The notes under the pieces: model-generated
Databases searched by the model: none
Told to the model about the DNA's origin: nothing
What the model saw: only the letters and a program-made list of their open reading frames with translations
Made by a program: the position numbers and the translations under genes
Shown: in pieces, positions 1-64,000 of the stretch
Layout: every line of letters starts with the position of its first letter
Numbering within the stretch: position 1 is the first letter of the stretch
NCBI RefSeq assembly: GCF_900107095.1
Contig: NZ_FNOR01000008.1
Location: 175,138 to 239,137, forward strand
Source of the DNA: Collimonas sp. OK242
Lineage (GTDB): Bacteria > Pseudomonadota > Gammaproteobacteria > Burkholderiales > Burkholderiaceae_D
DNA length: 64,000 nucleotides
Direction: 5' to 3'

Positions 1-502
1 GTACCGCCGACACCGCGCCGGTAACGATATGCACTTTTACTTCCAGTCGGATGCCGCTCATGCCGATAGGTTCACGCACATCTTCCTGGCTATCGACAAT
101 AAATTCCTGCGGCACGGTATGCAGCAATTGCTGGTCGGTAGGAATATTGACGGCCTTGGCCGTTTCTATAACGCGCGAGACATCGGCTGCGCTGACTTCC
201 TTATCCTTGATGGCTACCATGCCGCTGGAATTGAAGCTACGGATATGGCTGCCTGCGATCCCGGTGTAGACATTGCGGATCTTGCAGTCGGCCATCAGCT
301 CCGCCTCTTCCAGCGCGCGCTGGATAGACTCGACGGTGGCTTCGATATTCACCACCACGCCTTTTTTCAGCCCCTTGGATTCAGCCTGGCCCAGGCCGAT
401 GACTTCATGGCGCCCGTCGGACAATACCTCGGCAACCACGGCCACCACTTTGGAGGTGCCGATGTCGAGACCGACGATCAAATTTTTTGCGTCTTTTGTC
501 AT
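1..502 (-). CDS. ftsA: Cell division protein FtsA, N-terminal part (cut by window edge)
   Basis: FtsA is the actin-like protein that tethers FtsZ filaments to the membrane and recruits later division proteins. The visible 167 residues hold the actin-fold phosphate-1 motif VGLDIGTSKV near residue 10 and then the start of the SHS2-containing 1C domain. The ATG lies 10 nt after the ftsQ stop. The gene runs off the window, so the C-terminal membrane helix cannot be seen, and ftsZ is expected next. It is the last visible gene of the dcw cluster and fits the usual ddlB-ftsQ-ftsA order. Confidence 0.95.
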   Translation of the reverse strand, partial: MTKDAKNLIVGLDIGTSKVVAVVAEVLSDGRHEVIGLGQAESKGLKKGVVVNIEATVESIQRALEEAELMADCKIRNVYTGIAGSHIRSFNSSGMVAIKDKEVSAADVSRVIETAKAVNIPTDQQLLHTVPQEFIVDSQEDVREPIGMSGIRLEVKVHIVTGAVSAV

Positions 503-512
503 AGTGTTTCGC

Positions 513-1280
513 TTATTTTTTCTTGCTTCCCAATCCGCCCGACATGCCGCTCGCCTTCAGCGCCAAGCCATTCGGATACCGCATATCTACACTTTCGATC
601 CGGTTCTGCAAACGCGTCAGCAGTTGCGGATAGATCTGCACCAGTCGTGCCACGCGGTCTTTCAGCGTGCTCCTGTTCTGCTCTCGTCCCAACTCTACCG
701 TCATGCCGTTGTCCAGTTTCACGGTCCACGCATAACGCGTCGACAAATCCACTTCTACCGGGTTCAGCTTCAGCGGCGCAAACCATGAGCGGAAATCCGC
801 CAGGCGCGCCGTTACGTCTCTCTCGCTGCCTTTCGGGCCTGACATGCGCAACAGCTCGCCGTCTTCTTCCGCCTCATCCAGGTTGGCGGTAAACAAATCG
901 CCATATACCGACAGCAAACGGCCGTCATCGTCCCAGGTCGCCAGCGGCTGATGCTCTTCAATCGTCACGACGAGCGTGTTCGGCCATTCACGCTGCACCG
1001 CCGCCTTGCGCACCCATGGCACCGATTCAAATGCAGTGCGCACCTTATCCAGGTTGGCGGTAAAAAAATTGCCTTTGATGCGCGGCAGTGCGCTGGCGCG
1101 GACAATCAATGGATTGACGCGCCGCAGTTCACTCTGCGCGGCAGCCTCGATCCGGATCGTCTTCAGCGTAAACATCGGACGCTGCGCCAGCCACCAGACA
1201 CCAGACGCCAGCAATGCGAGCGCAGCCAGTCCCAGCAAAGTGCCGGAGATCGCGTTCAACATTTTGATGTCTTGCCACAT
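513..1280 (-). CDS. ftsQ: Cell division protein FtsQ
   Basis: This 255-residue bitopic membrane protein links the early Z-ring to the FtsB/FtsL and FtsWI complex. A short cytoplasmic tail is followed by one transmembrane segment at about residues 10-31 and a POTRA domain at about 37-112, where FTLKTIRIE opens the domain and the VPWVRKAAVQREWP stretch is typical. The beta domain follows. The tail ends in GSKKK. It sits between ddlB (71 nt upstream) and ftsA (10 nt downstream), as in most Gram-negative dcw clusters. Confidence 0.95.
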   Translation of the reverse strand: MWQDIKMLNAISGTLLGLAALALLASGVWWLAQRPMFTLKTIRIEAAAQSELRRVNPLIVRASALPRIKGNFFTANLDKVRTAFESVPWVRKAAVQREWPNTLVVTIEEHQPLATWDDDGRLLSVYGDLFTANLDEAEEDGELLRMSGPKGSERDVTARLADFRSWFAPLKLNPVEVDLSTRYAWTVKLDNGMTVELGREQNRSTLKDRVARLVQIYPQLLTRLQNRIESVDMRYPNGLALKASGMSGGLGSKKK

Positions 1281-1351
1281 GGTTATCGACTTTATCGCTT
1301 GGATCGTTAATTATTTCTTGAAATATTCATGCCTTCTTCGCCAAACCGGGA

Positions 1352-2338
1352 TCAATCCGGCTTCCAGTCTTTCGACGGCTTCAAATCGAGCGAGGCCGAC
1401 TTCAATATTTCGACGCACAGATCTTCGTAACTGACGCCGTCCGCCTTGGCCGCTATCGGCACCAGCGAATGGCCGGTCATGCCTGGCGAAGTATTTATCT
1501 CCAGCAGGAACGGTTCGTTATCCGACGAGCGCAACATGAAATCGACCCGTGCCCAGCCTTCGCATCCAAGGGCGGTGAAGGCCTGCACCGCCAGCGACTG
1601 TATGCGCTGTGTCAGTGCATCATCCAGCGGCGCCGGGCACAGATACTTGGTGTCGTCGGTAAAATATTTATGCTGATAATCGTAGTTGCCTTCCGGTGCG
1701 CGAATCTCGACGATAGGCAAGGCGCGGGCGTTGCGGCCAGCGCCCAACACCGGCACCGTCAACTCGCGCCCGCTGATGAACTCTTCCGCCAGCACCACCT
1801 CGTCGTATTTGGCGCACAAGGCGAAACCCTCGTTCATGTCGGAATAACCGGCGACCTTGCTGATGCCGATGGTCGATCCTTCATGCGGCGCTTTCAGCAT
1901 CAGCGGCAAACCCAGCACGTCCGGCACCTGGCGCAATTCTTCGCGGGTGGCGCTATGGGCATCCAGGACGATGAAATGCGGCGTCGGCAATGCCATGCTG
2001 TGCCAGATACGCTTGGTCATGACCTTGTCCATCGCAATCGCGGACGCCATCACGCCCGGGCCGGTGTACGGAATGCCTAGCTGTTCCAGCGCGCCTTGCA
2101 GCGTGCCGTCTTCGCCATAGCGGCCGTGCAAGGCGATAAACACGCGATCGAATTTTTCCGCCGCCAGTTCCGCCAGGCTACGCTCGCCCGGATCGAACGG
2201 ATGGGCGTCGACGCCACGGCTTTTCAATGCCTGCAGCACGCCCGTTCCAGACATGATGGAGACTTCGCGCTCGGCCGAACGGCCGCCGAACAGCACGCCG
2301 ACTTTTCCGAATTGATGACCTGTCATTTTTTTGCTCAT
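1352..2338 (-). CDS. ddlB: D-alanine--D-alanine ligase
   Basis: This ATP-grasp enzyme joins two D-alanines to make the D-Ala-D-Ala end of the peptidoglycan stem peptide. The 328-residue protein has [11 protein letters not shown] near residue 18, the [10 protein letters not shown] motif near 70, and the C-terminal metal-binding loop [16 protein letters not shown]. Length is normal for DdlB. The start is the first ATG after an AAAGG-like site; an internal ATG four codons on is possible. It lies 14 nt after murC and is probably co-transcribed with it. Confidence 0.96.
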
Positions 2339-2352
2339 GCCTTTACTCTTGC

Positions 2353-3759
2353 TTATTGCTCTACCAATTGCGCCAACTTGCCAGGTACCCCGCTAATCGA
2401 GCCGGCCCCCATCGTCATCACCACGTCGCCGTCACGCGCGATGTTCAGAATCGCCGCCGGCATATCGTTGATGTCTTCCACAAATACCAGTTCGGCCATG
2501 CCCGCAACCCGCAAGGCATGCGCCAGAGCGCGGCCGTCTGCCGCCACGATCGGCGCTTCGCCGGCGGCGTACACCTCCGCCAGCACCAGCACGTCAACCG
2601 TAGACAGCACTTTGACAAAATCTTCAAACAGGTCGCGGGTACGGGTGTAACGATGCGGCTGGAATACCAGCACCAGGCGACGCCCCGGATAGGCGCCGCG
2701 CGCTGCCGAGATCGTCGCTGCGGTTTCCACCGGATGATGGCCGTAATCGTCGACCAGCGCGAATTCACCGTTCGGCTTGCCGGCGGCATCCTGCAGCTTG
2801 ATTTCGCCGTAGCGGGTGAAACGCCGGCCAACGCCGTTAAATTCTGTCAACGCCTGCTGAATCGCGGTATCCGCAACGCCAAGCTCGCGCGCAATCGCAA
2901 TCGCTGCGCAAGCGTTCTGGACATTGTGCATGCCAGGCTGGTTCAAGCTGATCGGCATCGCCGCGTAACCTTTTTGAATCACCGTGAATTGCATGTGGCC
3001 GGCCACTGCCTTGGCATCGATCGCGCGCACATCGGCGTCTTCATGAAAACCGTAGGTAGTAATCAGCTTGGAAATCTGCGGCATGATTTCGCGCACATTG
3101 GCGTCATCCATGCACAGCACCGCCACACCATAAAACGGCAGGCGCTGGGTGAATTCGACAAAGGCCTGCTTCAATTTGCCGAAATCGTGATCATAGGTAT
3201 CCATATGATCGGCATCGATATTGGTGATGACTTCGATCACCGGCGACAGATTGAGGAAGGACGCATCCGATTCGTCGGCTTCGGCCACGATAAAATCGCC
3301 GGACCCCAGTTTGGCGTTGGCGCCGGCGCTGGTGAGGCGGCCACCGATCACAAAAGTCGGGTCTAGGCCGCCTTGCGCCAGCACACTCGCCACCAGGCTG
3401 GTGGTGGTGGTCTTGCCGTGGGTGCCGGCAATCGCGATGCCGCGCTTGAGGCGCATCAGCTCTGCCAGCATGACTGCGCGCGGCACGATGGGAATATGCT
3501 TTTCACGCGCGGCAAGCACTTCCGGGTTATCCGCCTGCACCGCAGTCGAAGTGACGATCGCATGCGCCTGGTCGATATTCGCCGCCGCATGCCCCTTGCT
3601 GATTTTGGCGCCCAGGCTGACCAGCCGCCGGGTTGCCGCATTGCTGCCGAGATCGGAACCGGAGATCGTATAGCCGAGATTCAGCAGCACCTCTGCGATG
3701 CCGCTCATGCCGCTTCCGCCAATTCCTACGAAATGGATATTCTTAACTTTATGTTTCAT
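2353..3759 (-). CDS. murC: UDP-N-acetylmuramate--L-alanine ligase
   Basis: MurC adds L-alanine to UDP-MurNAc, the first step of stem peptide assembly in the cytoplasm. The 468-residue protein shows the N-terminal nucleotide-sugar fold with [12 protein letters not shown] near residue 9, the Mur-ligase P-loop [10 protein letters not shown] at 111-120, and a C-terminal domain with DDYGHHPVE and FQPHRYTRT, both characteristic of MurC. It follows murG by 9 nt and precedes ddlB by 14 nt. Confidence 0.97.
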
Positions 3760-3768
3760 GGTATTTAC

Positions 3769-4857
3769 TCACTGCGCACCTGCCAATTCTTCGAGAACCT
3801 GCGCGATCGCCTGATTGGCGTCGCGCCGGCCGTTTTCATATGCTGCCTGCGCCATCGTCTGGCAGTCCTGACGCGAGATGCGCGTCAACAACGCGGCCAG
3901 GCGCTCTTTGCTTAAGTCGGTTTGCGGCAAGTGAATCGCCGCTTTCTGTGCCGCCATCCAGCGTGCATTGTCACGCTGGTGCGAAGTAGTCGATGCCACC
4001 AGCGGCACCAGTACGCTGGCGACGCCGGCTGCGGTCAGTTCCGAAACCGTGATCGCCCCGGCCCGGCAAATCACCAGATCGGCATCGGCGTAACGGCGCG
4101 GCATATCGTCTATAAACGCCACGACCTCTGCTGTTACGCCAGCCGCAGCATAAGCGTTGCGCAGGGCATCGATATGCTGCTTGCCGGATTGATGCGTGAT
4201 GCTTGGCCGCAAATCGGCCGGTATCAAAGCCAAGGCCGCCGGCAAACAATCGTTGAGCGCCTTGGCGCCCAGGCTGCCGCCCACCACCAGCAGGCGCAGC
4301 GGGCCGATGCGGCCGCTATAACGTTCTGCCGGCAACGGCAACGCCAGGATTTCCTTGCGTACCGGATTGCCGGTGACTAGAGCTTTGCTTGCAGCGCTTC
4401 CGAAATCTGCCGGAAAGCCGAACAGCACGCGTTGCGCCAGCGGCGCCAGGGTCTGGTTCGACAACAGCAAGGCCGCATCGGCATTCACCAGCACTAACGG
4501 CACGCCGCGCAGACGCGCCATTGCACCGCCCGGCACTGTCACGTAACCGCCCATGCCCAGCACCACATCGGCCTGGCGCCGGCCCAAGATGCGGAAGCAG
4601 GCTGGAAAACTCAGCAGCATGCGCCAGGCTCCGCGCACCGTATGCGCCAGGCCTTTGCCGCGCAAGCCGGAGAACGTAATCTTGTCCATCTCGATGCCAT
4701 GCTGCGGCACCAGATCGCATTCCATGCCATGGGTGGTGCCCAGCCAGCTCACTTGCCAGCCGCGCGCGCGCATGGTGTCGGCAATCGCCAGACCTGGGAA
4801 TATGTGGCCGCCGGTGCCTGCCGCCATGATCAATAAGCGTTTTGTATTGGAGCTCAT
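3769..4857 (-). CDS. murG: Undecaprenyl-PP-MurNAc-pentapeptide GlcNAc transferase
   Basis: MurG transfers GlcNAc from UDP-GlcNAc to lipid I to make lipid II on the inner face of the membrane. The GT-B glycosyltransferase loop [13 protein letters not shown] lies near the N-terminus, and the second glycine-rich loop [13 protein letters not shown] near the middle. I start it at the ATG that overlaps the ftsW stop by 4 bases (ATGA), giving about 362 residues. An in-frame ATG 69 nt upstream would add an unrelated arginine-rich leader inside ftsW and is less likely. Confidence 0.95.
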
Positions 4858-6089
4858 GCCCGGCCTCCGCGCATCAGAACCCGATTCTCGTAATCGATGC
4901 GCAGCAAGATCGCCAGACCGATGCAATTGATCAGCACCCCCGAACCACCGTAGCTCATCAGCGGCAGAGTCAAGCCCTTGGTCGGCAACAAGCCCAGATT
5001 GACGCCCATGTTGATGAAGGTCTGCACCCCAATCCAGATGCCGATGCCCTTGGCAGTCAGGCCGGCAAAAGTCTGATCCATGGCGATCGCCTGGCGGCCG
5101 ATTTCAAAAGCACGCTTGATGATCCAGTAAAACAGCATGACCACCACCAGCACGCCGACAAACCCCAGCTCTTCGCCAATCACCGCCAGCAGGAAGTCGG
5201 TATGGGCCTCCGGCAGATAGTGCAGTTTTTCGACGCTGGCGCCCAGACCGACGCCAAACAGCTCGCCGCGCCCGAATGCGATCAGCGAATGCGACAACTG
5301 GTAAGCCTTGCCCAGGGCATTTTCTTCCGCCCACGGATTCAGATAAGCAAAGATCCGCTCACGCCGCCATGGCGACAGCCAGATCACCAAAGTAAACATG
5401 CCGGCCAGCATGGCGCCTATGCCGCCGAACCAGATGCCGTTGATCCCGCCCAAAAACAAAATCCCCATGGCGATGCAAACGATCACACCGAGCGCGCCCA
5501 GATCCGGCTCCAGCATCAGCAGCAAGCCGACCAGCCCGACCGCGGCAGTCATCGGCAAGAACCCTTTGGTCAGCTTGTGCATCACTTCCTGTTTGCGCAC
5601 CGTGTAGTTGGCTGCGTACAAGACAATGAACAGCTTCATCAGTTCCGACGGTTGCAAATTGAATACCCGGAACGACAGCCAGCGCTTGGCGCCGTTGACG
5701 CCGCGCCCCAATCCCGGCACCAGCACCATCGCCAGCAAGATCAGGGTAATCACGAACAGATACGGCGCCCACCGCTGCCAGGTAGCAATCGGAACGCGGA
5801 ATGTCACCAATCCCGCAACCAGCGAGACGCAGATAAAGATCGCTTGCCGTACCAGGAAATGGGCATTCGTATAATTCGAATACTTGGGCGAATCCGGCAA
5901 TGCGATCGAGGCCGAGTACACCATCACCAATCCGAACAGCATCAGCATTATGACCACCCATACCAAGGGCTGGTCGTATTCCATCATTTTCGAACGCTGG
6001 ACGCCAGGTTTCTGGCTGTCGAGCGTGCGCGGCCGCGACGGCGCAGTGGCCGCAGGCTTGGCTGAAAATGATGGAAAGGCGAATTTCAT
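4854..6089 (-). CDS. ftsW: Lipid II polymerase FtsW (SEDS family)
   Basis: FtsW is the septal SEDS glycosyltransferase that works with FtsI. The 411-residue protein has about ten membrane segments after a 35-residue basic cytoplasmic tail. The signature loop [19 protein letters not shown] lies near residue 370, and [15 protein letters not shown], typical of FtsW/RodA/SpoVE, lies in the large extracytoplasmic loop. It overlaps murD upstream and murG downstream by 4 bases each, suggesting translational coupling. Confidence 0.96.
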
Positions 6090-7612
6090 AGACCGACCTC
6101 ACCGCGCGACAGGGCCAGTTCACGTACTGCATCGACGAATACTTGCGCCCGATGGGCGTAATTGCGGAACATGTCGAGACTGGCGCAGGCCGGCGACAGC
6201 AACACGGCATCGCCGGGATGCGCCAGCTCGGCGGCGCGCGTTACGGCTTCTTCCAGCGTGGTGCAGGCAATGATGTCGATACCTGCCGCATGGCTTTCCA
6301 CTGCAGCGCGAATTGCGGCTGCATCGCGGCCGATCAGCAGCAGTGCGCGGCCATAGGCGGCCAGCGGAGCGGCCAGCGGAGCGAAATCCTGTCCTTTGCC
6401 GTCGCCGCCGGCGATCAGCAGCAAGCGGCTGGCATTACCGTCGCCATCGGAACCGCGTCCCAGTCCGTTCAAGGCCGCTACCGTAGCGCCGACATTGGTA
6501 CCCTTGCTGTCGTCGTAATATTCAACGCCGCCAATCGTCGTCACCAGCTCGACCCGATGCGGCTCGCCGTGATACTCGCGCAAACCGTGCAGCAGCGGCG
6601 CAAATGGCAAGTCAATCGCACGGCACAATGCCAGTGCCGCCAGTGCGTTGGCGGCATTGTGACGGCCACGAATCCGCAAGGCGTCAGCCGGCATCAAACG
6701 TTTGACTGAAACCGGCAGCAAGGCAAGCTGCTCTTTCTTGCTGCGCCGCTTCTCCACTCTTTCTTCTTCGTCACCCGGCACCGCTACCGACAACCACTGC
6801 ATGCCGTTGTCGCTGACCAGACCAAAACAATCGCCCTCAACCGGTTCGTCGAAACCGAAGCTAATGCTGTTGCCGGTTTTAAACTGCATCGTCAGTGGAT
6901 CGTCGCGATTCAGCACCCGCACGGTATTGGCACTGAAAATGCGCGCCTTGTCGGCCACATAGGACTCCATGTCGCCATGCCAGTCCAGGTGATCCTGAGT
7001 GATATTCAGGATGGTCGCCGCATCGGCAAGCAGGTTGCAGCTTGCATGCAATTGGAAACTGGACAGCTCCAGCACCCAGACCTGCGGCAAGGCATCTTTC
7101 TCCAGTACGCTACGCAACACATCCAGTGCCGCCGGACTGATGTTGCCCGCCACTTGCACCGTCAAGCCGGCGCGTTCGCACAGCAAACCGGTCAGGCTGG
7201 TGACGGTGGTTTTGCCGTTGGTGCCGGTGATGGCAATCACTTTCGGCGTATAGGCGCGACTCTCGCGCAATGCCGCCAAGGCTTGCGCAAACACTTCGAT
7301 TTCACCCCATACCGGAATGTCGCGATCGGTCGCCGCGGACTGAATATCTTTCAGCTCCCGGTTCGGCGCCAGGCCCGGGCTGGTCACGACAAAGTCGATG
7401 CCGTCCAGCAGGCTGGCAGCGAAACCGCCGCCATCGCCGGAGGCGATGAATTCCACTGCCGGGATTGCCTGTTGCAACAGCGGCAGGCGTTCCGGCGCAC
7501 TGCGCGTATCGGCTACGCGCACGGTCGCACCGCAATGTGCCAGCCACAATGCGGATGCCAGGCCCGATTCTCCCAGCCCTAATACCAGAACATGCTTACC
7601 CGTATAGTTCAT
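6086..7612 (-). CDS. murD: UDP-MurNAc-L-alanine--D-glutamate ligase
   Basis: MurD adds D-glutamate to UDP-MurNAc-L-Ala. The protein has an N-terminal [12 protein letters not shown] Rossmann-like motif, the P-loop [12 protein letters not shown] near residue 130, and HRVELV with YYDDSKGTN in the later domains. At 508 residues it is longer than the E. coli enzyme (about 438). Part of the extra length is a charged stretch ([15 protein letters not shown]) in the middle domain. It starts 35 nt after mraY, one of the few wide junctions in the cluster. Confidence 0.95.
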
Positions 7613-7647
7613 TACCGCCTACCTTCTACCTTATCGCTACCGTAGCG

Positions 7648-8817
7648 CTACCTGAGCTTCAGCGTTGAAAGCCCAAACAACACCAGCATCATCGAGATAA
7701 TCCAGAAACGCACCACGACCTGCGTTTCTTTCCAGCCTTTTTGTTCATAGTGATGGTGCAAAGGCGCCATCAGCAATACGCGGCGACCAACGCCGAAACG
7801 CTTCTTCGTATACTTGAAATAGATTACCTGCAGCATGACCGATAAAGTTTCGACCACGAAAATACCACCCATGATGAACAGCACGATTTCCTGGCGCACG
7901 ATGACCGCCACGGTGCCCAAGGCGCCGCCCAAAGCCAGCGCGCCGACATCGCCCATGAATACCTGCGCCGGATAGGCGTTGTACCAAAGGAAAGCGAGTC
8001 CGGCGCCGGCCATCGCGCCGCAGAAAATCAACAGTTCGCCGGCCCCGGGAATATGCGGTATCAGCAGGTATTTGGCGAAAGTCACGTTACCGGTGAGATA
8101 GGCGAACAATCCAAGCGCCGCTCCCACCATCACGGTCGGCATGATCGCCAGGCCGTCCAGGCCATCGGTCAGGTTGACTGCGTTGCTGGTGCCGACGATG
8201 ACGAAATAGGTCAAGGCCATGAACCCCCAGACGCCCAGCGGATAACTGACGGTCTTGAAAAACGGTACGATCAGATCGGCCTTCGGCGGCAAATCCAGGC
8301 TGAAACCGGATTCGACCCAGGCCACGAACAAGTCCCAAACCTGGGTATTGTTCGGCGCCGATACCGAGAACGCCAGGTAAATCGCCGCCACTACGCCGAT
8401 CACGGATTGCCAGAAATACTTCTCGCGCGAACGCATGCCGTTCGGATCCTTGTAGACTACCTTGCGGTAATCGTCGACCCAGCCGATGGTGCCGAAACCC
8501 AGAGTGACCACCAGTACGATCCAGACAAAGCGGTTACCCAGGTCGCTCCACAGCAAAGTCGAAATGCCGATTGCAATCAGGATCAGCACGCCGCCCATGG
8601 TCGGCGTGCCGGATTTAATCAAATGCGTTTGCGGACCGTCGGTACGCACCGCTTGCCCGACTTTCAGGCGCGCCAGCATGCGGATCACGCCAGGTCCCGC
8701 GATCAAGCCGATCATCAACGCCGTCAAGGTCGCGAACACGGCGCGAAAGGTGATGAAGTTGAAAACGCGCAGGAAACTGAAATCCTGCTGAAAATTTTGT
8801 GCCAGCCATAGCAGCAT
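7648..8817 (-). CDS. mraY: Phospho-MurNAc-pentapeptide transferase MraY
   Basis: MraY makes lipid I by moving phospho-MurNAc-pentapeptide to undecaprenyl phosphate in the membrane. Family motifs visible are [30 protein letters not shown] and the histidine motif [12 protein letters not shown], spread over about ten hydrophobic helices. I choose the start MLLWLAQNF, one base after the murF stop, giving 389 residues. The alternative start 45 nt upstream would lie inside murF and gives no homologous sequence. Confidence 0.96.
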
Positions 8818-8818
8818 G

Positions 8819-10219
8819 TTAGTGAACCCCTTCAGAACTTGTACCTGCAAGATGCTGAACAACCCGCTCCATTTTCATGAAGCGCGACCCTTTGATCAGC
8901 ACCGTGGCGTCCGGTGTCATGGCGGCATCGAGCGCGGCTAGCAACGCTGCGATGTCGTTGAAATGTTGTGCTTGCGGACCGAAGGCGGCGCTGGCATCGG
9001 CCGCCATGTCGCCCAGCGTGAACAATCGGGTGACGCCGCGTTGCTTGGCGTAAGCGCCGATCTCCTGATGGAATTCGCGTCCTTCGTTGCCGACTTCGCC
9101 CATATCGCCCAGCACCAGCAAACGCGGCTCGGCGGTCTGCGCCAGCACATCGATTGCCGCCCGCATCGAATCCGGATTAGCATTGTAGGTGTCGTCGATC
9201 ACCAGCGCGCCGGCGCAACCGGCGGCTTGCGCCAATTTGCGCTGCAGCCGGCCGCTGACCGGCGCGAACGATTCCAGGCCGCGCCTGATCGCCGCGATGT
9301 CGATGCCGATCGCCAGGGTGCAAGCGATGGCGGCGAGCGCATTGCGTACATTGTGTTCGCCGGCGGCGGACAATTGCACTGCAAATTTTTGCGGCCCTGT
9401 TGCGGTCGTAGCGGACACCATCAAATCGCTGCCGAAACCATTCGCCGCCTTGGTGTAACTGGCGCTGACATCTGCATCGGGTGTCAGGCCGAAGCTGATG
9501 CTGCCCGCCTTGTCGGCGGCATAGCCACGCCACAACTCTGTATAAGGATCGTCTGCCGGGAACACGGCAATACCGTTGGCCGGCAAGCCGCGGATCACAC
9601 TGCCGTTTTCTTCGGCAACCGCCGCTACGCTCGCCATGAATTCCTGATGCTCGCGCTGTGCATTGTTGACCAGTGCCACGGTCGGTTCGGCAAGCGCTGT
9701 CAGCAGCGCAATTTCACCGGGATGATTCATGCCCAGTTCAATCACGGCGGCCTGATGGCTAGCCTCAAGCCGCAGCAGGGTCAGTGGAACGCCAATCTCG
9801 TTATTGAAATTGCCGCGTGTCGCCAGTGATTTATCAATACCAAAAGCCGCGACCAGGATCGCGGCAATCATTTCTTTTACTGTGGTCTTGCCGTTACTGC
9901 CGGTGACGGCAATCAACGGCAGCGTAAATTGCTGCCGCCAGCGCTGCCCTATCGTGCCAAGTGCAATCCGGGTGTCGTCCACCAGCAATGCCGGCACCGT
10001 CAGCGTCGCTGGTGCGCGTTCCACCACCACCGCTGCTGCGCCTTGGGCAACTACCTGATCGAGGAAATCGTGGGCGTCGAAACGCTCGCCACGCAATGCG
10101 ACAAACAGCGAACCTGGCGTCACCGCACGGCTATCCGTGGACAAGCCATGCACCACGACCTGGCTGCCGGCGGCAGGCAATCCCAGCCACGATTGCAGCA
10201 GCTGCAATGAGACGTTCAT
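8819..10219 (-). CDS. murF: UDP-MurNAc-tripeptide--D-Ala-D-Ala ligase
   Basis: MurF adds the D-Ala-D-Ala dipeptide made by DdlB to finish the UDP-MurNAc-pentapeptide. The 466-residue protein has the N-terminal MurF domain with [16 protein letters not shown], the P-loop [14 protein letters not shown] near residue 107, and [14 protein letters not shown] in the C-terminal half, a reliable MurF mark. It overlaps murE upstream by 4 bases and ends one base before mraY. Confidence 0.96.
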
Positions 10220-11763
10220 ACGCTGCCGCCTTTCATGGTGGCCCGCGCGGCAAGCGCCAGCGCGGTATGGTCGGCATCTAAAAACGGCAATTTCTTTCCC
10301 TTTATTTCTTGATATGTTTCATGGCCTTTACCTGCCAGCAAGACCACATCGGCCTTGCCCGCATGCCGCACCGCCCACAGAATCGCGGCGGCGCGGTCTT
10401 CCAGCGCCTGCGCGGCCTGCGGCGCTTTCATCCCGGCCAGAATCTGAGCGATGATGGCGCCCGGCTCCTCATTGCGGGGATTGTCGCTGGTGACGATGAC
10501 GTGATCCGCCAGTTCTGCGATAGCGCCCATCTGCGGGCGCTTGCCGGGATCGCGATCGCCGCCGCAACCGAATACGCACCACAATTCGCCGTTGCGTTGC
10601 TGCGTGACTTGCCGCAGGGTATTCAAGGTTTTTTCCAGCGCGTCAGGGGTGTGTGCATAATCGATAACTATCAGCGGCGCGTCATGGCCGCCGAACTGCT
10701 GCATTCGACCCGGCACGGCAACCAACAGTTCAATCGCGTGCAACGCGGCATCCCAGGCAACACCTTTGGCTAGCAGCACGCCTAGAATGCCAAGTGCATT
10801 GCTGACATTGAATTGTCCCACCAGCTGCGTCTTGACGTGTGCCGAGCCGAACGGCGAATCGAGGTGGAATGCAGTGCCATTGGCGCTGGTGCGGATCGCC
10901 GAGGCGCGCAGCACCGCAACGCCCGCCGGCGTTTCCAGTTCCTCTTTCAGCTCCTCGCACGTATAGCCGATCACTGGGACTGCTGCTTGCTTTTGCGCCA
11001 AATGACTCACCAGACGCAAGCCCATGGCGTCATCGAGATTGATCACGGCTTGCTGCAATCCTGGCCAATCGAACAATATGCGTTTTGCGGCTTCGTAATG
11101 CTGTTCGTCACCGTGGTAATCCAGATGATCGCGCGTGAAATTGGTGAACAAGGCGATGTCGACATGCATGCCGCTCATGCGCCCTTGTTCCAGGCCGATC
11201 GAAGATGCTTCAATCGCCAGCGCCGCCACGCCTTGTTGGCGCATCTCGCTCAGCGCGTGTTGCAATAACAGTGCATCAGGCGTGGTATTGCCGGTTTCTT
11301 CGAATTCACCGCGCTGGCCGTGGCTATATATTCCCGTGCCGAGAGTCCCGATGACGCCGGTAGTCTGGCCCAGGTGCGACAGTGCATGGCCCAGCCATTG
11401 GGTACACGATGTCTTGCCATTGGTGCCGGTGACGGCAACCACCAGCATGTCCTGGTCGGCTTGCCGATAATAAGTATGGGCGATCTGGCCGCTAAGCTGC
11501 TTGAGGCCGCTTACCGCGCGATGGGCGACGCCCCATGCAGCATCCCAGGTAAATTTTTCGCTCTCGTAAAGCGCCGCGGATGCGCCGTTTTTCAGCGCTT
11601 GCGCAATATAGGCGCGGCCGTCGGCCGCATCGCCGGGATAGGCAAAGAACACGTCGCCAGCCTTTACCTTGCGCGAGTCCGACACCAGTTCAGCGCCAGC
11701 CGGGGCAACGCTGCTCAGCCACTGCTGGATGTCTTGCAATTGCTTTGCCGTGGATTTCATCAC
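10216..11763 (-). CDS. murE: UDP-MurNAc-dipeptide--meso-diaminopimelate ligase
   Basis: MurE adds the third stem-peptide residue. The 515-residue protein has SDSRKVKAGDVFFAYPG near the N-terminus, the P-loop VTGTNGKTSCTQ near residue 112, and the DNPR motif at about 427-430. DNPR marks enzymes that use meso-diaminopimelate, as expected for a Gram-negative bacterium. It overlaps ftsI by 4 bases on its upstream side and murF by 4 on its downstream side. Confidence 0.96.
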   Translation of the reverse strand: MMKSTAKQLQDIQQWLSSVAPAGAELVSDSRKVKAGDVFFAYPGDAADGRAYIAQALKNGASAALYESEKFTWDAAWGVAHRAVSGLKQLSGQIAHTYYRQADQDMLVVAVTGTNGKTSCTQWLGHALSHLGQTTGVIGTLGTGIYSHGQRGEFEETGNTTPDALLLQHALSEMRQQGVAALAIEASSIGLEQGRMSGMHVDIALFTNFTRDHLDYHGDEQHYEAAKRILFDWPGLQQAVINLDDAMGLRLVSHLAQKQAAVPVIGYTCEELKEELETPAGVAVLRASAIRTSANGTAFHLDSPFGSAHVKTQLVGQFNVSNALGILGVLLAKGVAWDAALHAIELLVAVPGRMQQFGGHDAPLIVIDYAHTPDALEKTLNTLRQVTQQRNGELWCVFGCGGDRDPGKRPQMGAIAELADHVIVTSDNPRNEEPGAIIAQILAGMKAPQAAQALEDRAAAILWAVRHAGKADVVLLAGKGHETYQEIKGKKLPFLDADHTALALAARATMKGGSV

Positions 11764-13541
11764 AAACCCTCCTGCGGACCGTCGGTCGGGATGATGATGT
11801 CGGTGACACTGGAATCCGGCGGCACGTTCAGCGCCCGCAAGGCGTTAGCGGCAACCGTCGCGAACACCGGCGCGGCGACGTCGCCGCCGAAGTGCGAGCC
11901 GACAGCCGGTTCGTCGACCATCACCGCAATAATCAGACGCGGATCGGAAGCCGGGGCAAAGCCGACGAAATCGGCAATGTATTTTTTGACATATTTACCG
12001 CCTTCAATCTTATAAGCGGTACCGGTTTTTCCGCCTACCCGATAGCCAGGTACTTGCGCTTTCGGTGCGGTGCCGCCTGGCGCGGTGACCCGCTCCAGCA
12101 TGGCGCGCATGGTCAGCGCGGTCTTTTCCGAGACCACGCGCTGTCCGACCGGGGATTCGGTGACTTTCTGGAATGACAGGGGGATCAGGTCGCCGTTGCG
12201 CGCAAAAATCGTGTAGGCGTGGGCCATCTGGATCAGAGACACCGAAATACCATGACCGTAGCTCATGGTCGCCTGCTCAATCGGCCGCCACGATTTGAAA
12301 GGACGCACGCGACCGGCAACGGCGCCAGGGAAACCGAATTTCGGTTGCTGCCCAAGGCCGACGGTGGTGAACATCTCCCACATTTCTTCGGCCGGCATCT
12401 GCAACGCTATCTTGGCGGTGCCGATATTCGATGATTTCTGAATAATCTGGGCGACGCTCATGGTCTCCACCGGATGCGGATGGGAATCGCCCACGGTCGC
12501 AGTGCCAATGGTCATTTTGTCCGGCACCTGGAAGGTCGTGGTCGCCTGGACCCGATTGGTGTCGAGCGCGAGCGCAACAGTGAATGGCTTCAAGGTTGAC
12601 CCGGGCTCGAAGGTATCGGTCATCACCCGATTGCGCAGCTGGGCGCCGGTCAGCACCGAGCGGTCGTTCGGGTTATAGCTGGGCAGATTTGCCAAAGCCA
12701 GCACTTCGCCGGTCCGGGCGTCAACCACGACGATGCCACCGGCCTTGGCCTTGGTCCGCTCCACCGCTTCTTTCAATTGGGTGAAGGCGATGTACTGGAT
12801 CTTGCTGTCGATCGACAGCACCAGGTCCTTGCCGTCATGCGGTTCCTTGACCGCCTCGATATCCTCGACAATGCGCCCGAGCCGATCCTTGATCACGCGA
12901 CGGCTGCCGGTGGCGCCGGCCAAGGTCTTCTGCTGCGACAGCTCCATGCCATCCTGACCGGCATCTTCCACATTGGTGAAACCGACCACGTGCGCCGCCA
13001 CCTCGCCTTCGGGATAGAAACGCTTGTATTCCTTGCGGGTTTCGATGCCGTCGATGCCGAGCTTGACGATCTTGTCGGAAATGTCTTGTTCGACCTGGCG
13101 CTTGAGATAGACAAAATTGCGATCGGAGTCGAGTTTCTTGCTCAGTTCGGCATCGCTCATATCGAGCAGTTTTGCCAATGCCCGCAGCTTCTCTTTCGGC
13201 GCAGCCTGCACATCCTCAGGAATCGCCCAGATTGCCTTGACCGGCACCGACGACGCCAGCACCTGGCCGTTGCGATCGGTAATCTTGCCGCGCGTGGCCG
13301 GCAACTCCAGCGTACGCGCATAGCGCGAAGCGCCTTGCTTTTGCAGAAAATCGGTGGAAATCCCTTGCAGCCACAGCGACCGCACGATCAGCGCCAGGAA
13401 GGCTGCGAACATGGCGAACAGCACCACCCGCGAGCGCCATACCGGCAACTTGACTTTCAGCATCGGACTGGCGGAAAACGGCAGGCCTTTGCCGGCGGCA
13501 ATCCGTCCTGTGTGTGAATTGCGCGGGGGATTGCGCGTCAT
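11760..13541 (-). CDS. ftsI: Septal peptidoglycan transpeptidase FtsI (PBP3)
   Basis: FtsI crosslinks septal peptidoglycan with FtsW. The protein has 593 residues. A basic cytoplasmic tail is followed by one membrane anchor at about residues 38-58, the PBP dimerisation domain, and the transpeptidase domain with the catalytic serine in STLK (315-318), SSN (370-372) and KTGT (505-508). All three active-site motifs are intact. It overlaps ftsL upstream and murE downstream by 4 bases each. Confidence 0.97.
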   Translation of the reverse strand: MTRNPPRNSHTGRIAAGKGLPFSASPMLKVKLPVWRSRVVLFAMFAAFLALIVRSLWLQGISTDFLQKQGASRYARTLELPATRGKITDRNGQVLASSVPVKAIWAIPEDVQAAPKEKLRALAKLLDMSDAELSKKLDSDRNFVYLKRQVEQDISDKIVKLGIDGIETRKEYKRFYPEGEVAAHVVGFTNVEDAGQDGMELSQQKTLAGATGSRRVIKDRLGRIVEDIEAVKEPHDGKDLVLSIDSKIQYIAFTQLKEAVERTKAKAGGIVVVDARTGEVLALANLPSYNPNDRSVLTGAQLRNRVMTDTFEPGSTLKPFTVALALDTNRVQATTTFQVPDKMTIGTATVGDSHPHPVETMSVAQIIQKSSNIGTAKIALQMPAEEMWEMFTTVGLGQQPKFGFPGAVAGRVRPFKSWRPIEQATMSYGHGISVSLIQMAHAYTIFARNGDLIPLSFQKVTESPVGQRVVSEKTALTMRAMLERVTAPGGTAPKAQVPGYRVGGKTGTAYKIEGGKYVKKYIADFVGFAPASDPRLIIAVMVDEPAVGSHFGGDVAAPVFATVAANALRALNVPPDSSVTDIIIPTDGPQEGL

Positions 13542-13810
13542 TTTTCCCCCACCGTCAGATATTGGGTACGGTCAGCGGTCAGCGGCACCATGTTCAAGTC
13601 ACGCGTAGCGCTGGCTTCAATCCTGGCGTTTTTCCCCAGCGTCGATTGATCGAGCTGCAATTGCGCCCATTCGATATCCAGCTGGCGCGACTGGCTGGCC
13701 GCCCGCTCCAGTTCGATGAAAAGCTGACGCGCCTGATACTGCGAATTGACCAGCGCCAAGGCGCACAGCACCAGGGCCAAGGCGAGCACGAAATTGAGAC
13801 GCCCGCTCAT
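13538..13810 (-). CDS. ftsL: Cell division protein FtsL
   Basis: FtsL is a small bitopic protein that forms a coiled coil with FtsB and activates FtsWI. The 90-residue product has an N-terminal membrane segment at about residues 4-22, followed by a heptad-like region around [15 protein letters not shown]. Sequence is poorly conserved in this family, so the call rests mostly on size, topology and its place between rsmH and ftsI, overlapping each by 4 bases. Confidence 0.92.
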
Positions 13811-14790
13811 GCCCGGCCTCCGGCAGTTGCAGAAGGTCCGGCAGCAGCCAGACGCTCACCGACCCGCATGATGGCGGAACGCGCGCGCGGATTTTCCGCG
13901 ACTTCAGCGTCGGAAGGCTTGACCCGCGCCACCAGTTTCAATTCCGGTTGCGGCAGATCGACCGCACGAATCGGCAGGCGACGGTCGGGCTGCGGCATCC
14001 TGGCCTTGGAAGCCATGAACTGCTTGACGATCCGATCTTCCAGCGAATGAAAGCTGATCACGACTAATCTCCCTTGCTGGGCCATCTGCCGAAATGCCTG
14101 ATCCAGTACTATCTCGAGTTCTTCAAGCTCTTGATTGATGAAAATCCGAATAGCCTGAAAGGTACGGGTGGCCGGGTCTTTGCCTTTCTCACGGGTCTTG
14201 ACGGCGTTTGCCACGATCTGGGCAAGCTGTCGTGTGCCAGTGATGGGCTGGATTGTCCGGCTAGCAACAATCGCCTTTGCAATCTGAACAGCAAACCGTT
14301 CTTCCCCATAATCACGTACCACCTTTCCGATTGTTTGTTCATCTGCTATTGCCAACCATGCTGCTGCCGACATGCCGCGCGTCGTATCCATGCGCATGTC
14401 GAGCGGGCCGTCTGCACGAAAGCTGAAACCCCGGCTGGCATCATCCACTTGCGGAGACGAAATGCCCAGGTCGAGCAGCACTCCGTCAACTTGTTGAATT
14501 CCTCTTTCCTGCAATGCCTGCGCCATCGTCGCGAAGCTGTCGTGCACAATCTCGAAACGCGGATCGGCGATCGTGCTGGCGGTGGCGATGGCTTGCGGAT
14601 CCTTGTCGAAGGCGATCAAGCGGCCGCGCGGCCCCAGGCTCTGCAAAATCTTGCGGCTATGGCCGCCACGACCGAAAGTACCGTCGACGTAAATGCCATC
14701 CGCACGCGTACCGACAATCGCCAACGCATCGACAGCCTCATCCAATAACACGGTGCGGTGCTGGAACTCGGGCACCACTGGTTCACTCAT
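13807..14790 (-). CDS. rsmH: 16S rRNA m4C1402 methyltransferase RsmH
   Basis: RsmH (formerly MraW) methylates N4 of C1402 in 16S rRNA using S-adenosylmethionine. The 327-residue protein has [13 protein letters not shown] at the N-terminus, the SAM loop [10 protein letters not shown] near residue 37, [13 protein letters not shown] near 105 and the C-terminal [14 protein letters not shown]. It lies 10 nt after mraZ and overlaps ftsL by 4 bases, the standard position at the head of dcw clusters. Confidence 0.97.
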
Positions 14791-14800
14791 GGCCGGCCCG

Positions 14801-15229
14801 TCAGAACGAAAAATTGCTTAACACTTCGGGCATGCCAGCCGCAACTGCTTGCGACTCGCTCTCAGCCAGCTTGGCTGCATCCCAAATCTCGAAATGGCTT
14901 CCCATGCCCAACAACATCACCTCACGCGTCAAGCCGACCGCCGAGCGCAGCTCCGGCGCCACCAGAATCCGGCCGGCGGAATCGAGCTCGACATCGGAGG
15001 CGTTGCCCAGGAAAATCCGCTGCCAGGCGCGTGCCGACATCGGCCATGCCGCGATTTGTTCGCGATGGCTCTCCCAGATCGGACGCGGAAATAACAGCAG
15101 GCAGCCATGCGGGTGCTTGGTGAGCGTCAACCGCCCCTCGCATTGAACGGTGAGCGCGTCACGATGCTTGGATGGCACTGCCATCCGTCCTTTTGCATCG
15201 AGATTTAATGCTGACGCACCTTGAAACAC
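14801..15229 (-). CDS. mraZ: Transcriptional regulator MraZ
   Basis: MraZ is the AbrB-fold repressor of the dcw cluster. Two tandem SpoVT/AbrB-like repeats are visible: [17 protein letters not shown] near the N-terminus and [18 protein letters not shown] in the second half. I choose the GTG start at 15229 because AAAGGAG lies 8 nt upstream and the protein then begins [11 protein letters not shown], giving 142 residues, the family length. A longer in-frame ATG start would run through the operator region and is unlikely. Confidence 0.95.
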
Positions 15230-15285
15230 CGCACACGCTCCTTTATTTGATCTTGGAAAATTGTCTTTGCAAGCCGGCAAAAATG

Positions 15286-15321
15286 CCCCACAAAAAAACA
15301 CTTTTCCACACTTCCACCCAC
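15286..15321 (-). promoter_or_regulatory. MraZ operator: four GTG(G/T)-type boxes at 10-bp spacing
   Basis: Read on the minus strand, the boxes GTGGG, GTGTGG, GTGTT and GTGGGG begin at 15321, 15311, 15301 and 15291, exactly one helical turn apart. MraZ is known to bind direct TGGG-type repeats with 10-bp spacing just before its own gene. The array overlaps the predicted -10 element and the start of the transcript, as expected for autorepression. The third box is degenerate. Confidence 0.8.
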
Positions 15322-15348
15322 TTTAGAGGATGCACTATTCTAGGTCAA
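15320..15348 (-). promoter_or_regulatory. Predicted sigma-70 promoter of the dcw cluster
   Basis: On the minus strand TTGACC (15348-15343) and TAAAGT (15325-15320) are separated by 17 bp. The -35 matches 5 of 6 and the -10 matches 4 of 6. The implied transcript starts near 15313, inside the MraZ box array and about 85 nt before the mraZ GTG. Confidence 0.65.
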
Positions 15349-15731
15349 GCCATTTAGCAACAGGCAATTGCAAAATATCCGAGTAAAGTCAATGACTTAG
15401 CGCCGGTATTTAATAATGTGCCGAGAATGCTCCTACATTGAATTACTAAATAAATGAAGGACTTAGCAGTAGTTGTAAATGTCAGCTCTTAGATATACAC
15501 ATGTGTTTGTCACGACTTTACTGAAACAAAGATTCACAATTGAAAGAGTCTTTGGATCGACAAAATGAGACAAATCACAGATAAAGCAGGGAGTAGGCGG
15601 CTTGATAGTGCGGAATAAGCAGCTGCAGATGACGAAATAGCATTAATTCGTACTGTAACAACAGAAAACAATCCTGGATAATGCACTGAAATCGGGAGCA
15701 TGAGTGGCATCGAATCAAGCTACGCTTCAAA
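15349..15731. other. AT-rich gene-free spacer between mraZ promoter and ruvC
   Basis: About 380 bp contain no supportable open reading frame, tRNA or terminator on either strand. The stretch is clearly richer in A and T than its surroundings. It separates the dcw cluster from ruvC, both transcribed on the minus strand, and may be an old rearrangement junction. I see nothing functional in it. Confidence 0.6.
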
Positions 15732-16274
15732 CTAGCCGATCAGCCGGCCGCCGCGTACCCGCAAACCCTTCTTCGCCAGATCCGGCGCCAGCGCACTCAG
15801 ATGCGCCAGCGCATCGCCGCTGTGCGCATGACAAATCGCTACCGCCAGCGCATCGGCCGCATCGGTACCCGGCAGTCCGGGTAACTGCAACAGCCGCTGC
15901 ACCATATCCTGCACCTGCTGCTTTTGCGCCTTGCCATGGCCGGCGACCGCCTGCTTGATCTGCAAAGCGGTATATTCGGCGACCGGCAAGTCTGCGCTCA
16001 CCAACGCACAAATCGCAGCGCCACGGGCTTGCCCGAGCAACAGCGTCGATTGAGGATTAACGTTGACGAAGACTTTTTCGATCGCCGAGCAATCCGGCGC
16101 ATAGGTGCGGATGACTTCGGACACGCTGGCCAGAATCACCTTCAGACGTTGCGGCAAATCCGCGTCCGGGGTCTTGATGGTGCCCGAGGCAACATAGCTG
16201 AGCTGGTTGCCCTGCTTGTCGATGACGCCAAAACCGGTGGTCCGCAGACCGGGGTCGATACCGAGGATTTTCAT
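15732..16274 (-). CDS. ruvC: Holliday junction resolvase RuvC
   Basis: RuvC cuts Holliday junctions symmetrically during recombinational repair, working with the RuvAB motor. The 180-residue protein has the RNase-H-like fold with its acidic active site visible: D7 in LGIDPGL, E66 in SAIEKVF, and D138/D141 in GTDAADALA. It lies 68 nt after purH. ruvA and ruvB, often next in related genomes, do not follow; the gene is followed by the AT-rich spacer. Confidence 0.97.
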
Positions 16275-16342
16275 ATACTCAAACGATGACCGAAGCGCTT
16301 CGCCGTGGCAAGCACGAAGCGCCGGTCGCTGCTAGCTGTTAC

Positions 16343-17908
16343 TTAGTGGCGGAAATGGCGGGTACCGGTCAGCAGCATGACTACGCCATGCTCGTCGGCC
16401 GCATCGATTACTTCCTGATCGCGCATCGAGCCGCCCGGCTGCACTACGCAAGTCGCGCCGGCATTGACCACCACATCGAGGCCGTCGCGAAACGGGAAAA
16501 ACGCATCCGAAGCCACCGCGGAACCGACCAGCGACAGACCGGCGTTTTGCGCCTTGATCGAGGCGATGCGGGCAGAATCTACGCGGCTCATCTGGCCGGC
16601 GCCAACACCCAGCGTCATGCCATTGCCGCAAAACACGATAGCGTTCGACTTGACGAACTTGGCGACACGCCAGGCAAACATCAGATCCTGCAATTGCTGC
16701 TGGGTCGGCTGCTTCTTGCTGACTACCTTCAGCTCGCTCAGGGAGACATTGCGCGCATCCGGCGCCTGCACCAGCAAACCGCCGCCGACGCGCTTGAAAT
16801 CATACTGATTGATGGCGTGAGCCAATGGAATTTCCAGCAAGCGCACATTCTGCTTGGCGGCAAAAACCTGCTTGGCTTGTTCGGTGAAGGACGGCGCGAT
16901 GATCACTTCGACGAATTGCTTGGCGACCGCTTCGGCGGCGTTGCCGTCGAGCTCCTGATTGAAGGCGATGATGCCGCCAAACGCTGAAGTCGGATCGGTT
17001 TGCAAGGCTTTGCTATACGCTTCCAGCGGATTGTTGCCGATGGCGACGCCGCAAGGGTTGGCGTGCTTGATGATGACGCAAGCGGTTTCGCTGAAAGTCT
17101 TGACGCATTCCCACGCCGCATCGGCGTCGGCAATATTGTTGTACGACAGTTCCTTGCCTTGCAACTGCTTGTAATTGGCCAGCGCACCTTCGACATGCCG
17201 GGCGTCGCGGTAAAACGCTGCCGACTGGTGCGGATTCTCACCGTAGCGCATTTCCTGCACTTTTTCGAAATGCAGGTTCAGTGTCGCCGGATAGGCGCTG
17301 CGGGTCGCGTGTTGCTTGTCTTCGCCCAGCGAAGTGAAGTAATTGGTAATCGCGCCGTCATATTGGGCGGTGTGCGCAAACACCTTCTTGGCCAGCGCAA
17401 ATTTGGTGCCGTAACCGACTTCACCCTGATTCGCCTTCAGTTCAGCCAGCACGCCAGCGTAATCGCTAGGATCGCACAGCACGATCACATCTTTATGATT
17501 CTTGGCTGACGAACGCAGCATGGCGGGACCGCCGATATCGATATTTTCGATCGCATCCTCCAGCGAGCACTGCTCCTTGGCAATGGTCTGCTGGAACGGG
17601 TAGAGATTGACTACCACCATGTCGATCATGGGAATCTGATGTTGCTCCAACGCCGCCATATGCTCAGGGAAATCACGGCGCGCCAGGATGCCGCCGTGTA
17701 CTTTCGGATGCAAGGTCTTGACGCGGCCGTCGAGCATTTCCGGAAAGCCGGTGTAATCCGCCACTTCGGTCACCTTGACGCCGTTGTCAGCCAGCAGCTT
17801 GGCGGTGCCGCCCGTCGACAGGATATTTACGCCCAGCGCCGACAATTCTTTTGCGAAATCAAGTATCCCGGTTTTATCGGATACTGAAATGAGGGCTTGT
17901 TTAATCAT
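16343..17908 (-). CDS. purH: Bifunctional AICAR transformylase / IMP cyclohydrolase PurH
   Basis: PurH catalyses the last two steps of IMP synthesis. The 521-residue protein has the N-terminal MGS-like cyclohydrolase domain ([18 protein letters not shown], then [14 protein letters not shown] near residue 64) and the C-terminal transformylase domain with the KHANPCGVA motif near 270. Length is normal. It follows fis by 216 nt, in which I see no terminator and no clear promoter, so it may be read from the dusB-fis promoter or its own. Confidence 0.97.
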
Positions 17909-18124
17909 GATGAAAACTCTGGAAGTGAATGACGGGAAGGGACACGGATAAAGGAAAAGGATAAATACAGCATGCTGAGGAAAGTGCTGCGTCCCTGGAT
18001 GGAAACTGCAGCCTGCCGCCAGCTTGTTGATTCTGTTGCCTGCTGACGCGGCGTCGCTCGGTTAATTATTTGAAACTGCGTATTGAAACCGCACCTTGAA
18101 ACTGCTTCTACGGTTTTTACAAAT

Positions 18125-18358
18125 CTACAAAAGACCATGCTGCTGCAATTTCTTGCGCAGGGTATTGCGATTAATGCCCAGCATTTCAGCCGCATGCGAT
18201 TGATTGCCTTCGGCGCGCGCGATCACAGCTTCCAATACAGGTTTTTCAACCGTGGAAATCACCATGTCGTAGACGTTCGACGGCGGCTGCTCGCCAAGAT
18301 CCTTGAAATATTTTTCCAGGCTTTGCTTGACGACGTCTTGGATACTTTCTTTGCTCAT
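18125..18358 (-). CDS. fis: Fis-family DNA-binding protein
   Basis: This 77-residue protein is a Fis-type nucleoid and growth-phase regulator. The C-terminal helix-turn-helix is clear (NQSHAAEMLGINRNTLRKKL, residues 52-71). The N-terminal beta-hairpin region is shorter than in E. coli Fis (98 residues), as is usual in betaproteobacteria. It lies 113 nt after dusB, the classic dusB-fis arrangement. Confidence 0.93.
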   Translation of the reverse strand: MSKESIQDVVKQSLEKYFKDLGEQPPSNVYDMVISTVEKPVLEAVIARAEGNQSHAAEMLGINRNTLRKKLQQHGLL

Positions 18359-18471
18359 TCTTTTTACTGTTCTTTTTTTTTAGGACTTACGTAATACCAT
18401 CAGCGGCGTTTCACCAGCTAGCTGAAGCAATCGTGGCAAGCCCTGTTTTTTGTTAATCTTGTTAATCTGAC

Positions 18472-19488
18472 TCAGGCCGCCAGCATCTGCTCGGCCACCC
18501 CGTATTGTAACCGCTCCCCAAACGCAAACTGCGATTCGAAGAAGCTATTTACTGCGGCCAGTTGCTGGCCGCAATCTTCCAGCAGGTTCATGCGTTGCCG
18601 AAATGCCTCTCCGCCAGGCAAATCACGCACATACCAGCCGATATGCTTGCGGGCGGTACGCACCCCCAAGTAATCCCCATAAAATCCATAGTGCGCACGC
18701 AGATGTTCATCCATCAGGTGTTGCACTTCCGTCACCAACGGCGCCGGCAAATAGTCGCCGGTACGCAAATAGTGTTCGATCTCGCGGAAAATCCATGGCC
18801 GGCCCTGCGCTGCGCGGCCCACCATGATGGCGTCGGCCTTGGTGAACGCCAATACTTGCCGTGCTTTTTCCGGCGTCGTGATATCGCCGTTGGCGACCAC
18901 CGGGATCGACACAGCGGCCTTGACCGCGGCAATGGTCTGATATTCAGCGTCGCCGCTATAACCGTCGGCACGGGTTCGTCCGTGCAGAGTCAGCATGGCG
19001 ATGCCGCTGGCTTCTGCCAAGCGGGCAATACTCAGGGCGTTTTTATTCAGGCGGTCCCAACCGGTGCGAAACTTCAGCGTGACCGGCACCTCGACTGCGT
19101 TAACTACCGTTTCCAGAATCTCGGCCACCAGTTGCTCATCTTGCAACAAGGCGGAACCGCACCAGCTGTTGCAGACTTTCTTGACCGGACATCCCATGTT
19201 GATGTCGATGATTTGCGCGCCGTGATCGACATTGTATTTCGCACACTCAGCCAGCATCTGCGGATCGGCGCCGGCGATCTGCACCGCGCGCGGCGCCATC
19301 TCGCCATCGTGATTGATGCGGCGCGAGGTTTTCTCGGTCTGCCACAGACGCGGATTGGAGGCCGCCATTTCCGACACCGCATAGCCGGCGCCCAGCTCTT
19401 TGCAAAGCTGCCGGAACGGTCTGTCCGTGACGCCTGCCATAGGCGCCACAAAGACATTGTTACGAAGGAAATAAGGACCAATATTCAC
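18472..19488 (-). CDS. dusB: tRNA-dihydrouridine synthase DusB
   Basis: DusB reduces specific uridines in tRNA to dihydrouridine using FMN and NADPH. The 338-residue TIM-barrel protein has VAPMAGVTDRPFR near residue 15, DINMGCPVKKVCNSW near 95-109 with the catalytic cysteine in GCP, LTLHGRTRADGYSG and VVANGDI in the FMN-binding half. Two extra cysteines follow the catalytic one. It forms a unit with fis downstream. Confidence 0.95.
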   Translation of the reverse strand: MNIGPYFLRNNVFVAPMAGVTDRPFRQLCKELGAGYAVSEMAASNPRLWQTEKTSRRINHDGEMAPRAVQIAGADPQMLAECAKYNVDHGAQIIDINMGCPVKKVCNSWCGSALLQDEQLVAEILETVVNAVEVPVTLKFRTGWDRLNKNALSIARLAEASGIAMLTLHGRTRADGYSGDAEYQTIAAVKAAVSIPVVANGDITTPEKARQVLAFTKADAIMVGRAAQGRPWIFREIEHYLRTGDYLPAPLVTEVQHLMDEHLRAHYGFYGDYLGVRTARKHIGWYVRDLPGGEAFRQRMNLLEDCGQQLAAVNSFFESQFAFGERLQYGVAEQMLAA

Positions 19489-19573
19489 AGCGTCGTCGCT
19501 AGCTCAGGATGAAATCACAAGGGGAAAGGCGTCATTTTATCCCGATTGCCGCGGCACGCGGGTTTTTGCACAA

Positions 19574-20710
19574 TCAAAGTTCGTCTTCGGACAGGGTATT
19601 GGAGCTGCGCAGATGCTGGGTGGCGTAATGAATTAATTCGTCCAGTCCGCGGCCGTCAGCGCCGTAAGTTGCAACCCCTATCGACAAAGCGAGCCGGATC
19701 GACCAGTTTTCGATGTTCACCGGATGATGCTTGAAATGGGCGAGAAATGCCTCCGCCAGGCTGTCGGCATCTACCGTGTCGGTGGCCGGCAACACGTACA
19801 GGAATTCGGTGGCGTTCCAGCGTCCGCCGCTGTCGGTCTTGCGCAGCTGTGCGCCGGTATCTTTGGCAAACGCCGCCAGGATATTGTCGGCTACCGCCCA
19901 GCCATACAGATCGTTGATCCTGTGAAAATCGTCCAGTTGGCAATATAGAATCGACAACGGCGATGCCTCGTCAGCGACGGCCGTGGCGGTAGCGGCCACC
20001 GCTTCTTCGTAGACATGCACGATACGGCGCCGGGTCAGCAAGCCGGTCAGCGAATCGAGCTGCGCCTGGCGCGTAAGCAAATGCGACAAATTGGATTGTT
20101 TCCAGATCACTTCGCAGACATGGCCAAAAGCCTGAAACGAAGCAAACCCGGTTTCCGAAAAATAGTCTTGGCTATCCGCATAAAACACCATCATGCCGTG
20201 CATGCGCGCCTTTTCCGAGCGCAGCGGTATGGCCAGCGCGGCCTTGGCGGAACAATGCTCGGGATGTGCCTGCCATGGCGCAAACAGCGCGTGAAATTCG
20301 CTGTCGCGGCCTGCGTCCCAATCTGCAATCTGGGTAAACGGCGCCGCGTAATCAAAACAATCCTTGGCCAACTGCCATTGGTCGGATTCGCTCCGCGCCT
20401 GGCCGACAATCGCCGTCGGCTTGATGGTCGCATCCGAATCGTCCTGGCAAAATCCCACCCATACCAGCCGGATATGCGGGCTGGCGGGCAAAATCATTTG
20501 GCACAGGCGTTTGACGCTTTCGCGACCGCTATAGGCTTGAGGCAAGGTTTGCAACAGCTGATGCAGTACGCCAACCAGCGCCAGTTGCTCTTTATTCAAT
20601 GTCGGGCCAGCCAAGGTAGCGGACGCAGCCGATTTCCCCGTGGTCCCTTCGACCAATGGCTCGGGGCCAGCAGCACGCTGCGCCCAGGAGGGAAAAAGAT
20701 TAAATTTCAT
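19574..20710 (-). CDS. GAF plus degenerate GGDEF domain protein
   Basis: The 378-residue soluble protein has a GAF-like sensor region at about residues 40-205 and a GGDEF-like domain at about 215-375. The GGDEF start (LDSLTGLLTRRR) is recognisable, but the signature is N-A-T-E-F at 299-303 in place of GGDEF, losing both glycines and the metal-binding aspartate. It is therefore unlikely to make cyclic di-GMP and may act as a binding or signalling partner. No EAL domain or signal peptide is present. The start is MKFNLFPSW; the function is not known. Confidence 0.85.
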   Translation of the reverse strand: MKFNLFPSWAQRAAGPEPLVEGTTGKSAASATLAGPTLNKEQLALVGVLHQLLQTLPQAYSGRESVKRLCQMILPASPHIRLVWVGFCQDDSDATIKPTAIVGQARSESDQWQLAKDCFDYAAPFTQIADWDAGRDSEFHALFAPWQAHPEHCSAKAALAIPLRSEKARMHGMMVFYADSQDYFSETGFASFQAFGHVCEVIWKQSNLSHLLTRQAQLDSLTGLLTRRRIVHVYEEAVAATATAVADEASPLSILYCQLDDFHRINDLYGWAVADNILAAFAKDTGAQLRKTDSGGRWNATEFLYVLPATDTVDADSLAEAFLAHFKHHPVNIENWSIRLALSIGVATYGADGRGLDELIHYATQHLRSSNTLSEDEL

Positions 20711-20896
20711 GCTAACTGTCCCGCTGTTGTTTTAATTCTTATCGGCAAGATTAGCACAAGCACACTGCTTTTATCGCAACTGTTTTTACTGATGCTTAGA
20801 TAGATTAATAGCGATTATTTGATCTTGCAGTCGAGCACCAACATAAGCGTGAAACACGATAATTTCCACTTGGAAACAAATGTTTTGTTGATCGTT

Positions 20897-20943
20897 TTAT
20901 TGCCCAGCTTATTGCCCGACTTATTGCTTAATTTATTGCGCCT
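20897..20943. repeat. 12-bp tandem repeat, four copies (TTATTGC core)
   Basis: The heptamer TTATTGC begins at 20897, 20909, 20921 and 20933, an exact 12-bp period, with the intervening five bases diverging (CCAGC, CCGAC, TTAAT). The array sits immediately after the stop codon of the phosphatase gene at 20944, in the 233-bp gap before the GGDEF gene. No terminator is visible there. Confidence 0.8.
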
Positions 20944-21621
20944 TCATTGATCAATTTCATCTAGCGACAAAGTCTCCAGATGCGCCACATCCGCCCAGCC
21001 GTCCACCCGCAGCGGTTGCGGCCACTCAGGATTCCAGCTCAGGCGATTGATGCTGGCATTGAAAATATTGCAGCTGCGCGGCTGGTCCAGCGGCAGCTTG
21101 TGCGCAAAACGGTAAATGCAATCGAGTACGCCGCCATGCGTCACTACGGCAATCCGCCGCAAATCGCCAGATGCCGACAAATCGCGCAAAGCCGTCAAGG
21201 TCGTGAAAGTTGTTATAACGCGCGCGGAGAATTCGCGCATGGTTTCCGCCGCATGCTTGCCAGCGGGATAACGGACATCGATGTCGCGTCCCATCAACGC
21301 CGCGTAGGCGTCCGGGAAGCGCTCGGCGGCTTCCGGATAACGCAAGCCTTCCAGCGCACCGTAACAACGCTCACGCAATCCGGCGGCGAGTTGCAATGTC
21401 ATGCCGCGCGCCTCGGCCAATGGCGCGGCGGTTTGCTGTGCGCGCTGCAGATCGCTGCTGAAAATCGCATCCAGCGCGACGCCATCCAGGCTGGCGGCCA
21501 GCGCCTGGGCCTGGCGCCGGCCGACAGGATTGAGCTGGATGTCCAGATGGCCTTGCAGGCGACGCTCCAGATTCCAGTCCGTTTCGCCGTGGCGTATCAG
21601 TATTATTTCAGTGGTCGACAT
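20944..21621 (-). CDS. Histidine phosphatase family protein (phosphoglycerate mutase-like)
   Basis: This branch-1 histidine phosphatase has the phospho-histidine motif LIRHGETDWN near residue 6, SSDLQRAQQTA near 57, an acid residue in ERCYGALEG, and the second histidine in VVTHGGVLD. I start at MSTTEIILIRHG, giving 225 residues; a longer reading adds 69 residues of low-complexity sequence upstream and lacks family similarity. It resembles GpmB/CobC-type enzymes, and the actual substrate (a phosphosugar, alpha-ribazole phosphate or other) cannot be told. Confidence 0.9.
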   Translation of the reverse strand: MSTTEIILIRHGETDWNLERRLQGHLDIQLNPVGRRQAQALAASLDGVALDAIFSSDLQRAQQTAAPLAEARGMTLQLAAGLRERCYGALEGLRYPEAAERFPDAYAALMGRDIDVRYPAGKHAAETMREFSARVITTFTTLTALRDLSASGDLRRIAVVTHGGVLDCIYRFAHKLPLDQPRSCNIFNASINRLSWNPEWPQPLRVDGWADVAHLETLSLDEIDQ

Positions 21622-21647
21622 AAATTTTCTGCGGGGCCAGCCTATGC

Positions 21648-22283
21648 TTATAAAGCTGGATTCAAAGTGTAAATGCCGACGATGGATTCTTCCGCCAGAA
21701 TGTGGCCGTGCATGGCTGCCAGCACTTGCGGCCCGGTGAATTTGCCCTCTACCGGCAAACGCGGAATGTCCAATGCATACAAAGTAAAAATATAACGATG
21801 CACGACCTCGTCGTTCCACGGTGGACATGGACCGTCATAGCCGAAATAGTCGCCGCTCATCGCTGCATCGCCGGCAAACCAGCCGGTGTAGTCATTCAAG
21901 CCATGACGTGCGCCGGCAATAGGGCCGCCATAGATGTCGGGACCGGGCTTGCCATGGGAGGTGACTCTGTCGCTGAAACTGCCGGCTTCGATCGAAGCGG
22001 CATGCGGCGGCAGGTCGACCAGCACCCAATGAAAGAAATCGACGCGCGGCAGATCGGCCGGCACGGTCCTGCCTTCCTGGTTGACATCGTCGCCGCGCGA
22101 GGGCACATCGGGATCGTGGCAAATCAGCAGCAGCGATTGCGTGCCGGCCGGCGGTTCGCCCCAACCCAGATGCGGGTTGTGGTTGGCAGACAAAGTGATG
22201 TGAGTATCGGGATGCACCACCGCGAAAGCGAACTCGCCGGGGATATAGGCACCGTCGTTAAAGGAATGGCTCCAGAGTTTCAT
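21648..22283 (-). CDS. YbhB/YbcL family PEBP-like protein
   Basis: This 211-residue phosphatidylethanolamine-binding-protein-like protein has the conserved ligand pocket segments DPDVPSRGDDVN, DFFHWVLVDLPP, HGLNDYTGW and GYDGPCPPWNDEVVHRY. Bacterial members are related to eukaryotic Raf kinase inhibitors, but their role is unclear. No signal peptide is present, so it is likely cytoplasmic. It lies between dtd and the histidine phosphatase gene, with gaps of 57 and 26 bp. Confidence 0.9.
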   Translation of the reverse strand: MKLWSHSFNDGAYIPGEFAFAVVHPDTHITLSANHNPHLGWGEPPAGTQSLLLICHDPDVPSRGDDVNQEGRTVPADLPRVDFFHWVLVDLPPHAASIEAGSFSDRVTSHGKPGPDIYGGPIAGARHGLNDYTGWFAGDAAMSGDYFGYDGPCPPWNDEVVHRYIFTLYALDIPRLPVEGKFTGPQVLAAMHGHILAEESIVGIYTLNPAL

Positions 22284-22340
22284 GCTCAGCTCCCGTTGGT
22301 AAAGTTATCAGGCTACTCCAAAAGAACGCATTTGATCTGC

Positions 22341-22829
22341 TTACGTTAATGCTTTGGTTGATGCTTTAGCTAACTCTTTCGCCGCCGGCGGTTTTACTTG
22401 CAGCCAGAAGGTCACCGGACCGTCATTGGTCAAGGACACTTTCATGTCGGCGCCAAAGCGGCCGGTAGCCACCTGTGCGTGCCGGCTGGCAGCTTGCCCG
22501 GCGAAATAGTCGAACAGGCGGCGGCCGTCTTCCGGCGCCGCCGCCGGTGTGAACGAGGGGCGCTTGCCTGATTGCGTATCCGCCGCCAGCGTAAATTGCG
22601 GCACCAGCAGCAAGCCGCCGCCGATGTCGCTCAGGCTGCGGTTCATCTTGCCGGCGTCGTCGGCGAACACCCGATAAGCCAGCAATTTGGTCAGCAGCGC
22701 ATCCGCTTCTTTTTCGCGGTCTCCGCGTTCAGCGCACAGTAGTACCAGCAAGCCGCCATCGATGGCGCCGACCGTTGCGCCATCTACCACAACGCTGGCA
22801 TGGCTGACTCGCTGCAACAGCCCGATCAT
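22341..22829 (-). CDS. dtd: D-aminoacyl-tRNA deacylase
   Basis: DTD removes D-amino acids (and glycine) mischarged on tRNA. The 162-residue protein starts [13 protein letters not shown] and has the [10 protein letters not shown] motif near residue 76 and the Gly-cisPro motif in [11 protein letters not shown] near 133, which form the chiral proofreading site. It overlaps tyrS by 4 bases (ATGA), a functional pairing because TyrRS is a known source of D-Tyr-tRNA. Confidence 0.96.
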
Positions 22830-24097
22830 ACGCTCAAGGTCACGCGGGCAAACTTGCGCTTGCCGACTTGTATCACGAAAGTGGCAGCTTCAACTTTCAA
22901 GCCTTTGTCGCTGACGACGGCGCCATCGATCCGCACGCCGCCCTGCTCCACCATGCGCAATGCCTCGGAGGTGGACGGGCAAAGATTGGCTTGCTTCAGC
23001 AACTGGCCGATACCCAGCGGTGCGCCGCTCAGGCTCAGTTCCGGAATGTCGTCCGGAATGCCGCCCTTGGCGCGATTGTTAAAGTCGCTCAAGGCATCTT
23101 CCGCCGCCTGCTGGCTGTGGAAGCGCGCCACGATTTCTTGCGCCAACACAACCTTGATGTCGCGCGGATTCTGGCCGCCTTCGACTTGCGCCTTGTAGCC
23201 GGCGATCTGCGCCAGCGACTTGAACGACAACAGCTCGTAGTAACGCCACATCATGACGTCGGAAATGCTCATCACCTTGGCGAACATGGTATTGGCCGGT
23301 TCCGTGATGCCGATGTAGTTACCCTTGGATTTCGACATCTTCTCGACGCCGTCCAAGCCTTCCAGCAAAGGCATGGTCAGGATGCATTGCGGCTCCTGGC
23401 CGTAATGCTTCTGCAGCTCGCGGCCCACCAGCAGATTGAATTTCTGGTCGGTGCCGCCCAGCTCGAGATCTGATTCCAGCGCCACTGAATCGTAGCCCTG
23501 CATCAATGGGTACAGCAGTTCGTGCACCGAAATCGGCGTGCCGGCCTTGAAACGTTTGGTGAAATCTTCGCGCTCCAGAATCCGCGCCACCGTATATTTA
23601 GCCGACAGCTGAATCATGCCGCGCGCGCCGAGCTTGTCCGACCATTCCGAGTTGTAGCGGATTTCGGTACGCGCCGGATCCAGCACCAGGCTGGCTTGGG
23701 CAAAATAAGTCTTGGCGTTTTCTTCGATCTGTTCGCGGGTCAGCGGCGGCCGCGTCACATTGCGTCCGGACGGGTCGCCGATCATGGAGGTAAAGTCGCC
23801 GATCAGGAAAATCACCTTGTGTCCCAGATCCTGCAGTTGCCGCATCTTGTTCAGCACCACCGTATGGCCGAGGTGCAAATCCGGCGCGGTCGGGTCCAGG
23901 CCCAATTTGATACGCAGCGGCTTGCTGCTTTGTTCGGAACGCTGCAGCTTGCGCGCAAAATCGCTCTCGATCAGCAGCTCGTCGACGCCGCGCTTGGTAA
24001 TCGCCAATGCTTCCTGGGTCCGGTCCGACAGAACCAGTGGAGTGTTTTCAACAGCAGCGGCTGCCTTCGGTGACGTGTTTTGGGAATCGTGAGCCAT
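22826..24097 (-). CDS. tyrS: Tyrosyl-tRNA synthetase
   Basis: This class I synthetase charges tRNA-Tyr. It has the HIGH-type motif HLGHT, the KMSKS loop in EKMSKSKGN near the middle, and a C-terminal S4 RNA-binding domain around [19 protein letters not shown] start at MAHDSQNTS (about 423 residues); an ATG 36 nt upstream is possible. The acidic/alanine N-terminal extension before RTQEALAI is of the longer TyrRS type seen in beta- and gammaproteobacteria. Confidence 0.96.
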
Positions 24098-24341
24098 ATG
24101 GGAGTAAGGGAAAAAATCCGGCGAAAATAACATCTAAAAAATTGCGCTTGCGCCTGAACGGAACGGCCGTAACGAGAGGAAATATATAGCAATTACATAG
24201 GGTTACCAGAAATCAGATGAATCCTGCGGCCCACCAATATGGGCTACGGTATAATCCATGATCCTTTTAATCCCGCCGCAAGTCGTTCAATCAAACAACA
24301 ACACAAGAATCGGTAGCAAACGGCAAATTTTAACGTATTGC

Positions 24342-25775
24342 ATGTCTCTCAAAGATAAATTCATTAACTTGCGGTCCAGTATCAAGCCGTTTTTCACGCA
24401 GATACCCGTTCGGGCCTATGCCGCGTTTGCTGATTCCACGCCGAAAACCCGTATAGTCTCCGCTTCTGCCGTAGTGCTGACGCTGCTTGCCTTTGGTGCA
24501 GCTGGCGTTGCTCCGATGGCAACGGATCCCGACGAAGTCTCGGTCAAGGCGATTTCCGCAGAACTGGAATTGCCCAGCCTTGGCGAGCAAATCGCAAAAC
24601 TTGAAGCTCAGCAACAGCTTTATGTTGCCGAAGACAAAATGCGCGCCGGCGACACCCTGGCGACTTTGCTGACCCGGCTTGGCGTCGACGACGAGGAAGC
24701 CAGCAATTTCATCAAATCCGACGCTCGCGCACGCGCCGTGCTGCGACTCAAGAGCGGCACTGTAGTGCAAGCGCAAACCAGCAATGACGGCGTGCTGCAG
24801 ATGTTGCGCGCGACGATAGTCGACGGCAGTGAAGACACTCCCAGGAATCTGCTGATCCGGCGCGACGGCGATACCTTCACTGTAGCGGAAGAAACAGCCA
24901 CGGTTGAACGGCGCATCGAGATGCATACGGGCGTGATTCGCTCTTCGCTGTTCGCGGCGACCGATGCTGCCGATATCCCGGACAGCGTGGCTTCGCAAAT
25001 CGTGGCCATGTTCGGCACCAATATCAATTTTGCCTCAGACCTGAAGCGTGGCGACCATTTCAATGTCGCTTATGAAACATTTTGGCAAAACGGCCAATTC
25101 CTGCGCGCCGGACGCATCCTGGCCGGTGAATTCGTGAATGGCGGCAAACCGTTCCAGGCAGTCTGGTTTGACGATCCCGCCAGCAGCGGCCAAGGCGGCT
25201 ACTACGGTTTCGACGGTAAGTCGCTGAAAAAAGCATTCCTGAAATCACCTCTAGCCTTTACCCGTATTTCTTCCGGCTTCTCGATGCGTATCCATCCTAT
25301 CCTGGGCAAATGGAAAAAACATAGCGGCGTCGATTTTGCCGCCGCCACCGGCACGCCTATCCATGCCACGGCGGACGGCGTGATCAACTTTGCCGGCGTC
25401 GAAAGCGGTTACGGCAACGTTGTCATCATCAAGCACGATGGCAAGTATTCAACTGTATACGCCCACATGAGCCGGATTGCAGCGAGCTCGCGCAAAGGCA
25501 ACAAGGTTAGCCAGGGCGACGTCATCGGCTACGTCGGCATGACCGGCTGGGCTACCGGCCCGCATCTGCACTATGAATTCCGGGTCGATAACCAGCCGCG
25601 CGATCCCTTGTCGGTAGCAGTGCCTACCGTAACTCCGCTGGCCGGCGCCGAATTGCAGCGCTTCAAGGCGGTTGCGGCCGATATCACCCACCGCTTTAAC
25701 TTGTTGAGCGGCGGTGAAATGGTAGCTGCAGCAACAGTAGCAAGCACCCCAGCCACCAAACTGGCGTCAAAATAA
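24342..25775 (+). CDS. M23 family murein endopeptidase (MepM-like)
   Basis: This peptidoglycan hydrolase has one N-terminal membrane segment (about residues 45-65 of the longer reading), a middle beta-rich/LysM-like domain and a C-terminal LytM domain. The zinc ligands are visible in HSGVDF and GPHLHYEFR. It likely opens crosslinks during wall growth. A TATAAT sequence at 24250-24255 makes the ATG at 24258 an improbable start, so I use MSLKDKF at 24342 (477 residues). It is divergent from tyrS and precedes anmK. Confidence 0.9.
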   Translation: MSLKDKFINLRSSIKPFFTQIPVRAYAAFADSTPKTRIVSASAVVLTLLAFGAAGVAPMATDPDEVSVKAISAELELPSLGEQIAKLEAQQQLYVAEDKMRAGDTLATLLTRLGVDDEEASNFIKSDARARAVLRLKSGTVVQAQTSNDGVLQMLRATIVDGSEDTPRNLLIRRDGDTFTVAEETATVERRIEMHTGVIRSSLFAATDAADIPDSVASQIVAMFGTNINFASDLKRGDHFNVAYETFWQNGQFLRAGRILAGEFVNGGKPFQAVWFDDPASSGQGGYYGFDGKSLKKAFLKSPLAFTRISSGFSMRIHPILGKWKKHSGVDFAAATGTPIHATADGVINFAGVESGYGNVVIIKHDGKYSTVYAHMSRIAASSRKGNKVSQGDVIGYVGMTGWATGPHLHYEFRVDNQPRDPLSVAVPTVTPLAGAELQRFKAVAADITHRFNLLSGGEMVAAATVASTPATKLASK

Positions 25776-25869
25776 GCTTCGGCAGATCTCTGCCTCGCTG
25801 AGTCTCGAATAAATATAGAACCGTTGCCGGGTCGTTGATAGAATCAGACGATCTCACAACGGTTTTATT

Positions 25870-27036
25870 ATGCCCACTCCAACACTCCACAGCGGCTTGT
25901 TCATAGGCTTGATGTCCGGCACCAGCCTGGACGGCGTCGATGGCGTCATCGCGGCATTTCCCAGCGGTCCGGCGCAACATCCGGTAGCTACCCTGGCCTC
26001 GGCCTACGTGCCATTCTCAGCTTCGCTGCGGGCCGAACTGATGGCGCTGCAAACTGCAGGCCAGAATGAGATCGAACGTGAGGCGCTGGTTGCCAATACC
26101 CTAAGTTCACACTATGCGGCGTGCGTCGAACGCTTGCTGGCGGATGCCGGCTTGCGGCCGGATCAGATCCGTGCCATCGGCGTCCACGGTCAAACCATCC
26201 GGCATCGGCCCGAGCTTGGCTTCACACGCCAGGCCAACAACCCGGCGCTACTGGCCGAGCTGACCGGGATCGACGTCATCGCCGATTTTCGCAGTCGCGA
26301 CATTGCCGCCGGCGGCCAGGGTGCGCCGCTGGTGCCGGCGTTCCACCAGGCGGTATTCGCCGATCCGATGCAAACCAGGGTGGTGGTGAATATCGGCGGC
26401 ATTGCCAACATCAGCGTGTTGCATGCCCATGCTCAAGCAACACCAGGGCAAACCCGCGATGTCATCGGTTTCGATACCGGACCGGGCAATGTGCTGATGG
26501 ATCTGTGGATCAAGCGCCATCATGGCAAGCATTACGACGAGAACGGCATGTGGGCGGCTTCCGGCCAAGCTGTGCCATCTCTGCTCGACGCCATGCGCAA
26601 GGAAGAGTATTTTGCCGCCGCACCGCCCAAAAGCACCGGTCGCGATCTGTTTCACGCCGACTGGCTGGCACGTCATCTGAGCAACTTCCCGCAACAGCTT
26701 GCTCCTCGCGATGTGCAAGCGACCCTGGCGCTGCTGACTGCCGCCACCATTGCAGACGCCATCGCTCTGCATGCCCCGACAGCGCAAACCGTGCATGTCT
26801 GCGGCGGCGGCGCCTATAACCCGTATCTGATGCAACAACTGGCGCACGCGCTGCAACAACGACATCTGACGGCAGCGGTGCAATCCACCGAAGCACTCGG
26901 AATCGCTCCCAACCACGTCGAAGCGGTGGCTTTCGCCTGGCTGGCGCTACGTTTCGACCAGCGCTTGCCGGGTAATTTGCCGCGGGTAACCGGGGCCCGG
27001 GATTTACGGATTCTGGGGGCGCTTTATCCCGCGTAA
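25870..27036 (+). CDS. anmK: Anhydro-N-acetylmuramic acid kinase
   Basis: AnmK opens and phosphorylates 1,6-anhydro-MurNAc released by wall turnover, feeding it to recycling. The 388-residue protein has the ATP-binding motif [14 protein letters not shown] near the N-terminus, [11 protein letters not shown] near 100, the phosphate-binding FDTGPGN near 200 and CGGGAYN near 315. It is 95 bp after the M23 endopeptidase gene on the same strand, a sensible functional pairing. A strong terminator follows. Confidence 0.96.
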
Positions 27037-27093
27037 CTGAAACAGGCTGAAAGTAGAATCGACATCACAAGCAACAATAAAAAAACAGGCAAT

Positions 27094-27134
27094 AAAAAAA
27101 GGACGCCCGAGGATTTCTCCCCGGCGTCCTTTTT
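27094..27134. terminator. Bidirectional rho-independent terminator between anmK and erpA
   Basis: Stem GGACGCC (27101-27107) pairs with GGCGTCC (27123-27129), flanked by A-tracts upstream and T-tracts downstream, so it works in both directions. It ends anmK on the plus strand and erpA on the minus strand. Confidence 0.9.
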
Positions 27135-27204
27135 TAACGAACCGCTTGTTCCTTAGCGTGTTCCTTATTATCGCTTGCTGCCGGTTGCTGCCAGCCAGGC
27201 CCGA

Positions 27205-27567
27205 TCAGGCCGAGAAAGAAGAACCGCAGCCGCAGGTAGTCGTCGCATTCGGATTCTTGATCACGAATTGCGCGCCTTCCAGGTCGTCCTTGTAGTCGAT
27301 TTCAGCGCCGACCAGATATTGATAGCTCATCGAATCGATCAACAACTGCACGCCGTTCTTGCTCATGGTGGTGTCATCTTCATTGACGATTTCATCAAAG
27401 GTGAATCCATACTGGAAACCGGAGCAACCGCCACCCTGCACGAAAACGCGCAATTTGAGGTCGGGATTACCTTCTTCTTCGATCAGCTGCGCAACCTTGG
27501 CGGCGGCGCTATCGGTAAACACGATCGGAGATGCGATTACATCTTGAATTTCAGCGACAGCATTCAT
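27205..27567 (-). CDS. erpA: Iron-sulfur cluster insertion protein ErpA
   Basis: ErpA is an A-type carrier that delivers Fe-S clusters to apoproteins. The 120-residue protein has the three family cysteines, one in [11 protein letters not shown] near residue 48 and two in TTCGCGSSF at the C-terminus. AGGAG lies 6 nt before the ATG, and a TATAAT sequence (27605-27600 on the minus strand) lies about 35 nt upstream with a weak -35. The upstream neighbour is a bactofilin gene. Confidence 0.96.
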
Positions 27568-27659
27568 TTTTGGCTCCTGCGGGGTACATACAATACTGCA
27601 TTATAGGCGCTCGCCCGAATTCATGCAGACAAAGACCGAAATCCCGGTGGGGTGTTGTT

Positions 27660-28055
27660 TTAGGCAGATTGCGACATGGCAAGCTTCAGCACCGGCTCGA
27701 CGACATTCTGTTCATGGGTCAGTTTGCCGCTTACCAGGGCGCCGCTATGCATTTCCAGCGCCTTGTAATTGACATCACCGGTTATGCGGGCTTTCGGCTG
27801 CAATTCAAGCAGCTCGGCAGAATAAACATTGCCGCAGATTTCACCGTTGACCACCAGATGCGCGACCCGCACGTCGCCTTCCACCTTGGCGCTCTCGGAA
27901 ATCACCAGGACGCTGCTTGCACCCACTTCAGCCACCACATTGCCCTTCACATGGCCGTCAATGCGCAGGCCGCCCTTGAAGTGAACATCGCCCTCGATGC
28001 TGGTGGACGAACCAATCAAGCTGTCGATAGTGCTTTTTGCTTTGCGGTTGAACAT
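27660..28055 (-). CDS. Bactofilin family protein
   Basis: Bactofilins are beta-helical proteins that polymerise without nucleotides and organise wall-synthesis enzymes. The 131-residue protein has the repeat-rich DUF583 core (FKGGLRIDGHVKGNVVAE, then further hydrophobic steps) flanked by short polar tails. AGGAAA lies before the ATG. It follows the coiled-coil membrane protein gene by 12 nt, suggesting co-transcription and perhaps a joint role at the envelope. Confidence 0.92.
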   Translation of the reverse strand: MFNRKAKSTIDSLIGSSTSIEGDVHFKGGLRIDGHVKGNVVAEVGASSVLVISESAKVEGDVRVAHLVVNGEICGNVYSAELLELQPKARITGDVNYKALEMHSGALVSGKLTHEQNVVEPVLKLAMSQSA

Positions 28056-28067
28056 GATGTTTCCTTT

Positions 28068-28802
28068 TTACAAATTAGAGGTTTGCTGCGCACGCATCTG
28101 GCCTTTTTCCATCACCTTGGCCTGGATCGCCCTGACCACGGCGCCTTCCGGCAAAGTCAGTTCAGCCTCGACCCGCTGGTAATACTTGAAATCCAATTGG
28201 GAGGCAGCTTTTTCCGTCGCCGTGGCGTTGGCGCCGGGGAAAGTCAGCACCGTGCTTTTGCCCGCCACCGTGGCGGTGACTAATAGTTGCACATTCCCGA
28301 CAAAATTGGGGCCCTTACCGCCTTGCATAATCAGCATCCGATAGCGCAATTGCGTCGGCGTCAGTAATTCGGCGGTCAGGCGCTGAATGGTAATGCCTTG
28401 CTTGCCTGTCGCATTCGGCAGCAGACCTTCGAAAAAAGCCAGATCCTCCTTCAGCTTGGCGTTTTCGCTTTCCAGCACCTTGATCTGCTGGCCCAGCTGT
28501 TCTTGCGCCGCCTTCTCGATATTGAGCCGGCTTTCGGCAGCGTTGACGGTACTCGAGAAACGATCTCTTTCAGCCGTCAGGGCCTCCACTTTCTCATTCA
28601 GATCTGCCAGCTGCTGTTTGCTGAGCGCCGGACTATGGCCGGTGAAATCGCGTCCCAGGTCGTAGACCCACATCGCGACGGCGCCGCCGAACCCCAAAAC
28701 CAAGACCAGGAAAAGCGCCTTCAATGGCCATGGGAAATGGCTTTTAACCGTCATTTTCGGCGCCGAGATCGACATGCGCCGGACCCACAACTTATACTTC
28801 AT
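28068..28802 (-). CDS. Membrane-anchored coiled-coil protein (DUF6776-like)
   Basis: The 244-residue protein has a basic cytoplasmic tail, one membrane segment at about residues 28-46, a long predicted coiled coil at about 60-130 (KQQLADLNEKVEALTAERD is typical), and a C-terminal beta-rich domain. I recognise the architecture as that of DUF6776 proteins found beside bactofilins in betaproteobacteria. No enzyme motif is present. It may anchor or position the bactofilin polymer at the inner membrane; this is inferred from context. Confidence 0.8.
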   Translation of the reverse strand: MKYKLWVRRMSISAPKMTVKSHFPWPLKALFLVLVLGFGGAVAMWVYDLGRDFTGHSPALSKQQLADLNEKVEALTAERDRFSSTVNAAESRLNIEKAAQEQLGQQIKVLESENAKLKEDLAFFEGLLPNATGKQGITIQRLTAELLTPTQLRYRMLIMQGGKGPNFVGNVQLLVTATVAGKSTVLTFPGANATATEKAASQLDFKYYQRVEAELTLPEGAVVRAIQAKVMEKGQMRAQQTSNL

Positions 28803-28857
28803 CGCAGCCGACTCTGTCGCTCAGGAACGGCTGCCGATGACACAATGGCCGGCCACA

Positions 28858-29895
28858 TCATGGCATTACTGGCACGTGCAGCAAACCGGTAGTCTCTTCC
28901 AGGCCGAACATCAGGTTCATGCATTGCACCGCCTGGCCAGCCGATCCTTTTACCAGATTGTCCTGCACCACCAGCACCACCAGGGTGTCGCCGTTGTCAG
29001 GACGGTGCAAGGCGATCCGCAACATGTTCGAACCACGGGTGGAACGGGTTTCCGGATGCGAGCCAAACGGCATCACATCGACAAACGGCTCATCCTTGTA
29101 AGCATCTTCAAACAGCGCCTGCAGCGCCGCATTGTCGATATCTTTGGTCAGACGCGCGTAAATGGTCGAGTGCATGCCGCGTATCATCGGCACCAGATGC
29201 GGCGTAAACAACAGGCCGATTTTTTTGTCGGTCAATTTGCCGAGTTGCTCCACCGTTTCCGGCGAATGCCGATGGCCGGATACGCCGTAAGCCTTGAAAT
29301 TGTCGCTGGCTTCCGAGAACAGCATGCCGATTTCCGTCTTGCGGCCACCGCCGGATACACCTGATTTGCAATCGGCGATCAGGTGCGACGCATCCACCAC
29401 GTCGGCCTTCAGCAACGGCGCCAGGCCGAGTTGCATGGTGGTTGGATAGCAACCTGGATTGCCGATGATGCGCGCGTTCTTGATCGCGCTGCGATTCAGC
29501 TCGGGTAAGCCATACACAGCTTGCTTCAGCAGCTCAGGACAACTGTGCTGCAGCTTGTACCATTTCTCGAACACCGCGGTATCTTGCAGGCGAAAATCGG
29601 CGGCCAGATCGATCAGCTTGACGCCGGCTTCCAGCAGCTCAGGCGCTTGCGCCATGGCGACGCCATGCGGGGTGGCGAAGAACACCACGTCGCATTCGGT
29701 CAGGCGCGCTTTCTCAGGCGCCGAAAATGCCAGCGCAACGCGGCCCCGCAATGACGGATACATGTCGGCAATCGGCATGCCGTCTTCTTTGCGCGAAGTC
29801 ACCGCCTGCAATTGTGCATGCGGATGGGTTGCCAGCAAACGCAGCAACTCGACCCCGGTATAACCCGTACCACCCACAATCCCGACTTTGATCAT
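28858..29895 (-). CDS. argC: N-acetyl-gamma-glutamyl-phosphate reductase
   Basis: ArgC carries out the NADPH-dependent reduction of acetylglutamyl phosphate in arginine synthesis. The protein has the Rossmann loop [18 protein letters not shown] at its N-terminus and the catalytic cysteine in [10 protein letters not shown] near residue 150. I start at MIKVGIVGG because GAGGAA lies 7 nt upstream; the ATG 15 nt earlier overlaps that site. The length of 345 residues is normal for the family. Confidence 0.96.
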
Positions 29896-30222
29896 CTTAT
29901 TTCCTCGCATGGAGCTGTCTATGTTTTCAACCCGATTTTCAAGCTGCTTTTTCGACCCGGCTGTCCAAATCCGATATGAAATTTGTACGATGTTGGCCCC
30001 GGTATTTTGGGCAAATCGCCGCCAAGAGCTGGCTATTTTAGCAGCCTATGAATTGCTTAGGGCCGCTTAACATTCAAATCGGAAAACCCTTGCAATTGCA
30101 GGCTCCGCAGCGCTTTCCCGAATGTTGAGCTTTCGTAAAGAGACGCAACTGAGGGAGCGAACAAATGACAAAAAGCCGCCAGGCGCGAACCTGGCGGCTT
30201 TTCGATATTCTGAAAGCGTAGA
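29896..30222. other. Gene-free region between argC and rpsI
   Basis: This stretch holds the rpsI terminator at 30171-30202 and the upstream region of argC. A TAAAAT sequence lies near 30035 on the minus strand, but without a convincing -35, so no argC promoter is called. I see no reading frame with coding character and no RNA gene here. Confidence 0.5.
30171..30202. terminator. Rho-independent terminator after rplM-rpsI
   Basis: AAAAGCCGCCAGG pairs with CCTGGCGGCTTTT across a 6-nt loop, a 13-bp perfect stem that includes the A- and T-tracts. It lies 21 nt after the rpsI stop on the minus strand and could work in both directions. Confidence 0.93.
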
Positions 30223-30615
30223 TTAGCGCTTGGAGAATTGTTTTGCGCGACGTGCCTTGCGCAAACCGACCTTCTTACGCTCAACTTCACGTGCATCACG
30301 TGTAACGAAGCCGGCTTTCGACAGCTCCGGTTTCAAGGTTGCATCGTAGTCGATCAGGGCACGAGTAATGCCGTGGCGAACTGCACCAGCCTGGCCGGAC
30401 TCGCCGCCGCCGCTGACATTGACTTTGATGTCGAAAGTTTCGACATGGTTAGTCAGTTCCAGTGGTTGACGAATCACCATCAAACCGGTTTCGCGCGAAA
30501 AGTATTCATTCGCTGGCTTGCCGTTGACGATGATCTGGCCGGAGCCGGACTTGATGAAGACGCGCGCCACTGCACTCTTGCGACGGCCGGTTCCGTAATT
30601 GTAGTTACCGATCAT
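30223..30615 (-). CDS. rpsI: Ribosomal protein uS9
   Basis: S9 sits in the head of the 30S subunit with its C-terminal tail reaching the P-site tRNA. The 130-residue protein starts with [13 protein letters not shown] and ends in [11 protein letters not shown], where the final SKR is the conserved tRNA-contacting tail. It follows rplM by 9 nt in the standard L13-S9 operon and is closed by a strong terminator. Confidence 0.98.
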
Positions 30616-30624
30616 GTCTATTCC

Positions 30625-31053
30625 TTAGAGTTCGAGTGCTTTAGGTTGCTGCGCAGTGTGCGGATGGCTGCCATCCGCATACACTTTGAGCTTCTTGATC
30701 ATGGCGTAGCCAAGCGGACCCTTAGGCAGCATGCCCTTGACCGCTTTTTCCAGCGCACGACCCGGAAAACGCTGTTGCATTTTCTGGAAATTTGTTTCGT
30801 AGATGCCGCCTGGGTAACCGGAGTGACGGAAGTACGTCTTGTCGGTTGCCTTGGCGCCAGTGACGCGCAGTTTACCTGCATTGATGACGACGATGAAATC
30901 GCCGGTATCAACGTGAGGAGTAAATTCGGGTTTGTGTTTGCCGCGCAGTCGGAGTGCCACTTCGCTGGCAACACGTCCGAGGACTTTGTCCGTCGCGTCA
31001 ATCACGAACCAATCACGCTGGACTTCATGGCCCTTAGCGGAAAAAGTTTTCAT
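30625..31053 (-). CDS. rplM: Ribosomal protein uL13
   Basis: L13 is an early assembly protein of the 50S subunit. The 142-residue protein shows [16 protein letters not shown] near residue 15, [16 protein letters not shown] near 50 and the G-rich segment GMLPKGPLG near 110. AGGAAG lies before the ATG. The predicted transcript has a leader of about 146 nt, long enough to hold a feedback site of the kind known for L13 in E. coli, although I cannot identify one. Confidence 0.98.
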
Positions 31054-31205
31054 GTTGACTTCCTAACTAGTTTAATTCGCTCAAATGGTGGTTCCAGCGC
31101 TATCGAAAACCGGCTTTGGGCTGGACGCCCTTCACCAGATTTCGTCTTGCATCAGCGACAGACTCTGCCTTGTTATCTTTTCCTGAGCAAACGGAAAAGC
31201 CGTAA

Positions 31206-31235
31206 ATTATAGCCTTTTCAAGGACTTGGCGTCAA
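31206..31235 (-). promoter_or_regulatory. Predicted sigma-70 promoter of rplM-rpsI
   Basis: On the minus strand TTGACG (31235-31230) and a perfect TATAAT (31211-31206) are separated by 18 bp. The implied start near 31199 gives a 146-nt leader to rplM. It lies downstream of the candidate small RNA terminator, so the two transcripts would be separate. Confidence 0.8.
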
Positions 31236-31330
31236 ACCGATTGAATGAAATTGCCATTTACGCTAGAAATCGTTGTAAATGCGCCTGTAAATGCGGCGGC
31301 AGACCCGCCCGGCTACCCCTAGCTGCGGAT

Positions 31331-31429
31331 AAAAGAAAACCCGAACTGCAGCATCGGGTTTAAATCCACTCCAACGGAGGGGTGGAGGAGACATTGCATC
31401 GGTTGCCGGGAATCAATCCTGCAACCCTT
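31331..31429 (-). ncRNA. Candidate small RNA with CU-rich anti-SD motif and intrinsic terminator
   Basis: A self-contained transcription unit of about 99 nt is visible on the minus strand. After a predicted start near 31429 comes hairpin 1 (GGTTGC pairs GCAACC, 31426-31401), then TCTCCTCC (31391-31384), then a second hairpin (31386-31365) whose loop side is CCCCTCCG. It ends in a terminator: AACCCGA pairs TCGGGTT (31360-31338) followed by TTCTTTT. No open reading frame fits. CU-rich single-stranded motifs of this kind are known in bacterial small RNAs that block ribosome binding sites. Family membership is not recognised. Confidence 0.6.
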
Positions 31430-31435
31430 AGATTG

Positions 31436-31464
31436 ATCTTAGCAAACGGAATTGTGCGTCGCAA
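31436..31464 (-). promoter_or_regulatory. Predicted sigma-70 promoter of the candidate small RNA
   Basis: TTGCGA (31464-31459) and TAAGAT (31441-31436) on the minus strand lie 17 bp apart, each matching the consensus at 4 of 6. The predicted start is 7 nt downstream. Individually weak, but well placed relative to the hairpins and terminator. Confidence 0.45.
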
Positions 31465-31591
31465 GGTGAAAAACCGAGATGTTTATCGAAAAGCCTGGCC
31501 ATGATTTTCTTTTTGCCAAGAAAACCAAGCGAAACCACATCTGCCAAGAGCAGTTAGAATATTGCGACACAATCACTTCCCACGAGACCCT

Positions 31592-32038
31592 ATGGAATGC
31601 ACAGTTCGCTGGACCGGCTTGTCCGGCATGACGTTTTTAGCCGAAACCGGCTCCGGCCATATATTGACGATGGATGGCGCGCCTGACGGCGGCGGCCGCG
31701 ACCTGGCGCCGCGGCCGATGGAAGTGGTGCTGGCCGGCACCGGCGGCTGCACCGCCTATGACGTGGTGCTCATCTTGCGCAAAAGCCATCAGGACATCCG
31801 TGGCTGCGATGTCACGCTAAAATCGGAACGGGCAGAGAAGGAGCCCAAGGTATTTACCAAGATCCATTTCCACTTCACCGTGCGCGGCCGCAATCTGAAA
31901 CCTAATCTGGTGGAACGTGCGATCAAGCTGTCGCATGAGAAATACTGTTCGGCTTCGATCATGCTGGAAAAGACCGCCGAGATCACCCATTCGTTTGAAA
32001 TCGTCGACGACCTGGCGGAACCGCTTGCCAATACTTAG
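31592..32038 (+). CDS. OsmC/Ohr family protein
   Basis: OsmC-family proteins are thiol peroxidases or redox-responsive small proteins. The 148-residue protein has both conserved cysteines, one in GTGGCTAYDVV near residue 50 and one in HEKYCSASIM near 110, plus PMEVVLAGTGGC which leads into the first. I start at MECTVRWTG; the preceding in-frame ATG 30 nt upstream gives a non-conserved leader. It is convergent with coq7, with only 9 bp between the stops. Confidence 0.92.
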   Translation: MECTVRWTGLSGMTFLAETGSGHILTMDGAPDGGGRDLAPRPMEVVLAGTGGCTAYDVVLILRKSHQDIRGCDVTLKSERAEKEPKVFTKIHFHFTVRGRNLKPNLVERAIKLSHEKYCSASIMLEKTAEITHSFEIVDDLAEPLANT

Positions 32039-32047
32039 GCTTAGGTT

Positions 32048-32695
32048 TTAGATGTAGTAGGCGACTGACGTCATGACCTTGGACATCGCCTGCATCAGCT
32101 TTTGCGCCGGCAGCGGCATGTCGGCCGCTCCTAATGTGCGCGCCGCCTCGCCATGGGCGATTTCATCGTCGCGCATCTGCTCGACGATGGCGCGCGACTT
32201 GGCGTCTTGCAAGGGCAGTTTTTCCAGATGGCTGTTCAGATGCCTTTCCACCTGGCGCTCGGTTTCCGAGACAAAAGTCAGGCTGCGCACATCGCCCAGC
32301 CGCGCCGCCAGCGTCCCCAGCGCATAAGAACCTGCGTACCATAAGGGGTTCAGCAAGCTGACGCGTGAGCCCAGCTCACGCAAGCGTTCCGCGGTCCAGG
32401 CCAGATGGTCTTCCTCTTCCCTGCCCGCTTCGGCAAACTGTTGCTTGATCGGCTCGCCTTGGGCGAAACGGCCCTGGGCGTCATACAGTGCCTGGGCGCA
32501 GACCTCGCCGACATGATTGATGCGCATCAGTCCGGCGCTGTGCCGCTGCTCGGCGGCGTCCAGCACGCCGTCAGGCGCCTGCAAGGCCGGATTCGGCCGC
32601 GAAGCGGAAGCTTGCCCGGTAATCACGCGCAAGGCGTTGTCGAAATCGGCGATGGCTCTGTCTATGAATGGCATGCTGGGATCATTTTTCAACAT
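32048..32695 (-). CDS. coq7: Ubiquinone biosynthesis monooxygenase Coq7
   Basis: Coq7 is a di-iron membrane-associated hydroxylase for a late ubiquinone ring step. The 215-residue protein carries the carboxylate-bridged metal motifs [32 protein letters not shown] and [11 protein letters not shown]. An alternative start seven codons on ([12 protein letters not shown]) is equally likely, since neither has a good ribosome site. It lies 47 nt after the DUF3025 gene on the same strand. Confidence 0.95.
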
Positions 32696-32742
32696 TTATG
32701 AACGGTTGTGAAATTAAGTGCTTGAATTTTATCAGGCCTGCA

Positions 32743-33564
32743 TCATTTGCTGCGCTTTGGTCTGAATACTGCGGTATCCGCATAAAAAGCCTGATCCTGG
32801 CCACCGCTCCAGCCCGGCACGCCCAGCACCGGCAACGGCGTCAAACGGCCGATCAGGGCATCCTGCTGCACCAGATCGGCGGCGATGCTTTGATCGATCC
32901 AGTCACGCTTGGCGTCATCTGCCAGCGCAAAATAAGATTCGGGCACGCTGAGCACCAGGGTATGCGCGGTAATCGCCTTGTAGGGCTGCACCAGCTTTTC
33001 CAGCAAGGCGTGGCCAAACAGCCAGACCTCCGCATCCCTGGCAAACATGTGGCCTTGTTCGACAAACACTTGCTGCCATTGATGTTGGCGCAGAGCGGCG
33101 ATCAGCGCTTGCCCCGCTGCATTGTCCGGCACCAGCAGCAAGGCGGCATTTTCATCAAAGATGGTGGCGGCATCGCGCGCCGCGCCGCGTGGTTTGCTGC
33201 TGCCGGAGAGCGTCCCGGCCTTGGCCAGTTCGGCAGCTTGCAGCGCGTTCAGGCGCGCCTTGATAGCGGGGAATGACAGCCAGATCAGCGCATTCAGGAA
33301 ATCGTGGAGATTGTCGCGCGTCGGCACTTTGCCGCTGTTGCCGATAAAAGCTTCGTAAGCGGTCGCTGCCGGCAGTTCAGCTTGCGCGACAAAGCTGATC
33401 GGCAAACCCAGATAATTGCGGATGCCGCGTTCTTGGGCAATGGTATTCAAGGCCAGCCGCCAATTATCGGAAGCGGCAGCAGCTGTGCTGAAGCGCTGGC
33501 CGAGAACGCGAAACGGCTTGAGCCAGGGCTGAGACCAATCGATGAGGGCGGCGGGAGTAGACAT
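32743..33564 (-). CDS. DUF3025 domain-containing protein
   Basis: I recognise this 273-residue protein as DUF3025, from the characteristic segment HDFLNALIWLSFPAIKARLN at about residues 86-105. No catalytic motif, signal peptide or membrane segment is evident. It follows cobA by 30 nt on the same strand and precedes coq7. The function is unknown; co-location with cobA and coq7 does not settle it. Confidence 0.82.
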   Translation of the reverse strand: MSTPAALIDWSQPWLKPFRVLGQRFSTAAAASDNWRLALNTIAQERGIRNYLGLPISFVAQAELPAATAYEAFIGNSGKVPTRDNLHDFLNALIWLSFPAIKARLNALQAAELAKAGTLSGSSKPRGAARDAATIFDENAALLLVPDNAAGQALIAALRQHQWQQVFVEQGHMFARDAEVWLFGHALLEKLVQPYKAITAHTLVLSVPESYFALADDAKRDWIDQSIAADLVQQDALIGRLTPLPVLGVPGWSGGQDQAFYADTAVFRPKRSK

Positions 33565-33594
33565 TTGCCGCGCATTTTACCTCGCGCAAGCAAT

Positions 33595-34395
33595 TCAGCC
33601 CAATGCTCTCCGCTGCAGTAAATGGTCGAGGCCGATCTCGGCGCAAGCATCGGCACTGCGCACGACTTCGCCGATGACGATAATGCTGGGGCTGCCGAGG
33701 CCGCTTTCATGCAGCGCTTGCGGCAGCTGATCCAGGCTGGTCAGCAACTGCGCTTGCGTGGCCAGCGTGGCCGACTGGATCACCGCAACCGGCATCGAGC
33801 CGGCCATGCCTGCCTCCAGCAGACTGCGCTGCAACTGCCTGCAGCGCGCCACGCCCATGTACACCACCAGCGTCATGCCGGCCGCCACCAGCGCCTTCCA
33901 GTTCGGCTGCGTGGTCTCGTTCTTGCCATGGCCGGTGACGAAGATCACGCCCTGGCTATGGTCGCGGTGGGTAGCCGCGATGCCGATGCTGGCCGCTGCC
34001 GCCATGCCGCTGGTAATCCCCGGCACCACTTCGACTGTCACGCCTTGCCGCCGCAAGTGGGCGCGCTCTTCGCCGCCGCGGCCGAACAGATAGGGATCGC
34101 CGCCTTTCAGACGGACCACGCAATGACCTGCCTGCGCCTCCACCACCATCAGACGTTCGATGAATTCCTGCGAGGTCGACTGGCAACCGCCGCGCTTGCC
34201 GACATGGATCACGCGTGCGCCATCCTGCGCATGTGCCAGCACTTCGGGATTGACCAGATCGTCCACCAGCAACACATCGGCCTGAGCGATTGCCTTGACC
34301 GCCTTCAGCGTCAGCAAATCGGGATCGCCTGGCCCGGCGCCGACCAGCATCACTTTGCCTGTCTGTTTTACAGTCTGCTTCACAGCTTGTTTCAT
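33595..34395 (-). CDS. cobA: Uroporphyrinogen-III C-methyltransferase (siroheme branch)
   Basis: This SAM-dependent enzyme makes precorrin-2, the precursor of siroheme used by assimilatory nitrite and sulfite reductases. Motifs are VGAGPGDPDLLTLKA near residue 18, RLKGGDPYLFGRGGEE near 100 and VPGITSGMAAAAS near 130. I start at MKQAVKQTV, preceded by AGAGGGGAG; the longer reading starts in the upstream ATPase gene. The 267-residue length excludes a CysG fusion. It is the last gene of the nitrate transporter operon, which fits supply of siroheme for nitrite reductase. Confidence 0.95.
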   Translation of the reverse strand: MKQAVKQTVKQTGKVMLVGAGPGDPDLLTLKAVKAIAQADVLLVDDLVNPEVLAHAQDGARVIHVGKRGGCQSTSQEFIERLMVVEAQAGHCVVRLKGGDPYLFGRGGEERAHLRRQGVTVEVVPGITSGMAAAASIGIAATHRDHSQGVIFVTGHGKNETTQPNWKALVAAGMTLVVYMGVARCRQLQRSLLEAGMAGSMPVAVIQSATLATQAQLLTSLDQLPQALHESGLGSPSIIVIGEVVRSADACAEIGLDHLLQRRALG

Positions 34396-34414
34396 ATGGG
34401 CTCCCCTCTGAGCA

Positions 34415-35227
34415 TCACGCCGCTTGCGCGACCGGATGGGCTTGCTTGCGATACAGGAACTCCAGCACCGAGGTCCGGTATTCGGCATACAAAGGATCCT
34501 GCGCCAGCGCCACACGTTCACGCGGCCGTGCCAGCCTTACCTGTACGATGTCGCCGATGGTAGCGGCCGGGCCATTGGTCATCATCACGATACGATCCGA
34601 CAACAGCACCGCTTCGTCGACATCGTGGGTCACCATCACTACCGTCGATCCGGTCTTGGCGACGATCTTCAGCAGTTCATCCTGCAGGTGAGCGCGGGTC
34701 AAGGCATCCAGTGCGCCGAACGGTTCGTCCATCAGCAATACTTTCGGCTCCATCGCCAAGGCGCGGGCTATGCCGACCCGTTGTTTCATGCCGCCGGAAA
34801 TTTCATGCGGATGCTTTTGTCCGGCCGCCGTCAATCCCACCATCGCCAACGCCGCTTTGGTGCGTTCCTTCAGGGCGCTTTTGTTTTCGGTAGCGGCAAA
34901 TACCCGTTCCACGCCAAGATAGATATTTTCGTGGCAGGTCAGCCAAGGCAGCAGCGAATGGTTTTGAAACACCACCGCGCGTTCCGGCGACGGTCCGGCA
35001 ATTTCGCGGCCGGCGCAAATCAGCACACCGTCGCTCGGCAACAGCAGGCCGGCGATCAAATTCAGCAGGGTCGATTTGCCGCAACCGGAATGACCGATCA
35101 AGGTCACGAACTCGCCCTTGCGTACAGTCAGGTTGATATCGCGCAGGGCGTGAAACTGGCCCTTGCTGGTATTGAACACCATTTCGGCTTGATGGATATC
35201 GATGAATCTGGCGTCGCGTTGTTCCAT
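34415..35227 (-). CDS. nrtC: Nitrate/sulfonate-type ABC transporter ATP-binding protein
   Basis: This is the ATPase of a nitrate-type ABC importer. The 270-residue protein has Walker [13 protein letters not shown] near residue 47, signature [14 protein letters not shown] and Walker [13 protein letters not shown]. It is a single ATPase domain without the NrtA-like C-terminal half of cyanobacterial NrtC, so it matches NrtD/NasD or SsuB-type subunits; the substrate is inferred from its partners. A GGGGGAA site precedes the chosen ATG. It lies 53 nt after nrtB. Confidence 0.9.
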
Positions 35228-35280
35228 AATTTCCCCCGTCATTACCCCGTCGTTACCCTGTTATTCCGCTTTGCAATGGA

Positions 35281-36204
35281 TCAACTTGAAACCTGTTCGT
35301 AGGTGAACGCCTTCGCCAGCGCCACCAGCATTTGCTCCAGCAGCAAGCCGACCACGCCGATCACCACAATCGCGATGATGATATGCGGCACGTTGAGGTT
35401 GTTCCATTCATCCCAAACCCAGAAGCCGATGCCGACACCGCCGGTCAGCATTTCAGCAGCGACGATCACCAGCCAGGCAGTGCCGATCGCCAGCCGCACC
35501 CCGGTCAGCATGTACGGCAATACCGATGGAAAAAGAATCTTGGTGATGATTTTCCATTCCGACAGGTTCAGCACCCGCGCCACATTCATGTAATCCTGCG
35601 GCACTCTCTGTACGCCAACCGCGGTGTTGATGATCATGGGCCAGATCGAGCAAATGAAGATGGACCAGATCGCCGCCGGATTGGCCGATTTGAACACCAG
35701 CAAACCGATCGGCAGCCACGCCAGCGGCGACACCGGTTTCAGCAAACTGATGATGGGACCGAACATGCTGGACAGGAATTTGAAACGGCCAATCATGAAA
35801 CCCAATGGAATCCCGACCAGCGCCGCCAGGCCAAAACCGACCGCTACGCGTTGCAGCGAAGCCAGGATATTCCAGCCGATGCCCTGGTCGTTGGGACTGG
35901 TCCGGTAGAACGGATCGGCAAACAGTTTCAGCGCCTCCTGCAAGGTCAGCATCGGCGTCGGGAACTGGCTGTTGCTCATCGCAATGATCTGCCAGATCAG
36001 TACCAGGAACGCCAGGCCCAGCAGCGGCGCAATGATTTGCATCAGCCAGGACGGCATGCTGCTGCGGCGATTGGCGATCTTCAATACTGGCCGGGGAGTG
36101 AGGGGAGTGACGATAGCGGCTTCAGCCGCGACGCCTGCCGTAGCACTATCGATTGTTGCCGCCTGACGATTTGCATTTGCCGCTGTGTCCATGATTGCGC
36201 TCAT
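35281..36204 (-). CDS. nrtB: Nitrate-type ABC transporter permease
   Basis: This is the membrane subunit of the nitrate importer. The 307-residue protein has a 55-residue polar N-terminus, then about six membrane segments. The ATPase-contact EAA loop is around DYMNVARVLNLSEWKIITKILFP split near residue 215-235, and AEMLTGGVGIGFWVWDEWNN follows in two steps, typical of NrtB/SsuC. GGGAG lies before the ATG. It is separated from nrtA by 102 bp holding a hairpin and a tandem repeat. Confidence 0.92.
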   Translation of the reverse strand: MSAIMDTAANANRQAATIDSATAGVAAEAAIVTPLTPRPVLKIANRRSSMPSWLMQIIAPLLGLAFLVLIWQIIAMSNSQFPTPMLTLQEALKLFADPFYRTSPNDQGIGWNILASLQRVAVGFGLAALVGIPLGFMIGRFKFLSSMFGPIISLLKPVSPLAWLPIGLLVFKSANPAAIWSIFICSIWPMIINTAVGVQRVPQDYMNVARVLNLSEWKIITKILFPSVLPYMLTGVRLAIGTAWLVIVAAEMLTGGVGIGFWVWDEWNNLNVPHIIIAIVVIGVVGLLLEQMLVALAKAFTYEQVSS

Positions 36205-36237
36205 ATTGACTCCCGAATGAATCGCGGTTCTGTTCTA

Positions 36238-36291
36238 TCTGGATTGTCTGGATTGTCTGGATTGTCTGGATTGTCTGGATTGTCCGGATTG
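36238..36291. repeat. Six-copy 9-bp tandem repeat (TCTGGATTG)
   Basis: TCTGGATTG occurs five times in perfect succession from 36238 to 36282, and a sixth copy (TCCGGATTG) ends at 36291. It lies between the nrtA stop and the nrtB start, so it would be transcribed as CAATCCAGA units in the operon mRNA. Repeats of this size can change copy number by slippage. Confidence 0.97.
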
Positions 36292-36296
36292 ACGGT

Positions 36297-36326
36297 CTTT
36301 CAAGATCTATGCATGGATCTTGAAAG
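36297..36326 (-). other. Perfect 11-bp hairpin at the 3' end of nrtA
   Basis: CTTTCAAGATC (36297-36307) pairs perfectly with GATCTTGAAAG (36316-36326) around an 8-nt loop. The nrtA stop codon lies within it. No T-tract follows on the minus strand, so it is better read as an mRNA-protecting or processing hairpin than a terminator. It would help keep nrtA in excess over nrtB and nrtC. Confidence 0.75.
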
Positions 36327-37581
36327 AGGCGGCATAGGCTTTCGGATTCTTGCCGTCCCACACCGTGCCATCCATCAATTTAGAGGTCCGCAACACGTCT
36401 TTCGGCAGCGGCGTTTTTGTCATCGCAGCCGCGTCTTTGTAGAGATCGATCTGGCTGACAGATTTGGCGACCGCCAGGTAATCCGGATCGGTCTTCAGCA
36501 AACCCCAGCGCCGGTGCTGCGTCATGAACCACATGCCATCCGACAGATAAGGGAAATTCACCAGGCCATCGTTGTAGAACTTCATGTAGTTCGGATCGTC
36601 CCAGGTCTTGCCCAGGCCGTTTTGATAGCGCCCCATGATGCGTTGGTCGATCACATCCTTGCTGGTGTTGACATAGGATTTATCGGCGATCGCTTCGGCC
36701 ATCTTGTTCTTGTTGGCGAGCGAGGCGTCGATCCACTTCCCTGCTTCAAGCACAGCCGCAATCAAGGCACGGCAAGTGTTCGGATTCTTGGCGGCAAAAT
36801 CGGCGGTGGTGCCTAGCACTTTTTCCGGATGATCCTTCCAGATCTCCTGAGTTGTAATCGCGGTAATGCCGACACCGTCGACAATCGCCCGATGGCCCCA
36901 TGGCTCGCCGACGCAGAAACCGTCCATATTGCCGACCCGCATATTGGCCACCATTTGCGGCGGCGGCACCGTAATCACCTTGGCATCCTTGAGCGGATTG
37001 ACGCCGTTGGCGGCCAGCCAGTAATACAACCACATGGCATGCGTACCGGTTGGGAAAGTCTGGGCGAACGTGTATTCGCGTTTGTCGCTGGCCATCAGTT
37101 TGGCGAGCGAAGCGCCATCCACCGCGCCCTTGTCAGCCAATTTCTTGGAAAGTGTGATCGCCTGGCCGTTGTTGTTGAGCCCCATCAGGATCGCCATGTC
37201 TTTTTTCTGGCCGCCGATACCCATCTGCACACCGTAGATCAAACCCGACAACACATGCGCGGCATCCAGCTCGCCGTTGGCCAGTTTGTCGCGCACGCCG
37301 GCCCACGAGGCTTCCTTGCTGAGGACGATCTTGATGCCGTATTTCTTATCGAAGCCGAGCAGCGATGCCATCACCACCGATGCGCAATCCGTCAAGGGAA
37401 TGAAGCCGATCTTGACCTCGGTTTTTTCCGGTTTGTCCGAGCCTGCGGCCCACACTCCGGTGCTAGAAAGTCCCAACATGCCAGCTCCTGCCGCGAGAGT
37501 TGCGGTTTGTAGTATTTGACGGCGCTTGCCGTCGACAAGCGTGTTCGGCATGTCACCCGGCAGTGCATTTTTTGATTCCAT
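36307..37581 (-). CDS. nrtA: Nitrate-type ABC transporter substrate-binding protein
   Basis: This CmpA/NrtA-family binding protein captures nitrate in the periplasm. I start at MESKNALPGD, preceded by GGAG, giving 424 residues. A twin-arginine signal is visible (KRRQILQTATLAAG, cleavage likely after GVWA). The mature part begins with KIGFIPLTDCASVVMASLLG and contains HVLSGLIYGVQMG and VGEPWGHRAIVDG, which resemble nitrate/bicarbonate binders. It has a signal peptide and so is not the cytoplasmic sensor NasS. It is controlled by the leader described at 37609-37742. Confidence 0.92.
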   Translation of the reverse strand: MESKNALPGDMPNTLVDGKRRQILQTATLAAGAGMLGLSSTGVWAAGSDKPEKTEVKIGFIPLTDCASVVMASLLGFDKKYGIKIVLSKEASWAGVRDKLANGELDAAHVLSGLIYGVQMGIGGQKKDMAILMGLNNNGQAITLSKKLADKGAVDGASLAKLMASDKREYTFAQTFPTGTHAMWLYYWLAANGVNPLKDAKVITVPPPQMVANMRVGNMDGFCVGEPWGHRAIVDGVGITAITTQEIWKDHPEKVLGTTADFAAKNPNTCRALIAAVLEAGKWIDASLANKNKMAEAIADKSYVNTSKDVIDQRIMGRYQNGLGKTWDDPNYMKFYNDGLVNFPYLSDGMWFMTQHRRWGLLKTDPDYLAVAKSVSQIDLYKDAAAMTKTPLPKDVLRTSKLMDGTVWDGKNPKAYAASFKIHA

Positions 37582-37608
37582 CGCATGGCTCCACAGTGTT
37601 TCGGCAAC

Positions 37609-37656
37609 AAAAAAGGCGTCGTCCCGCGATGAACAAGTCATGCGGAAAGACACCTT
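37609..37656 (-). terminator. Leader (attenuator) terminator before nrtA
   Basis: On the minus strand AAGGTGTC (37656-37649) pairs with GACGCCTT (37620-37613, one G-U pair), extended inward by TTCCGC with GCGGGA and ATGA with TCAT, and followed by TTTTTT. The stem of roughly 18 pairs lies 28 nt before the nrtA start codon. Its 5' arm is shared with hairpin P2 of the ANTAR motif, so only one of the two can form. Confidence 0.88.
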
Positions 37657-37718
37657 TGTCTTATGTGGAAAAGACCGCCGTTAGCCGATTCCAACAGCGC
37701 CAGCGTTGGCGCCTGGAA
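37647..37718 (-). promoter_or_regulatory. ANTAR-type two-hairpin antiterminator RNA
   Basis: Two hairpins with six-base loops are visible on the minus strand. P1 has stem GCGCC/GGCGC and loop AACGCT (37707-37702). P2 has stem AAGAC/GTCTT and loop AAAGGT (37657-37652). Both loops carry A at position 1 and G at position 4, the defining feature of ANTAR-protein targets such as those of NasR, EutV and AmiR. P2 uses the 5' arm of the leader terminator, so ANTAR binding would let transcription proceed into nrtA. Confidence 0.85.
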
Positions 37719-37726
37719 GTAGACTA

Positions 37727-37742
37727 TGCAAACCACGTGCCA
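37727..37742 (-). promoter_or_regulatory. Sigma-54 promoter of the nrt operon
   Basis: The minus strand reads TGGCACG-TGGT-TTGCA, a perfect match to the -24/-12 consensus TGGCACG-N4-TTGCW with correct spacing. The predicted start is near 37716, at the first bases of ANTAR hairpin P1, so the transcript opens directly with the antiterminator. Confidence 0.92.
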
Positions 37743-37795
37743 GGAATTTTTGCCGGGGAACATGGCGATTCGGGCCGGTTTCCCGCTCAAAAAAG

Positions 37796-37812
37796 CGCAC
37801 CTGCTTTGTGCA
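37796..37812 (-). promoter_or_regulatory. NtrC-type enhancer site
   Basis: The 17-bp sequence TGCAC-AAAGCAG-GTGCG has both NtrC half-sites (TGCAC and GTGC) at the normal 7-bp separation. Its centre is about 88 bp before the predicted sigma-54 start, a workable distance for an enhancer-binding protein. Confidence 0.65.
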
Positions 37813-37897
37813 TTGCACCAAACAAGCTCGCAGCTATGGGGCGCTTCTGCTCATTTCTGCTTGCCGGTTCGAGCGATGTTCATCACTGGAACAGTGA

Positions 37898-38518
37898 TCA
37901 GCCCAGCAAATCCGCCGCATCGATGATGCGCTGCGCGACCTCGGACAATTTGAGGTTCTTGTCCATCGCCAGCCGGCGCAGCTTTTGATAAGCCTCTTGC
38001 TCGCTCAGCTTGTGATGCTCCATCAGCAAGCCTTTGGCCCGTTCCAGCACCTTGCGCTCGGCCAGCTTCAGCTTGGTGTCGGACAGCTCCGCCAGCAGCT
38101 TCTGCTCTTGCCGGAAGCGCGCCAATGCCACCTCCAGCACCGGCTTGATGCGCGCGGTTTGCAATCCCGCCACGATGTAGGCAGAGACGCCGGCCGCCAT
38201 CGCCGCATCCATGCTGGAGGTTTTGGCATCTTCGGTAAACAGGACGATGGGACGGCGCGCATCGCGGGTCGCCACCACCACATGCTCCAGCACGTCGCGG
38301 GCGTCGGATTCGGCATCGACGATGATCATGTCTGGTTGCAGCTGAGCAATTCTTTCGGGGAGATAGAGGTCGGCAGGAAGCGAGGCGACGATGTTATAGC
38401 CGGCTTCCAGCAAACCGATGCGCAAAGCCTTGCCGCGCGCCGCCTGCGCCTCGAACGCAGGATCGTCGTCGCCTTCGATGGCGACCGGATTGACAACAAC
38501 GATACGTAGACTTTGCAT
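37898..38518 (-). CDS. nasT: ANTAR-domain response regulator (NasT-like)
   Basis: This is an RNA-binding antiterminator. The 206-residue protein has an N-terminal receiver-like domain (about 1-125) and a C-terminal ANTAR domain (about 140-205) with LLMEHHKLSEQEAYQKLRR. The receiver is degenerate: the usual N-terminal acidic pair is N-P in IVVVNP and the conserved lysine near 105 is absent, although an aspartate remains in IIVDAESD. I start at MQSLRIVVVNP. It lies directly upstream of the nrtA leader, its likely target. No nasS gene is adjacent. Confidence 0.9.
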   Translation of the reverse strand: MQSLRIVVVNPVAIEGDDDPAFEAQAARGKALRIGLLEAGYNIVASLPADLYLPERIAQLQPDMIIVDAESDARDVLEHVVVATRDARRPIVLFTEDAKTSSMDAAMAAGVSAYIVAGLQTARIKPVLEVALARFRQEQKLLAELSDTKLKLAERKVLERAKGLLMEHHKLSEQEAYQKLRRLAMDKNLKLSEVAQRIIDAADLLG

Positions 38519-38604
38519 GCTTGAAACCCGCGTCCGGAGACGAATCTGTGAGCTACGGTTAGACCGGATTGGAAGACGATTTATCCATCCCCATCCAGCA
38601 TGCA

Positions 38605-38620
38605 AGCAAAAATCGCACCA
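38605..38620 (-). promoter_or_regulatory. Possible sigma-54 promoter of nasT
   Basis: The minus strand reads TGGTGCG-ATTT-TTGCT. It keeps the invariant GG and GC at the right spacing and matches 10 of 12 consensus positions. The implied start near 38594 lies about 76 nt before the nasT ATG. No good NtrC site was found upstream, so the call is tentative. Confidence 0.5.
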
Positions 38621-38668
38621 TGACGATGCGAATGAGTGATAACAGTGCGTTTAAGTAATTTTTTCGCC

Positions 38669-39703
38669 CTACGCCATTTGCCAATCTATCGTCTCGCCGC
38701 CGTTCAACGGCACCAGTGTGGCATCTCCCAACGGCAGTTCAGCCGGCAGGGTCCACGCTTGGCGCTTCAAGGTGATGTAGCCCTGATTGCGCGGCAGATT
38801 GTAGAAAGCCGGACCGTTAAAGCTGGCGAATGCCTCCAGCTGATCCAGCGCGCCGGCCTGATCGAAGGCCTGTGCATACAACTCCATCGCATGCAGGGCG
38901 GTATAGCAGCCGGCGCAGCCGCAGGCATGTTCTTTCAAACCCTTTGGATGCGGCGCCGAATCGGTGCCGAGGAAGAACCGTGTGCTGCAGGAAGTCACTG
39001 CGCGCACCAGGGCCTGGCGATGCTCTTCGCGCTTCAAGACCGGCAGGCAGTAGTAATGCGGCCGGATCCCGCCCTTGAAGATCTCGTTGCGGTTATACAG
39101 CAGGTGATGTGCCGTTACGGTGGCCGCCACCGGCCCCTCGGCGCTCTCCACGTATTGTGCGGCTTCCTTGGTGGTAATGTGTTCGAACACCACTTTCAGT
39201 TCCGGCATGTCGCGTCGCAGCGGTTGCATCACACGATCGATGAAAACGGCTTCGCGATCGAAAATGTCGATCGCCGGATCGGTCACTTCACCGTGCACCA
39301 GCAACGGCATGCCGAGCTGCTGCATGGTTTCCAGCGTCTTGTAGCACTTGCTCAGGTCGGTCACGCCGGCGTCGGAATTGGTGGTGGCGCCGGCCGGATA
39401 CAGTTTGACCGCGTGGATGAAACCGCTATCCTTGGCGCGGCGGATTTCGTCGGGCGGCGTATTGTTGGTCAGGTACAGCGTCATCAAGGGCTCGAACGCC
39501 AAGCCGGCCGGCAAGGCCGCCAGGATGCGATCGCGGTAGGCTGCAGCTTGCGCGGCAGTCGTCACCGGCGGCTTCAGGTTCGGCATCACGATGGCGCGGC
39601 CGAACTGGCGTGCGCTATGCGGCAAAACGCTGGTAAGCGCAACACCGTCGCGCAGATGCAAGTGCCAGTCGTCGGGACGGGTGATGGTCAGGGTATCGGT
39701 CAT
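38669..39703 (-). CDS. pyrC: Dihydroorotase (class II)
   Basis: PyrC closes carbamoyl aspartate to dihydroorotate in pyrimidine synthesis. The 344-residue protein has the zinc ligands in [10 protein letters not shown] near residue 11, the carboxylated lysine in [14 protein letters not shown] near 100, HGEVTD near 137 and [13 protein letters not shown] near 247. It is on the same strand as nasT downstream (150 bp) but is a biosynthetic gene placed among nitrogen genes, not part of their operon as far as I can see. Confidence 0.97.
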
Positions 39704-39830
39704 GTCGGGATTGAGTTTCAGGCTATGAAAATGAGGTTTGGCGGCTTCTGTGACGCCATTTTACCGCAGCGCCGCAGGGTGGGCACCTGTGCGCGCCCTA
39801 CGGCGCTGGCGCGCGATTGGCACATGCAAA

Positions 39831-39867
39831 TAAAAAAGCCGCCTGGATATCATCCGAAGCGGCTTCC
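39831..39867 (-). terminator. Terminator of the glt transporter operon
   Basis: On the minus strand GAAGCCGC pairs with GCGGCTTT (39866-39835), with a 14-nt partly paired middle, and is followed by TTTTATTT. It begins 22 nt after the gltL stop. Confidence 0.85.
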
Positions 39868-39888
39868 TGCCCTGCAAAAATACGCCGG

Positions 39889-40614
39889 TCAGTGAATGAT
39901 TTTCGCCAGGAAATCGCGAGCGCGGTCGGAACGCGGTGCGCCGAAGAACTCGTCCTTGGTGCAATCTTCCACCACCAGGCCCTTGTCCATGAATACCACG
40001 CGGTTGGCAACCTTCTTGGCGAAGCCCATTTCATGCGTCACCACCATCATGGTCATGCCTTCTTGCGCCAGGCCGACCATCACGTCCAGCACTTCATTGA
40101 TCATTTCCGGATCGAGCGCCGAAGTCGGCTCATCGAACAGCATCGCAATCGGATCCATCGACAATGCACGGGCAATCGCCACACGTTGCTGCTGGCCGCC
40201 GGACAATTGGCCCGGGAACTTGTCTTTCTGCGCGATCAGGCCGACCCGATCCAGATACTTCAAGCCTTTTTCGTTCGCTTCATCCTGGCTGCGGCCGAGC
40301 ACCTTGACTTGGCCGATGGTCAGGTTTTCACGGATCGACATGTGCGGAAACAGCTCAAAGTTCTGGAACACCATGCCGATGCGCGCGCGCAGTTTCGACA
40401 GGTTGGTCTTGGGATCGCCAACCGAAATGCCGTCGACGATGATTTCGCCCTTCTGGAACGGCTCCAGGCCGTTGACAGTCTTGATCAGCGTCGATTTGCC
40501 GGAACCCGACGGGCCGCACACCACCACCACGTCACCCTTGGCGACTTGGGTGGTGCAATCGGTCAGGACTTGAAAGTGACCGTACCATTTGCTGACGTTA
40601 TTAAGTTTAATCAT
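39889..40614 (-). CDS. gltL: Glutamate/aspartate ABC transporter ATP-binding protein
   Basis: This is the ATPase of a polar amino acid importer. The 241-residue protein has Walker A GPSGSGKSTLIKTVN near residue 37, signature LSGGQQQRVAIARAL, Walker B MLFDEPTSALDPEM and the HEMGFAKKVANRV segment typical of GlnQ/GltL. AGGAG lies 9 nt before the ATG. It is the last gene of the operon and is followed by a terminator. Confidence 0.95.
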   Translation of the reverse strand: MIKLNNVSKWYGHFQVLTDCTTQVAKGDVVVVCGPSGSGKSTLIKTVNGLEPFQKGEIIVDGISVGDPKTNLSKLRARIGMVFQNFELFPHMSIRENLTIGQVKVLGRSQDEANEKGLKYLDRVGLIAQKDKFPGQLSGGQQQRVAIARALSMDPIAMLFDEPTSALDPEMINEVLDVMVGLAQEGMTMMVVTHEMGFAKKVANRVVFMDKGLVVEDCTKDEFFGAPRSDRARDFLAKIIH

Positions 40615-40699
40615 GAGTATTTCTCCTAATTCCTGAATTCTGTTTTACAGGCCAGGCCTTGCCCGGATATCGCGGATATCGCTGGCAACGCACCGTCCT

Positions 40700-41395
40700 T
40701 TATCGAATAATCGCAACCCTGTGTTGCAGCTTCTTGACCAGCGTCGACAAACCGAAGCTCATCACGAAATACACCACGGCGACAAACATATACATTTCCA
40801 CCAGGCGGCCGTCACGTTGCGCGATCTTCGAGGCGACGGTAACGAAGTCTGGCACCGAACCCAACACATACACCAGCGAGACGTCCTGGAACAGCACGAT
40901 GGTTTGCGTCAGCAGAATCGGAATCATGTTGCGGAACGCTTGCGGCAGCACTACATTGCCCATCATTTGCCAGTAGTTCATGCCCAGCGCGTAGCCGGCG
41001 GAAACCTGGCCGCGTGGAATCGACTGGATCCCGGAGCGCATGATTTCGCAATAATAAGCTGCTTCAAACAAAATGAAGGTGATCAATGCCGATGAGAACG
41101 CGCCGACCTGGACCGGCTGTTGCGCACCGATAATCCAGGCGCCGATATACGGCACCAGGAAATAGAACCAGAAAATCACCAGCACCAGCGGCACCGAGCG
41201 GATCAGGTTGACATAGCTGGTGGCGATCAGTGAAATCGTCTTGCTATGCGACAGACGCATCATCGCCAGGACGGTACCGAACAAAATGCCGCCTATCATT
41301 GCCACCACGGTCAGCGTCAGCGTGAACTTCATGCCGGTGGTGAACAGGTAGAACCAGGAACGCTGGATGACGTCAAAATCGAAATTCGAAAACAT
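40700..41395 (-). CDS. gltK: Glutamate/aspartate ABC transporter permease GltK
   Basis: This is one of two membrane subunits of the importer. The 231-residue protein has about five membrane segments and the amino acid permease EAA-type loop SAGYALGMNYWQMMGNVVLPQ near residues 137-158, read here in two parts. It begins 2 nt after the gltJ stop, so the two permeases are likely translated together. Position and sequence match GltK of the GltIJKL system. Confidence 0.94.
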   Translation of the reverse strand: MFSNFDFDVIQRSWFYLFTTGMKFTLTLTVVAMIGGILFGTVLAMMRLSHSKTISLIATSYVNLIRSVPLVLVIFWFYFLVPYIGAWIIGAQQPVQVGAFSSALITFILFEAAYYCEIMRSGIQSIPRGQVSAGYALGMNYWQMMGNVVLPQAFRNMIPILLTQTIVLFQDVSLVYVLGSVPDFVTVASKIAQRDGRLVEMYMFVAVVYFVMSFGLSTLVKKLQHRVAIIR

Positions 41396-41397
41396 GA

Positions 41398-42150
41398 TTA
41401 ATGCCCCCCTGTATTCGCACTGCCGGCGGCAATAAATCCTGGAATCGCGATCGCTTTTTCAAGCCAGCGCGCCAGCAACAAGGCAATCCCCGAAATGATC
41501 ACGTAGATCACGGTGGCGCCGGTGAGGGATTCGAAAGTCTGGAAGGTAAACTCACGCATCGAGTAAGTGGCGGCGGTCAGTTCCACCAGGCCGATCGTCA
41601 GTGCAACCGAGCTGTTCTTGATGATTGCTGCGAATTCGTTGGTCAGCGACGGCACGATGATCCGGAACGACATGGGCAACAATACGTAGCGATATGTTTG
41701 CGGCAACGTCAGACCGAGTGCAGTACCCGCCAGCTTTTGGCCACGGGGCAGTGCATTAATGCCAGCGGAGACTTGTACGGCAATCCGCGACGACGTAAAA
41801 AAACCCAGCGCCAGGAAGGCGGTGATAAATGATGCGTTCGGCAGGCTCTTGAGCCAGCCGCCGATGCTCGCAGGGACGATTTCCGGCATCACGAAATACC
41901 AGAGAAACATTTGTACGATCAGCGGGATATTACGAAATAATTCAACGTAGCCATTGGCCACGCGTACTGCCCATTTGTTCGGCATGGTGCGAATCGTGCC
42001 GATCACGGTGCCAATGATCAGCGCCATGATCCAGGCCCCTGCGGACAGCGCAAGCGTCCACTTCAGGCCGGTCAGCAAGGTGTCCATGTAAGTACTGACA
42101 CCATCGGGTGACTCTTGCCAGAAGATGCCCCAGTTCCAGTTGTAATGCAT
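41398..42150 (-). CDS. gltJ: Glutamate/aspartate ABC transporter permease GltJ
   Basis: This is the other membrane subunit. The 250-residue protein starts MHYNWNWGIFWQESPDG, a recognisable GltJ start, and has about five membrane segments with RNIPLIVQMFLWYFV near residue 73 and LAGTALGLTLPQTYRYV near 145. A hairpin between gltI and this gene (42242-42270) probably lowers its expression relative to the binding protein. Confidence 0.95.
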   Translation of the reverse strand: MHYNWNWGIFWQESPDGVSTYMDTLLTGLKWTLALSAGAWIMALIIGTVIGTIRTMPNKWAVRVANGYVELFRNIPLIVQMFLWYFVMPEIVPASIGGWLKSLPNASFITAFLALGFFTSSRIAVQVSAGINALPRGQKLAGTALGLTLPQTYRYVLLPMSFRIIVPSLTNEFAAIIKNSSVALTIGLVELTAATYSMREFTFQTFESLTGATVIYVIISGIALLLARWLEKAIAIPGFIAAGSANTGGH

Positions 42151-42241
42151 ATTAAGTCCCCTCTATTACTCTTTGTCTCATTGCCGCTGCCTGCACCCGG
42201 CGCACGCCTTGTGCGCCGCAGCAATTAAATTCTAGAAACAA

Positions 42242-42270
42242 AACGGGAGGCTTGCGCCCCCCATCCCGTT
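42242..42270 (-). other. Intercistronic hairpin between gltI and gltJ
   Basis: AACGGGA (42270-42264) pairs with TCCCGTT (42248-42242) on the minus strand, with further GG/CC pairing inside, followed by TTGTTT. It may act as a leaky terminator or as a stabiliser of the gltI message, giving more binding protein than permease. Confidence 0.65.
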
Positions 42271-42286
42271 CTTTATATTGCCAATC

Positions 42287-43234
42287 TTATTTTTTCTTCG
42301 AAGATTGTTTTTGCGCTTCAGGCACGGCAGCGTAGGCAGCCGGATCGCCCGAGTCAGTCGGATGGGCGAATGCGGCCTTCAATTGCGGGCTCATCGGCAC
42401 GTTCAGGTTGATACCCTTAGGCGGAATTGGTTTCAAGAACCATTTTGCATAGATATCGTTGATCTGACCGGATTTGTACACATTGGCCAGTGCAGTGTCG
42501 ACTGCGTTTTTGAATGGCAGGTCGCCCTGGCGTTCAATGATGCCGTACGGCTCAACCGACAAAGCTTCGGCTGTGATCGCATAGTCGGCAGGCGCTCTGG
42601 AGCTAGCCGCCAGCGACGCCAGCAGGATGTCATCCATTGCAAATGCGACTGCACGGCCGGTTTCGACCATCAGGAAAGCTTCAGCGTGGTCTTTGGCAGC
42701 CAGGATGTTCATGCCCAGGTTGCGTTCGGCATTGAGAACGGTGATCTGCTTCAGGTTGGAGGTACCGGAGGTCGACACGATGGTCTTGCCCTTCAGGTCG
42801 TCCAGCGACTTGATGTTGGCCGATTTTTTAGCCAGCAGGCGATTCGCTGTCACGTACATGGTCGGCGCAAAGGAAACAACCTTTTGACGCTCAGCATTGT
42901 TGGTGGCGGAATCGCAAGACAGGTCGATAGTGCCGTTAGCGATCAGCGGGATACGGGTAGCCGAAGTCACCGGAACCATCTTGACGTTCAATGCTGTCAT
43001 GCCGAGTTGCTTCTGAATGGCAGTCGCAGCTTTCAGGCACAAATCGATCGAGTAGCCTTGATATGATTGCTTGTCATCCAGGTAGGAAAATGGGATGGAA
43101 GAATCGCGCACACCCAGGGTAATGGTGCCGGTGTCTTTGATTTTTTTGAGGGTTCCGGTCAATTCTTGCGCTTGTACGGAGCCAACCATCATTCCCAAGC
43201 CAAGCAATGCGACAACTAATTTCGATGACATCAT
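42287..43234 (-). CDS. gltI: Glutamate/aspartate ABC transporter substrate-binding protein
   Basis: This periplasmic binding protein has a clear Sec signal (MMSSKLVVALLGLGMMVGS, cleavage likely after VQA). The mature protein begins ELTGTLKKIKDTGTITLGVR and has IPFSYLDDKQSYQGYSIDLC and LSCDSATNNAERQK, both typical of GltI. I use the first of two adjacent ATG codons after GGGAG. The tail is extended and basic (SSKKK). It is followed by gltJKL. Confidence 0.94.
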   Translation of the reverse strand: MMSSKLVVALLGLGMMVGSVQAQELTGTLKKIKDTGTITLGVRDSSIPFSYLDDKQSYQGYSIDLCLKAATAIQKQLGMTALNVKMVPVTSATRIPLIANGTIDLSCDSATNNAERQKVVSFAPTMYVTANRLLAKKSANIKSLDDLKGKTIVSTSGTSNLKQITVLNAERNLGMNILAAKDHAEAFLMVETGRAVAFAMDDILLASLAASSRAPADYAITAEALSVEPYGIIERQGDLPFKNAVDTALANVYKSGQINDIYAKWFLKPIPPKGINLNVPMSPQLKAAFAHPTDSGDPAAYAAVPEAQKQSSKKK

Positions 43235-43509
43235 AACAACTCCCGTAAAAAAATTATCTGTATAGTTTAACAAACTCGCCGCCTGAGCAGCAGACTTAAA
43301 CTCATGCTTATTTATTATTATCACCTCTCCTACTAAAATCCTTGTCTCCAAGTCTCCAACTTTGCATAAATCGACATTTACAGCCAAATTCTTTTGCGAA
43401 ATTTCTCAGATATTTCAAAATTTCTGCGTCACTTACTCAGTTGAGGATAGAGTCGCCCGGAAAAGGGTAATTCGTCGCGCTACGGCGACTCCTAAACCCT
43501 GTCCCGCAA

Positions 43510-44442
43510 TTAATTGCCAACCTGATCCGACGGGAAGCGCAATGATTCTCTGAAAAGATAGCCCATCGGCATGTTCAACGTAAGGTTATTTTTTGCCGAA
43601 ATCGGACTCAGGAACCATTTGGTGTACAGCTTGTAGATTTCACCATCGTGGATAATGCGCCCCATTTCACGGTCCACCACCGTCTTATATGCAGCATCGT
43701 CCTTAGGCAGCATGATGGCGTAAGGTTCCGTTGTCAAAGGATCTCCAACCACGGCATACGCTGCAGGATCCTTGGCGGTAGCCTTCAATCCGTAGAGCAG
43801 CACATCGTCCATGACGAATGCATCGGCCGTCTTGTCCACCACCATCTTGAACGATTCGTTATGATCACGCCCTTCTACGATGGTCATATTCAGCGAACGG
43901 ATCTGGCCACGGTCTGCCAGCGATTTGACGCTGGTGGTGCCTTTGGTCGTCGCCACTTTTTTATCGCGCAGATCCGGCCAGTTTTTTATCTTGTCTTCCA
44001 CCCGGACCAACATGCGCGACGACGCCATGAAATGCGCAATAGTAAAGTTGACCTGCTTGCGCCGTTCTGCGTTGTTGGTGGTTGAACCACATTCCAGGTC
44101 GATTTTTCCGCTGGTAACCATTTCGATGCGATTCGAAGAAGTCACTGGAACGTAGGCGATATTCAATTGCTGCAGTTTCAGATTCTGCTTCACTGCATCC
44201 GCAATTTTGAGACACAGATCGATTGCATAGCCGACCGGTTTTTTATCCTGATCCAAAAAAGAGAATGGAAATGAAGCTTCCCGATAGCCTATCGTGATGG
44301 TCTTGCTATCACGTATTTTTGCCAGTACATCTTCTGCATGGACAGTTGTCGCGCCGACGCTCAGCACCAATGCCAACGCCAGGCCGAAACCTGAATTGCG
44401 CCGCGCGGCACGCCAGCTACCCTTAAATTCCCTAGATACCAC
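43510..44442 (-). CDS. Second glutamate/aspartate-type substrate-binding protein
   Basis: This 310-residue paralog of GltI shares the same layout: signal peptide (about residues 1-36, ending VHA), TITIGYREASFPFSFLD, YAIDLCLKIAD and LECGSTTNNAERRKQV. It starts with GTG, with GGGAG 6 nt upstream. It lacks the basic C-terminal tail of the neighbouring GltI. There is only one gltJKL set, so both binding proteins probably serve the same permease with different affinity or ligand, or this one is expressed under a different condition. Confidence 0.9.
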   Translation of the reverse strand: MVSREFKGSWRAARRNSGFGLALALVLSVGATTVHAEDVLAKIRDSKTITIGYREASFPFSFLDQDKKPVGYAIDLCLKIADAVKQNLKLQQLNIAYVPVTSSNRIEMVTSGKIDLECGSTTNNAERRKQVNFTIAHFMASSRMLVRVEDKIKNWPDLRDKKVATTKGTTSVKSLADRGQIRSLNMTIVEGRDHNESFKMVVDKTADAFVMDDVLLYGLKATAKDPAAYAVVGDPLTTEPYAIMLPKDDAAYKTVVDREMGRIIHDGEIYKLYTKWFLSPISAKNNLTLNMPMGYLFRESLRFPSDQVGN

Positions 44443-44497
44443 GTTATTCTCCCGAGTGTTGCGCTGTCGATATGATTTTTACAATGAATATGCTTAA

Positions 44498-44513
44498 TGC
44501 AATATTCAAGCCA
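44498..44513 (-). promoter_or_regulatory. Possible sigma-54 promoter before the second glt binding-protein gene
   Basis: The minus strand reads TGGCTTG-AATA-TTGCA, matching 10 of 12 consensus positions with correct GG-GC spacing. The implied start near 44486 lies about 45 nt before the GTG start codon. Confidence 0.6.
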
Positions 44514-44559
44514 GCTGTTTGATTACCTGCGGTGACTGCTTTCGCGCCACTCTTTTGCA

Positions 44560-44580
44560 AACAAGTCCTCGAACAAGTCC
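44560..44580. repeat. Direct repeat AACAAGTCC, two copies 12 bp apart
   Basis: AACAAGTCC occurs at 44560-44568 and 44572-44580, about 75-95 bp before the predicted sigma-54 start. It could be a binding site for an activator on one face of the helix, or chance. No NtrC-type half-sites were found here. Confidence 0.5.
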
Positions 44581-44595
44581 GAGGCCAGACGACTT

Positions 44596-44623
44596 GCGCT
44601 CAAGCGGCAAGCCGGTTGAGCGC
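44596..44623. other. 28-bp hairpin after gdhA
   Basis: GCGCTCAA pairs with TTGAGCGC, and CGGC with GCCG inside, leaving one mismatch and a 2-nt loop. It begins 34 nt after the gdhA stop. The absence of a T-tract means it is not a canonical intrinsic terminator; it may stabilise the gdhA message. Confidence 0.7.
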
Positions 44624-44656
44624 GAGCAAAACATTTCGACTATAACGCAACATCAA

Positions 44657-45943
44657 TCAAGGATACAAACCGCGCATCTCACGCGCTTGCAAGACTCGGG
44701 TGCAAGCAACGATAAACGCCGCGGTACGCAGCGATACTTTCTTCTCTTCAGCCAGTTGCCAGACCGCGGTAAACGCCTCGCGCATGATGCGGGTAAGACG
44801 CAGGTTGATTTCATCTTCAGTCCAGAAAAAGCTGGAGAAATCCTGCACCCACTCGAAATAGCTGACTGTCACACCGCCAGCATTGGCGATCACGTCCGGC
44901 ACTACCAGCACGCCCTTCTCATGCAGGATGTCATCTGCGGCCGGGCTGGTCGGGCCATTCGCACCTTCCAGAATGATCTTGGCGCGGATGGTCGGCGCAT
45001 TCTCCACGGTGATTTGCTGCTCCAGCGCCGCTGGCACCAAAATATCGCAATCCACCGCCCAAAACTGCGCACGGTCGCTGACTTCTTCGCCGCCGCGGAA
45101 ACCGGCGACGCTGCCGGTTTCATTGACGTGGGCTTGCAACGCCGCCACGTCCAGGCCGCTGGAACGCATCACAGTGGAGATATGATCTTGTACCGCCACC
45201 ACTTTGGCGCCGGCTTCCGCGAACAAGCGTGCCGCAATGCCGCCGACATTACCGAAGCCCTGCACGGCAACCTTGGCGCCATGGATGTTCAAGCCGCGTT
45301 TGACAGCGGCTTCGCAACCCACCACGAACACGCCGCGGCCGGTAGCTTCGCGCCGTCCGAGGCTGCCGCCCAATGAAATCGGCTTGCCGGTGACGACGCC
45401 CGATGCGGTGCTGCCCTGATTCATGGAATAGGTATCCATCATCCAGGCCATGATTTGTTCGTTGGTGTTGACGTCCGGCGCCGGGATGTCTTTGTTCGGG
45501 CCGATGATGATGCCGATCTCGCTGGTGTAGCGACGCGTCATGCGCTGCAATTCACCTTGCGACAGAGTCTTGGGATCAACCCGGATACCGCCCTTGGCGC
45601 CGCCGTACGGCACGTTGACCGCAGCGTTCTTGACCGTCATCCAGGCCGACAAGGCCATCACTTCAGACAGCGTCACGTCCTGGTGGAAACGGACGCCGCC
45701 CTTGCCTGGGCCGCGCGAGGTGTTGTGCTGGACGCGATAGCCTTCGAAGTGGGCAATGGTGCCGTCGTCGCGTTCGATAGGGACGTCGACGATCAGCATC
45801 CGCTTCGGACGTTTCATGGTTTCAACCCAACGGGCCAAATTGCCAAGGTAGGGGGTTACGCGATCGATTTGTTCGAGATAGTCGCCCCATGGGCCAATGC
45901 CATGTTGCGTGAGATAGGATGGAACTTCGTGCTTGATAGTCAT
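44657..45943 (-). CDS. gdhA: Glutamate dehydrogenase (Glu/Leu/Phe/Val family)
   Basis: This enzyme interconverts glutamate with 2-oxoglutarate and ammonia. The protein has about 428 residues from [10 protein letters not shown] (AGGAG 11 nt upstream). The glutamate-binding region [12 protein letters not shown] near 120 contains the catalytic lysine, followed by the Rossmann motif VQGFGNVGG near 220 and [13 protein letters not shown] near 350. Length and motifs match the shorter NAD-type hexameric enzyme found in betaproteobacteria. It lies between a LysR regulator gene and the glutamate transporter genes. Confidence 0.96.
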
Positions 45944-46184
45944 ATTTTTGCGCGCTCCTGGAAGTTGCAGACCGGCCCCCCATGAAAGACTGCAACGGGG
46001 CAAAATCGATCTAGTGGCGAATCGTAGGACAACGGCATAGGGCAAAGCCAATGCTTTGTGCGCATGTAACTATGCATTTTTTGCATTGATACTAAAAGTG
46101 CAATTTTATTGCAGCAGATGCGGCTTCCCCGCCAGCATCGGAAAATGCCGGGTAACTGGCCGGCTCAGCTGGCCGAATCAGAAT

Positions 46185-47165
46185 TTAAGCGTGGGCTTGC
46201 GGAGTTTTACGTTTTGCGTTTTTTGCGGCCTCTTTAGCCACTTCTTCCTGCTGTTCCAACAGGTAGGCCCACAAGCGCGCCACCACCGGTTTGCCCGGCC
46301 GTTGCACGGTAGGACGCTCGCGATACAAGCGAATTTCCATGGTGGCTTCCCACTCGGGCGCGCCTTGGTCGACGCTGGCCAGCTGCTTCAGCTTGACTTC
46401 GCGGGTCACGGCGGATTCCGGCAAAAATGCCACGCCATGTCCTTCCAGCGCCATCATCTTCAGGCCTTCCGCCATATCCGTTTCATAACGCTTTTCAAGG
46501 TAGAGCGGCTTCTTGGCGTCGGCCAGGATCAATTCCACCATGCGTCCGAGATAGGCGTTGCTGGTATAGGACAAGAACGGCAAAGGCGCGCTGGCGCTGC
46601 CAGGGAAAACATAATCGGGCACGCCGGCCTTGTTGCAATGGGCATAGGCGCGCAATACTTCGCTGCCTAGCGTGATCAGATCATAGCGGCCGGTATCGAG
46701 CTGTACCGGCTGGCGCGGATGGTGATAGCACAGCAGCAGATCGCAGCCGCCGTCCACCATGGCCATCACCGCATCGTGCACGTTCAAGGCCAGCAAGCGC
46801 GTGTTGAGCGGCCCGAAACCGTTCTCCAGAACGCGAATCCAGCGCGGCACATAGGTCAGCGATAAAGTATGCGGCACGGCGAAATCGACGGTGCTCAAGG
46901 CGGTCGGGCGCTTGCCGCGCATCAGCGCGCGGGCGTTGTTGATCTGGCCCAGCATCTCCAGCGCCTGCTCGTAAAAGACTTCGCCGGCGGCAGTCAGGCG
47001 CGTCGGGTAGGAAGTGCGATCGATCAGATCAGCTCCCAGCCAAGCCTCCAGCGACTGGATGCGGCGCGAAAAAGCCGGCTGCGTGACGTGGCGCAATTCT
47101 GCAGAGCGGCTGAAACTATGCGTTTCCGCCAGCGAAATAAAATCTTCTAACCATTTGCTTTCCAT
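46185..47165 (-). CDS. LysR-family regulator (HypT-like)
   Basis: The 326-residue protein starts MESKWLEDFISLAETHSFSR, and its helix-turn-helix region reads SAELRHVTQPAFSRRIQSLE, very like HypT/YjiE, a hypochlorite-responsive activator in E. coli. The effector domain follows from about residue 90. The C-terminal tail is basic (KNAKRKT). A longer start at 47228 adds a leader with no family similarity. It lies 241 bp upstream of gdhA on the same strand and may instead control that gene; the sequence does not decide. Confidence 0.88.
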   Translation of the reverse strand: MESKWLEDFISLAETHSFSRSAELRHVTQPAFSRRIQSLEAWLGADLIDRTSYPTRLTAAGEVFYEQALEMLGQINNARALMRGKRPTALSTVDFAVPHTLSLTYVPRWIRVLENGFGPLNTRLLALNVHDAVMAMVDGGCDLLLCYHHPRQPVQLDTGRYDLITLGSEVLRAYAHCNKAGVPDYVFPGSASAPLPFLSYTSNAYLGRMVELILADAKKPLYLEKRYETDMAEGLKMMALEGHGVAFLPESAVTREVKLKQLASVDQGAPEWEATMEIRLYRERPTVQRPGKPVVARLWAYLLEQQEEVAKEAAKNAKRKTPQAHA

Positions 47166-47248
47166 GCCGCTATCGTAACGCGAGTCGGTAATCGCGGCAT
47201 AGGGAATTGCTGCACATCCGGCCAACAATCTGCATCGGCGTTGTACCG

Positions 47249-49126
47249 TTACACCATCCGCACTACGTTTTCAGGGTAACCGTCAGCGACGCCAGGCGAC
47301 GGGCTCGCCGCCTCTTCAGGGTGCGCTTGCTGGCGCAGCCACATCTGCGCATAAGCGCCGTCCGCCGCCAGCAACTGGGCGTGCGTGCCGCGTTCGATGA
47401 TGCGGCCGTGATCGAGCACCAGGATTTGTGCGGCGTCGGCAATGGTCGACAAACGATGCGCAATCACCAGCGTGGTGCGATCCTTGGCGATTTCCTTCAA
47501 CTGCGCCTGGATCGCCTGTTCGGATTTCGAATCGAGCGCCGAAGTGGCTTCATCGAAAATCAGCACGGCAGGATTTTTCAGCAAAGTGCGGGCGATCGCC
47601 ACCCGCTGTTTTTCCCCGCCCGACAACTTCAAGCCGCGCTCACCCACCATCGAGTTATAGCCATCCGGCAGAGATTCGATGAAATCATGGATATGCGCAG
47701 CCTTGGCGACCGCAATGATTTCCGCCTTGGTGGCGCCCGGCTTGCCGTAGGCGATGTTGTACTCGATGCTGTCGTTGAACAGCACCGTATCCTGCGGCAC
47801 GATGCCGATCGCCTGGCGCAGCGAAGCTTGGGTGATGTCGCGCAAATCCTGGCCGTCGATCGTGATGCGGCCGCTGTTGATATCGTAAAAACGGAACAGC
47901 AGGCGTGACAGGGTCGACTTGCCGGAACCGCTGTGGCCGACCACCGCGGTGGTGGTGCCGGCAGCTATCGTGAAATCGACGTCAAACAAGATCTGGCGCT
48001 TGCTTTCGTAGCTGAAATCGACATGCGCAAAACGCACCTGGGCGCCGCCGGTCAATAGCGGCCGCGCCTCCGCGGCGTCAGCGATCTCGCGATTTTCATC
48101 CAGCAGATGGAACAGCCGCTCCATGTCGGCCAGGCTCTGTTTGATTTCACGATAGATAACGCCGAGGAAATTCAACGGTATGTACAGCTGGATCATGAAG
48201 GAGTTGACCAGCACCAGGTCGCCCAGGGTCATCTTGCCGTCAATCACGCCCTGCGTGGCGCGCCACAGAATCAGCGTGACCGCGATGGCGATGATCAGCG
48301 ATTGCCCGGTATTGAGCAAAGATAGCGAGCTCTGCGATTTTACCGCGGCGGTTTCGTAACGCATCAAGCCATCGTCGTAACGCCGCGCCTCGTATTCCTC
48401 GTTGCCGAAGTACTTGACGGTTTCGTAGTTGATCAGGGAATCGATGGCTTTGGTATTGGCGCTGGAATCAAGCGCATTCATGGTGCGCCGGAAATGGGTG
48501 CGCCACTCGGTGACGGTGACCGTAAACCCGATGTAGCTGACCAGCGCCACCATGGTAATCCCAGCAAACCAGATATCGTAATGCAGTACCAGATAGCCGA
48601 GCACCAACGAGATTTCGATCAAGGTCGGCAGGATGCTGAACAGGGCGTACGACACCAGCGACGAGATGCCACGCGTGCCGCGTTCGATATCGCGCGTCAT
48701 GCCGCCGGTCTGGCGATTCAGGTGAAAACGCAGCGACAGCGAATGCAAATGACGGAACACCTGCAAAGCGATGGTGCGCACCGCTCGTTGGGTGACGCGG
48801 GCGAATACGAATTCGCGCAATTCGGTAAACAAGGTGGTGCTCAGGCGCAGCGCACCGTAGGCGACCAGTATTCCCAGCGGCAGCACCAGCATCGCCTGCG
48901 GATGGCTGACCGTGATGGTCATGCTGTCCACCAGCTTCTTCAGCACCAGCGGCACGCCGACATTGGCCAGCTTGGCGCCCAGCATGAACAGCAGCGCCAG
49001 CGAGACCCGCCATTTATAGGTCCAGAGATAAGGCAGCAAGGTCTTGAGCGTGGCCCAGTCGCTGCGCTTGGGCTGGGCGCCTGCAACGGGCGCGGCGTCC
49101 GGCGGGGTGGAAGAATGGTGGCGCAT
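47249..49126 (-). CDS. Atm1/HMT1-type ABC exporter (fused permease-ATPase)
   Basis: The 625-residue half-transporter has a six-helix membrane domain at about residues 30-330 and an ATPase domain at about 360-600 with Walker A GHSGSGKSTLSR, signature LSGGEKQRVAIARTLL and Walker B AVLIFDEATSALD. The membrane domain contains LHSLSLRFHLNRQTGGMTRD, a mark of the Atm1/heavy-metal-tolerance branch. Relatives export glutathione-linked metals or sulfur species. It is divergent from the thioesterase gene. Confidence 0.92.
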   Translation of the reverse strand: MRHHSSTPPDAAPVAGAQPKRSDWATLKTLLPYLWTYKWRVSLALLFMLGAKLANVGVPLVLKKLVDSMTITVSHPQAMLVLPLGILVAYGALRLSTTLFTELREFVFARVTQRAVRTIALQVFRHLHSLSLRFHLNRQTGGMTRDIERGTRGISSLVSYALFSILPTLIEISLVLGYLVLHYDIWFAGITMVALVSYIGFTVTVTEWRTHFRRTMNALDSSANTKAIDSLINYETVKYFGNEEYEARRYDDGLMRYETAAVKSQSSLSLLNTGQSLIIAIAVTLILWRATQGVIDGKMTLGDLVLVNSFMIQLYIPLNFLGVIYREIKQSLADMERLFHLLDENREIADAAEARPLLTGGAQVRFAHVDFSYESKRQILFDVDFTIAAGTTTAVVGHSGSGKSTLSRLLFRFYDINSGRITIDGQDLRDITQASLRQAIGIVPQDTVLFNDSIEYNIAYGKPGATKAEIIAVAKAAHIHDFIESLPDGYNSMVGERGLKLSGGEKQRVAIARTLLKNPAVLIFDEATSALDSKSEQAIQAQLKEIAKDRTTLVIAHRLSTIADAAQILVLDHGRIIERGTHAQLLAADGAYAQMWLRQQAHPEEAASPSPGVADGYPENVVRMV

Positions 49127-49227
49127 GAGATGACAATCTTAAAGAATAGTTTAAGCTACGAGCTAAACGGAGTGTTCCGGATAAATTCACGTATAGCGCT
49201 AATTGTAGCTCTCAGGGAAAATAACAG

Positions 49228-49635
49228 ATGACTGATCAAAACAACAACCAATTACCTCCCGACACTATGCCGCAACTGCGCGTGATGCCGATGCCTTCCG
49301 ACGCCAATGTACACGGCGACGTTTTCGGCGGCTGGATCATGGCACAAGTTGACATTGCCGGTTCGTTGCCGGCCACGCGCCGCGCCAATGGCCGGGTGGC
49401 GACGATTGCAGTGAATTCCTTCCTGTTCAAGCACCCGGTATTTGTCGGCGACCTGCTGTCGTTTTATGCCGAGATCGTCAAGGTCGGCAATACCTCGATC
49501 ACCGTCAACGTCGAGGTGTATGCCGAGCGCAACCGGCTGCAGACGGAAATTGTGAAAGTCACTGAAGCGACGCTGACTTATGTCGCTACCGATGAGCAGC
49601 GCAAGCCGCGTCAATTGCCGCCGCTCTCGACCTGA
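49228..49635 (+). CDS. Acyl-CoA thioesterase (YciA-like hot-dog fold)
   Basis: The 135-residue protein has the hot-dog fold acyl-CoA hydrolase motif HGDVFGGWIMAQVDIAG near residue 29, with the general base aspartate in VDIAG, and the FLFKHPVFVGDLLSFYAEI segment near 70. Length and motifs match YciA, which hydrolyses a wide range of acyl-CoA esters in the cytoplasm. It is divergent from the ABC exporter and convergent with the IclR gene. Confidence 0.93.
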   Translation: MTDQNNNQLPPDTMPQLRVMPMPSDANVHGDVFGGWIMAQVDIAGSLPATRRANGRVATIAVNSFLFKHPVFVGDLLSFYAEIVKVGNTSITVNVEVYAERNRLQTEIVKVTEATLTYVATDEQRKPRQLPPLST

Positions 49636-49652
49636 TCCGCCGCCATATTTTC

Positions 49653-50486
49653 TTATTTGTTTGCGCCAAGTTCGCTGGAAATACCGGCGGCTGCGGCTTG
49701 CACCACGGCGATCAGCGACTGCATCCGTTTCAGCGGCATATAGGGCAAGGTGCTGGAGACGCTGATGGCAGCCACAATCACGTGGCTGGCGTCATAAATC
49801 GGCGCCGCCACGCAGCGTATCGACGGCTCGTTGTCTTCCAGATCGAAGGCGTAACCGCCTTTGACATATTCGCGCATCTGATCGCGAAACTCGGTCCAGC
49901 TACGCTTTGGCAATAAGCCGGAAGCATAGTTGCCGGTTGCGGCACTGCGCTTCTGGTACAGGGTTTTCCATTCCTCTTCACGCATGCCCAGCATTAACGC
50001 CTTGCCGACGCCGGTGGTAGCGATAGGCATCCTGTGCCCCACACGCGAACGCATTTCCAAACCCTTCTTGCCAGGGATCTTGTCCAGATAAAGTACGTCG
50101 TCGGCATCCTGCAAGGCCAGGTGGATGGTGTCGCCGGATTGCTCAGCCAGCTGCTCCAGATACGGCCGCGCCACCACGCTCAGCGACACTTCGTCGCGTG
50201 CCTGGAAACCCAATTCGATCAGTTTCGGCCCCAGCACATAACCGGCATTCGGCGTGAAACGCAAATACCGTTCTTGCACCAGACAGTTCGCCAGCCGGTG
50301 CGTGGTGCTGCGGGTGGTGCCCAGCATTTGCGATATCTGCTTTAAATCGCGCGCACCGTCGGCCACTGCCTGCACTACCGCCAGTCCGCGCGTAAGAGTT
50401 TGGGTGCCTGTCGGCGCCACGGCAATCGGATCGCCCGAATTGTCCTGGCTGCCTTGCGACTCCGCCGATCCCTGCAATTTGCGCAT
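49653..50486 (-). CDS. IclR-family regulator of the dgo genes
   Basis: The 277-residue protein has an N-terminal winged helix (TLTRGLAVVQAVADGARDLK to MLGTTRSTTHRLANCLVQE) and a C-terminal IclR effector domain (MPIATTGVGKALMLG, DLEDNEPSIRCVAAPIYD). Divergent placement from dgoKAD, with operator-like palindromes between them, suggests it controls galactonate use. E. coli uses a GntR-type regulator for the same genes, so this is a different regulator family for the same job. Confidence 0.9.
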   Translation of the reverse strand: MRKLQGSAESQGSQDNSGDPIAVAPTGTQTLTRGLAVVQAVADGARDLKQISQMLGTTRSTTHRLANCLVQERYLRFTPNAGYVLGPKLIELGFQARDEVSLSVVARPYLEQLAEQSGDTIHLALQDADDVLYLDKIPGKKGLEMRSRVGHRMPIATTGVGKALMLGMREEEWKTLYQKRSAATGNYASGLLPKRSWTEFRDQMREYVKGGYAFDLEDNEPSIRCVAAPIYDASHVIVAAISVSSTLPYMPLKRMQSLIAVVQAAAAGISSELGANK

Positions 50487-50513
50487 TATTAAAACCTGTA
50501 AAAATATTCATAA

Positions 50514-50528
50514 TCCCATATATTGGGA
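50514..50528. promoter_or_regulatory. Operator-like inverted repeat TCCCA-N5-TGGGA
   Basis: A perfect 5-bp inverted repeat with a 5-bp AT spacer lies 27 bp from the IclR start codon and 15 bp before the dgo -35 element. The 9-mer CATATATTG recurs within the next 25 bp. It is a probable IclR-family site. Confidence 0.6.
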
Positions 50529-50542
50529 CATAATATCATATA

Positions 50543-50571
50543 TTGACAAGCAATTGTCATCGGAATAAAGT
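50543..50571 (+). promoter_or_regulatory. Predicted dgoKAD promoter with overlapping palindrome
   Basis: TTGACA (50543-50548, perfect) and TAAAGT (50566-50571) are 17 bp apart. The -35 is embedded in the inverted repeat TGACAA-GCAA-TTGTCA (50544-50559), so a bound regulator would block polymerase. The transcript would start about 105 nt before dgoK. Confidence 0.7.
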
Positions 50572-50683
50572 ACGCCACGCACTGCGGCTGTCAGATCCTG
50601 CCGCGCAATTTTTGAAATTAATCCAAGCCATGCAGCCTGCGCAGCATCAAACGCAGTTAATAACGCAATTAATGAGATAAGCA

Positions 50684-51694
50684 ATGACGCAACTGATCGC
50701 CCTCGATTGGGGGACTTCGTCGTTACGCGCCTACCGGCTCGGCGCATATGGCGCGACGCTGGAATTACGCGCCCTGCCCTGCGGCGTGATGCAATTGCCC
50801 GCAACTGATGGCGATGACAAAACCGGCTTCGAAAGCGCTTTCGAGCAAGCGTGCGGCGATTGGCTGAGGGCAGCGCCGGATACGCCAGTCATTGCTGCAG
50901 GCATGGTGGGCAGTCGCCAGGGATGGCATGAAGTTCCGTATCTGGAGGTACCGATTGCGGTCGACCGTATCGGCGCCAGCTTAAGCACATTGCGTAGCCG
51001 CAATGGCCAGCTGATCCATATCGTGCCGGGCCTGATCCAGCATTCAATGCTGCCGAACGTCATGCGCGGCGAAGAAACCCAGGCGATAGGCGTGCTCAAT
51101 ACCCTCGACGCCGCATCAGATGCGCCAGGCCAGGATGTCTTGATCGGCTTGCCCGGCACCCATTCCAAATGGGTGCAGATACATCGCTCGAAAACGCAAA
51201 ACCAGGTGGCGCATTTCGATACGTTCATGACCGGCGAAGTCTATGCCGCCCTATGCGGACATACCATTCTCGGTCGCAGCATGCAGGCCAGCGACGGTCG
51301 AGGCGAAAGTGAAAATGACGCCGATGCAGCACAGCGCGCGTTTGAGCGCGGCGCCTTGGTGGCGCAAACCGCCGCCGGCCAGGCTGGCGTATTGTCGACC
51401 ATATTCAGCGCGCGCACACTGGGCCTGACCGGCGTGCTGGACGGCACCGGCCAGCGCGAATACCTGTCCGGATTGCTGATCGGCCATGAGATCGCCGCGT
51501 TGCAAAGCATGCTGCGCGCTCAGGGATGGCAGCCGTCTCAGGTAATGCTGGTCGGCGAAGCCGGCTTGTGCGAACGCTATGCACAGGTGTTGCGCGCTTA
51601 CGATTTTGGAAAAGTCGAAGTGCTTGCCCAGGCTACGCAACGCGGCCTGTGGCAACTGGCGCTGACGGCGGGCTTGCTGAAACAAGCTTGCTGA
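50684..51694 (+). CDS. dgoK: 2-Dehydro-3-deoxygalactonokinase
   Basis: DgoK phosphorylates 2-keto-3-deoxygalactonate in the De Ley-Doudoroff pathway. The 336-residue protein starts LIALDWGTSSLRAYRL, the phosphate-binding loop of the sugar kinase fold, and has IGLPGTHSKWVQ near residue 150 and VLMVGEAGLCERYAQ-like sequence near the C-terminus. It is the first gene of dgoKAD. Confidence 0.95.
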   Translation: MTQLIALDWGTSSLRAYRLGAYGATLELRALPCGVMQLPATDGDDKTGFESAFEQACGDWLRAAPDTPVIAAGMVGSRQGWHEVPYLEVPIAVDRIGASLSTLRSRNGQLIHIVPGLIQHSMLPNVMRGEETQAIGVLNTLDAASDAPGQDVLIGLPGTHSKWVQIHRSKTQNQVAHFDTFMTGEVYAALCGHTILGRSMQASDGRGESENDADAAQRAFERGALVAQTAAGQAGVLSTIFSARTLGLTGVLDGTGQREYLSGLLIGHEIAALQSMLRAQGWQPSQVMLVGEAGLCERYAQVLRAYDFGKVEVLAQATQRGLWQLALTAGLLKQAC

Positions 51695-51741
51695 GATAGG
51701 TTCGACGGGACTGGAAACAGCTGGAATATCGGGAAATCATC

Positions 51742-52389
51742 ATGTTAAAAAATGCAATGAAACAATGCGGATTGATCGCGATTCTGCGCGGCGTCCAGCC
51801 GCACGAAGTGGCGGCGATCGGTTTCAAACTGTACGAAGCCGGCTTTCGTATCATTGAGGTGCCGCTCAATTCGCCGCAACCTTTCGACAGCATCCGCACC
51901 TTGCGCAACGGCTTGCCGGCAGACTGCGTGATTGGCGCCGGCACCGTGTTGACGACGGATCAGGTGGCAGCAGTCAAACGGGCCGGCGGCGAGATCATCG
52001 TGATGCCGCACAGCGACCCGCTGGTGATCGCCGCCGCCAAACAGGCCGGCCTGGCTTGCGCGCCTGGAGTTGCCACGGTAACGGAAGCATTTGCCGCGCT
52101 GGCTGCCGGCGCCGACGTATTGAAAATGTTCCCGGCCGAGCAATTGGGGCCGAACGTGGTCAAGGCATGGCGCGCGGTGATTCCGCGCGAAGTGGCGTTG
52201 CTGCCGGTAGGCGGCATCACGCCGCAAAACCTGGCAACATTCATCAGCGCGGGCGCATCCGGATTCGGCCTGGGATCGGCGCTGTACAAGCCGGGCCTGA
52301 GCGCTGAACAAGTCGGCCAGAATGCCAACCACTTTGTCGCTGCATGGTGTGCGACACAAAAGTCATCGGAAACATCGAAAACAAATTGA
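51742..52389 (+). CDS. dgoA: 2-Dehydro-3-deoxy-6-phosphogalactonate aldolase
   Basis: DgoA splits KDPGal into pyruvate and glyceraldehyde 3-phosphate. The 215-residue class I aldolase has the base glutamate in [13 protein letters not shown] near residue 36 and the Schiff-base lysine in [14 protein letters not shown] near 125. LNSPQP and AEQLGP are typical of the galactose-type enzyme rather than the KDPG aldolase Eda. It starts 47 nt after dgoK. Confidence 0.95.
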
Positions 52390-52405
52390 CCAGGAGACCA
52401 GATTA

Positions 52406-53554
52406 ATGAAGATCACCAAACTGACCACTTACATCGTACCGCCGCGTTGGTGTTTCCTGAAAATAGAAACCGACGAAGGCGTGGTCGGCTGGGGTGAACC
52501 GGTAGTCGAAGGCCGCGTGCATAGCGTGGTTGCCGCCGTCGAAGAATTGTCCGACTACCTGATCGGCAAGGATCCGCGCCATATAGAAGACCACTGGACA
52601 GTGCTGTATCGCGGCGGTTTTTATCGCGGCGGCGCCATCCACATGAGTGCGCTGGCCGGGATCGACCAGGCGCTGTGGGATATCAAGGGCAAGGCGCTCG
52701 GAGTCTCGGTCAGCCAGTTGCTGGGCGGCCCGGTGCGCGACAGCATCCGCGTATACTCCTGGATCGGCGGCGACCGCCCGGCCGATACCGCGGCCGCGGC
52801 CAAGGATGCCGTAGCGCGCGGCTTCACCGCAGTGAAGATGAACGGCACCGAAGAACTGCAGTTCGTGGATTCCTATGAGAAAGTGGAAGCGACGCTGGCC
52901 AACGTCGCCGCGGTGCGCGCGGCAGTAGGCCCGCATATCGGCATCGGCGTCGATTTTCACGGCCGGGTACATAAGCCGATGGCAAAGATCCTGATCAAGG
53001 AACTGGAACCGTACAAACTGATGTTCATCGAAGAACCGGTACTCAGTGAAAACTACGAAGCCTTGAAAGAGCTGGCGCCGCTGACCAGCACCCCGATCGC
53101 ATTGGGCGAGCGCCTGTATTCCCGCTGGGACTTCAAGCGCATCCTGAGCGAAGGGTATGTCGACATCATCCAGCCCGATGTTTCTCACGCCGGCGGCATC
53201 ACCGAAACCCGCAAGATCGCCACCATGGCCGAAGCCTACGATGTGGCGGTGGCGTTGCACTGCCCGCTCGGCCCGATTGCCCTGGCCGCCTGTCTGCAGG
53301 TTGACGCGGTGTCGTACAACGCATTCATCCAGGAACAAAGCCTGGGCATCCATTACAACGAGAGCAACGATTTGCTCGATTACGTGAAAAACCCTGAGGT
53401 ATTTGCCTACGACAAGGGCTACGTCACCATTCCGCAAGGACCGGGACTGGGCATAGAAATCAACGAGGAGTATGTCAAGGAACGGGCGGCCATCGGCCAT
53501 CGCTGGCGCAATCCGATCTGGCGCCACAAGGACGGCAGCTTCGCCGAGTGGTAG
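52406..53554 (+). CDS. dgoD: D-galactonate dehydratase
   Basis: DgoD removes water from D-galactonate, the first step of the pathway. The 382-residue enolase-superfamily enzyme has metal ligands in [12 protein letters not shown] near residue 183, LMFIEEPV near 208 and [10 protein letters not shown] near 234, with [11 protein letters not shown] near 285. I start at [15 protein letters not shown], preceded by AGGAGA; the longer frame begins inside dgoA. It is followed by a terminator. Confidence 0.96.
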
Positions 53555-53619
53555 AGCATGGACTAAAAGCGCGCCGGACGTAGCCGCTTGGCGTCGCCGC
53601 GTGGCGCCAATTAAAAACA

Positions 53620-53652
53620 AACCCCGGATGCGCTCGCGGCGCATCCGGGGTT
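53620..53652. terminator. Strong bidirectional terminator between dgoD and the acyl-CoA ligase gene
   Basis: AACCCCGGATGCGC pairs with GCGCATCCGGGGTT over a 5-nt loop, a 14-bp perfect stem followed by TTC on the plus strand and TGTTTTTAATT on the minus strand. It ends both convergent transcripts. Confidence 0.95.
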
Positions 53653-53700
53653 TTCACTTCAGAATCGTGGCCTCCGGCAAGACGCCACTTTTCTTCAATC

Positions 53701-55395
53701 TTAAGCCGCCTGCTTTTGTTCAGCCGGCTTTTCATCACGCAATTCACGGCGCAAAATCTTGCCGACATTCGTCTTCGGCAGATCAGTGCGGAATTCGATA
53801 TATCTCGGCCGCTTGTAACCGGTCAGCTGTTCGCGGCAGTAGGCCATCAGCTGCTCCGCCGTCAGCGACGGATCTTTGCGCACCACGAAAATCTTCACAA
53901 CTTCGCCGGCATGATCGTCCGGAACGCCGACGCAAGCGCATTCCAGCACGCCGGGATGCTGCACCACCACGCCTTCGACTTCATTCGGATACACATTGAA
54001 GCCGGACACCAGGATCATGTCTTTCTTGCGGTCGACAATCCTGGTATAGCCGCGCTCATCCATGATGCCGACATCGCCGGATTTGAAAAAGCCGTCGGCC
54101 GTCATGACCTTGGCGGTTTCATCGTCACGGTTCCAGTAGCCGCGCATGACTTGCGGGCCGCGAATGGCGATCTCGCCGGCCTGCCCCAGAGGCACCGGAT
54201 TGCCGGCGTCGTCCAGGATCGCGATTTCAGTCGATGGCAAGGGCAAGCCGATGGTGCCGCTGTATTCGGTGATGGTGCATGGATTGGCGCAAGCGATAGG
54301 CGAGGTTTCCGACAAGCCGTAACCTTCGATAATCGGGCAGCCGGTGACTTCTTTCCACTTGTCCGCAACCGCCTTTTGCACTGCCATGCCGCCGCCGACA
54401 CAAACCCGGTAACCGGAGAAATCCAGTTTGGCAAAATCGGGATGATTCAACAAGGCGTTGTACAGCGTATTGACCGCCGGGAAAGTATTGATCTGGTACT
54501 TCGACATTTCCTTGATCAAGCCGGCGATGTCGCGCGGATTCGGAATCAGCAGATTCAAGGCGCCCTCGCGCATGCCGAGCATGCCGCACACCGTCAACGC
54601 AAAGATATGATACAGCGGCAAGGCGCAGACAAAAGCCAGCTGCTCGACCTTCGGGCCGTTAGCCAAGCCGGGGGAAAGCCAGGCCTCGGCCTGCAGCACG
54701 TTGGCCACAACGTTGCGATGCGTCAGTGTTGCGCCCTTGGAAACGCCAGTCGTGCCGCCGGTATATTGCAGGAAGGCGACATCTTCCGGCGTCAGCCCAG
54801 CCGTTTTCAATTGCAGCGACGACGCTTGCGACAGCACACTGTTGAACGGCACAGAACCTGGCAGCGAATAAGCTGGCACCATTTTCTTGACATGGCGCAC
54901 CACCAGATTGACCAGCAGGCCTTTGACGCCCATCAGGTCGCCCATGCTGGCGACCACCGTATGCTTGATCTTGGTCCGTGCAACGACTTGCTGCAGCGTA
55001 GTGGCGAAGTTTTCCAGAATGAAGATGGCTTCCGCCCCTGAATCATTCAGCTGGTGTTCGAGCTCACGCGGCGTATATAAAGGATTGACGTTGACCACGG
55101 TATAGCCGGCACGCAAAATGGCGGCAATCGCCACCGGATATTGCAATACGTTAGGCATCATGATGGCGACGCGTGCGCCCTTTTCCAGACCCTTGCTTTG
55201 CAACCAGGCGCCGACTTTGCGGGACAACTGGTCGACCTCGGCATACGTCAGGTATTTACCCATGCAGGCATAGGCGTTGCGCGATGCGTACTTTTGAAAC
55301 GCTTCTTCCAGCAACTGCACCAGGGATTGATATTGAGTGAAGTCAATCTCGGTGGCCACGCCTTCAGGATACGATTTGAGCCAAAATTTATCCAT
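53701..55395 (-). CDS. fadD: Long-chain fatty-acid--CoA ligase
   Basis: FadD activates fatty acids to acyl-CoA for beta-oxidation. The 564-residue protein has the ATP loop YTGGTTGVSKGATLTH near residue 215, EGYGLSETSP near 360, GDVGIMDERGYTRIVDRKKD near 440 and the catalytic lysine in TNVGKILRRELRD near 545. It starts MDKFWLKSYPEGV, the standard start of this family. It lies downstream of the hydrolase-ligase fusion on the same strand with 94 bp between. Confidence 0.94.
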   Translation of the reverse strand: MDKFWLKSYPEGVATEIDFTQYQSLVQLLEEAFQKYASRNAYACMGKYLTYAEVDQLSRKVGAWLQSKGLEKGARVAIMMPNVLQYPVAIAAILRAGYTVVNVNPLYTPRELEHQLNDSGAEAIFILENFATTLQQVVARTKIKHTVVASMGDLMGVKGLLVNLVVRHVKKMVPAYSLPGSVPFNSVLSQASSLQLKTAGLTPEDVAFLQYTGGTTGVSKGATLTHRNVVANVLQAEAWLSPGLANGPKVEQLAFVCALPLYHIFALTVCGMLGMREGALNLLIPNPRDIAGLIKEMSKYQINTFPAVNTLYNALLNHPDFAKLDFSGYRVCVGGGMAVQKAVADKWKEVTGCPIIEGYGLSETSPIACANPCTITEYSGTIGLPLPSTEIAILDDAGNPVPLGQAGEIAIRGPQVMRGYWNRDDETAKVMTADGFFKSGDVGIMDERGYTRIVDRKKDMILVSGFNVYPNEVEGVVVQHPGVLECACVGVPDDHAGEVVKIFVVRKDPSLTAEQLMAYCREQLTGYKRPRYIEFRTDLPKTNVGKILRRELRDEKPAEQKQAA

Positions 55396-55489
55396 GTTCT
55401 GCCTTTAGTCTCTGCTTGTTATAAATGCATTGTTTTTGGCTTGTTTCACTGGAAGAAAACACGCCTGTAGGGGGAAATTACCGAATCCG

Positions 55490-58105
55490 CTAAAAAAGCA
55501 CGGTTGTATTTTTTTGTTCTATCGCGATGCTATCGGGCAAAGCGTCAGCATGCAAGCGTTTTGATGCATATTTGAGCAAATCGTCGACACTCAGTCTCAT
55601 GTTGTGATGCAGCAAAACCTCTGCCCGCAGATGCTTGACGCCCTCCTCATCCGGACTCCATTTCACTTGGGCCACTGCCACTGCCGGATGTTCGAACAAG
55701 ACTTCCTCGATCTGCCGAGGAAACACGCGCTGACCACCCCGTATCAACATATTACACTTGCGGTCGATGATGGAAACAAAACCGTCATCGTCAATGCTGG
55801 CGACGTCGCCGGTGGCGAGCCAGCCATCGTGCACACGTTCTTTCGTTATTTTTCTGGCAATCAGATTCAACGCTGTCGCATTATGTCCGGCGGCGCCGGC
55901 ATGGCCATGATCGTAACCGGAGAACAACTGCGGCCCACGTACCCATAGCTCACCCAGGGTATCGTTGGGCAGTTCGGCGCCGCTATCCAGATCGACCACT
56001 TTCACTTCCGTATCCGGCAGCGGCACGCCAACCGCACCCGGATGGCGGTGCGCGGTCAACGGCATGGCCAGCACCGCCGGCGATGCTTCGGTCAGGCCAT
56101 AGGCTTCGACCAGGCGGCCGCGCGTCAGCTTTTCAAATTCTTCGCGAATTTCCTGGGCCAGCGGCGAACCGCTGACGGCGCAGACCCGGATCGAAGCCAG
56201 ACCGTAACGCCGCACGCCCGGCGTGTGCGCCAGCTCGCGCACCATGCGCGGCGTGGTCGGGAAGTAGGTCGGCTGCATTTTCTTGACGGTCTTTAGCAAA
56301 GGTTCCAGCTCAGCTCCCGGCAACAGGATCAGGGTCGCCCCCAGATACACGCCAAGATGCAACAAGCCGGTCAGGCCGTAGGCGGTGGACAAGGGTTGCT
56401 GCGCCAGGAAGCGCTCATCGCCCGGCCTGGATTCCGGCAGCCAATGACGCAGTTGCAAGGCATTTGCCGCCAGATTGCGATGCGAGAGCGCCACCGGCAA
56501 CGGCGTACCGGTGGCGCCGTAGGTATAGACCACCACCGCGACAGCATCGACGTCTTGCGCCAGCTCGGTCGGCGCAACCGTGCCGCGCCCCAGCACTTGC
56601 TTGAACTTCAGGTAGCGCCGCTCATGCCTGCGGTGTTGTTTGTCCTGACGGAACCAAGGCAGCCAATGTCCTTCCTGCACATGATGCAAGACAGCGAATT
56701 GCAACTTCTCGCGCCAGCCCATGTGATCGATCATCGAAGCAAATATCACACGCCGCAAGCCGGCTGCCCGGCTGTCGCTTTGCAGCGCATCACGCAAATC
56801 GTCGTACCGGTCGGTCGTCGTCACCAGCATCACTGCGGCAGCATCTGCGATCCGCGTCAACAGCATTTCTTTGGGTGCGGCGGCATCGCTGAGCACCGCA
56901 ACCGCGCCGGCTTTCAGGATGCCGAAATAGGCAATTACCAAAGACGGTATGTTCGGCAGGGCCAGCAACACCCTGTCACCGGGCTTGATGCGCATGTCGA
57001 GCAAGCCATGGGCAAAACGATTAGCTTGCCGATCAAGTTCGCGCCAGCCGATTTTGCCGCCGCGGTATGACAATGCAGTGGTTTTGGCAAAACGCCTGGC
57101 GCTTGCCTCCAGCAAGCGCGGCAAGGGTACGGTCGGCATCTTGATGCGATAAGGTGTGCGGGCATCGTAGAATTTCAGCCATGGACGCTCGGCTTCGAGT
57201 TGCTTGCGGGCTGCGCGCCGTTCAGCTTTTTGCTGTGCCCGGCGCTGCGCGAGTTCCGACGGATCCGACTGCATTTGCAGGAAGCGCTGGATCGCGCGAT
57301 TCACCGCATCGGGCCGCTCCACCATCACCTGATGGGCGGAAACCGGCACCACCACTTCTTCCGCTCCCGGAATCAAGCGCGCCACTTCCTTGTACGCTGC
57401 TTCGTCGAACAGGATATCGCGGTGCCCGAGGATCACCAGCGTCGGCACCTTGATCGCACGTAGACATTCGGTGCCGTCCCACGACAACAGGGCATTTTTA
57501 TTTTGCAGGTACACCACGTGCGACGGCGGATAAATCCGGGCCGCGGTGATGCCGACATACGGCATCAATCTGCGCATCAAGTCAAACAGCGGCGGCGGCA
57601 TGCGCAGCAAGATGCGGCCGGCCAGGCGCAAGCGGAAGCGCGCTGCCGAGGCAATCATGATCAGCGCCGACACACGCTGCGGAAACTGCTTGAGGAAATA
57701 GGAAGCCAGGGCGCCGCCGAATGAATGGCAAACCAGGATGAAGCGTGGCGGCAAGTCCAGCTGATCCAATGCCGCGGCGATATCCGCGACCAGCTCCGGT
57801 ACATCGTAGCTGGCGCCTTCGGCGGCTGTCGGCGCGTCGCTGTAGCCGTGGCCGCGCAGATCGAGCGCAATCACCCGGTAGTCAAGCTGGAATTGCTCCA
57901 GCTGGTATTCCCAGTAGGCGGCGCGTCCGCCAAAGCCGTGGATGAACACCATGGTTGCTTGCTGGCTTCTGGGACTCCGATCAAATTCCGGGCCGGCATC
58001 CAGCACGCTCATTTCCAGCGCGGTGTCATAGATCCCATTGCCATTTGACGCCAGGCGATTGGGTAATTTCAACGTGCTGCGATGCAGGTCGGCATTAAAT
58101 GTCAT
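55490..58105 (-). CDS. Fusion: alpha/beta hydrolase plus degenerate AMP-binding ligase domain
   Basis: The 871-residue protein has an alpha/beta hydrolase at about residues 1-275, with a complete triad: S128 in CHSFGG, D230 in GHRDILF and H258 in VSAHQV. A charged linker (about 280-310) leads to an ANL-type adenylation domain (about 325-871). In that domain the ATP loop reads YTYGATGTPLP (527-537), losing the lysine and the usual serine, and the C-terminus stops at KNTTVLF without the catalytic GK lysine. YGLTEASP and GDVASIDDDGF remain. Acyl activation is doubtful. It is 24 nt after the aminopeptidase gene; the function is unknown. Confidence 0.85.
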   Translation of the reverse strand: MTFNADLHRSTLKLPNRLASNGNGIYDTALEMSVLDAGPEFDRSPRSQQATMVFIHGFGGRAAYWEYQLEQFQLDYRVIALDLRGHGYSDAPTAAEGASYDVPELVADIAAALDQLDLPPRFILVCHSFGGALASYFLKQFPQRVSALIMIASAARFRLRLAGRILLRMPPPLFDLMRRLMPYVGITAARIYPPSHVVYLQNKNALLSWDGTECLRAIKVPTLVILGHRDILFDEAAYKEVARLIPGAEEVVVPVSAHQVMVERPDAVNRAIQRFLQMQSDPSELAQRRAQQKAERRAARKQLEAERPWLKFYDARTPYRIKMPTVPLPRLLEASARRFAKTTALSYRGGKIGWRELDRQANRFAHGLLDMRIKPGDRVLLALPNIPSLVIAYFGILKAGAVAVLSDAAAPKEMLLTRIADAAAVMLVTTTDRYDDLRDALQSDSRAAGLRRVIFASMIDHMGWREKLQFAVLHHVQEGHWLPWFRQDKQHRRHERRYLKFKQVLGRGTVAPTELAQDVDAVAVVVYTYGATGTPLPVALSHRNLAANALQLRHWLPESRPGDERFLAQQPLSTAYGLTGLLHLGVYLGATLILLPGAELEPLLKTVKKMQPTYFPTTPRMVRELAHTPGVRRYGLASIRVCAVSGSPLAQEIREEFEKLTRGRLVEAYGLTEASPAVLAMPLTAHRHPGAVGVPLPDTEVKVVDLDSGAELPNDTLGELWVRGPQLFSGYDHGHAGAAGHNATALNLIARKITKERVHDGWLATGDVASIDDDGFVSIIDRKCNMLIRGGQRVFPRQIEEVLFEHPAVAVAQVKWSPDEEGVKHLRAEVLLHHNMRLSVDDLLKYASKRLHADALPDSIAIEQKNTTVLF

Positions 58106-58129
58106 CTTGGCATTGTAACCAAGATAAAC

Positions 58130-59182
58130 TTACATGGTCCGGGTTTTCGCCAGCTCTTCCAGCTGGCGATGCCTTTCATCCTTGCTGAGAGCGGCCAGCC
58201 TGGCGACAGCCGCATAAAATTTCTGGAAGGTCTGCTGTTGCGCCAGCAAAGCCTTGAAACTAGGCACCAGCTCGTAGTAAGTCGCCACCAGCGCCAGATG
58301 GGCATTCGACAGCGGTTCGGCAAACCAGCGGTCGTATCCGGTGTAGCCGCCCCACTTTGTCTTGAGTACTTGATAATCGGCTTGCAGGGCCAGAAAAATC
58401 GCTGCCTTCCGCTGCAGTTTCTGCGTATCGCTGAGATCGCTCGCATAGTTGCTTGCAAGGCGTTGCCGGTATTGCAGCAGCAGCGCCACGAATTCCTCTT
58501 TGCGTCCTTCAAACTGGACGTAGGCGTCGCGGGTTTTTTGATTGCCTACCGCCTGCAGCCACCGTTCGACACCGGCCTGTTCGACGGCGGTGGCAAACGA
58601 TTCATTGAATTGCGTATCGTCTTTTGCATAGACAGTCTGATGCGCCAGCTCATGGAACATCAGGCGCGCCAGCTCGCCATCAGGATAGCGGATAAAGGTC
58701 GACAACAATGGATCGCTAAACCAGCCGAGCGTGGAATAGGCAGGCACGCCGCTGACCTGCACATCGTAGCCTTGCTGACGCAGACTGGCCGCGAATTTCC
58801 GTGCGGCGTCCTGGTTGAAATAGCCGCGATAACTGACGCAGCCGGCAATCGGGAAACACCATTGCTTGGGTTCCAGCGACAGGGCCGGCGCCGCCACGAC
58901 ATTCCACAACGCGAACGGCCGCTTCAGATCGGCGTATTCAGTGTAACTGCGATTATCCGGCAAGCCCAGTTCGCTCACTGCGAAGCTGCGCATTTGCCTG
59001 GTACGTCGCAGTTTTTCCTTGAGACCGGGGTCGATGCCTGGATCAGTCAGCCAATCGTCAATCGGACGCGCCCGATCCAGCAAGGTGAACTCGCCATTCG
59101 CAGCCTGCCCGTAATAGGCCAGCTGAGCACACCCGGCTACCAGCACGGCTAACAATACAACCGTGGGCAGCCGCGTATTCAT
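58130..59182 (-). CDS. Predicted zinc aminopeptidase lipoprotein
   Basis: The 350-residue protein begins with a lipoprotein signal (LLAVLVAGC, lipid-anchored at C18). It has the zinc motif HELAH in RLMFHELAHQTV near residue 173, followed by NESFATAVEQAGVE as a likely third ligand. I recognise it as the putative aminopeptidase family PF10023, found widely in proteobacteria. It overlaps the molybdopterin oxidoreductase gene by 4 bases. Location is likely the outer or inner membrane facing the periplasm. Confidence 0.88.
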   Translation of the reverse strand: MNTRLPTVVLLAVLVAGCAQLAYYGQAANGEFTLLDRARPIDDWLTDPGIDPGLKEKLRRTRQMRSFAVSELGLPDNRSYTEYADLKRPFALWNVVAAPALSLEPKQWCFPIAGCVSYRGYFNQDAARKFAASLRQQGYDVQVSGVPAYSTLGWFSDPLLSTFIRYPDGELARLMFHELAHQTVYAKDDTQFNESFATAVEQAGVERWLQAVGNQKTRDAYVQFEGRKEEFVALLLQYRQRLASNYASDLSDTQKLQRKAAIFLALQADYQVLKTKWGGYTGYDRWFAEPLSNAHLALVATYYELVPSFKALLAQQQTFQKFYAAVARLAALSKDERHRQLEELAKTRTM

Positions 59183-61293
59183 GCTGCGGGACTATCCCTG
59201 TGCGGCGCTTTTTCAACTTCCACCAGCACGTCGTAAAACGTCGGCGCCCGGCCCATGTCGGTCAGCCGCTGGCTGGTTACCTCGTTGGCGTTCTTGCCGT
59301 CACTGGCCATTTTTTTCCACCAGATCGACAAGCCCACTACCAGCCCGATCCTGGCCTTGTCGGTAACTCTCAGTTTGGCGTTGAAACTGCCGCGGTCGTT
59401 ATAGATGCGTACGGTATCGCCGCTGGCCAAGGCTCTTTTCCCGGCATCCGCCGGATGCATGTCCAGATGCGGTTCGCCTTCGGTATCGCGCAGACTTTTA
59501 ACGTTAACGAAACTGGAATTGAGGAAGTTGCGCGCCGGCGGCGAAATCATCGCCAGCGGGTATTTCCGGGCCAGTTCCGGATTGCTGGCCAGCGACTCAT
59601 ACGGTGCGATATACGTCGGCAGAGGATCGAGGCCGTCTTGCAGCATTTGGGCACTATAGAACTCGCACTTTCCCGATGGCGTCGGAAAGCCGCCGTTGGC
59701 GAACGGCGCATCCGGCATGTTCAGTTTTTGCCAGCCTTTTTGCTTCAGCGAATCCCAATCGAAATGGACCGCACGCACATTTTTCCGGTCAAAAGCTTGC
59801 GCGGCGATTTCATCGTCGCTCTCGCGGAAGCAGGCATCGTCGAAACCCATGCGCGCCGCCAGCAGGCGGAAGATTTCGGTATTCGGCTTGGCTTCGCCCA
59901 GAGGCGCAATCGCGGCATTATTTGCCAGCATGTACAGATGGCCGTAGGCCGAGTGGGCGTCTACATGTTCCAGCTGTGTGGTGGCCGGCAGCACGATGTC
60001 GGCGTAGTCGGCGGTATCGGTTTGAAAATGCTCCAGCACCACGGTGAACAAATCTTCACGCGCGAAACCACGGGCAACGACGCCGGATTCCGGCGCCACC
60101 GCTACCGGATTCGAGTTATACACGATCAAGGCTTCGATTTTCGGACCGAATTCCGGCGAGGCTTCACGCAACAGATCGTCGCCAATGGTGCTCATGTTGA
60201 TGGTGCGCGGCGCCGGTCCCTGGCTGGTCAGGAAATCAGGGCGCTGCAAAGCCTGGTGATTCTTTGGAAAACTATCCGAAGACGACAACTGAACGCCGCC
60301 GGCGGCATGGCGCCAGGCGCCGACCAGCGCCGGCAGGCAGGCGATATTGCGTACCGCCATGCCGCCGCCGTGCACGCGCTGCAAGCCATAATTCACGCGA
60401 ATCGCCGCGGCTTCGCCACGTAAGGCCGCACCGCCGTAACTGCGCGCCAGCTCCAGCACTTCCTCGGCGCTGATGCCGCACACCTCCGCGGTCTTGTCCG
60501 GAGTCCATGCCGACACTTGCTGTTTCAGCTGCTCGAAACCGAGCGTGTATTGCGCGATGTAGTCGTGGTCCAGCAGGTCTTCTGCGATCAGCACATGCAT
60601 CATGCCAAGCGCCAGGGCTGAATCGGTTCCCGGCAGCAAGGCGATATGCTGGTGGCATTTGTCGGCGCTCAGGGAGCGGTAAGGATCAATCGCGATCAGC
60701 CTGGCGCCGCGCCGCTTGGCCTCTTGTGCGCGCATCCAGAAATGCAGATTCGATGCAATCGGATTGCCGCCCCAGATCAGGATCAGCTTGGCGTTCTGGA
60801 ATTGTTCAAGATCGGTGCCGATCCTGGCGCCTATCGTATATTTGTAGCCGGCGCCGCCGGCCGCGGCGCAAATGGTGCGGTCCAGCAGCGAAGCGCCGAT
60901 GCGGTTGAAAAAACGCATCGACATCGACTCGCCCTGCACCAGGCCCATGGTGCCGGCGTAGCTGTAGGGCAGGATGGCTTGCGGATTGCGGGCGGCAATC
61001 TCGCCCAGCCGTCCGGCAATCGTGGCGATCGCCTCATCCCAGCCGATCGGTACGAATTTCCCCTCGCCCTTCTTGCCGACTCGCTTGAGCGGATGCAGCA
61101 AGCGGTCTTTGTGGTAAGTCCGTTCGGTATAACGCGCGACCTTGGTGCACAGTACGCCGGCAGTAGTCGGATGATCGGGATCGCCACGGACTTCGGTGGC
61201 GACGCCGTCGGTGACAGTCACCAGCAGCGCGCAGGTGTCGGGGCAATCGTGCGGGCAGGCGGCACGCACGGTACGAGTGGTGGAACTAGTCAT
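59179..61293 (-). CDS. Molybdopterin-dependent oxidoreductase
   Basis: The roughly 704-residue protein begins CPHDCPDTC and continues to GVLCTK, giving four cysteines for a 4Fe-4S cluster, followed by the molybdopterin domains (WGGNPIASNLHFWMR, IVYNSNPVAVAPESG, YADIVLPATTQLEHVD) and a C-terminal dinucleotide-binding domain (FLNSSF, SGDTVRIYNDRG). No twin-arginine signal is present, so it is probably cytoplasmic. The substrate cannot be told. I start at MTSSTTRTVRAAC; an ATG 27 nt upstream is possible. It is followed by the aminopeptidase gene with a 4-base overlap. Confidence 0.92.
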   Translation of the reverse strand: MTSSTTRTVRAACPHDCPDTCALLVTVTDGVATEVRGDPDHPTTAGVLCTKVARYTERTYHKDRLLHPLKRVGKKGEGKFVPIGWDEAIATIAGRLGEIAARNPQAILPYSYAGTMGLVQGESMSMRFFNRIGASLLDRTICAAAGGAGYKYTIGARIGTDLEQFQNAKLILIWGGNPIASNLHFWMRAQEAKRRGARLIAIDPYRSLSADKCHQHIALLPGTDSALALGMMHVLIAEDLLDHDYIAQYTLGFEQLKQQVSAWTPDKTAEVCGISAEEVLELARSYGGAALRGEAAAIRVNYGLQRVHGGGMAVRNIACLPALVGAWRHAAGGVQLSSSDSFPKNHQALQRPDFLTSQGPAPRTINMSTIGDDLLREASPEFGPKIEALIVYNSNPVAVAPESGVVARGFAREDLFTVVLEHFQTDTADYADIVLPATTQLEHVDAHSAYGHLYMLANNAAIAPLGEAKPNTEIFRLLAARMGFDDACFRESDDEIAAQAFDRKNVRAVHFDWDSLKQKGWQKLNMPDAPFANGGFPTPSGKCEFYSAQMLQDGLDPLPTYIAPYESLASNPELARKYPLAMISPPARNFLNSSFVNVKSLRDTEGEPHLDMHPADAGKRALASGDTVRIYNDRGSFNAKLRVTDKARIGLVVGLSIWWKKMASDGKNANEVTSQRLTDMGRAPTFYDVLVEVEKAPHRDSPAA

Positions 61294-61381
61294 AATGTCA
61301 TCAAAACCAGGCTGCTTCAATACGCTACTTTAGCAAAATCCCGGCAAACGAGATGCATAAGATGCATTTGACCGCTTTTGC

Positions 61382-62578
61382 TTATTTCCTGATTTGCAAC
61401 TGCATCTCCGGATCCATCAAGCGCAACATGAAAGCCTCACACTGCGCGACTTGTTGCAACGCCACGAATTCGTTCGGCCGGTGTGCCTGTTCGATGCTGC
61501 CGGGGCCGCAGACCACGGTAGGAATGCCGGCGCGCTGAAACAAGCCGGCTTCGGTACCGTAGGAAACCGCGCCATTCGGCTTGTTGCGCGCCAGCGCCGA
61601 GGCCAGCTGAACCACGGCGTCGCTTTCCTGCATGCTGAGGCCGGGAGCCGACGCCAGCCATTCGAAATCGATTGCCGCAGCCGGCTCTACCCTCTGCATT
61701 TCCGGCAGCAGCGTAGCGGCGAAGCCCTGGATTTCCTGGTAAAGGTGTTCGACGTCAATACCCGGCATGGTGCGCGCCTCGAATTCGAATTTACAATCCT
61801 TGGGCACGATGTTCGATGCCAGTCCGCCGTGTATCACCCCCGTTTGCATGGTGGTGTAGGGAACCGTAAATCCGTAATCGCGCGTCTCCAGCTGGGCAAA
61901 GCGATCCGCCATCTGCCGGATATAGACGATGATGCGCGCCGCGTACTCGATCGAGTTGACGCCCATGGTGGTGTAGCTGGAATGCGCTTCGCGGCCGCGG
62001 ATGCAGCAACGGAAACGATGTGTGCCTTTATGCGCAATGATCGGCTGCATCGAAGTCGGTTCTCCGACAATGCAGCCCGCCGGCTTCAAGCCCAATTCCT
62101 GCAAATCCTTGATCAGTCCCTGCACGCCGATGCAGCCGACTTCTTCGTCATAGGACAAGGCAAAGTGCAGCGGCGCATCCATCCCGGCTGCCAGGAATTG
62201 CGGCGCCAGCGCCAGCGCGGTGGCGATATAACTCTTCATGTCGGCCGAACCGCGGCCATACAACAGGCCATCCTTGACGGTTGCCTTGAACGGATCGGTA
62301 TCCCAAGCCTGGCCTTCGACCGGCACCACATCGGTGTGGCCGGACAAGATCAGGCCGGGTTTAGGACCTTCGCCCAAGGTTGCAAACAGATTGGCTTTCT
62401 TGCCGCTGGCGTCGTAAGTCAGGCGCGATTTGACGCCAAGGCCGGCCAGGTAATCGCGGGTCCACTCGATCAATCCCAGGTTGGAATCGCGCGATACGGT
62501 CTGGAAGGCAATCAGGCGTTCTATCATGGCCATGACCTCGGCCGAAGGCGTCAATCCGGTATTGTTCAAAGTGTTCAT
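61382..62578 (-). CDS. argE: Acetylornithine deacetylase (M20 family)
   Basis: This zinc-dependent deacetylase makes ornithine from N-acetylornithine. The protein has about 398 residues from MNTLNNTGL (GAGGA upstream). It has LSGHTDVVPVEGQAW near residue 77, the catalytic base in LSYDEEVGCIG near 140, IVGEPTSMQPI near 170 and the dimerisation domain from KGTHRFRC. The motifs fit ArgE better than DapE. It lies 10 nt after the peptide transporter ATPase gene, so it may also act on imported N-acyl amino acids or dipeptides. Confidence 0.93.
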   Translation of the reverse strand: MNTLNNTGLTPSAEVMAMIERLIAFQTVSRDSNLGLIEWTRDYLAGLGVKSRLTYDASGKKANLFATLGEGPKPGLILSGHTDVVPVEGQAWDTDPFKATVKDGLLYGRGSADMKSYIATALALAPQFLAAGMDAPLHFALSYDEEVGCIGVQGLIKDLQELGLKPAGCIVGEPTSMQPIIAHKGTHRFRCCIRGREAHSSYTTMGVNSIEYAARIIVYIRQMADRFAQLETRDYGFTVPYTTMQTGVIHGGLASNIVPKDCKFEFEARTMPGIDVEHLYQEIQGFAATLLPEMQRVEPAAAIDFEWLASAPGLSMQESDAVVQLASALARNKPNGAVSYGTEAGLFQRAGIPTVVCGPGSIEQAHRPNEFVALQQVAQCEAFMLRLMDPEMQLQIRK

Positions 62579-62588
62579 ATCGTGTCCT

Positions 62589-63626
62589 CTAGGCCGTGCC
62601 ATCGTTCAAATGACAGGCGGAAAAATGTTTGGCGCTGACTTCTTTCAATGCCGGCTTTTCTACTTTGCAGCGCGGCATTGCATGCGGACAGCGCGGATGG
62701 AAATGACAGCCCGGCGGCGGATGCAGCGGCGATGGAATTTCTCCCTTGACCGCAAAAAATTCCGTGCGCCGGACTTCCAGCTTGGGCGCCGATGCCAGCA
62801 ATGCCTGAGTATACGGGTGATTGGCCTGCGCAAACACCGTGTCGGCCGAGGCCGATTCGACAATGCGGCCAAGATACATGATCACCACCCGATCCGACAA
62901 ATGGCGGACTACGCCCAGGTCATGGCTGATGAACAAGTATGTCAGATCCAGCTCGTCGCGCAATTTCATGAACAAATTCAAAACCTGGGCCTGGATCGAT
63001 ACATCCAGCGCCGCCACCGCCTCATCGCAGACCAGGAATTCCGGTTTTACCGCAAGCGCGCGTGCGATGCCGACACGTGCGCGCTGGCCGCCGGAAAACT
63101 GATGCGGAAAGCGGCGCAGCATGGCTTCGTCCAGCCCGACCCGTTGCAGCAGATGTTCTACGTACTCGCGCTGTTGCGAGGCATCGACCATGCCATGCAC
63201 CAGCGGTGCTTCGCCGACGATATCCTGCACCCGCATGCGCGGGTTCAGCGATGCATACGGGTCTTGGAAAATCATCTGGATCGCCAGCTGCTTCTTGCGT
63301 CTTTCAGCAACGTCCAGCTGCTCCAGCGACTGGCCTTTCCACAGCCGCGTGCCGGCGCTCAGGCTATGCAAGCCGACTGCCATCCGCCCCAGCGTCGACT
63401 TGCCGCAACCGGATTCCCCGACCAGCCCCACCACTTCGCCGCGCTGTATGCTCAGGCTTACCGTATCGACCGCGTGCACCACTTCCTGCTGCATGCCGGC
63501 GCCGAATAGGTTCGCGATCCTGGCCGCACTGTCGAGCGTCTTGACGAATTGCTTGCTGACTGCCTGCAACTCCAGCAAGCCGATGCCGGATGATTGCACC
63601 ATGTTGCTATCCGCCGCCTGATTCAT
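62589..63626 (-). CDS. dppF: Dipeptide/oligopeptide ABC transporter ATP-binding protein (DppF-like)
   Basis: The 345-residue ATPase has Walker [18 protein letters not shown] near residue 74, QMIFQDPYASLNPRM near 117, signature [15 protein letters not shown] and Walker B FLVCDEAVAALD, the last with an alanine-valine pair in place of the more common PTS residues. The C-terminal cysteines (GCHFHPRCPHAMPRC) form the iron-sulfur-like motif of the peptide transporter family. It overlaps the next upstream ATPase gene by 4 bases. Confidence 0.93.
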   Translation of the reverse strand: MNQAADSNMVQSSGIGLLELQAVSKQFVKTLDSAARIANLFGAGMQQEVVHAVDTVSLSIQRGEVVGLVGESGCGKSTLGRMAVGLHSLSAGTRLWKGQSLEQLDVAERRKKQLAIQMIFQDPYASLNPRMRVQDIVGEAPLVHGMVDASQQREYVEHLLQRVGLDEAMLRRFPHQFSGGQRARVGIARALAVKPEFLVCDEAVAALDVSIQAQVLNLFMKLRDELDLTYLFISHDLGVVRHLSDRVVIMYLGRIVESASADTVFAQANHPYTQALLASAPKLEVRRTEFFAVKGEIPSPLHPPPGCHFHPRCPHAMPRCKVEKPALKEVSAKHFSACHLNDGTA

Positions 63627-64000
63627 GCGACCACCTCGGTTACGCTATCTCGCAGCGGATGGAAGCAGCGCAGCATGCGCTGCTCCACCTCACGCAATGG
63701 CGGCGTCTGCTGACATTCGACGCTGGCGTATGCGCAGCGCGTGCGGAAGGCGCAGCCTGCCGGCAAATTCAATAGCGTCGGCGTCATTCCGGGGATTTGC
63801 TGCAGCGGCTGGCCACGCGGATTGCGCGACGGCGCCGATGCGATCAAACCGTGGGTGTAAGGATGGCGCGGATGTTCCAATACCTGCTGTACCGTGCCGC
63901 TTTCGACGATGCGGCCGGCGTACATCACGGATACCGTATCGGCCAGCCCGGCCACCACCGACAGATCGTGGGTGATCCAGATCAGCGCCGTGCCAGACTC
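63623..64000 (-). CDS. dppD: Dipeptide/oligopeptide ABC transporter ATP-binding protein (DppD-like), C-terminal part
   Basis: The visible 125 residues are the end of a second peptide ABC ATPase. The switch motif ITHDLSVVAGLADTV lies at the window edge, followed by YAGRIVESG, HPRHPYTHGL and the terminal cysteines in GCAFRTRCAYASVEC. The start lies outside the window. Adjacent DppD and DppF subunits are the rule for this transporter type; the permease and binding-protein genes would be upstream, outside the window. Confidence 0.92.
   Translation of the reverse strand, partial: ESGTALIWITHDLSVVAGLADTVSVMYAGRIVESGTVQQVLEHPRHPYTHGLIASAPSRNPRGQPLQQIPGMTPTLLNLPAGCAFRTRCAYASVECQQTPPLREVEQRMLRCFHPLRDSVTEVVA

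Follow-up and report, generated by a model that had tools for sequence, protein, structure and literature searches.

A probable NasT-controlled attenuator with three predicted hexaloop hairpins behind a sigma-54 promoter upstream of nrtABC-cobA in Collimonas sp. OK242

The window (the whole 64-kb stretch of DNA that was analyzed) spans positions 175138-239137 of contig C17 and carries nasT, a leader and the genes nrtA-nrtB-nrtC-cobA, in that order, on its minus strand. NasT (37898..38518, minus strand) is an ANTAR protein of 206 amino acids (PF03861, E 3e-21). The genes downstream of the leader, all on the minus strand, encode a nitrate ABC transporter binding protein with a Tat-type N terminus as judged by eye (nrtA, 36307..37581, PF13379; likely start ATG at 37581), a permease (nrtB, 35281..36204, PF00528), an ATPase (nrtC, 34415..35242, PF00005) and a cobA-like uroporphyrinogen methyltransferase (33595..34395). 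The last gene was taken from an open reading frame with an internal ATG picked by eye as its start, and its name, assigned from the appearance of the sequence, is our assumption. Nitrate as the substrate of NrtA is inferred from its family and the neighboring genes. The genome (4.98 Mb) contained one ANTAR protein at E 0.001, namely, the NasT adjoining the leader, and its closest named relatives among the best 80 of 589 matches listed came from Glaciimonas (83%), Herbaspirillum, Duganella and Massilia. Two further features of the region were the 9-bp unit TCTGGATTG, repeated six times (97% matches) in the nrtA-nrtB intergenic gap at window positions 36238-36291, and a Betaproteobacteria toxic small RNA (RF02278) at window positions 31331-31393 on the minus strand, which scored 56.1 bits against a threshold of 50.

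A perfect sigma-54 promoter had been claimed upstream of nrtA in the first-pass annotation, and both direct reading and a script confirmed it at 37727..37742, read from 37742 to 37727 on the minus strand (TGGCAC-GTGGT-TTGCA, i.e., TGGCACGTGGTTTGCA). The promoter has GG at -24, GC at -12 and the right spacing between them, and it recurs in relatives. The leader promoter was the sole exact match to TGGCAYNNNNNTTGCW in the 64-kb window; because 0.35 exact matches are expected per window by chance and at least one occurred in 29 of 100 shuffles, the promoter word alone is weak evidence. We took the T of the promoter as position -26, which places the predicted +1 at 37716. An NtrC-like enhancer site (GCACAAAGCAGGTGC, 37797..37811, minus strand) agreed with the NtrC consensus GCACC-N5-GGTGC at 9 of 10 positions, and the genome encodes both rpoN and ntrC.

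The earlier proposal that a start at about 37716 runs into a hexaloop hairpin fits the predicted +1. This hairpin, here termed P0 (GGCGCC-AACGCU-GGCGCU, 37696..37713, minus strand), has its A1 at +10 and represents an extra 5′ hexaloop; it had been called P1 before. The hairpin that we designate P1 (GGCU-AACGGC-GGUC, 37673..37686, minus strand) had been overlooked. Its A1 lies at +35, and an outer helix (UUGGA/UUCCA) forms in the fold. The antiterminator hairpin P2 (AAGAC-AAAGGU-GUCUU, 37647..37662, minus strand; A1 at +60) is followed by an intrinsic terminator (37609..37657, minus strand; predicted folds), and the reported overlap of P2 with a terminator that ends in six T (37614-37609, UUUUUU in the RNA) before nrtA was borne out. 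The 5′ arm of the terminator starts with the P2 loop (AAAGGTGTC), 11 of 12 arm positions pair, and 27 nt separate the terminator end from the nrtA ATG. P2 and the terminator were mutually exclusive in the predicted folds, as is the case for ANTAR targets.

Within +1 to +114, four A1/G4 hexaloops with stems of at least 4 bp were counted, and three or more occurred in 1 of 3,000 dinucleotide shuffles. The fourth (ATCGCG at +87) lies within the terminator and was counted as incidental. Three hexaloops thus stand ahead of the terminator, rather than exactly two as in a dual-hexaloop ANTAR target. The middle hairpin and P2 form the A1/G4 pair of such targets, with P0 in addition, and binding of an ANTAR protein to the leader is predicted. 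The two hairpins named in the first-pass annotation (P0 and P2) do carry A1 and G4, but they are probably not the working P1/P2 pair, as judged from their spacing: they lie 50 nt apart, compared to 16 to 36 nt in nearly all relatives, whereas the middle hairpin, at 25 nt from P2, is inside that range.

The leader of the window may be a poor example of the three-hexaloop class. Its P0 has an atypical loop (AACGCU), which an A1-U6 pair closes to a tetraloop in the minimum free energy (MFE) fold (-10.5 versus -9.6 kcal/mol); the inner stem of P1 is weak (-1.3 kcal/mol alone); and a competitor hairpin that joins the 3′ arm of P0 to the P1 loop reaches -12.8 kcal/mol. These three properties are the reason for our caution. 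In folds from +1 to just before P2, the P0 and P1 stems were nevertheless present both in the window leader and in that of a sister species, which keeps the middle loop AACGGC with a better stem. We considered and set aside the idea that P0 and P1 pair with each other in a fixed alternative way; the competitor hairpin exists in the window, but a comparison by eye revealed no apparent recurrence.

Relatives were surveyed with R1, a model built from the aligned P1-to-P2 segments of 49 leaders, with the promoter and P0 excluded. One odd segment of the initial 50, from locus L110, was omitted; it lies in a match to the Rfam family P11. Training segments were chosen by pairing and by a spacing of 16 to 27 nt, so there is circularity in their 99% pairing and in part of the spacing range. 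R1 matched P1-P2 of the window at 37645-37689 (minus strand) with 41.4 bits, this leader being itself one of the 49 training sequences (L018). At E 0.01, R1 had matches in 88 of the 399 genomes searched in the order and, in the class, in 44 of 369. Loci were sampled as 30 from each of three match lists, the best 80 of 589 matches and hand-chosen regions, and they yielded 255 R1 matches at E 0.05 (75 + 76 + 104). From these, 241 were carried on and gave 199 unique leaders; the 14 matches omitted were the weakest of two sets (6 and 7) and a duplicate of the window. Three leaders had less than 150 nt upstream, and 196 were scored. Of these, 32 fell short of a sigma-54 score of 13 or had no terminator; the other 164 unique leaders had both and are not phylogenetically independent.

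A sigma-54-like site (score of at least 13) was present within 160 nt upstream of P1 in 172 of the 196 unique leaders, compared to 169 of 5,086 random windows, and a matching terminator was present in 186. NtrC-like sites with at least 9 of 10 consensus positions occurred upstream of the promoter in 55 of 164 leaders versus 16 of 1,640 shuffles. Taken as sequence patterns, the sigma-54 promoter and the ANTAR leader are supported as a recurring unit. The remark that no spare leader precedes the first hairpin also extended beyond the window, since an A1/G4 hexaloop was located at +5 to +25 in 123 of 164 leaders. The first-pass annotation had further proposed that the operon is gated in series, by nitrogen limitation through sigma-54 and then by the ANTAR protein. 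Recurrence of the predicted unit and the presence of rpoN, ntrC and a single, neighboring ANTAR gene are consistent with such a gate; the gate itself is not new, because serial NtrC/sigma-54 and NasT gating is already known from nalA of Pseudomonas. As far as the available portions of the two reports go, the nalA leader of the nirBD operon in P. aeruginosa and P. putida combines an NtrC/sigma-54 start with a terminator that is released by NasT (PMC12830290, PMC3973561).

In the NasT loci of relatives, P1 usually lies 19 to 25 nt ahead of P2, and in many leaders the 5′ end is occupied by another hairpin. P1 itself occupied this end, starting fewer than 16 nt from position -2, in 51 of the 164 leaders, and 113 had room for another hairpin. 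An extra A1/G4 hexaloop was found in 77 of these 113 long-gap leaders, compared to 4.13 expected from dinucleotide shuffles, while no other two-letter combination at the first and fourth loop positions was seen more than 8 times. A smaller earlier set agrees with this result (28 of 36 versus 1.10 expected). The extra hexaloop was mostly at +8 to +12, and none of the 164 leaders had the A1 of P1 at +26 to +31. In 61 leaders, the A1 of P0 fell at +7 to +13. Their 50 distinct hairpin sequences gave a stem covariation score of 0.746 versus 0.166 for shuffled sequences. Because P0 was chosen for having 4 or more pairs, counts for the inner pairs are partly circular; outside this selection, the two outermost positions formed pairs in 28 and 38 of the 50 sequences. 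When P0 was limited to +5 to +25, the set comprised 70 three-hexaloop, 51 two-hexaloop and 43 other leaders. By this definition, the order had three-hexaloop leaders in 13 of the 24 families represented, and the rest of the class had them in 8 of 21, some P0 calls outside the order being doubtful (e.g., loops AUUGAC, AUGGGC and AGUGCA). Both the P0 and the P1 stem were present in the MFE fold of 53 of the 70 three-hexaloop leaders. The P1-P2 spacing was 16 to 36 nt in all but four of 112 two- or three-hexaloop leaders (outliers, 39 to 62 nt; training range, 16 to 27 nt).

As a control, other sigma-54-like sites in the same loci were inspected after leader copies had been removed by sequence and 15 suspected undetected leaders had been set aside. 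A 5′ A1/G4 hexaloop followed 16 of these 103 sites, which is above the shuffle level, compared to 123 of 164 leaders; at least 9 of the 16 resemble NasT-linked leaders by eye (L070, L076, L090, L092, L095, L111, L121, L135 and L250). An unfiltered version of the control, with a 5′ hexaloop at 51 of 145 sites, was rejected because it included leader copies from overlapping loci. We also rejected a link between P0 and the absence of NasS, as Massilia-type loci possess P0 plus a NasS-like gene. P0 is not essential to the leader family, as 36 of the 113 long-gap leaders lack it.

The reading that we favor, and consider likely, is that the leader is a NasT-controlled transcription attenuator behind an NtrC/sigma-54 promoter, in a variant with three hexaloops. 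Nitrogen limitation would trigger NtrC/sigma-54-dependent transcription from about 37716. P0 would form once the RNA leaves the polymerase and could then bind NasT, followed 25 nt later by P1 and another 25 nt on by P2. NasT bound to P2 would block pairing of the 5′ arm of the terminator, so that nrtABC-cobA is transcribed, while without active NasT the RNA would end at the six U. As far as its accessible text goes, the model of Walshe et al. for EutV has a dimer that takes the recruitment hairpin first and the antitermination hairpin next, with every single hexaloop able to serve as a binding site (PMC8934654). On this basis, P0 could serve as an extra and earliest recruitment site that allows more time for NasT loading; we infer both the direction of the hand-over and the contribution of P0. 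An ntrC mutant of Acidovorax citrulli was described as having lower nasS mRNA and higher nasT mRNA levels (PMC10052978), the outcome to expect if NtrC drives the gene behind the leader and not nasT, assuming this layout for the locus of that strain. The way in which ANTAR proteins work with two hairpins is under debate; the EutV structure paper, in its accessible part, argues for successive rather than simultaneous dimer contacts (PMC8934654). A third hexaloop at a fixed place offers a direct test, as successive loading would have P0 increase readthrough when NasT is scarce.

Alternatively, the RNA could function as a plain two-hexaloop NasT leader in which P0 stabilizes the 5′ end or is a decaying relic with an idle A1/G4 loop. 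The lack of P0 in 36 of the 113 long-gap leaders is in line with this idea, as is the situation in Herbaspirillum (L049, L050 and L057) and a Duganella (L051), where P0 is replaced by a loop of 7 nt or by a closed stem of greater length, i.e., the Herbaspirillum 5′ hairpin differs in loop size. The atypical P0 loop of the window, which can close to a tetraloop, points in the same direction. However, stabilization of the 5′ end would need no A1/G4 letters, and these far exceeded other letter pairs and shuffles in the long gaps (77, at most 8 and 4.13, respectively). We regard a stabilizer or relic as somewhat unlikely. P0 could also act as a brake, with NasT held on P0-P1 and not on P2, which would set the NasT threshold for readthrough. 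Either pair might be usable, since the most frequent P0-P1 spacing of 25 nt (8 of 61) is also the one seen most often between P1 and P2 in leaders with three hexaloops (16 of 61), and only P1-P2 should be productive if, as stated in the part of the EutV report at hand, lengthening of the P1-P2 linker by 20 nt abolishes antitermination (PMC8934654). The P0-P1 spacing varies widely, though, mostly between 25 and 40 nt, as would be expected of a loosely placed loading site more than of a competing pair at a set distance. We consider a brake unlikely. Direct use of P0 and P2 by NasT with a fortuitous middle hairpin, as the earlier pairing implied, is very improbable, because even though the inner stem of the middle hairpin is weak in the window and R1, which favors this hairpin, was trained on pairs 16 to 27 nt apart, a distance of 50 nt is beyond nearly all P1-P2 spacings (save the four outliers), and AACGGC occurs more often than any other P1 loop (62 of 164 leaders) and is conserved on the better stem of the sister species.

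The three-hexaloop attenuator predicted here resembles nalA, in the part of that literature cited above, in its sigma-54/NtrC start followed by a leader terminator that is released by NasT. It differs in the nrtABC-cobA operon that it precedes, in the position of P0 at the very 5′ end (+10) and in that no NasS was found. The Rfam family RF00625 (Pseudomonas sRNA P11), which we take to be NalA, scored 17.6 bits on the window, below its threshold of 70. It was above threshold in 2 of 12 loci, a Pseudomonas sp. BN417 locus (L110) and one of a gammaproteobacterial metagenome-assembled genome (L107), in each case at a sigma-54/NasT-type leader. By our own reading, the P11 consensus contains three loops with A1 and G4, located near +27, +50 and +68, as the window leader has three, with P0 farther from the start than in the window; Rfam draws AACGau and AuaGAA as six-base loops and AAAGGC in a terminator arm. 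Read in this way, a three-loop RNA has already been catalogued as P11, although not under that description. The model of a second family, RF03032 (narK RNA), spans a sigma-54 promoter and two hexaloop sequences. Its match to the window leader (26.3 bits, threshold 43.2) was rejected as proof, because it is below threshold and, with a match that overlaps a livK-like gene of the same genome scoring 29.6, lacks significance at the scale of the genome. narK RNA exceeded the threshold in 5 of 12 loci, again at sigma-54/NasT-type leaders (L107, L110, L113, L118 and L120), whereas the three-hexaloop loci L024, L052, L082, L096 and L228 reached neither the narK RNA nor the P11 threshold and the two-hexaloop loci L036 and L047 stayed below that of narK RNA. 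In one Pseudomonas locus (L110, 10291-10426 and 6925-6996), both families matched sigma-54/ANTAR-type leaders. The comparison indicates that Rfam narK RNA and P11 match leaders of one sigma-54/NasT kind, and the two could belong to one Rfam clan.

Two hexaloop hairpins define the class of dual-hexaloop ANTAR targets, as represented by EutV eutP, NasR nasF and AmiR amiE in the accessible parts of the reports (PMC3369931, PMC8164766, PMC8934654). The window leader shares with them the A1/G4 hexaloops and the overlap of P2 with the terminator, but it has three hexaloops in cis before the terminator. EutX RNA is described as having one additional single hexaloop (PMC8934654). For the nasTS-nasABGHC leader of Paracoccus denitrificans, the available text gives two hairpins (HI and HII) and a NasS partner (PMC5424462); both systems have NasT and leader hairpins between the regulator and the structural genes, yet the window leader has three hairpins and no NasS was found. 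A description of a third ANTAR hexaloop was not encountered in the partly covered literature on extra ANTAR hairpins and on nalA structure. Evidence that a third hexaloop in an ANTAR leader is new is weak, because this coverage was partial and the primary nalA paper, reportedly Romeo 2012, was known by citation only.

In known systems, NasS retains NasT as long as nitrate and nitrite are absent, according to the portion of the report seen (PMC12830290). No NasS partner was recognized in the genome, where NrtA was the sole close NrtA/NasS homologue in a search that could miss a very divergent NasS. A search with NrtA at E 1e-40 returned one match; the next homologue shared 29% identity along a portion of the protein, and the NMT1_2 family gave five weaker matches. 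Since no NasS was found, it is doubtful whether nitrate control runs through such a partner in this genome, as it does in the known NasT systems. Genomes that lack NasS raise the question of how NasT is controlled there. The same search of 39 hand-picked genomes gave one match in 30, two in 6, three in 1 and none in 2. In Massilia-type loci (e.g., L052 and L060 to L064), a homologue without a signal is encoded directly behind nasT without a leader. A Tat test, which serves as a guide only, was applied to 77 NrtA/NasS-like matches. Among the 35 encoded behind a leader of the set, 27 were Tat-like and 8 were not; five of the 8 (L048, L051, L057, L058 and L116) show twin arginines by eye that were lost to the region cut. 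Matches without a leader of the set comprised 26 that were not Tat-like and 16 that were, and for several of the latter the leader of the locus lies outside the set of 164. In the window genome, the sole close NrtA/NasS-type protein bears a Tat signal and is encoded behind the very leader that NasT should control.

These features permit a broader, speculative reading that is, in our estimation, doubtful. The transcription start and the ANTAR switch might be one evolved device, with the promoter placed so that the first RNA bases make the NasT-loading hairpin P0 and NasT is passed from P0 to P1 to P2. In the NasS-less betaproteobacteria that have the device, NrtA from the gated operon, retained before Tat export, might sense nitrate in place of NasS.

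A second leader of the sigma-54/NasT type was found in the same genome by an R1 match (C29:54727-54765) that lies outside the training set, and it has a counterpart in the sister species (L229). This leader (L228:3155-3303, about C29 54654-54802) comprises TGGCACGGCGTTTGCA, followed by P0 (AGGAUC-AACGAA-GAUCCU) at +11, P1 and P2. It precedes a gene for a narK-type transporter (PF07690) and nirB. Since a second three-hexaloop leader thus stands before narK-nirB, ABC transporter-mediated uptake, on the one hand, and uptake plus nitrite reduction, on the other, appear to share one control. Two NasT-type leaders, at 8738 and 11599, were also observed in a locus of Pseudoduganella namucuonensis (L066): a two-hexaloop leader with a weak P1 stem before an NrtA/NasS-like gene and a three-hexaloop leader farther on.
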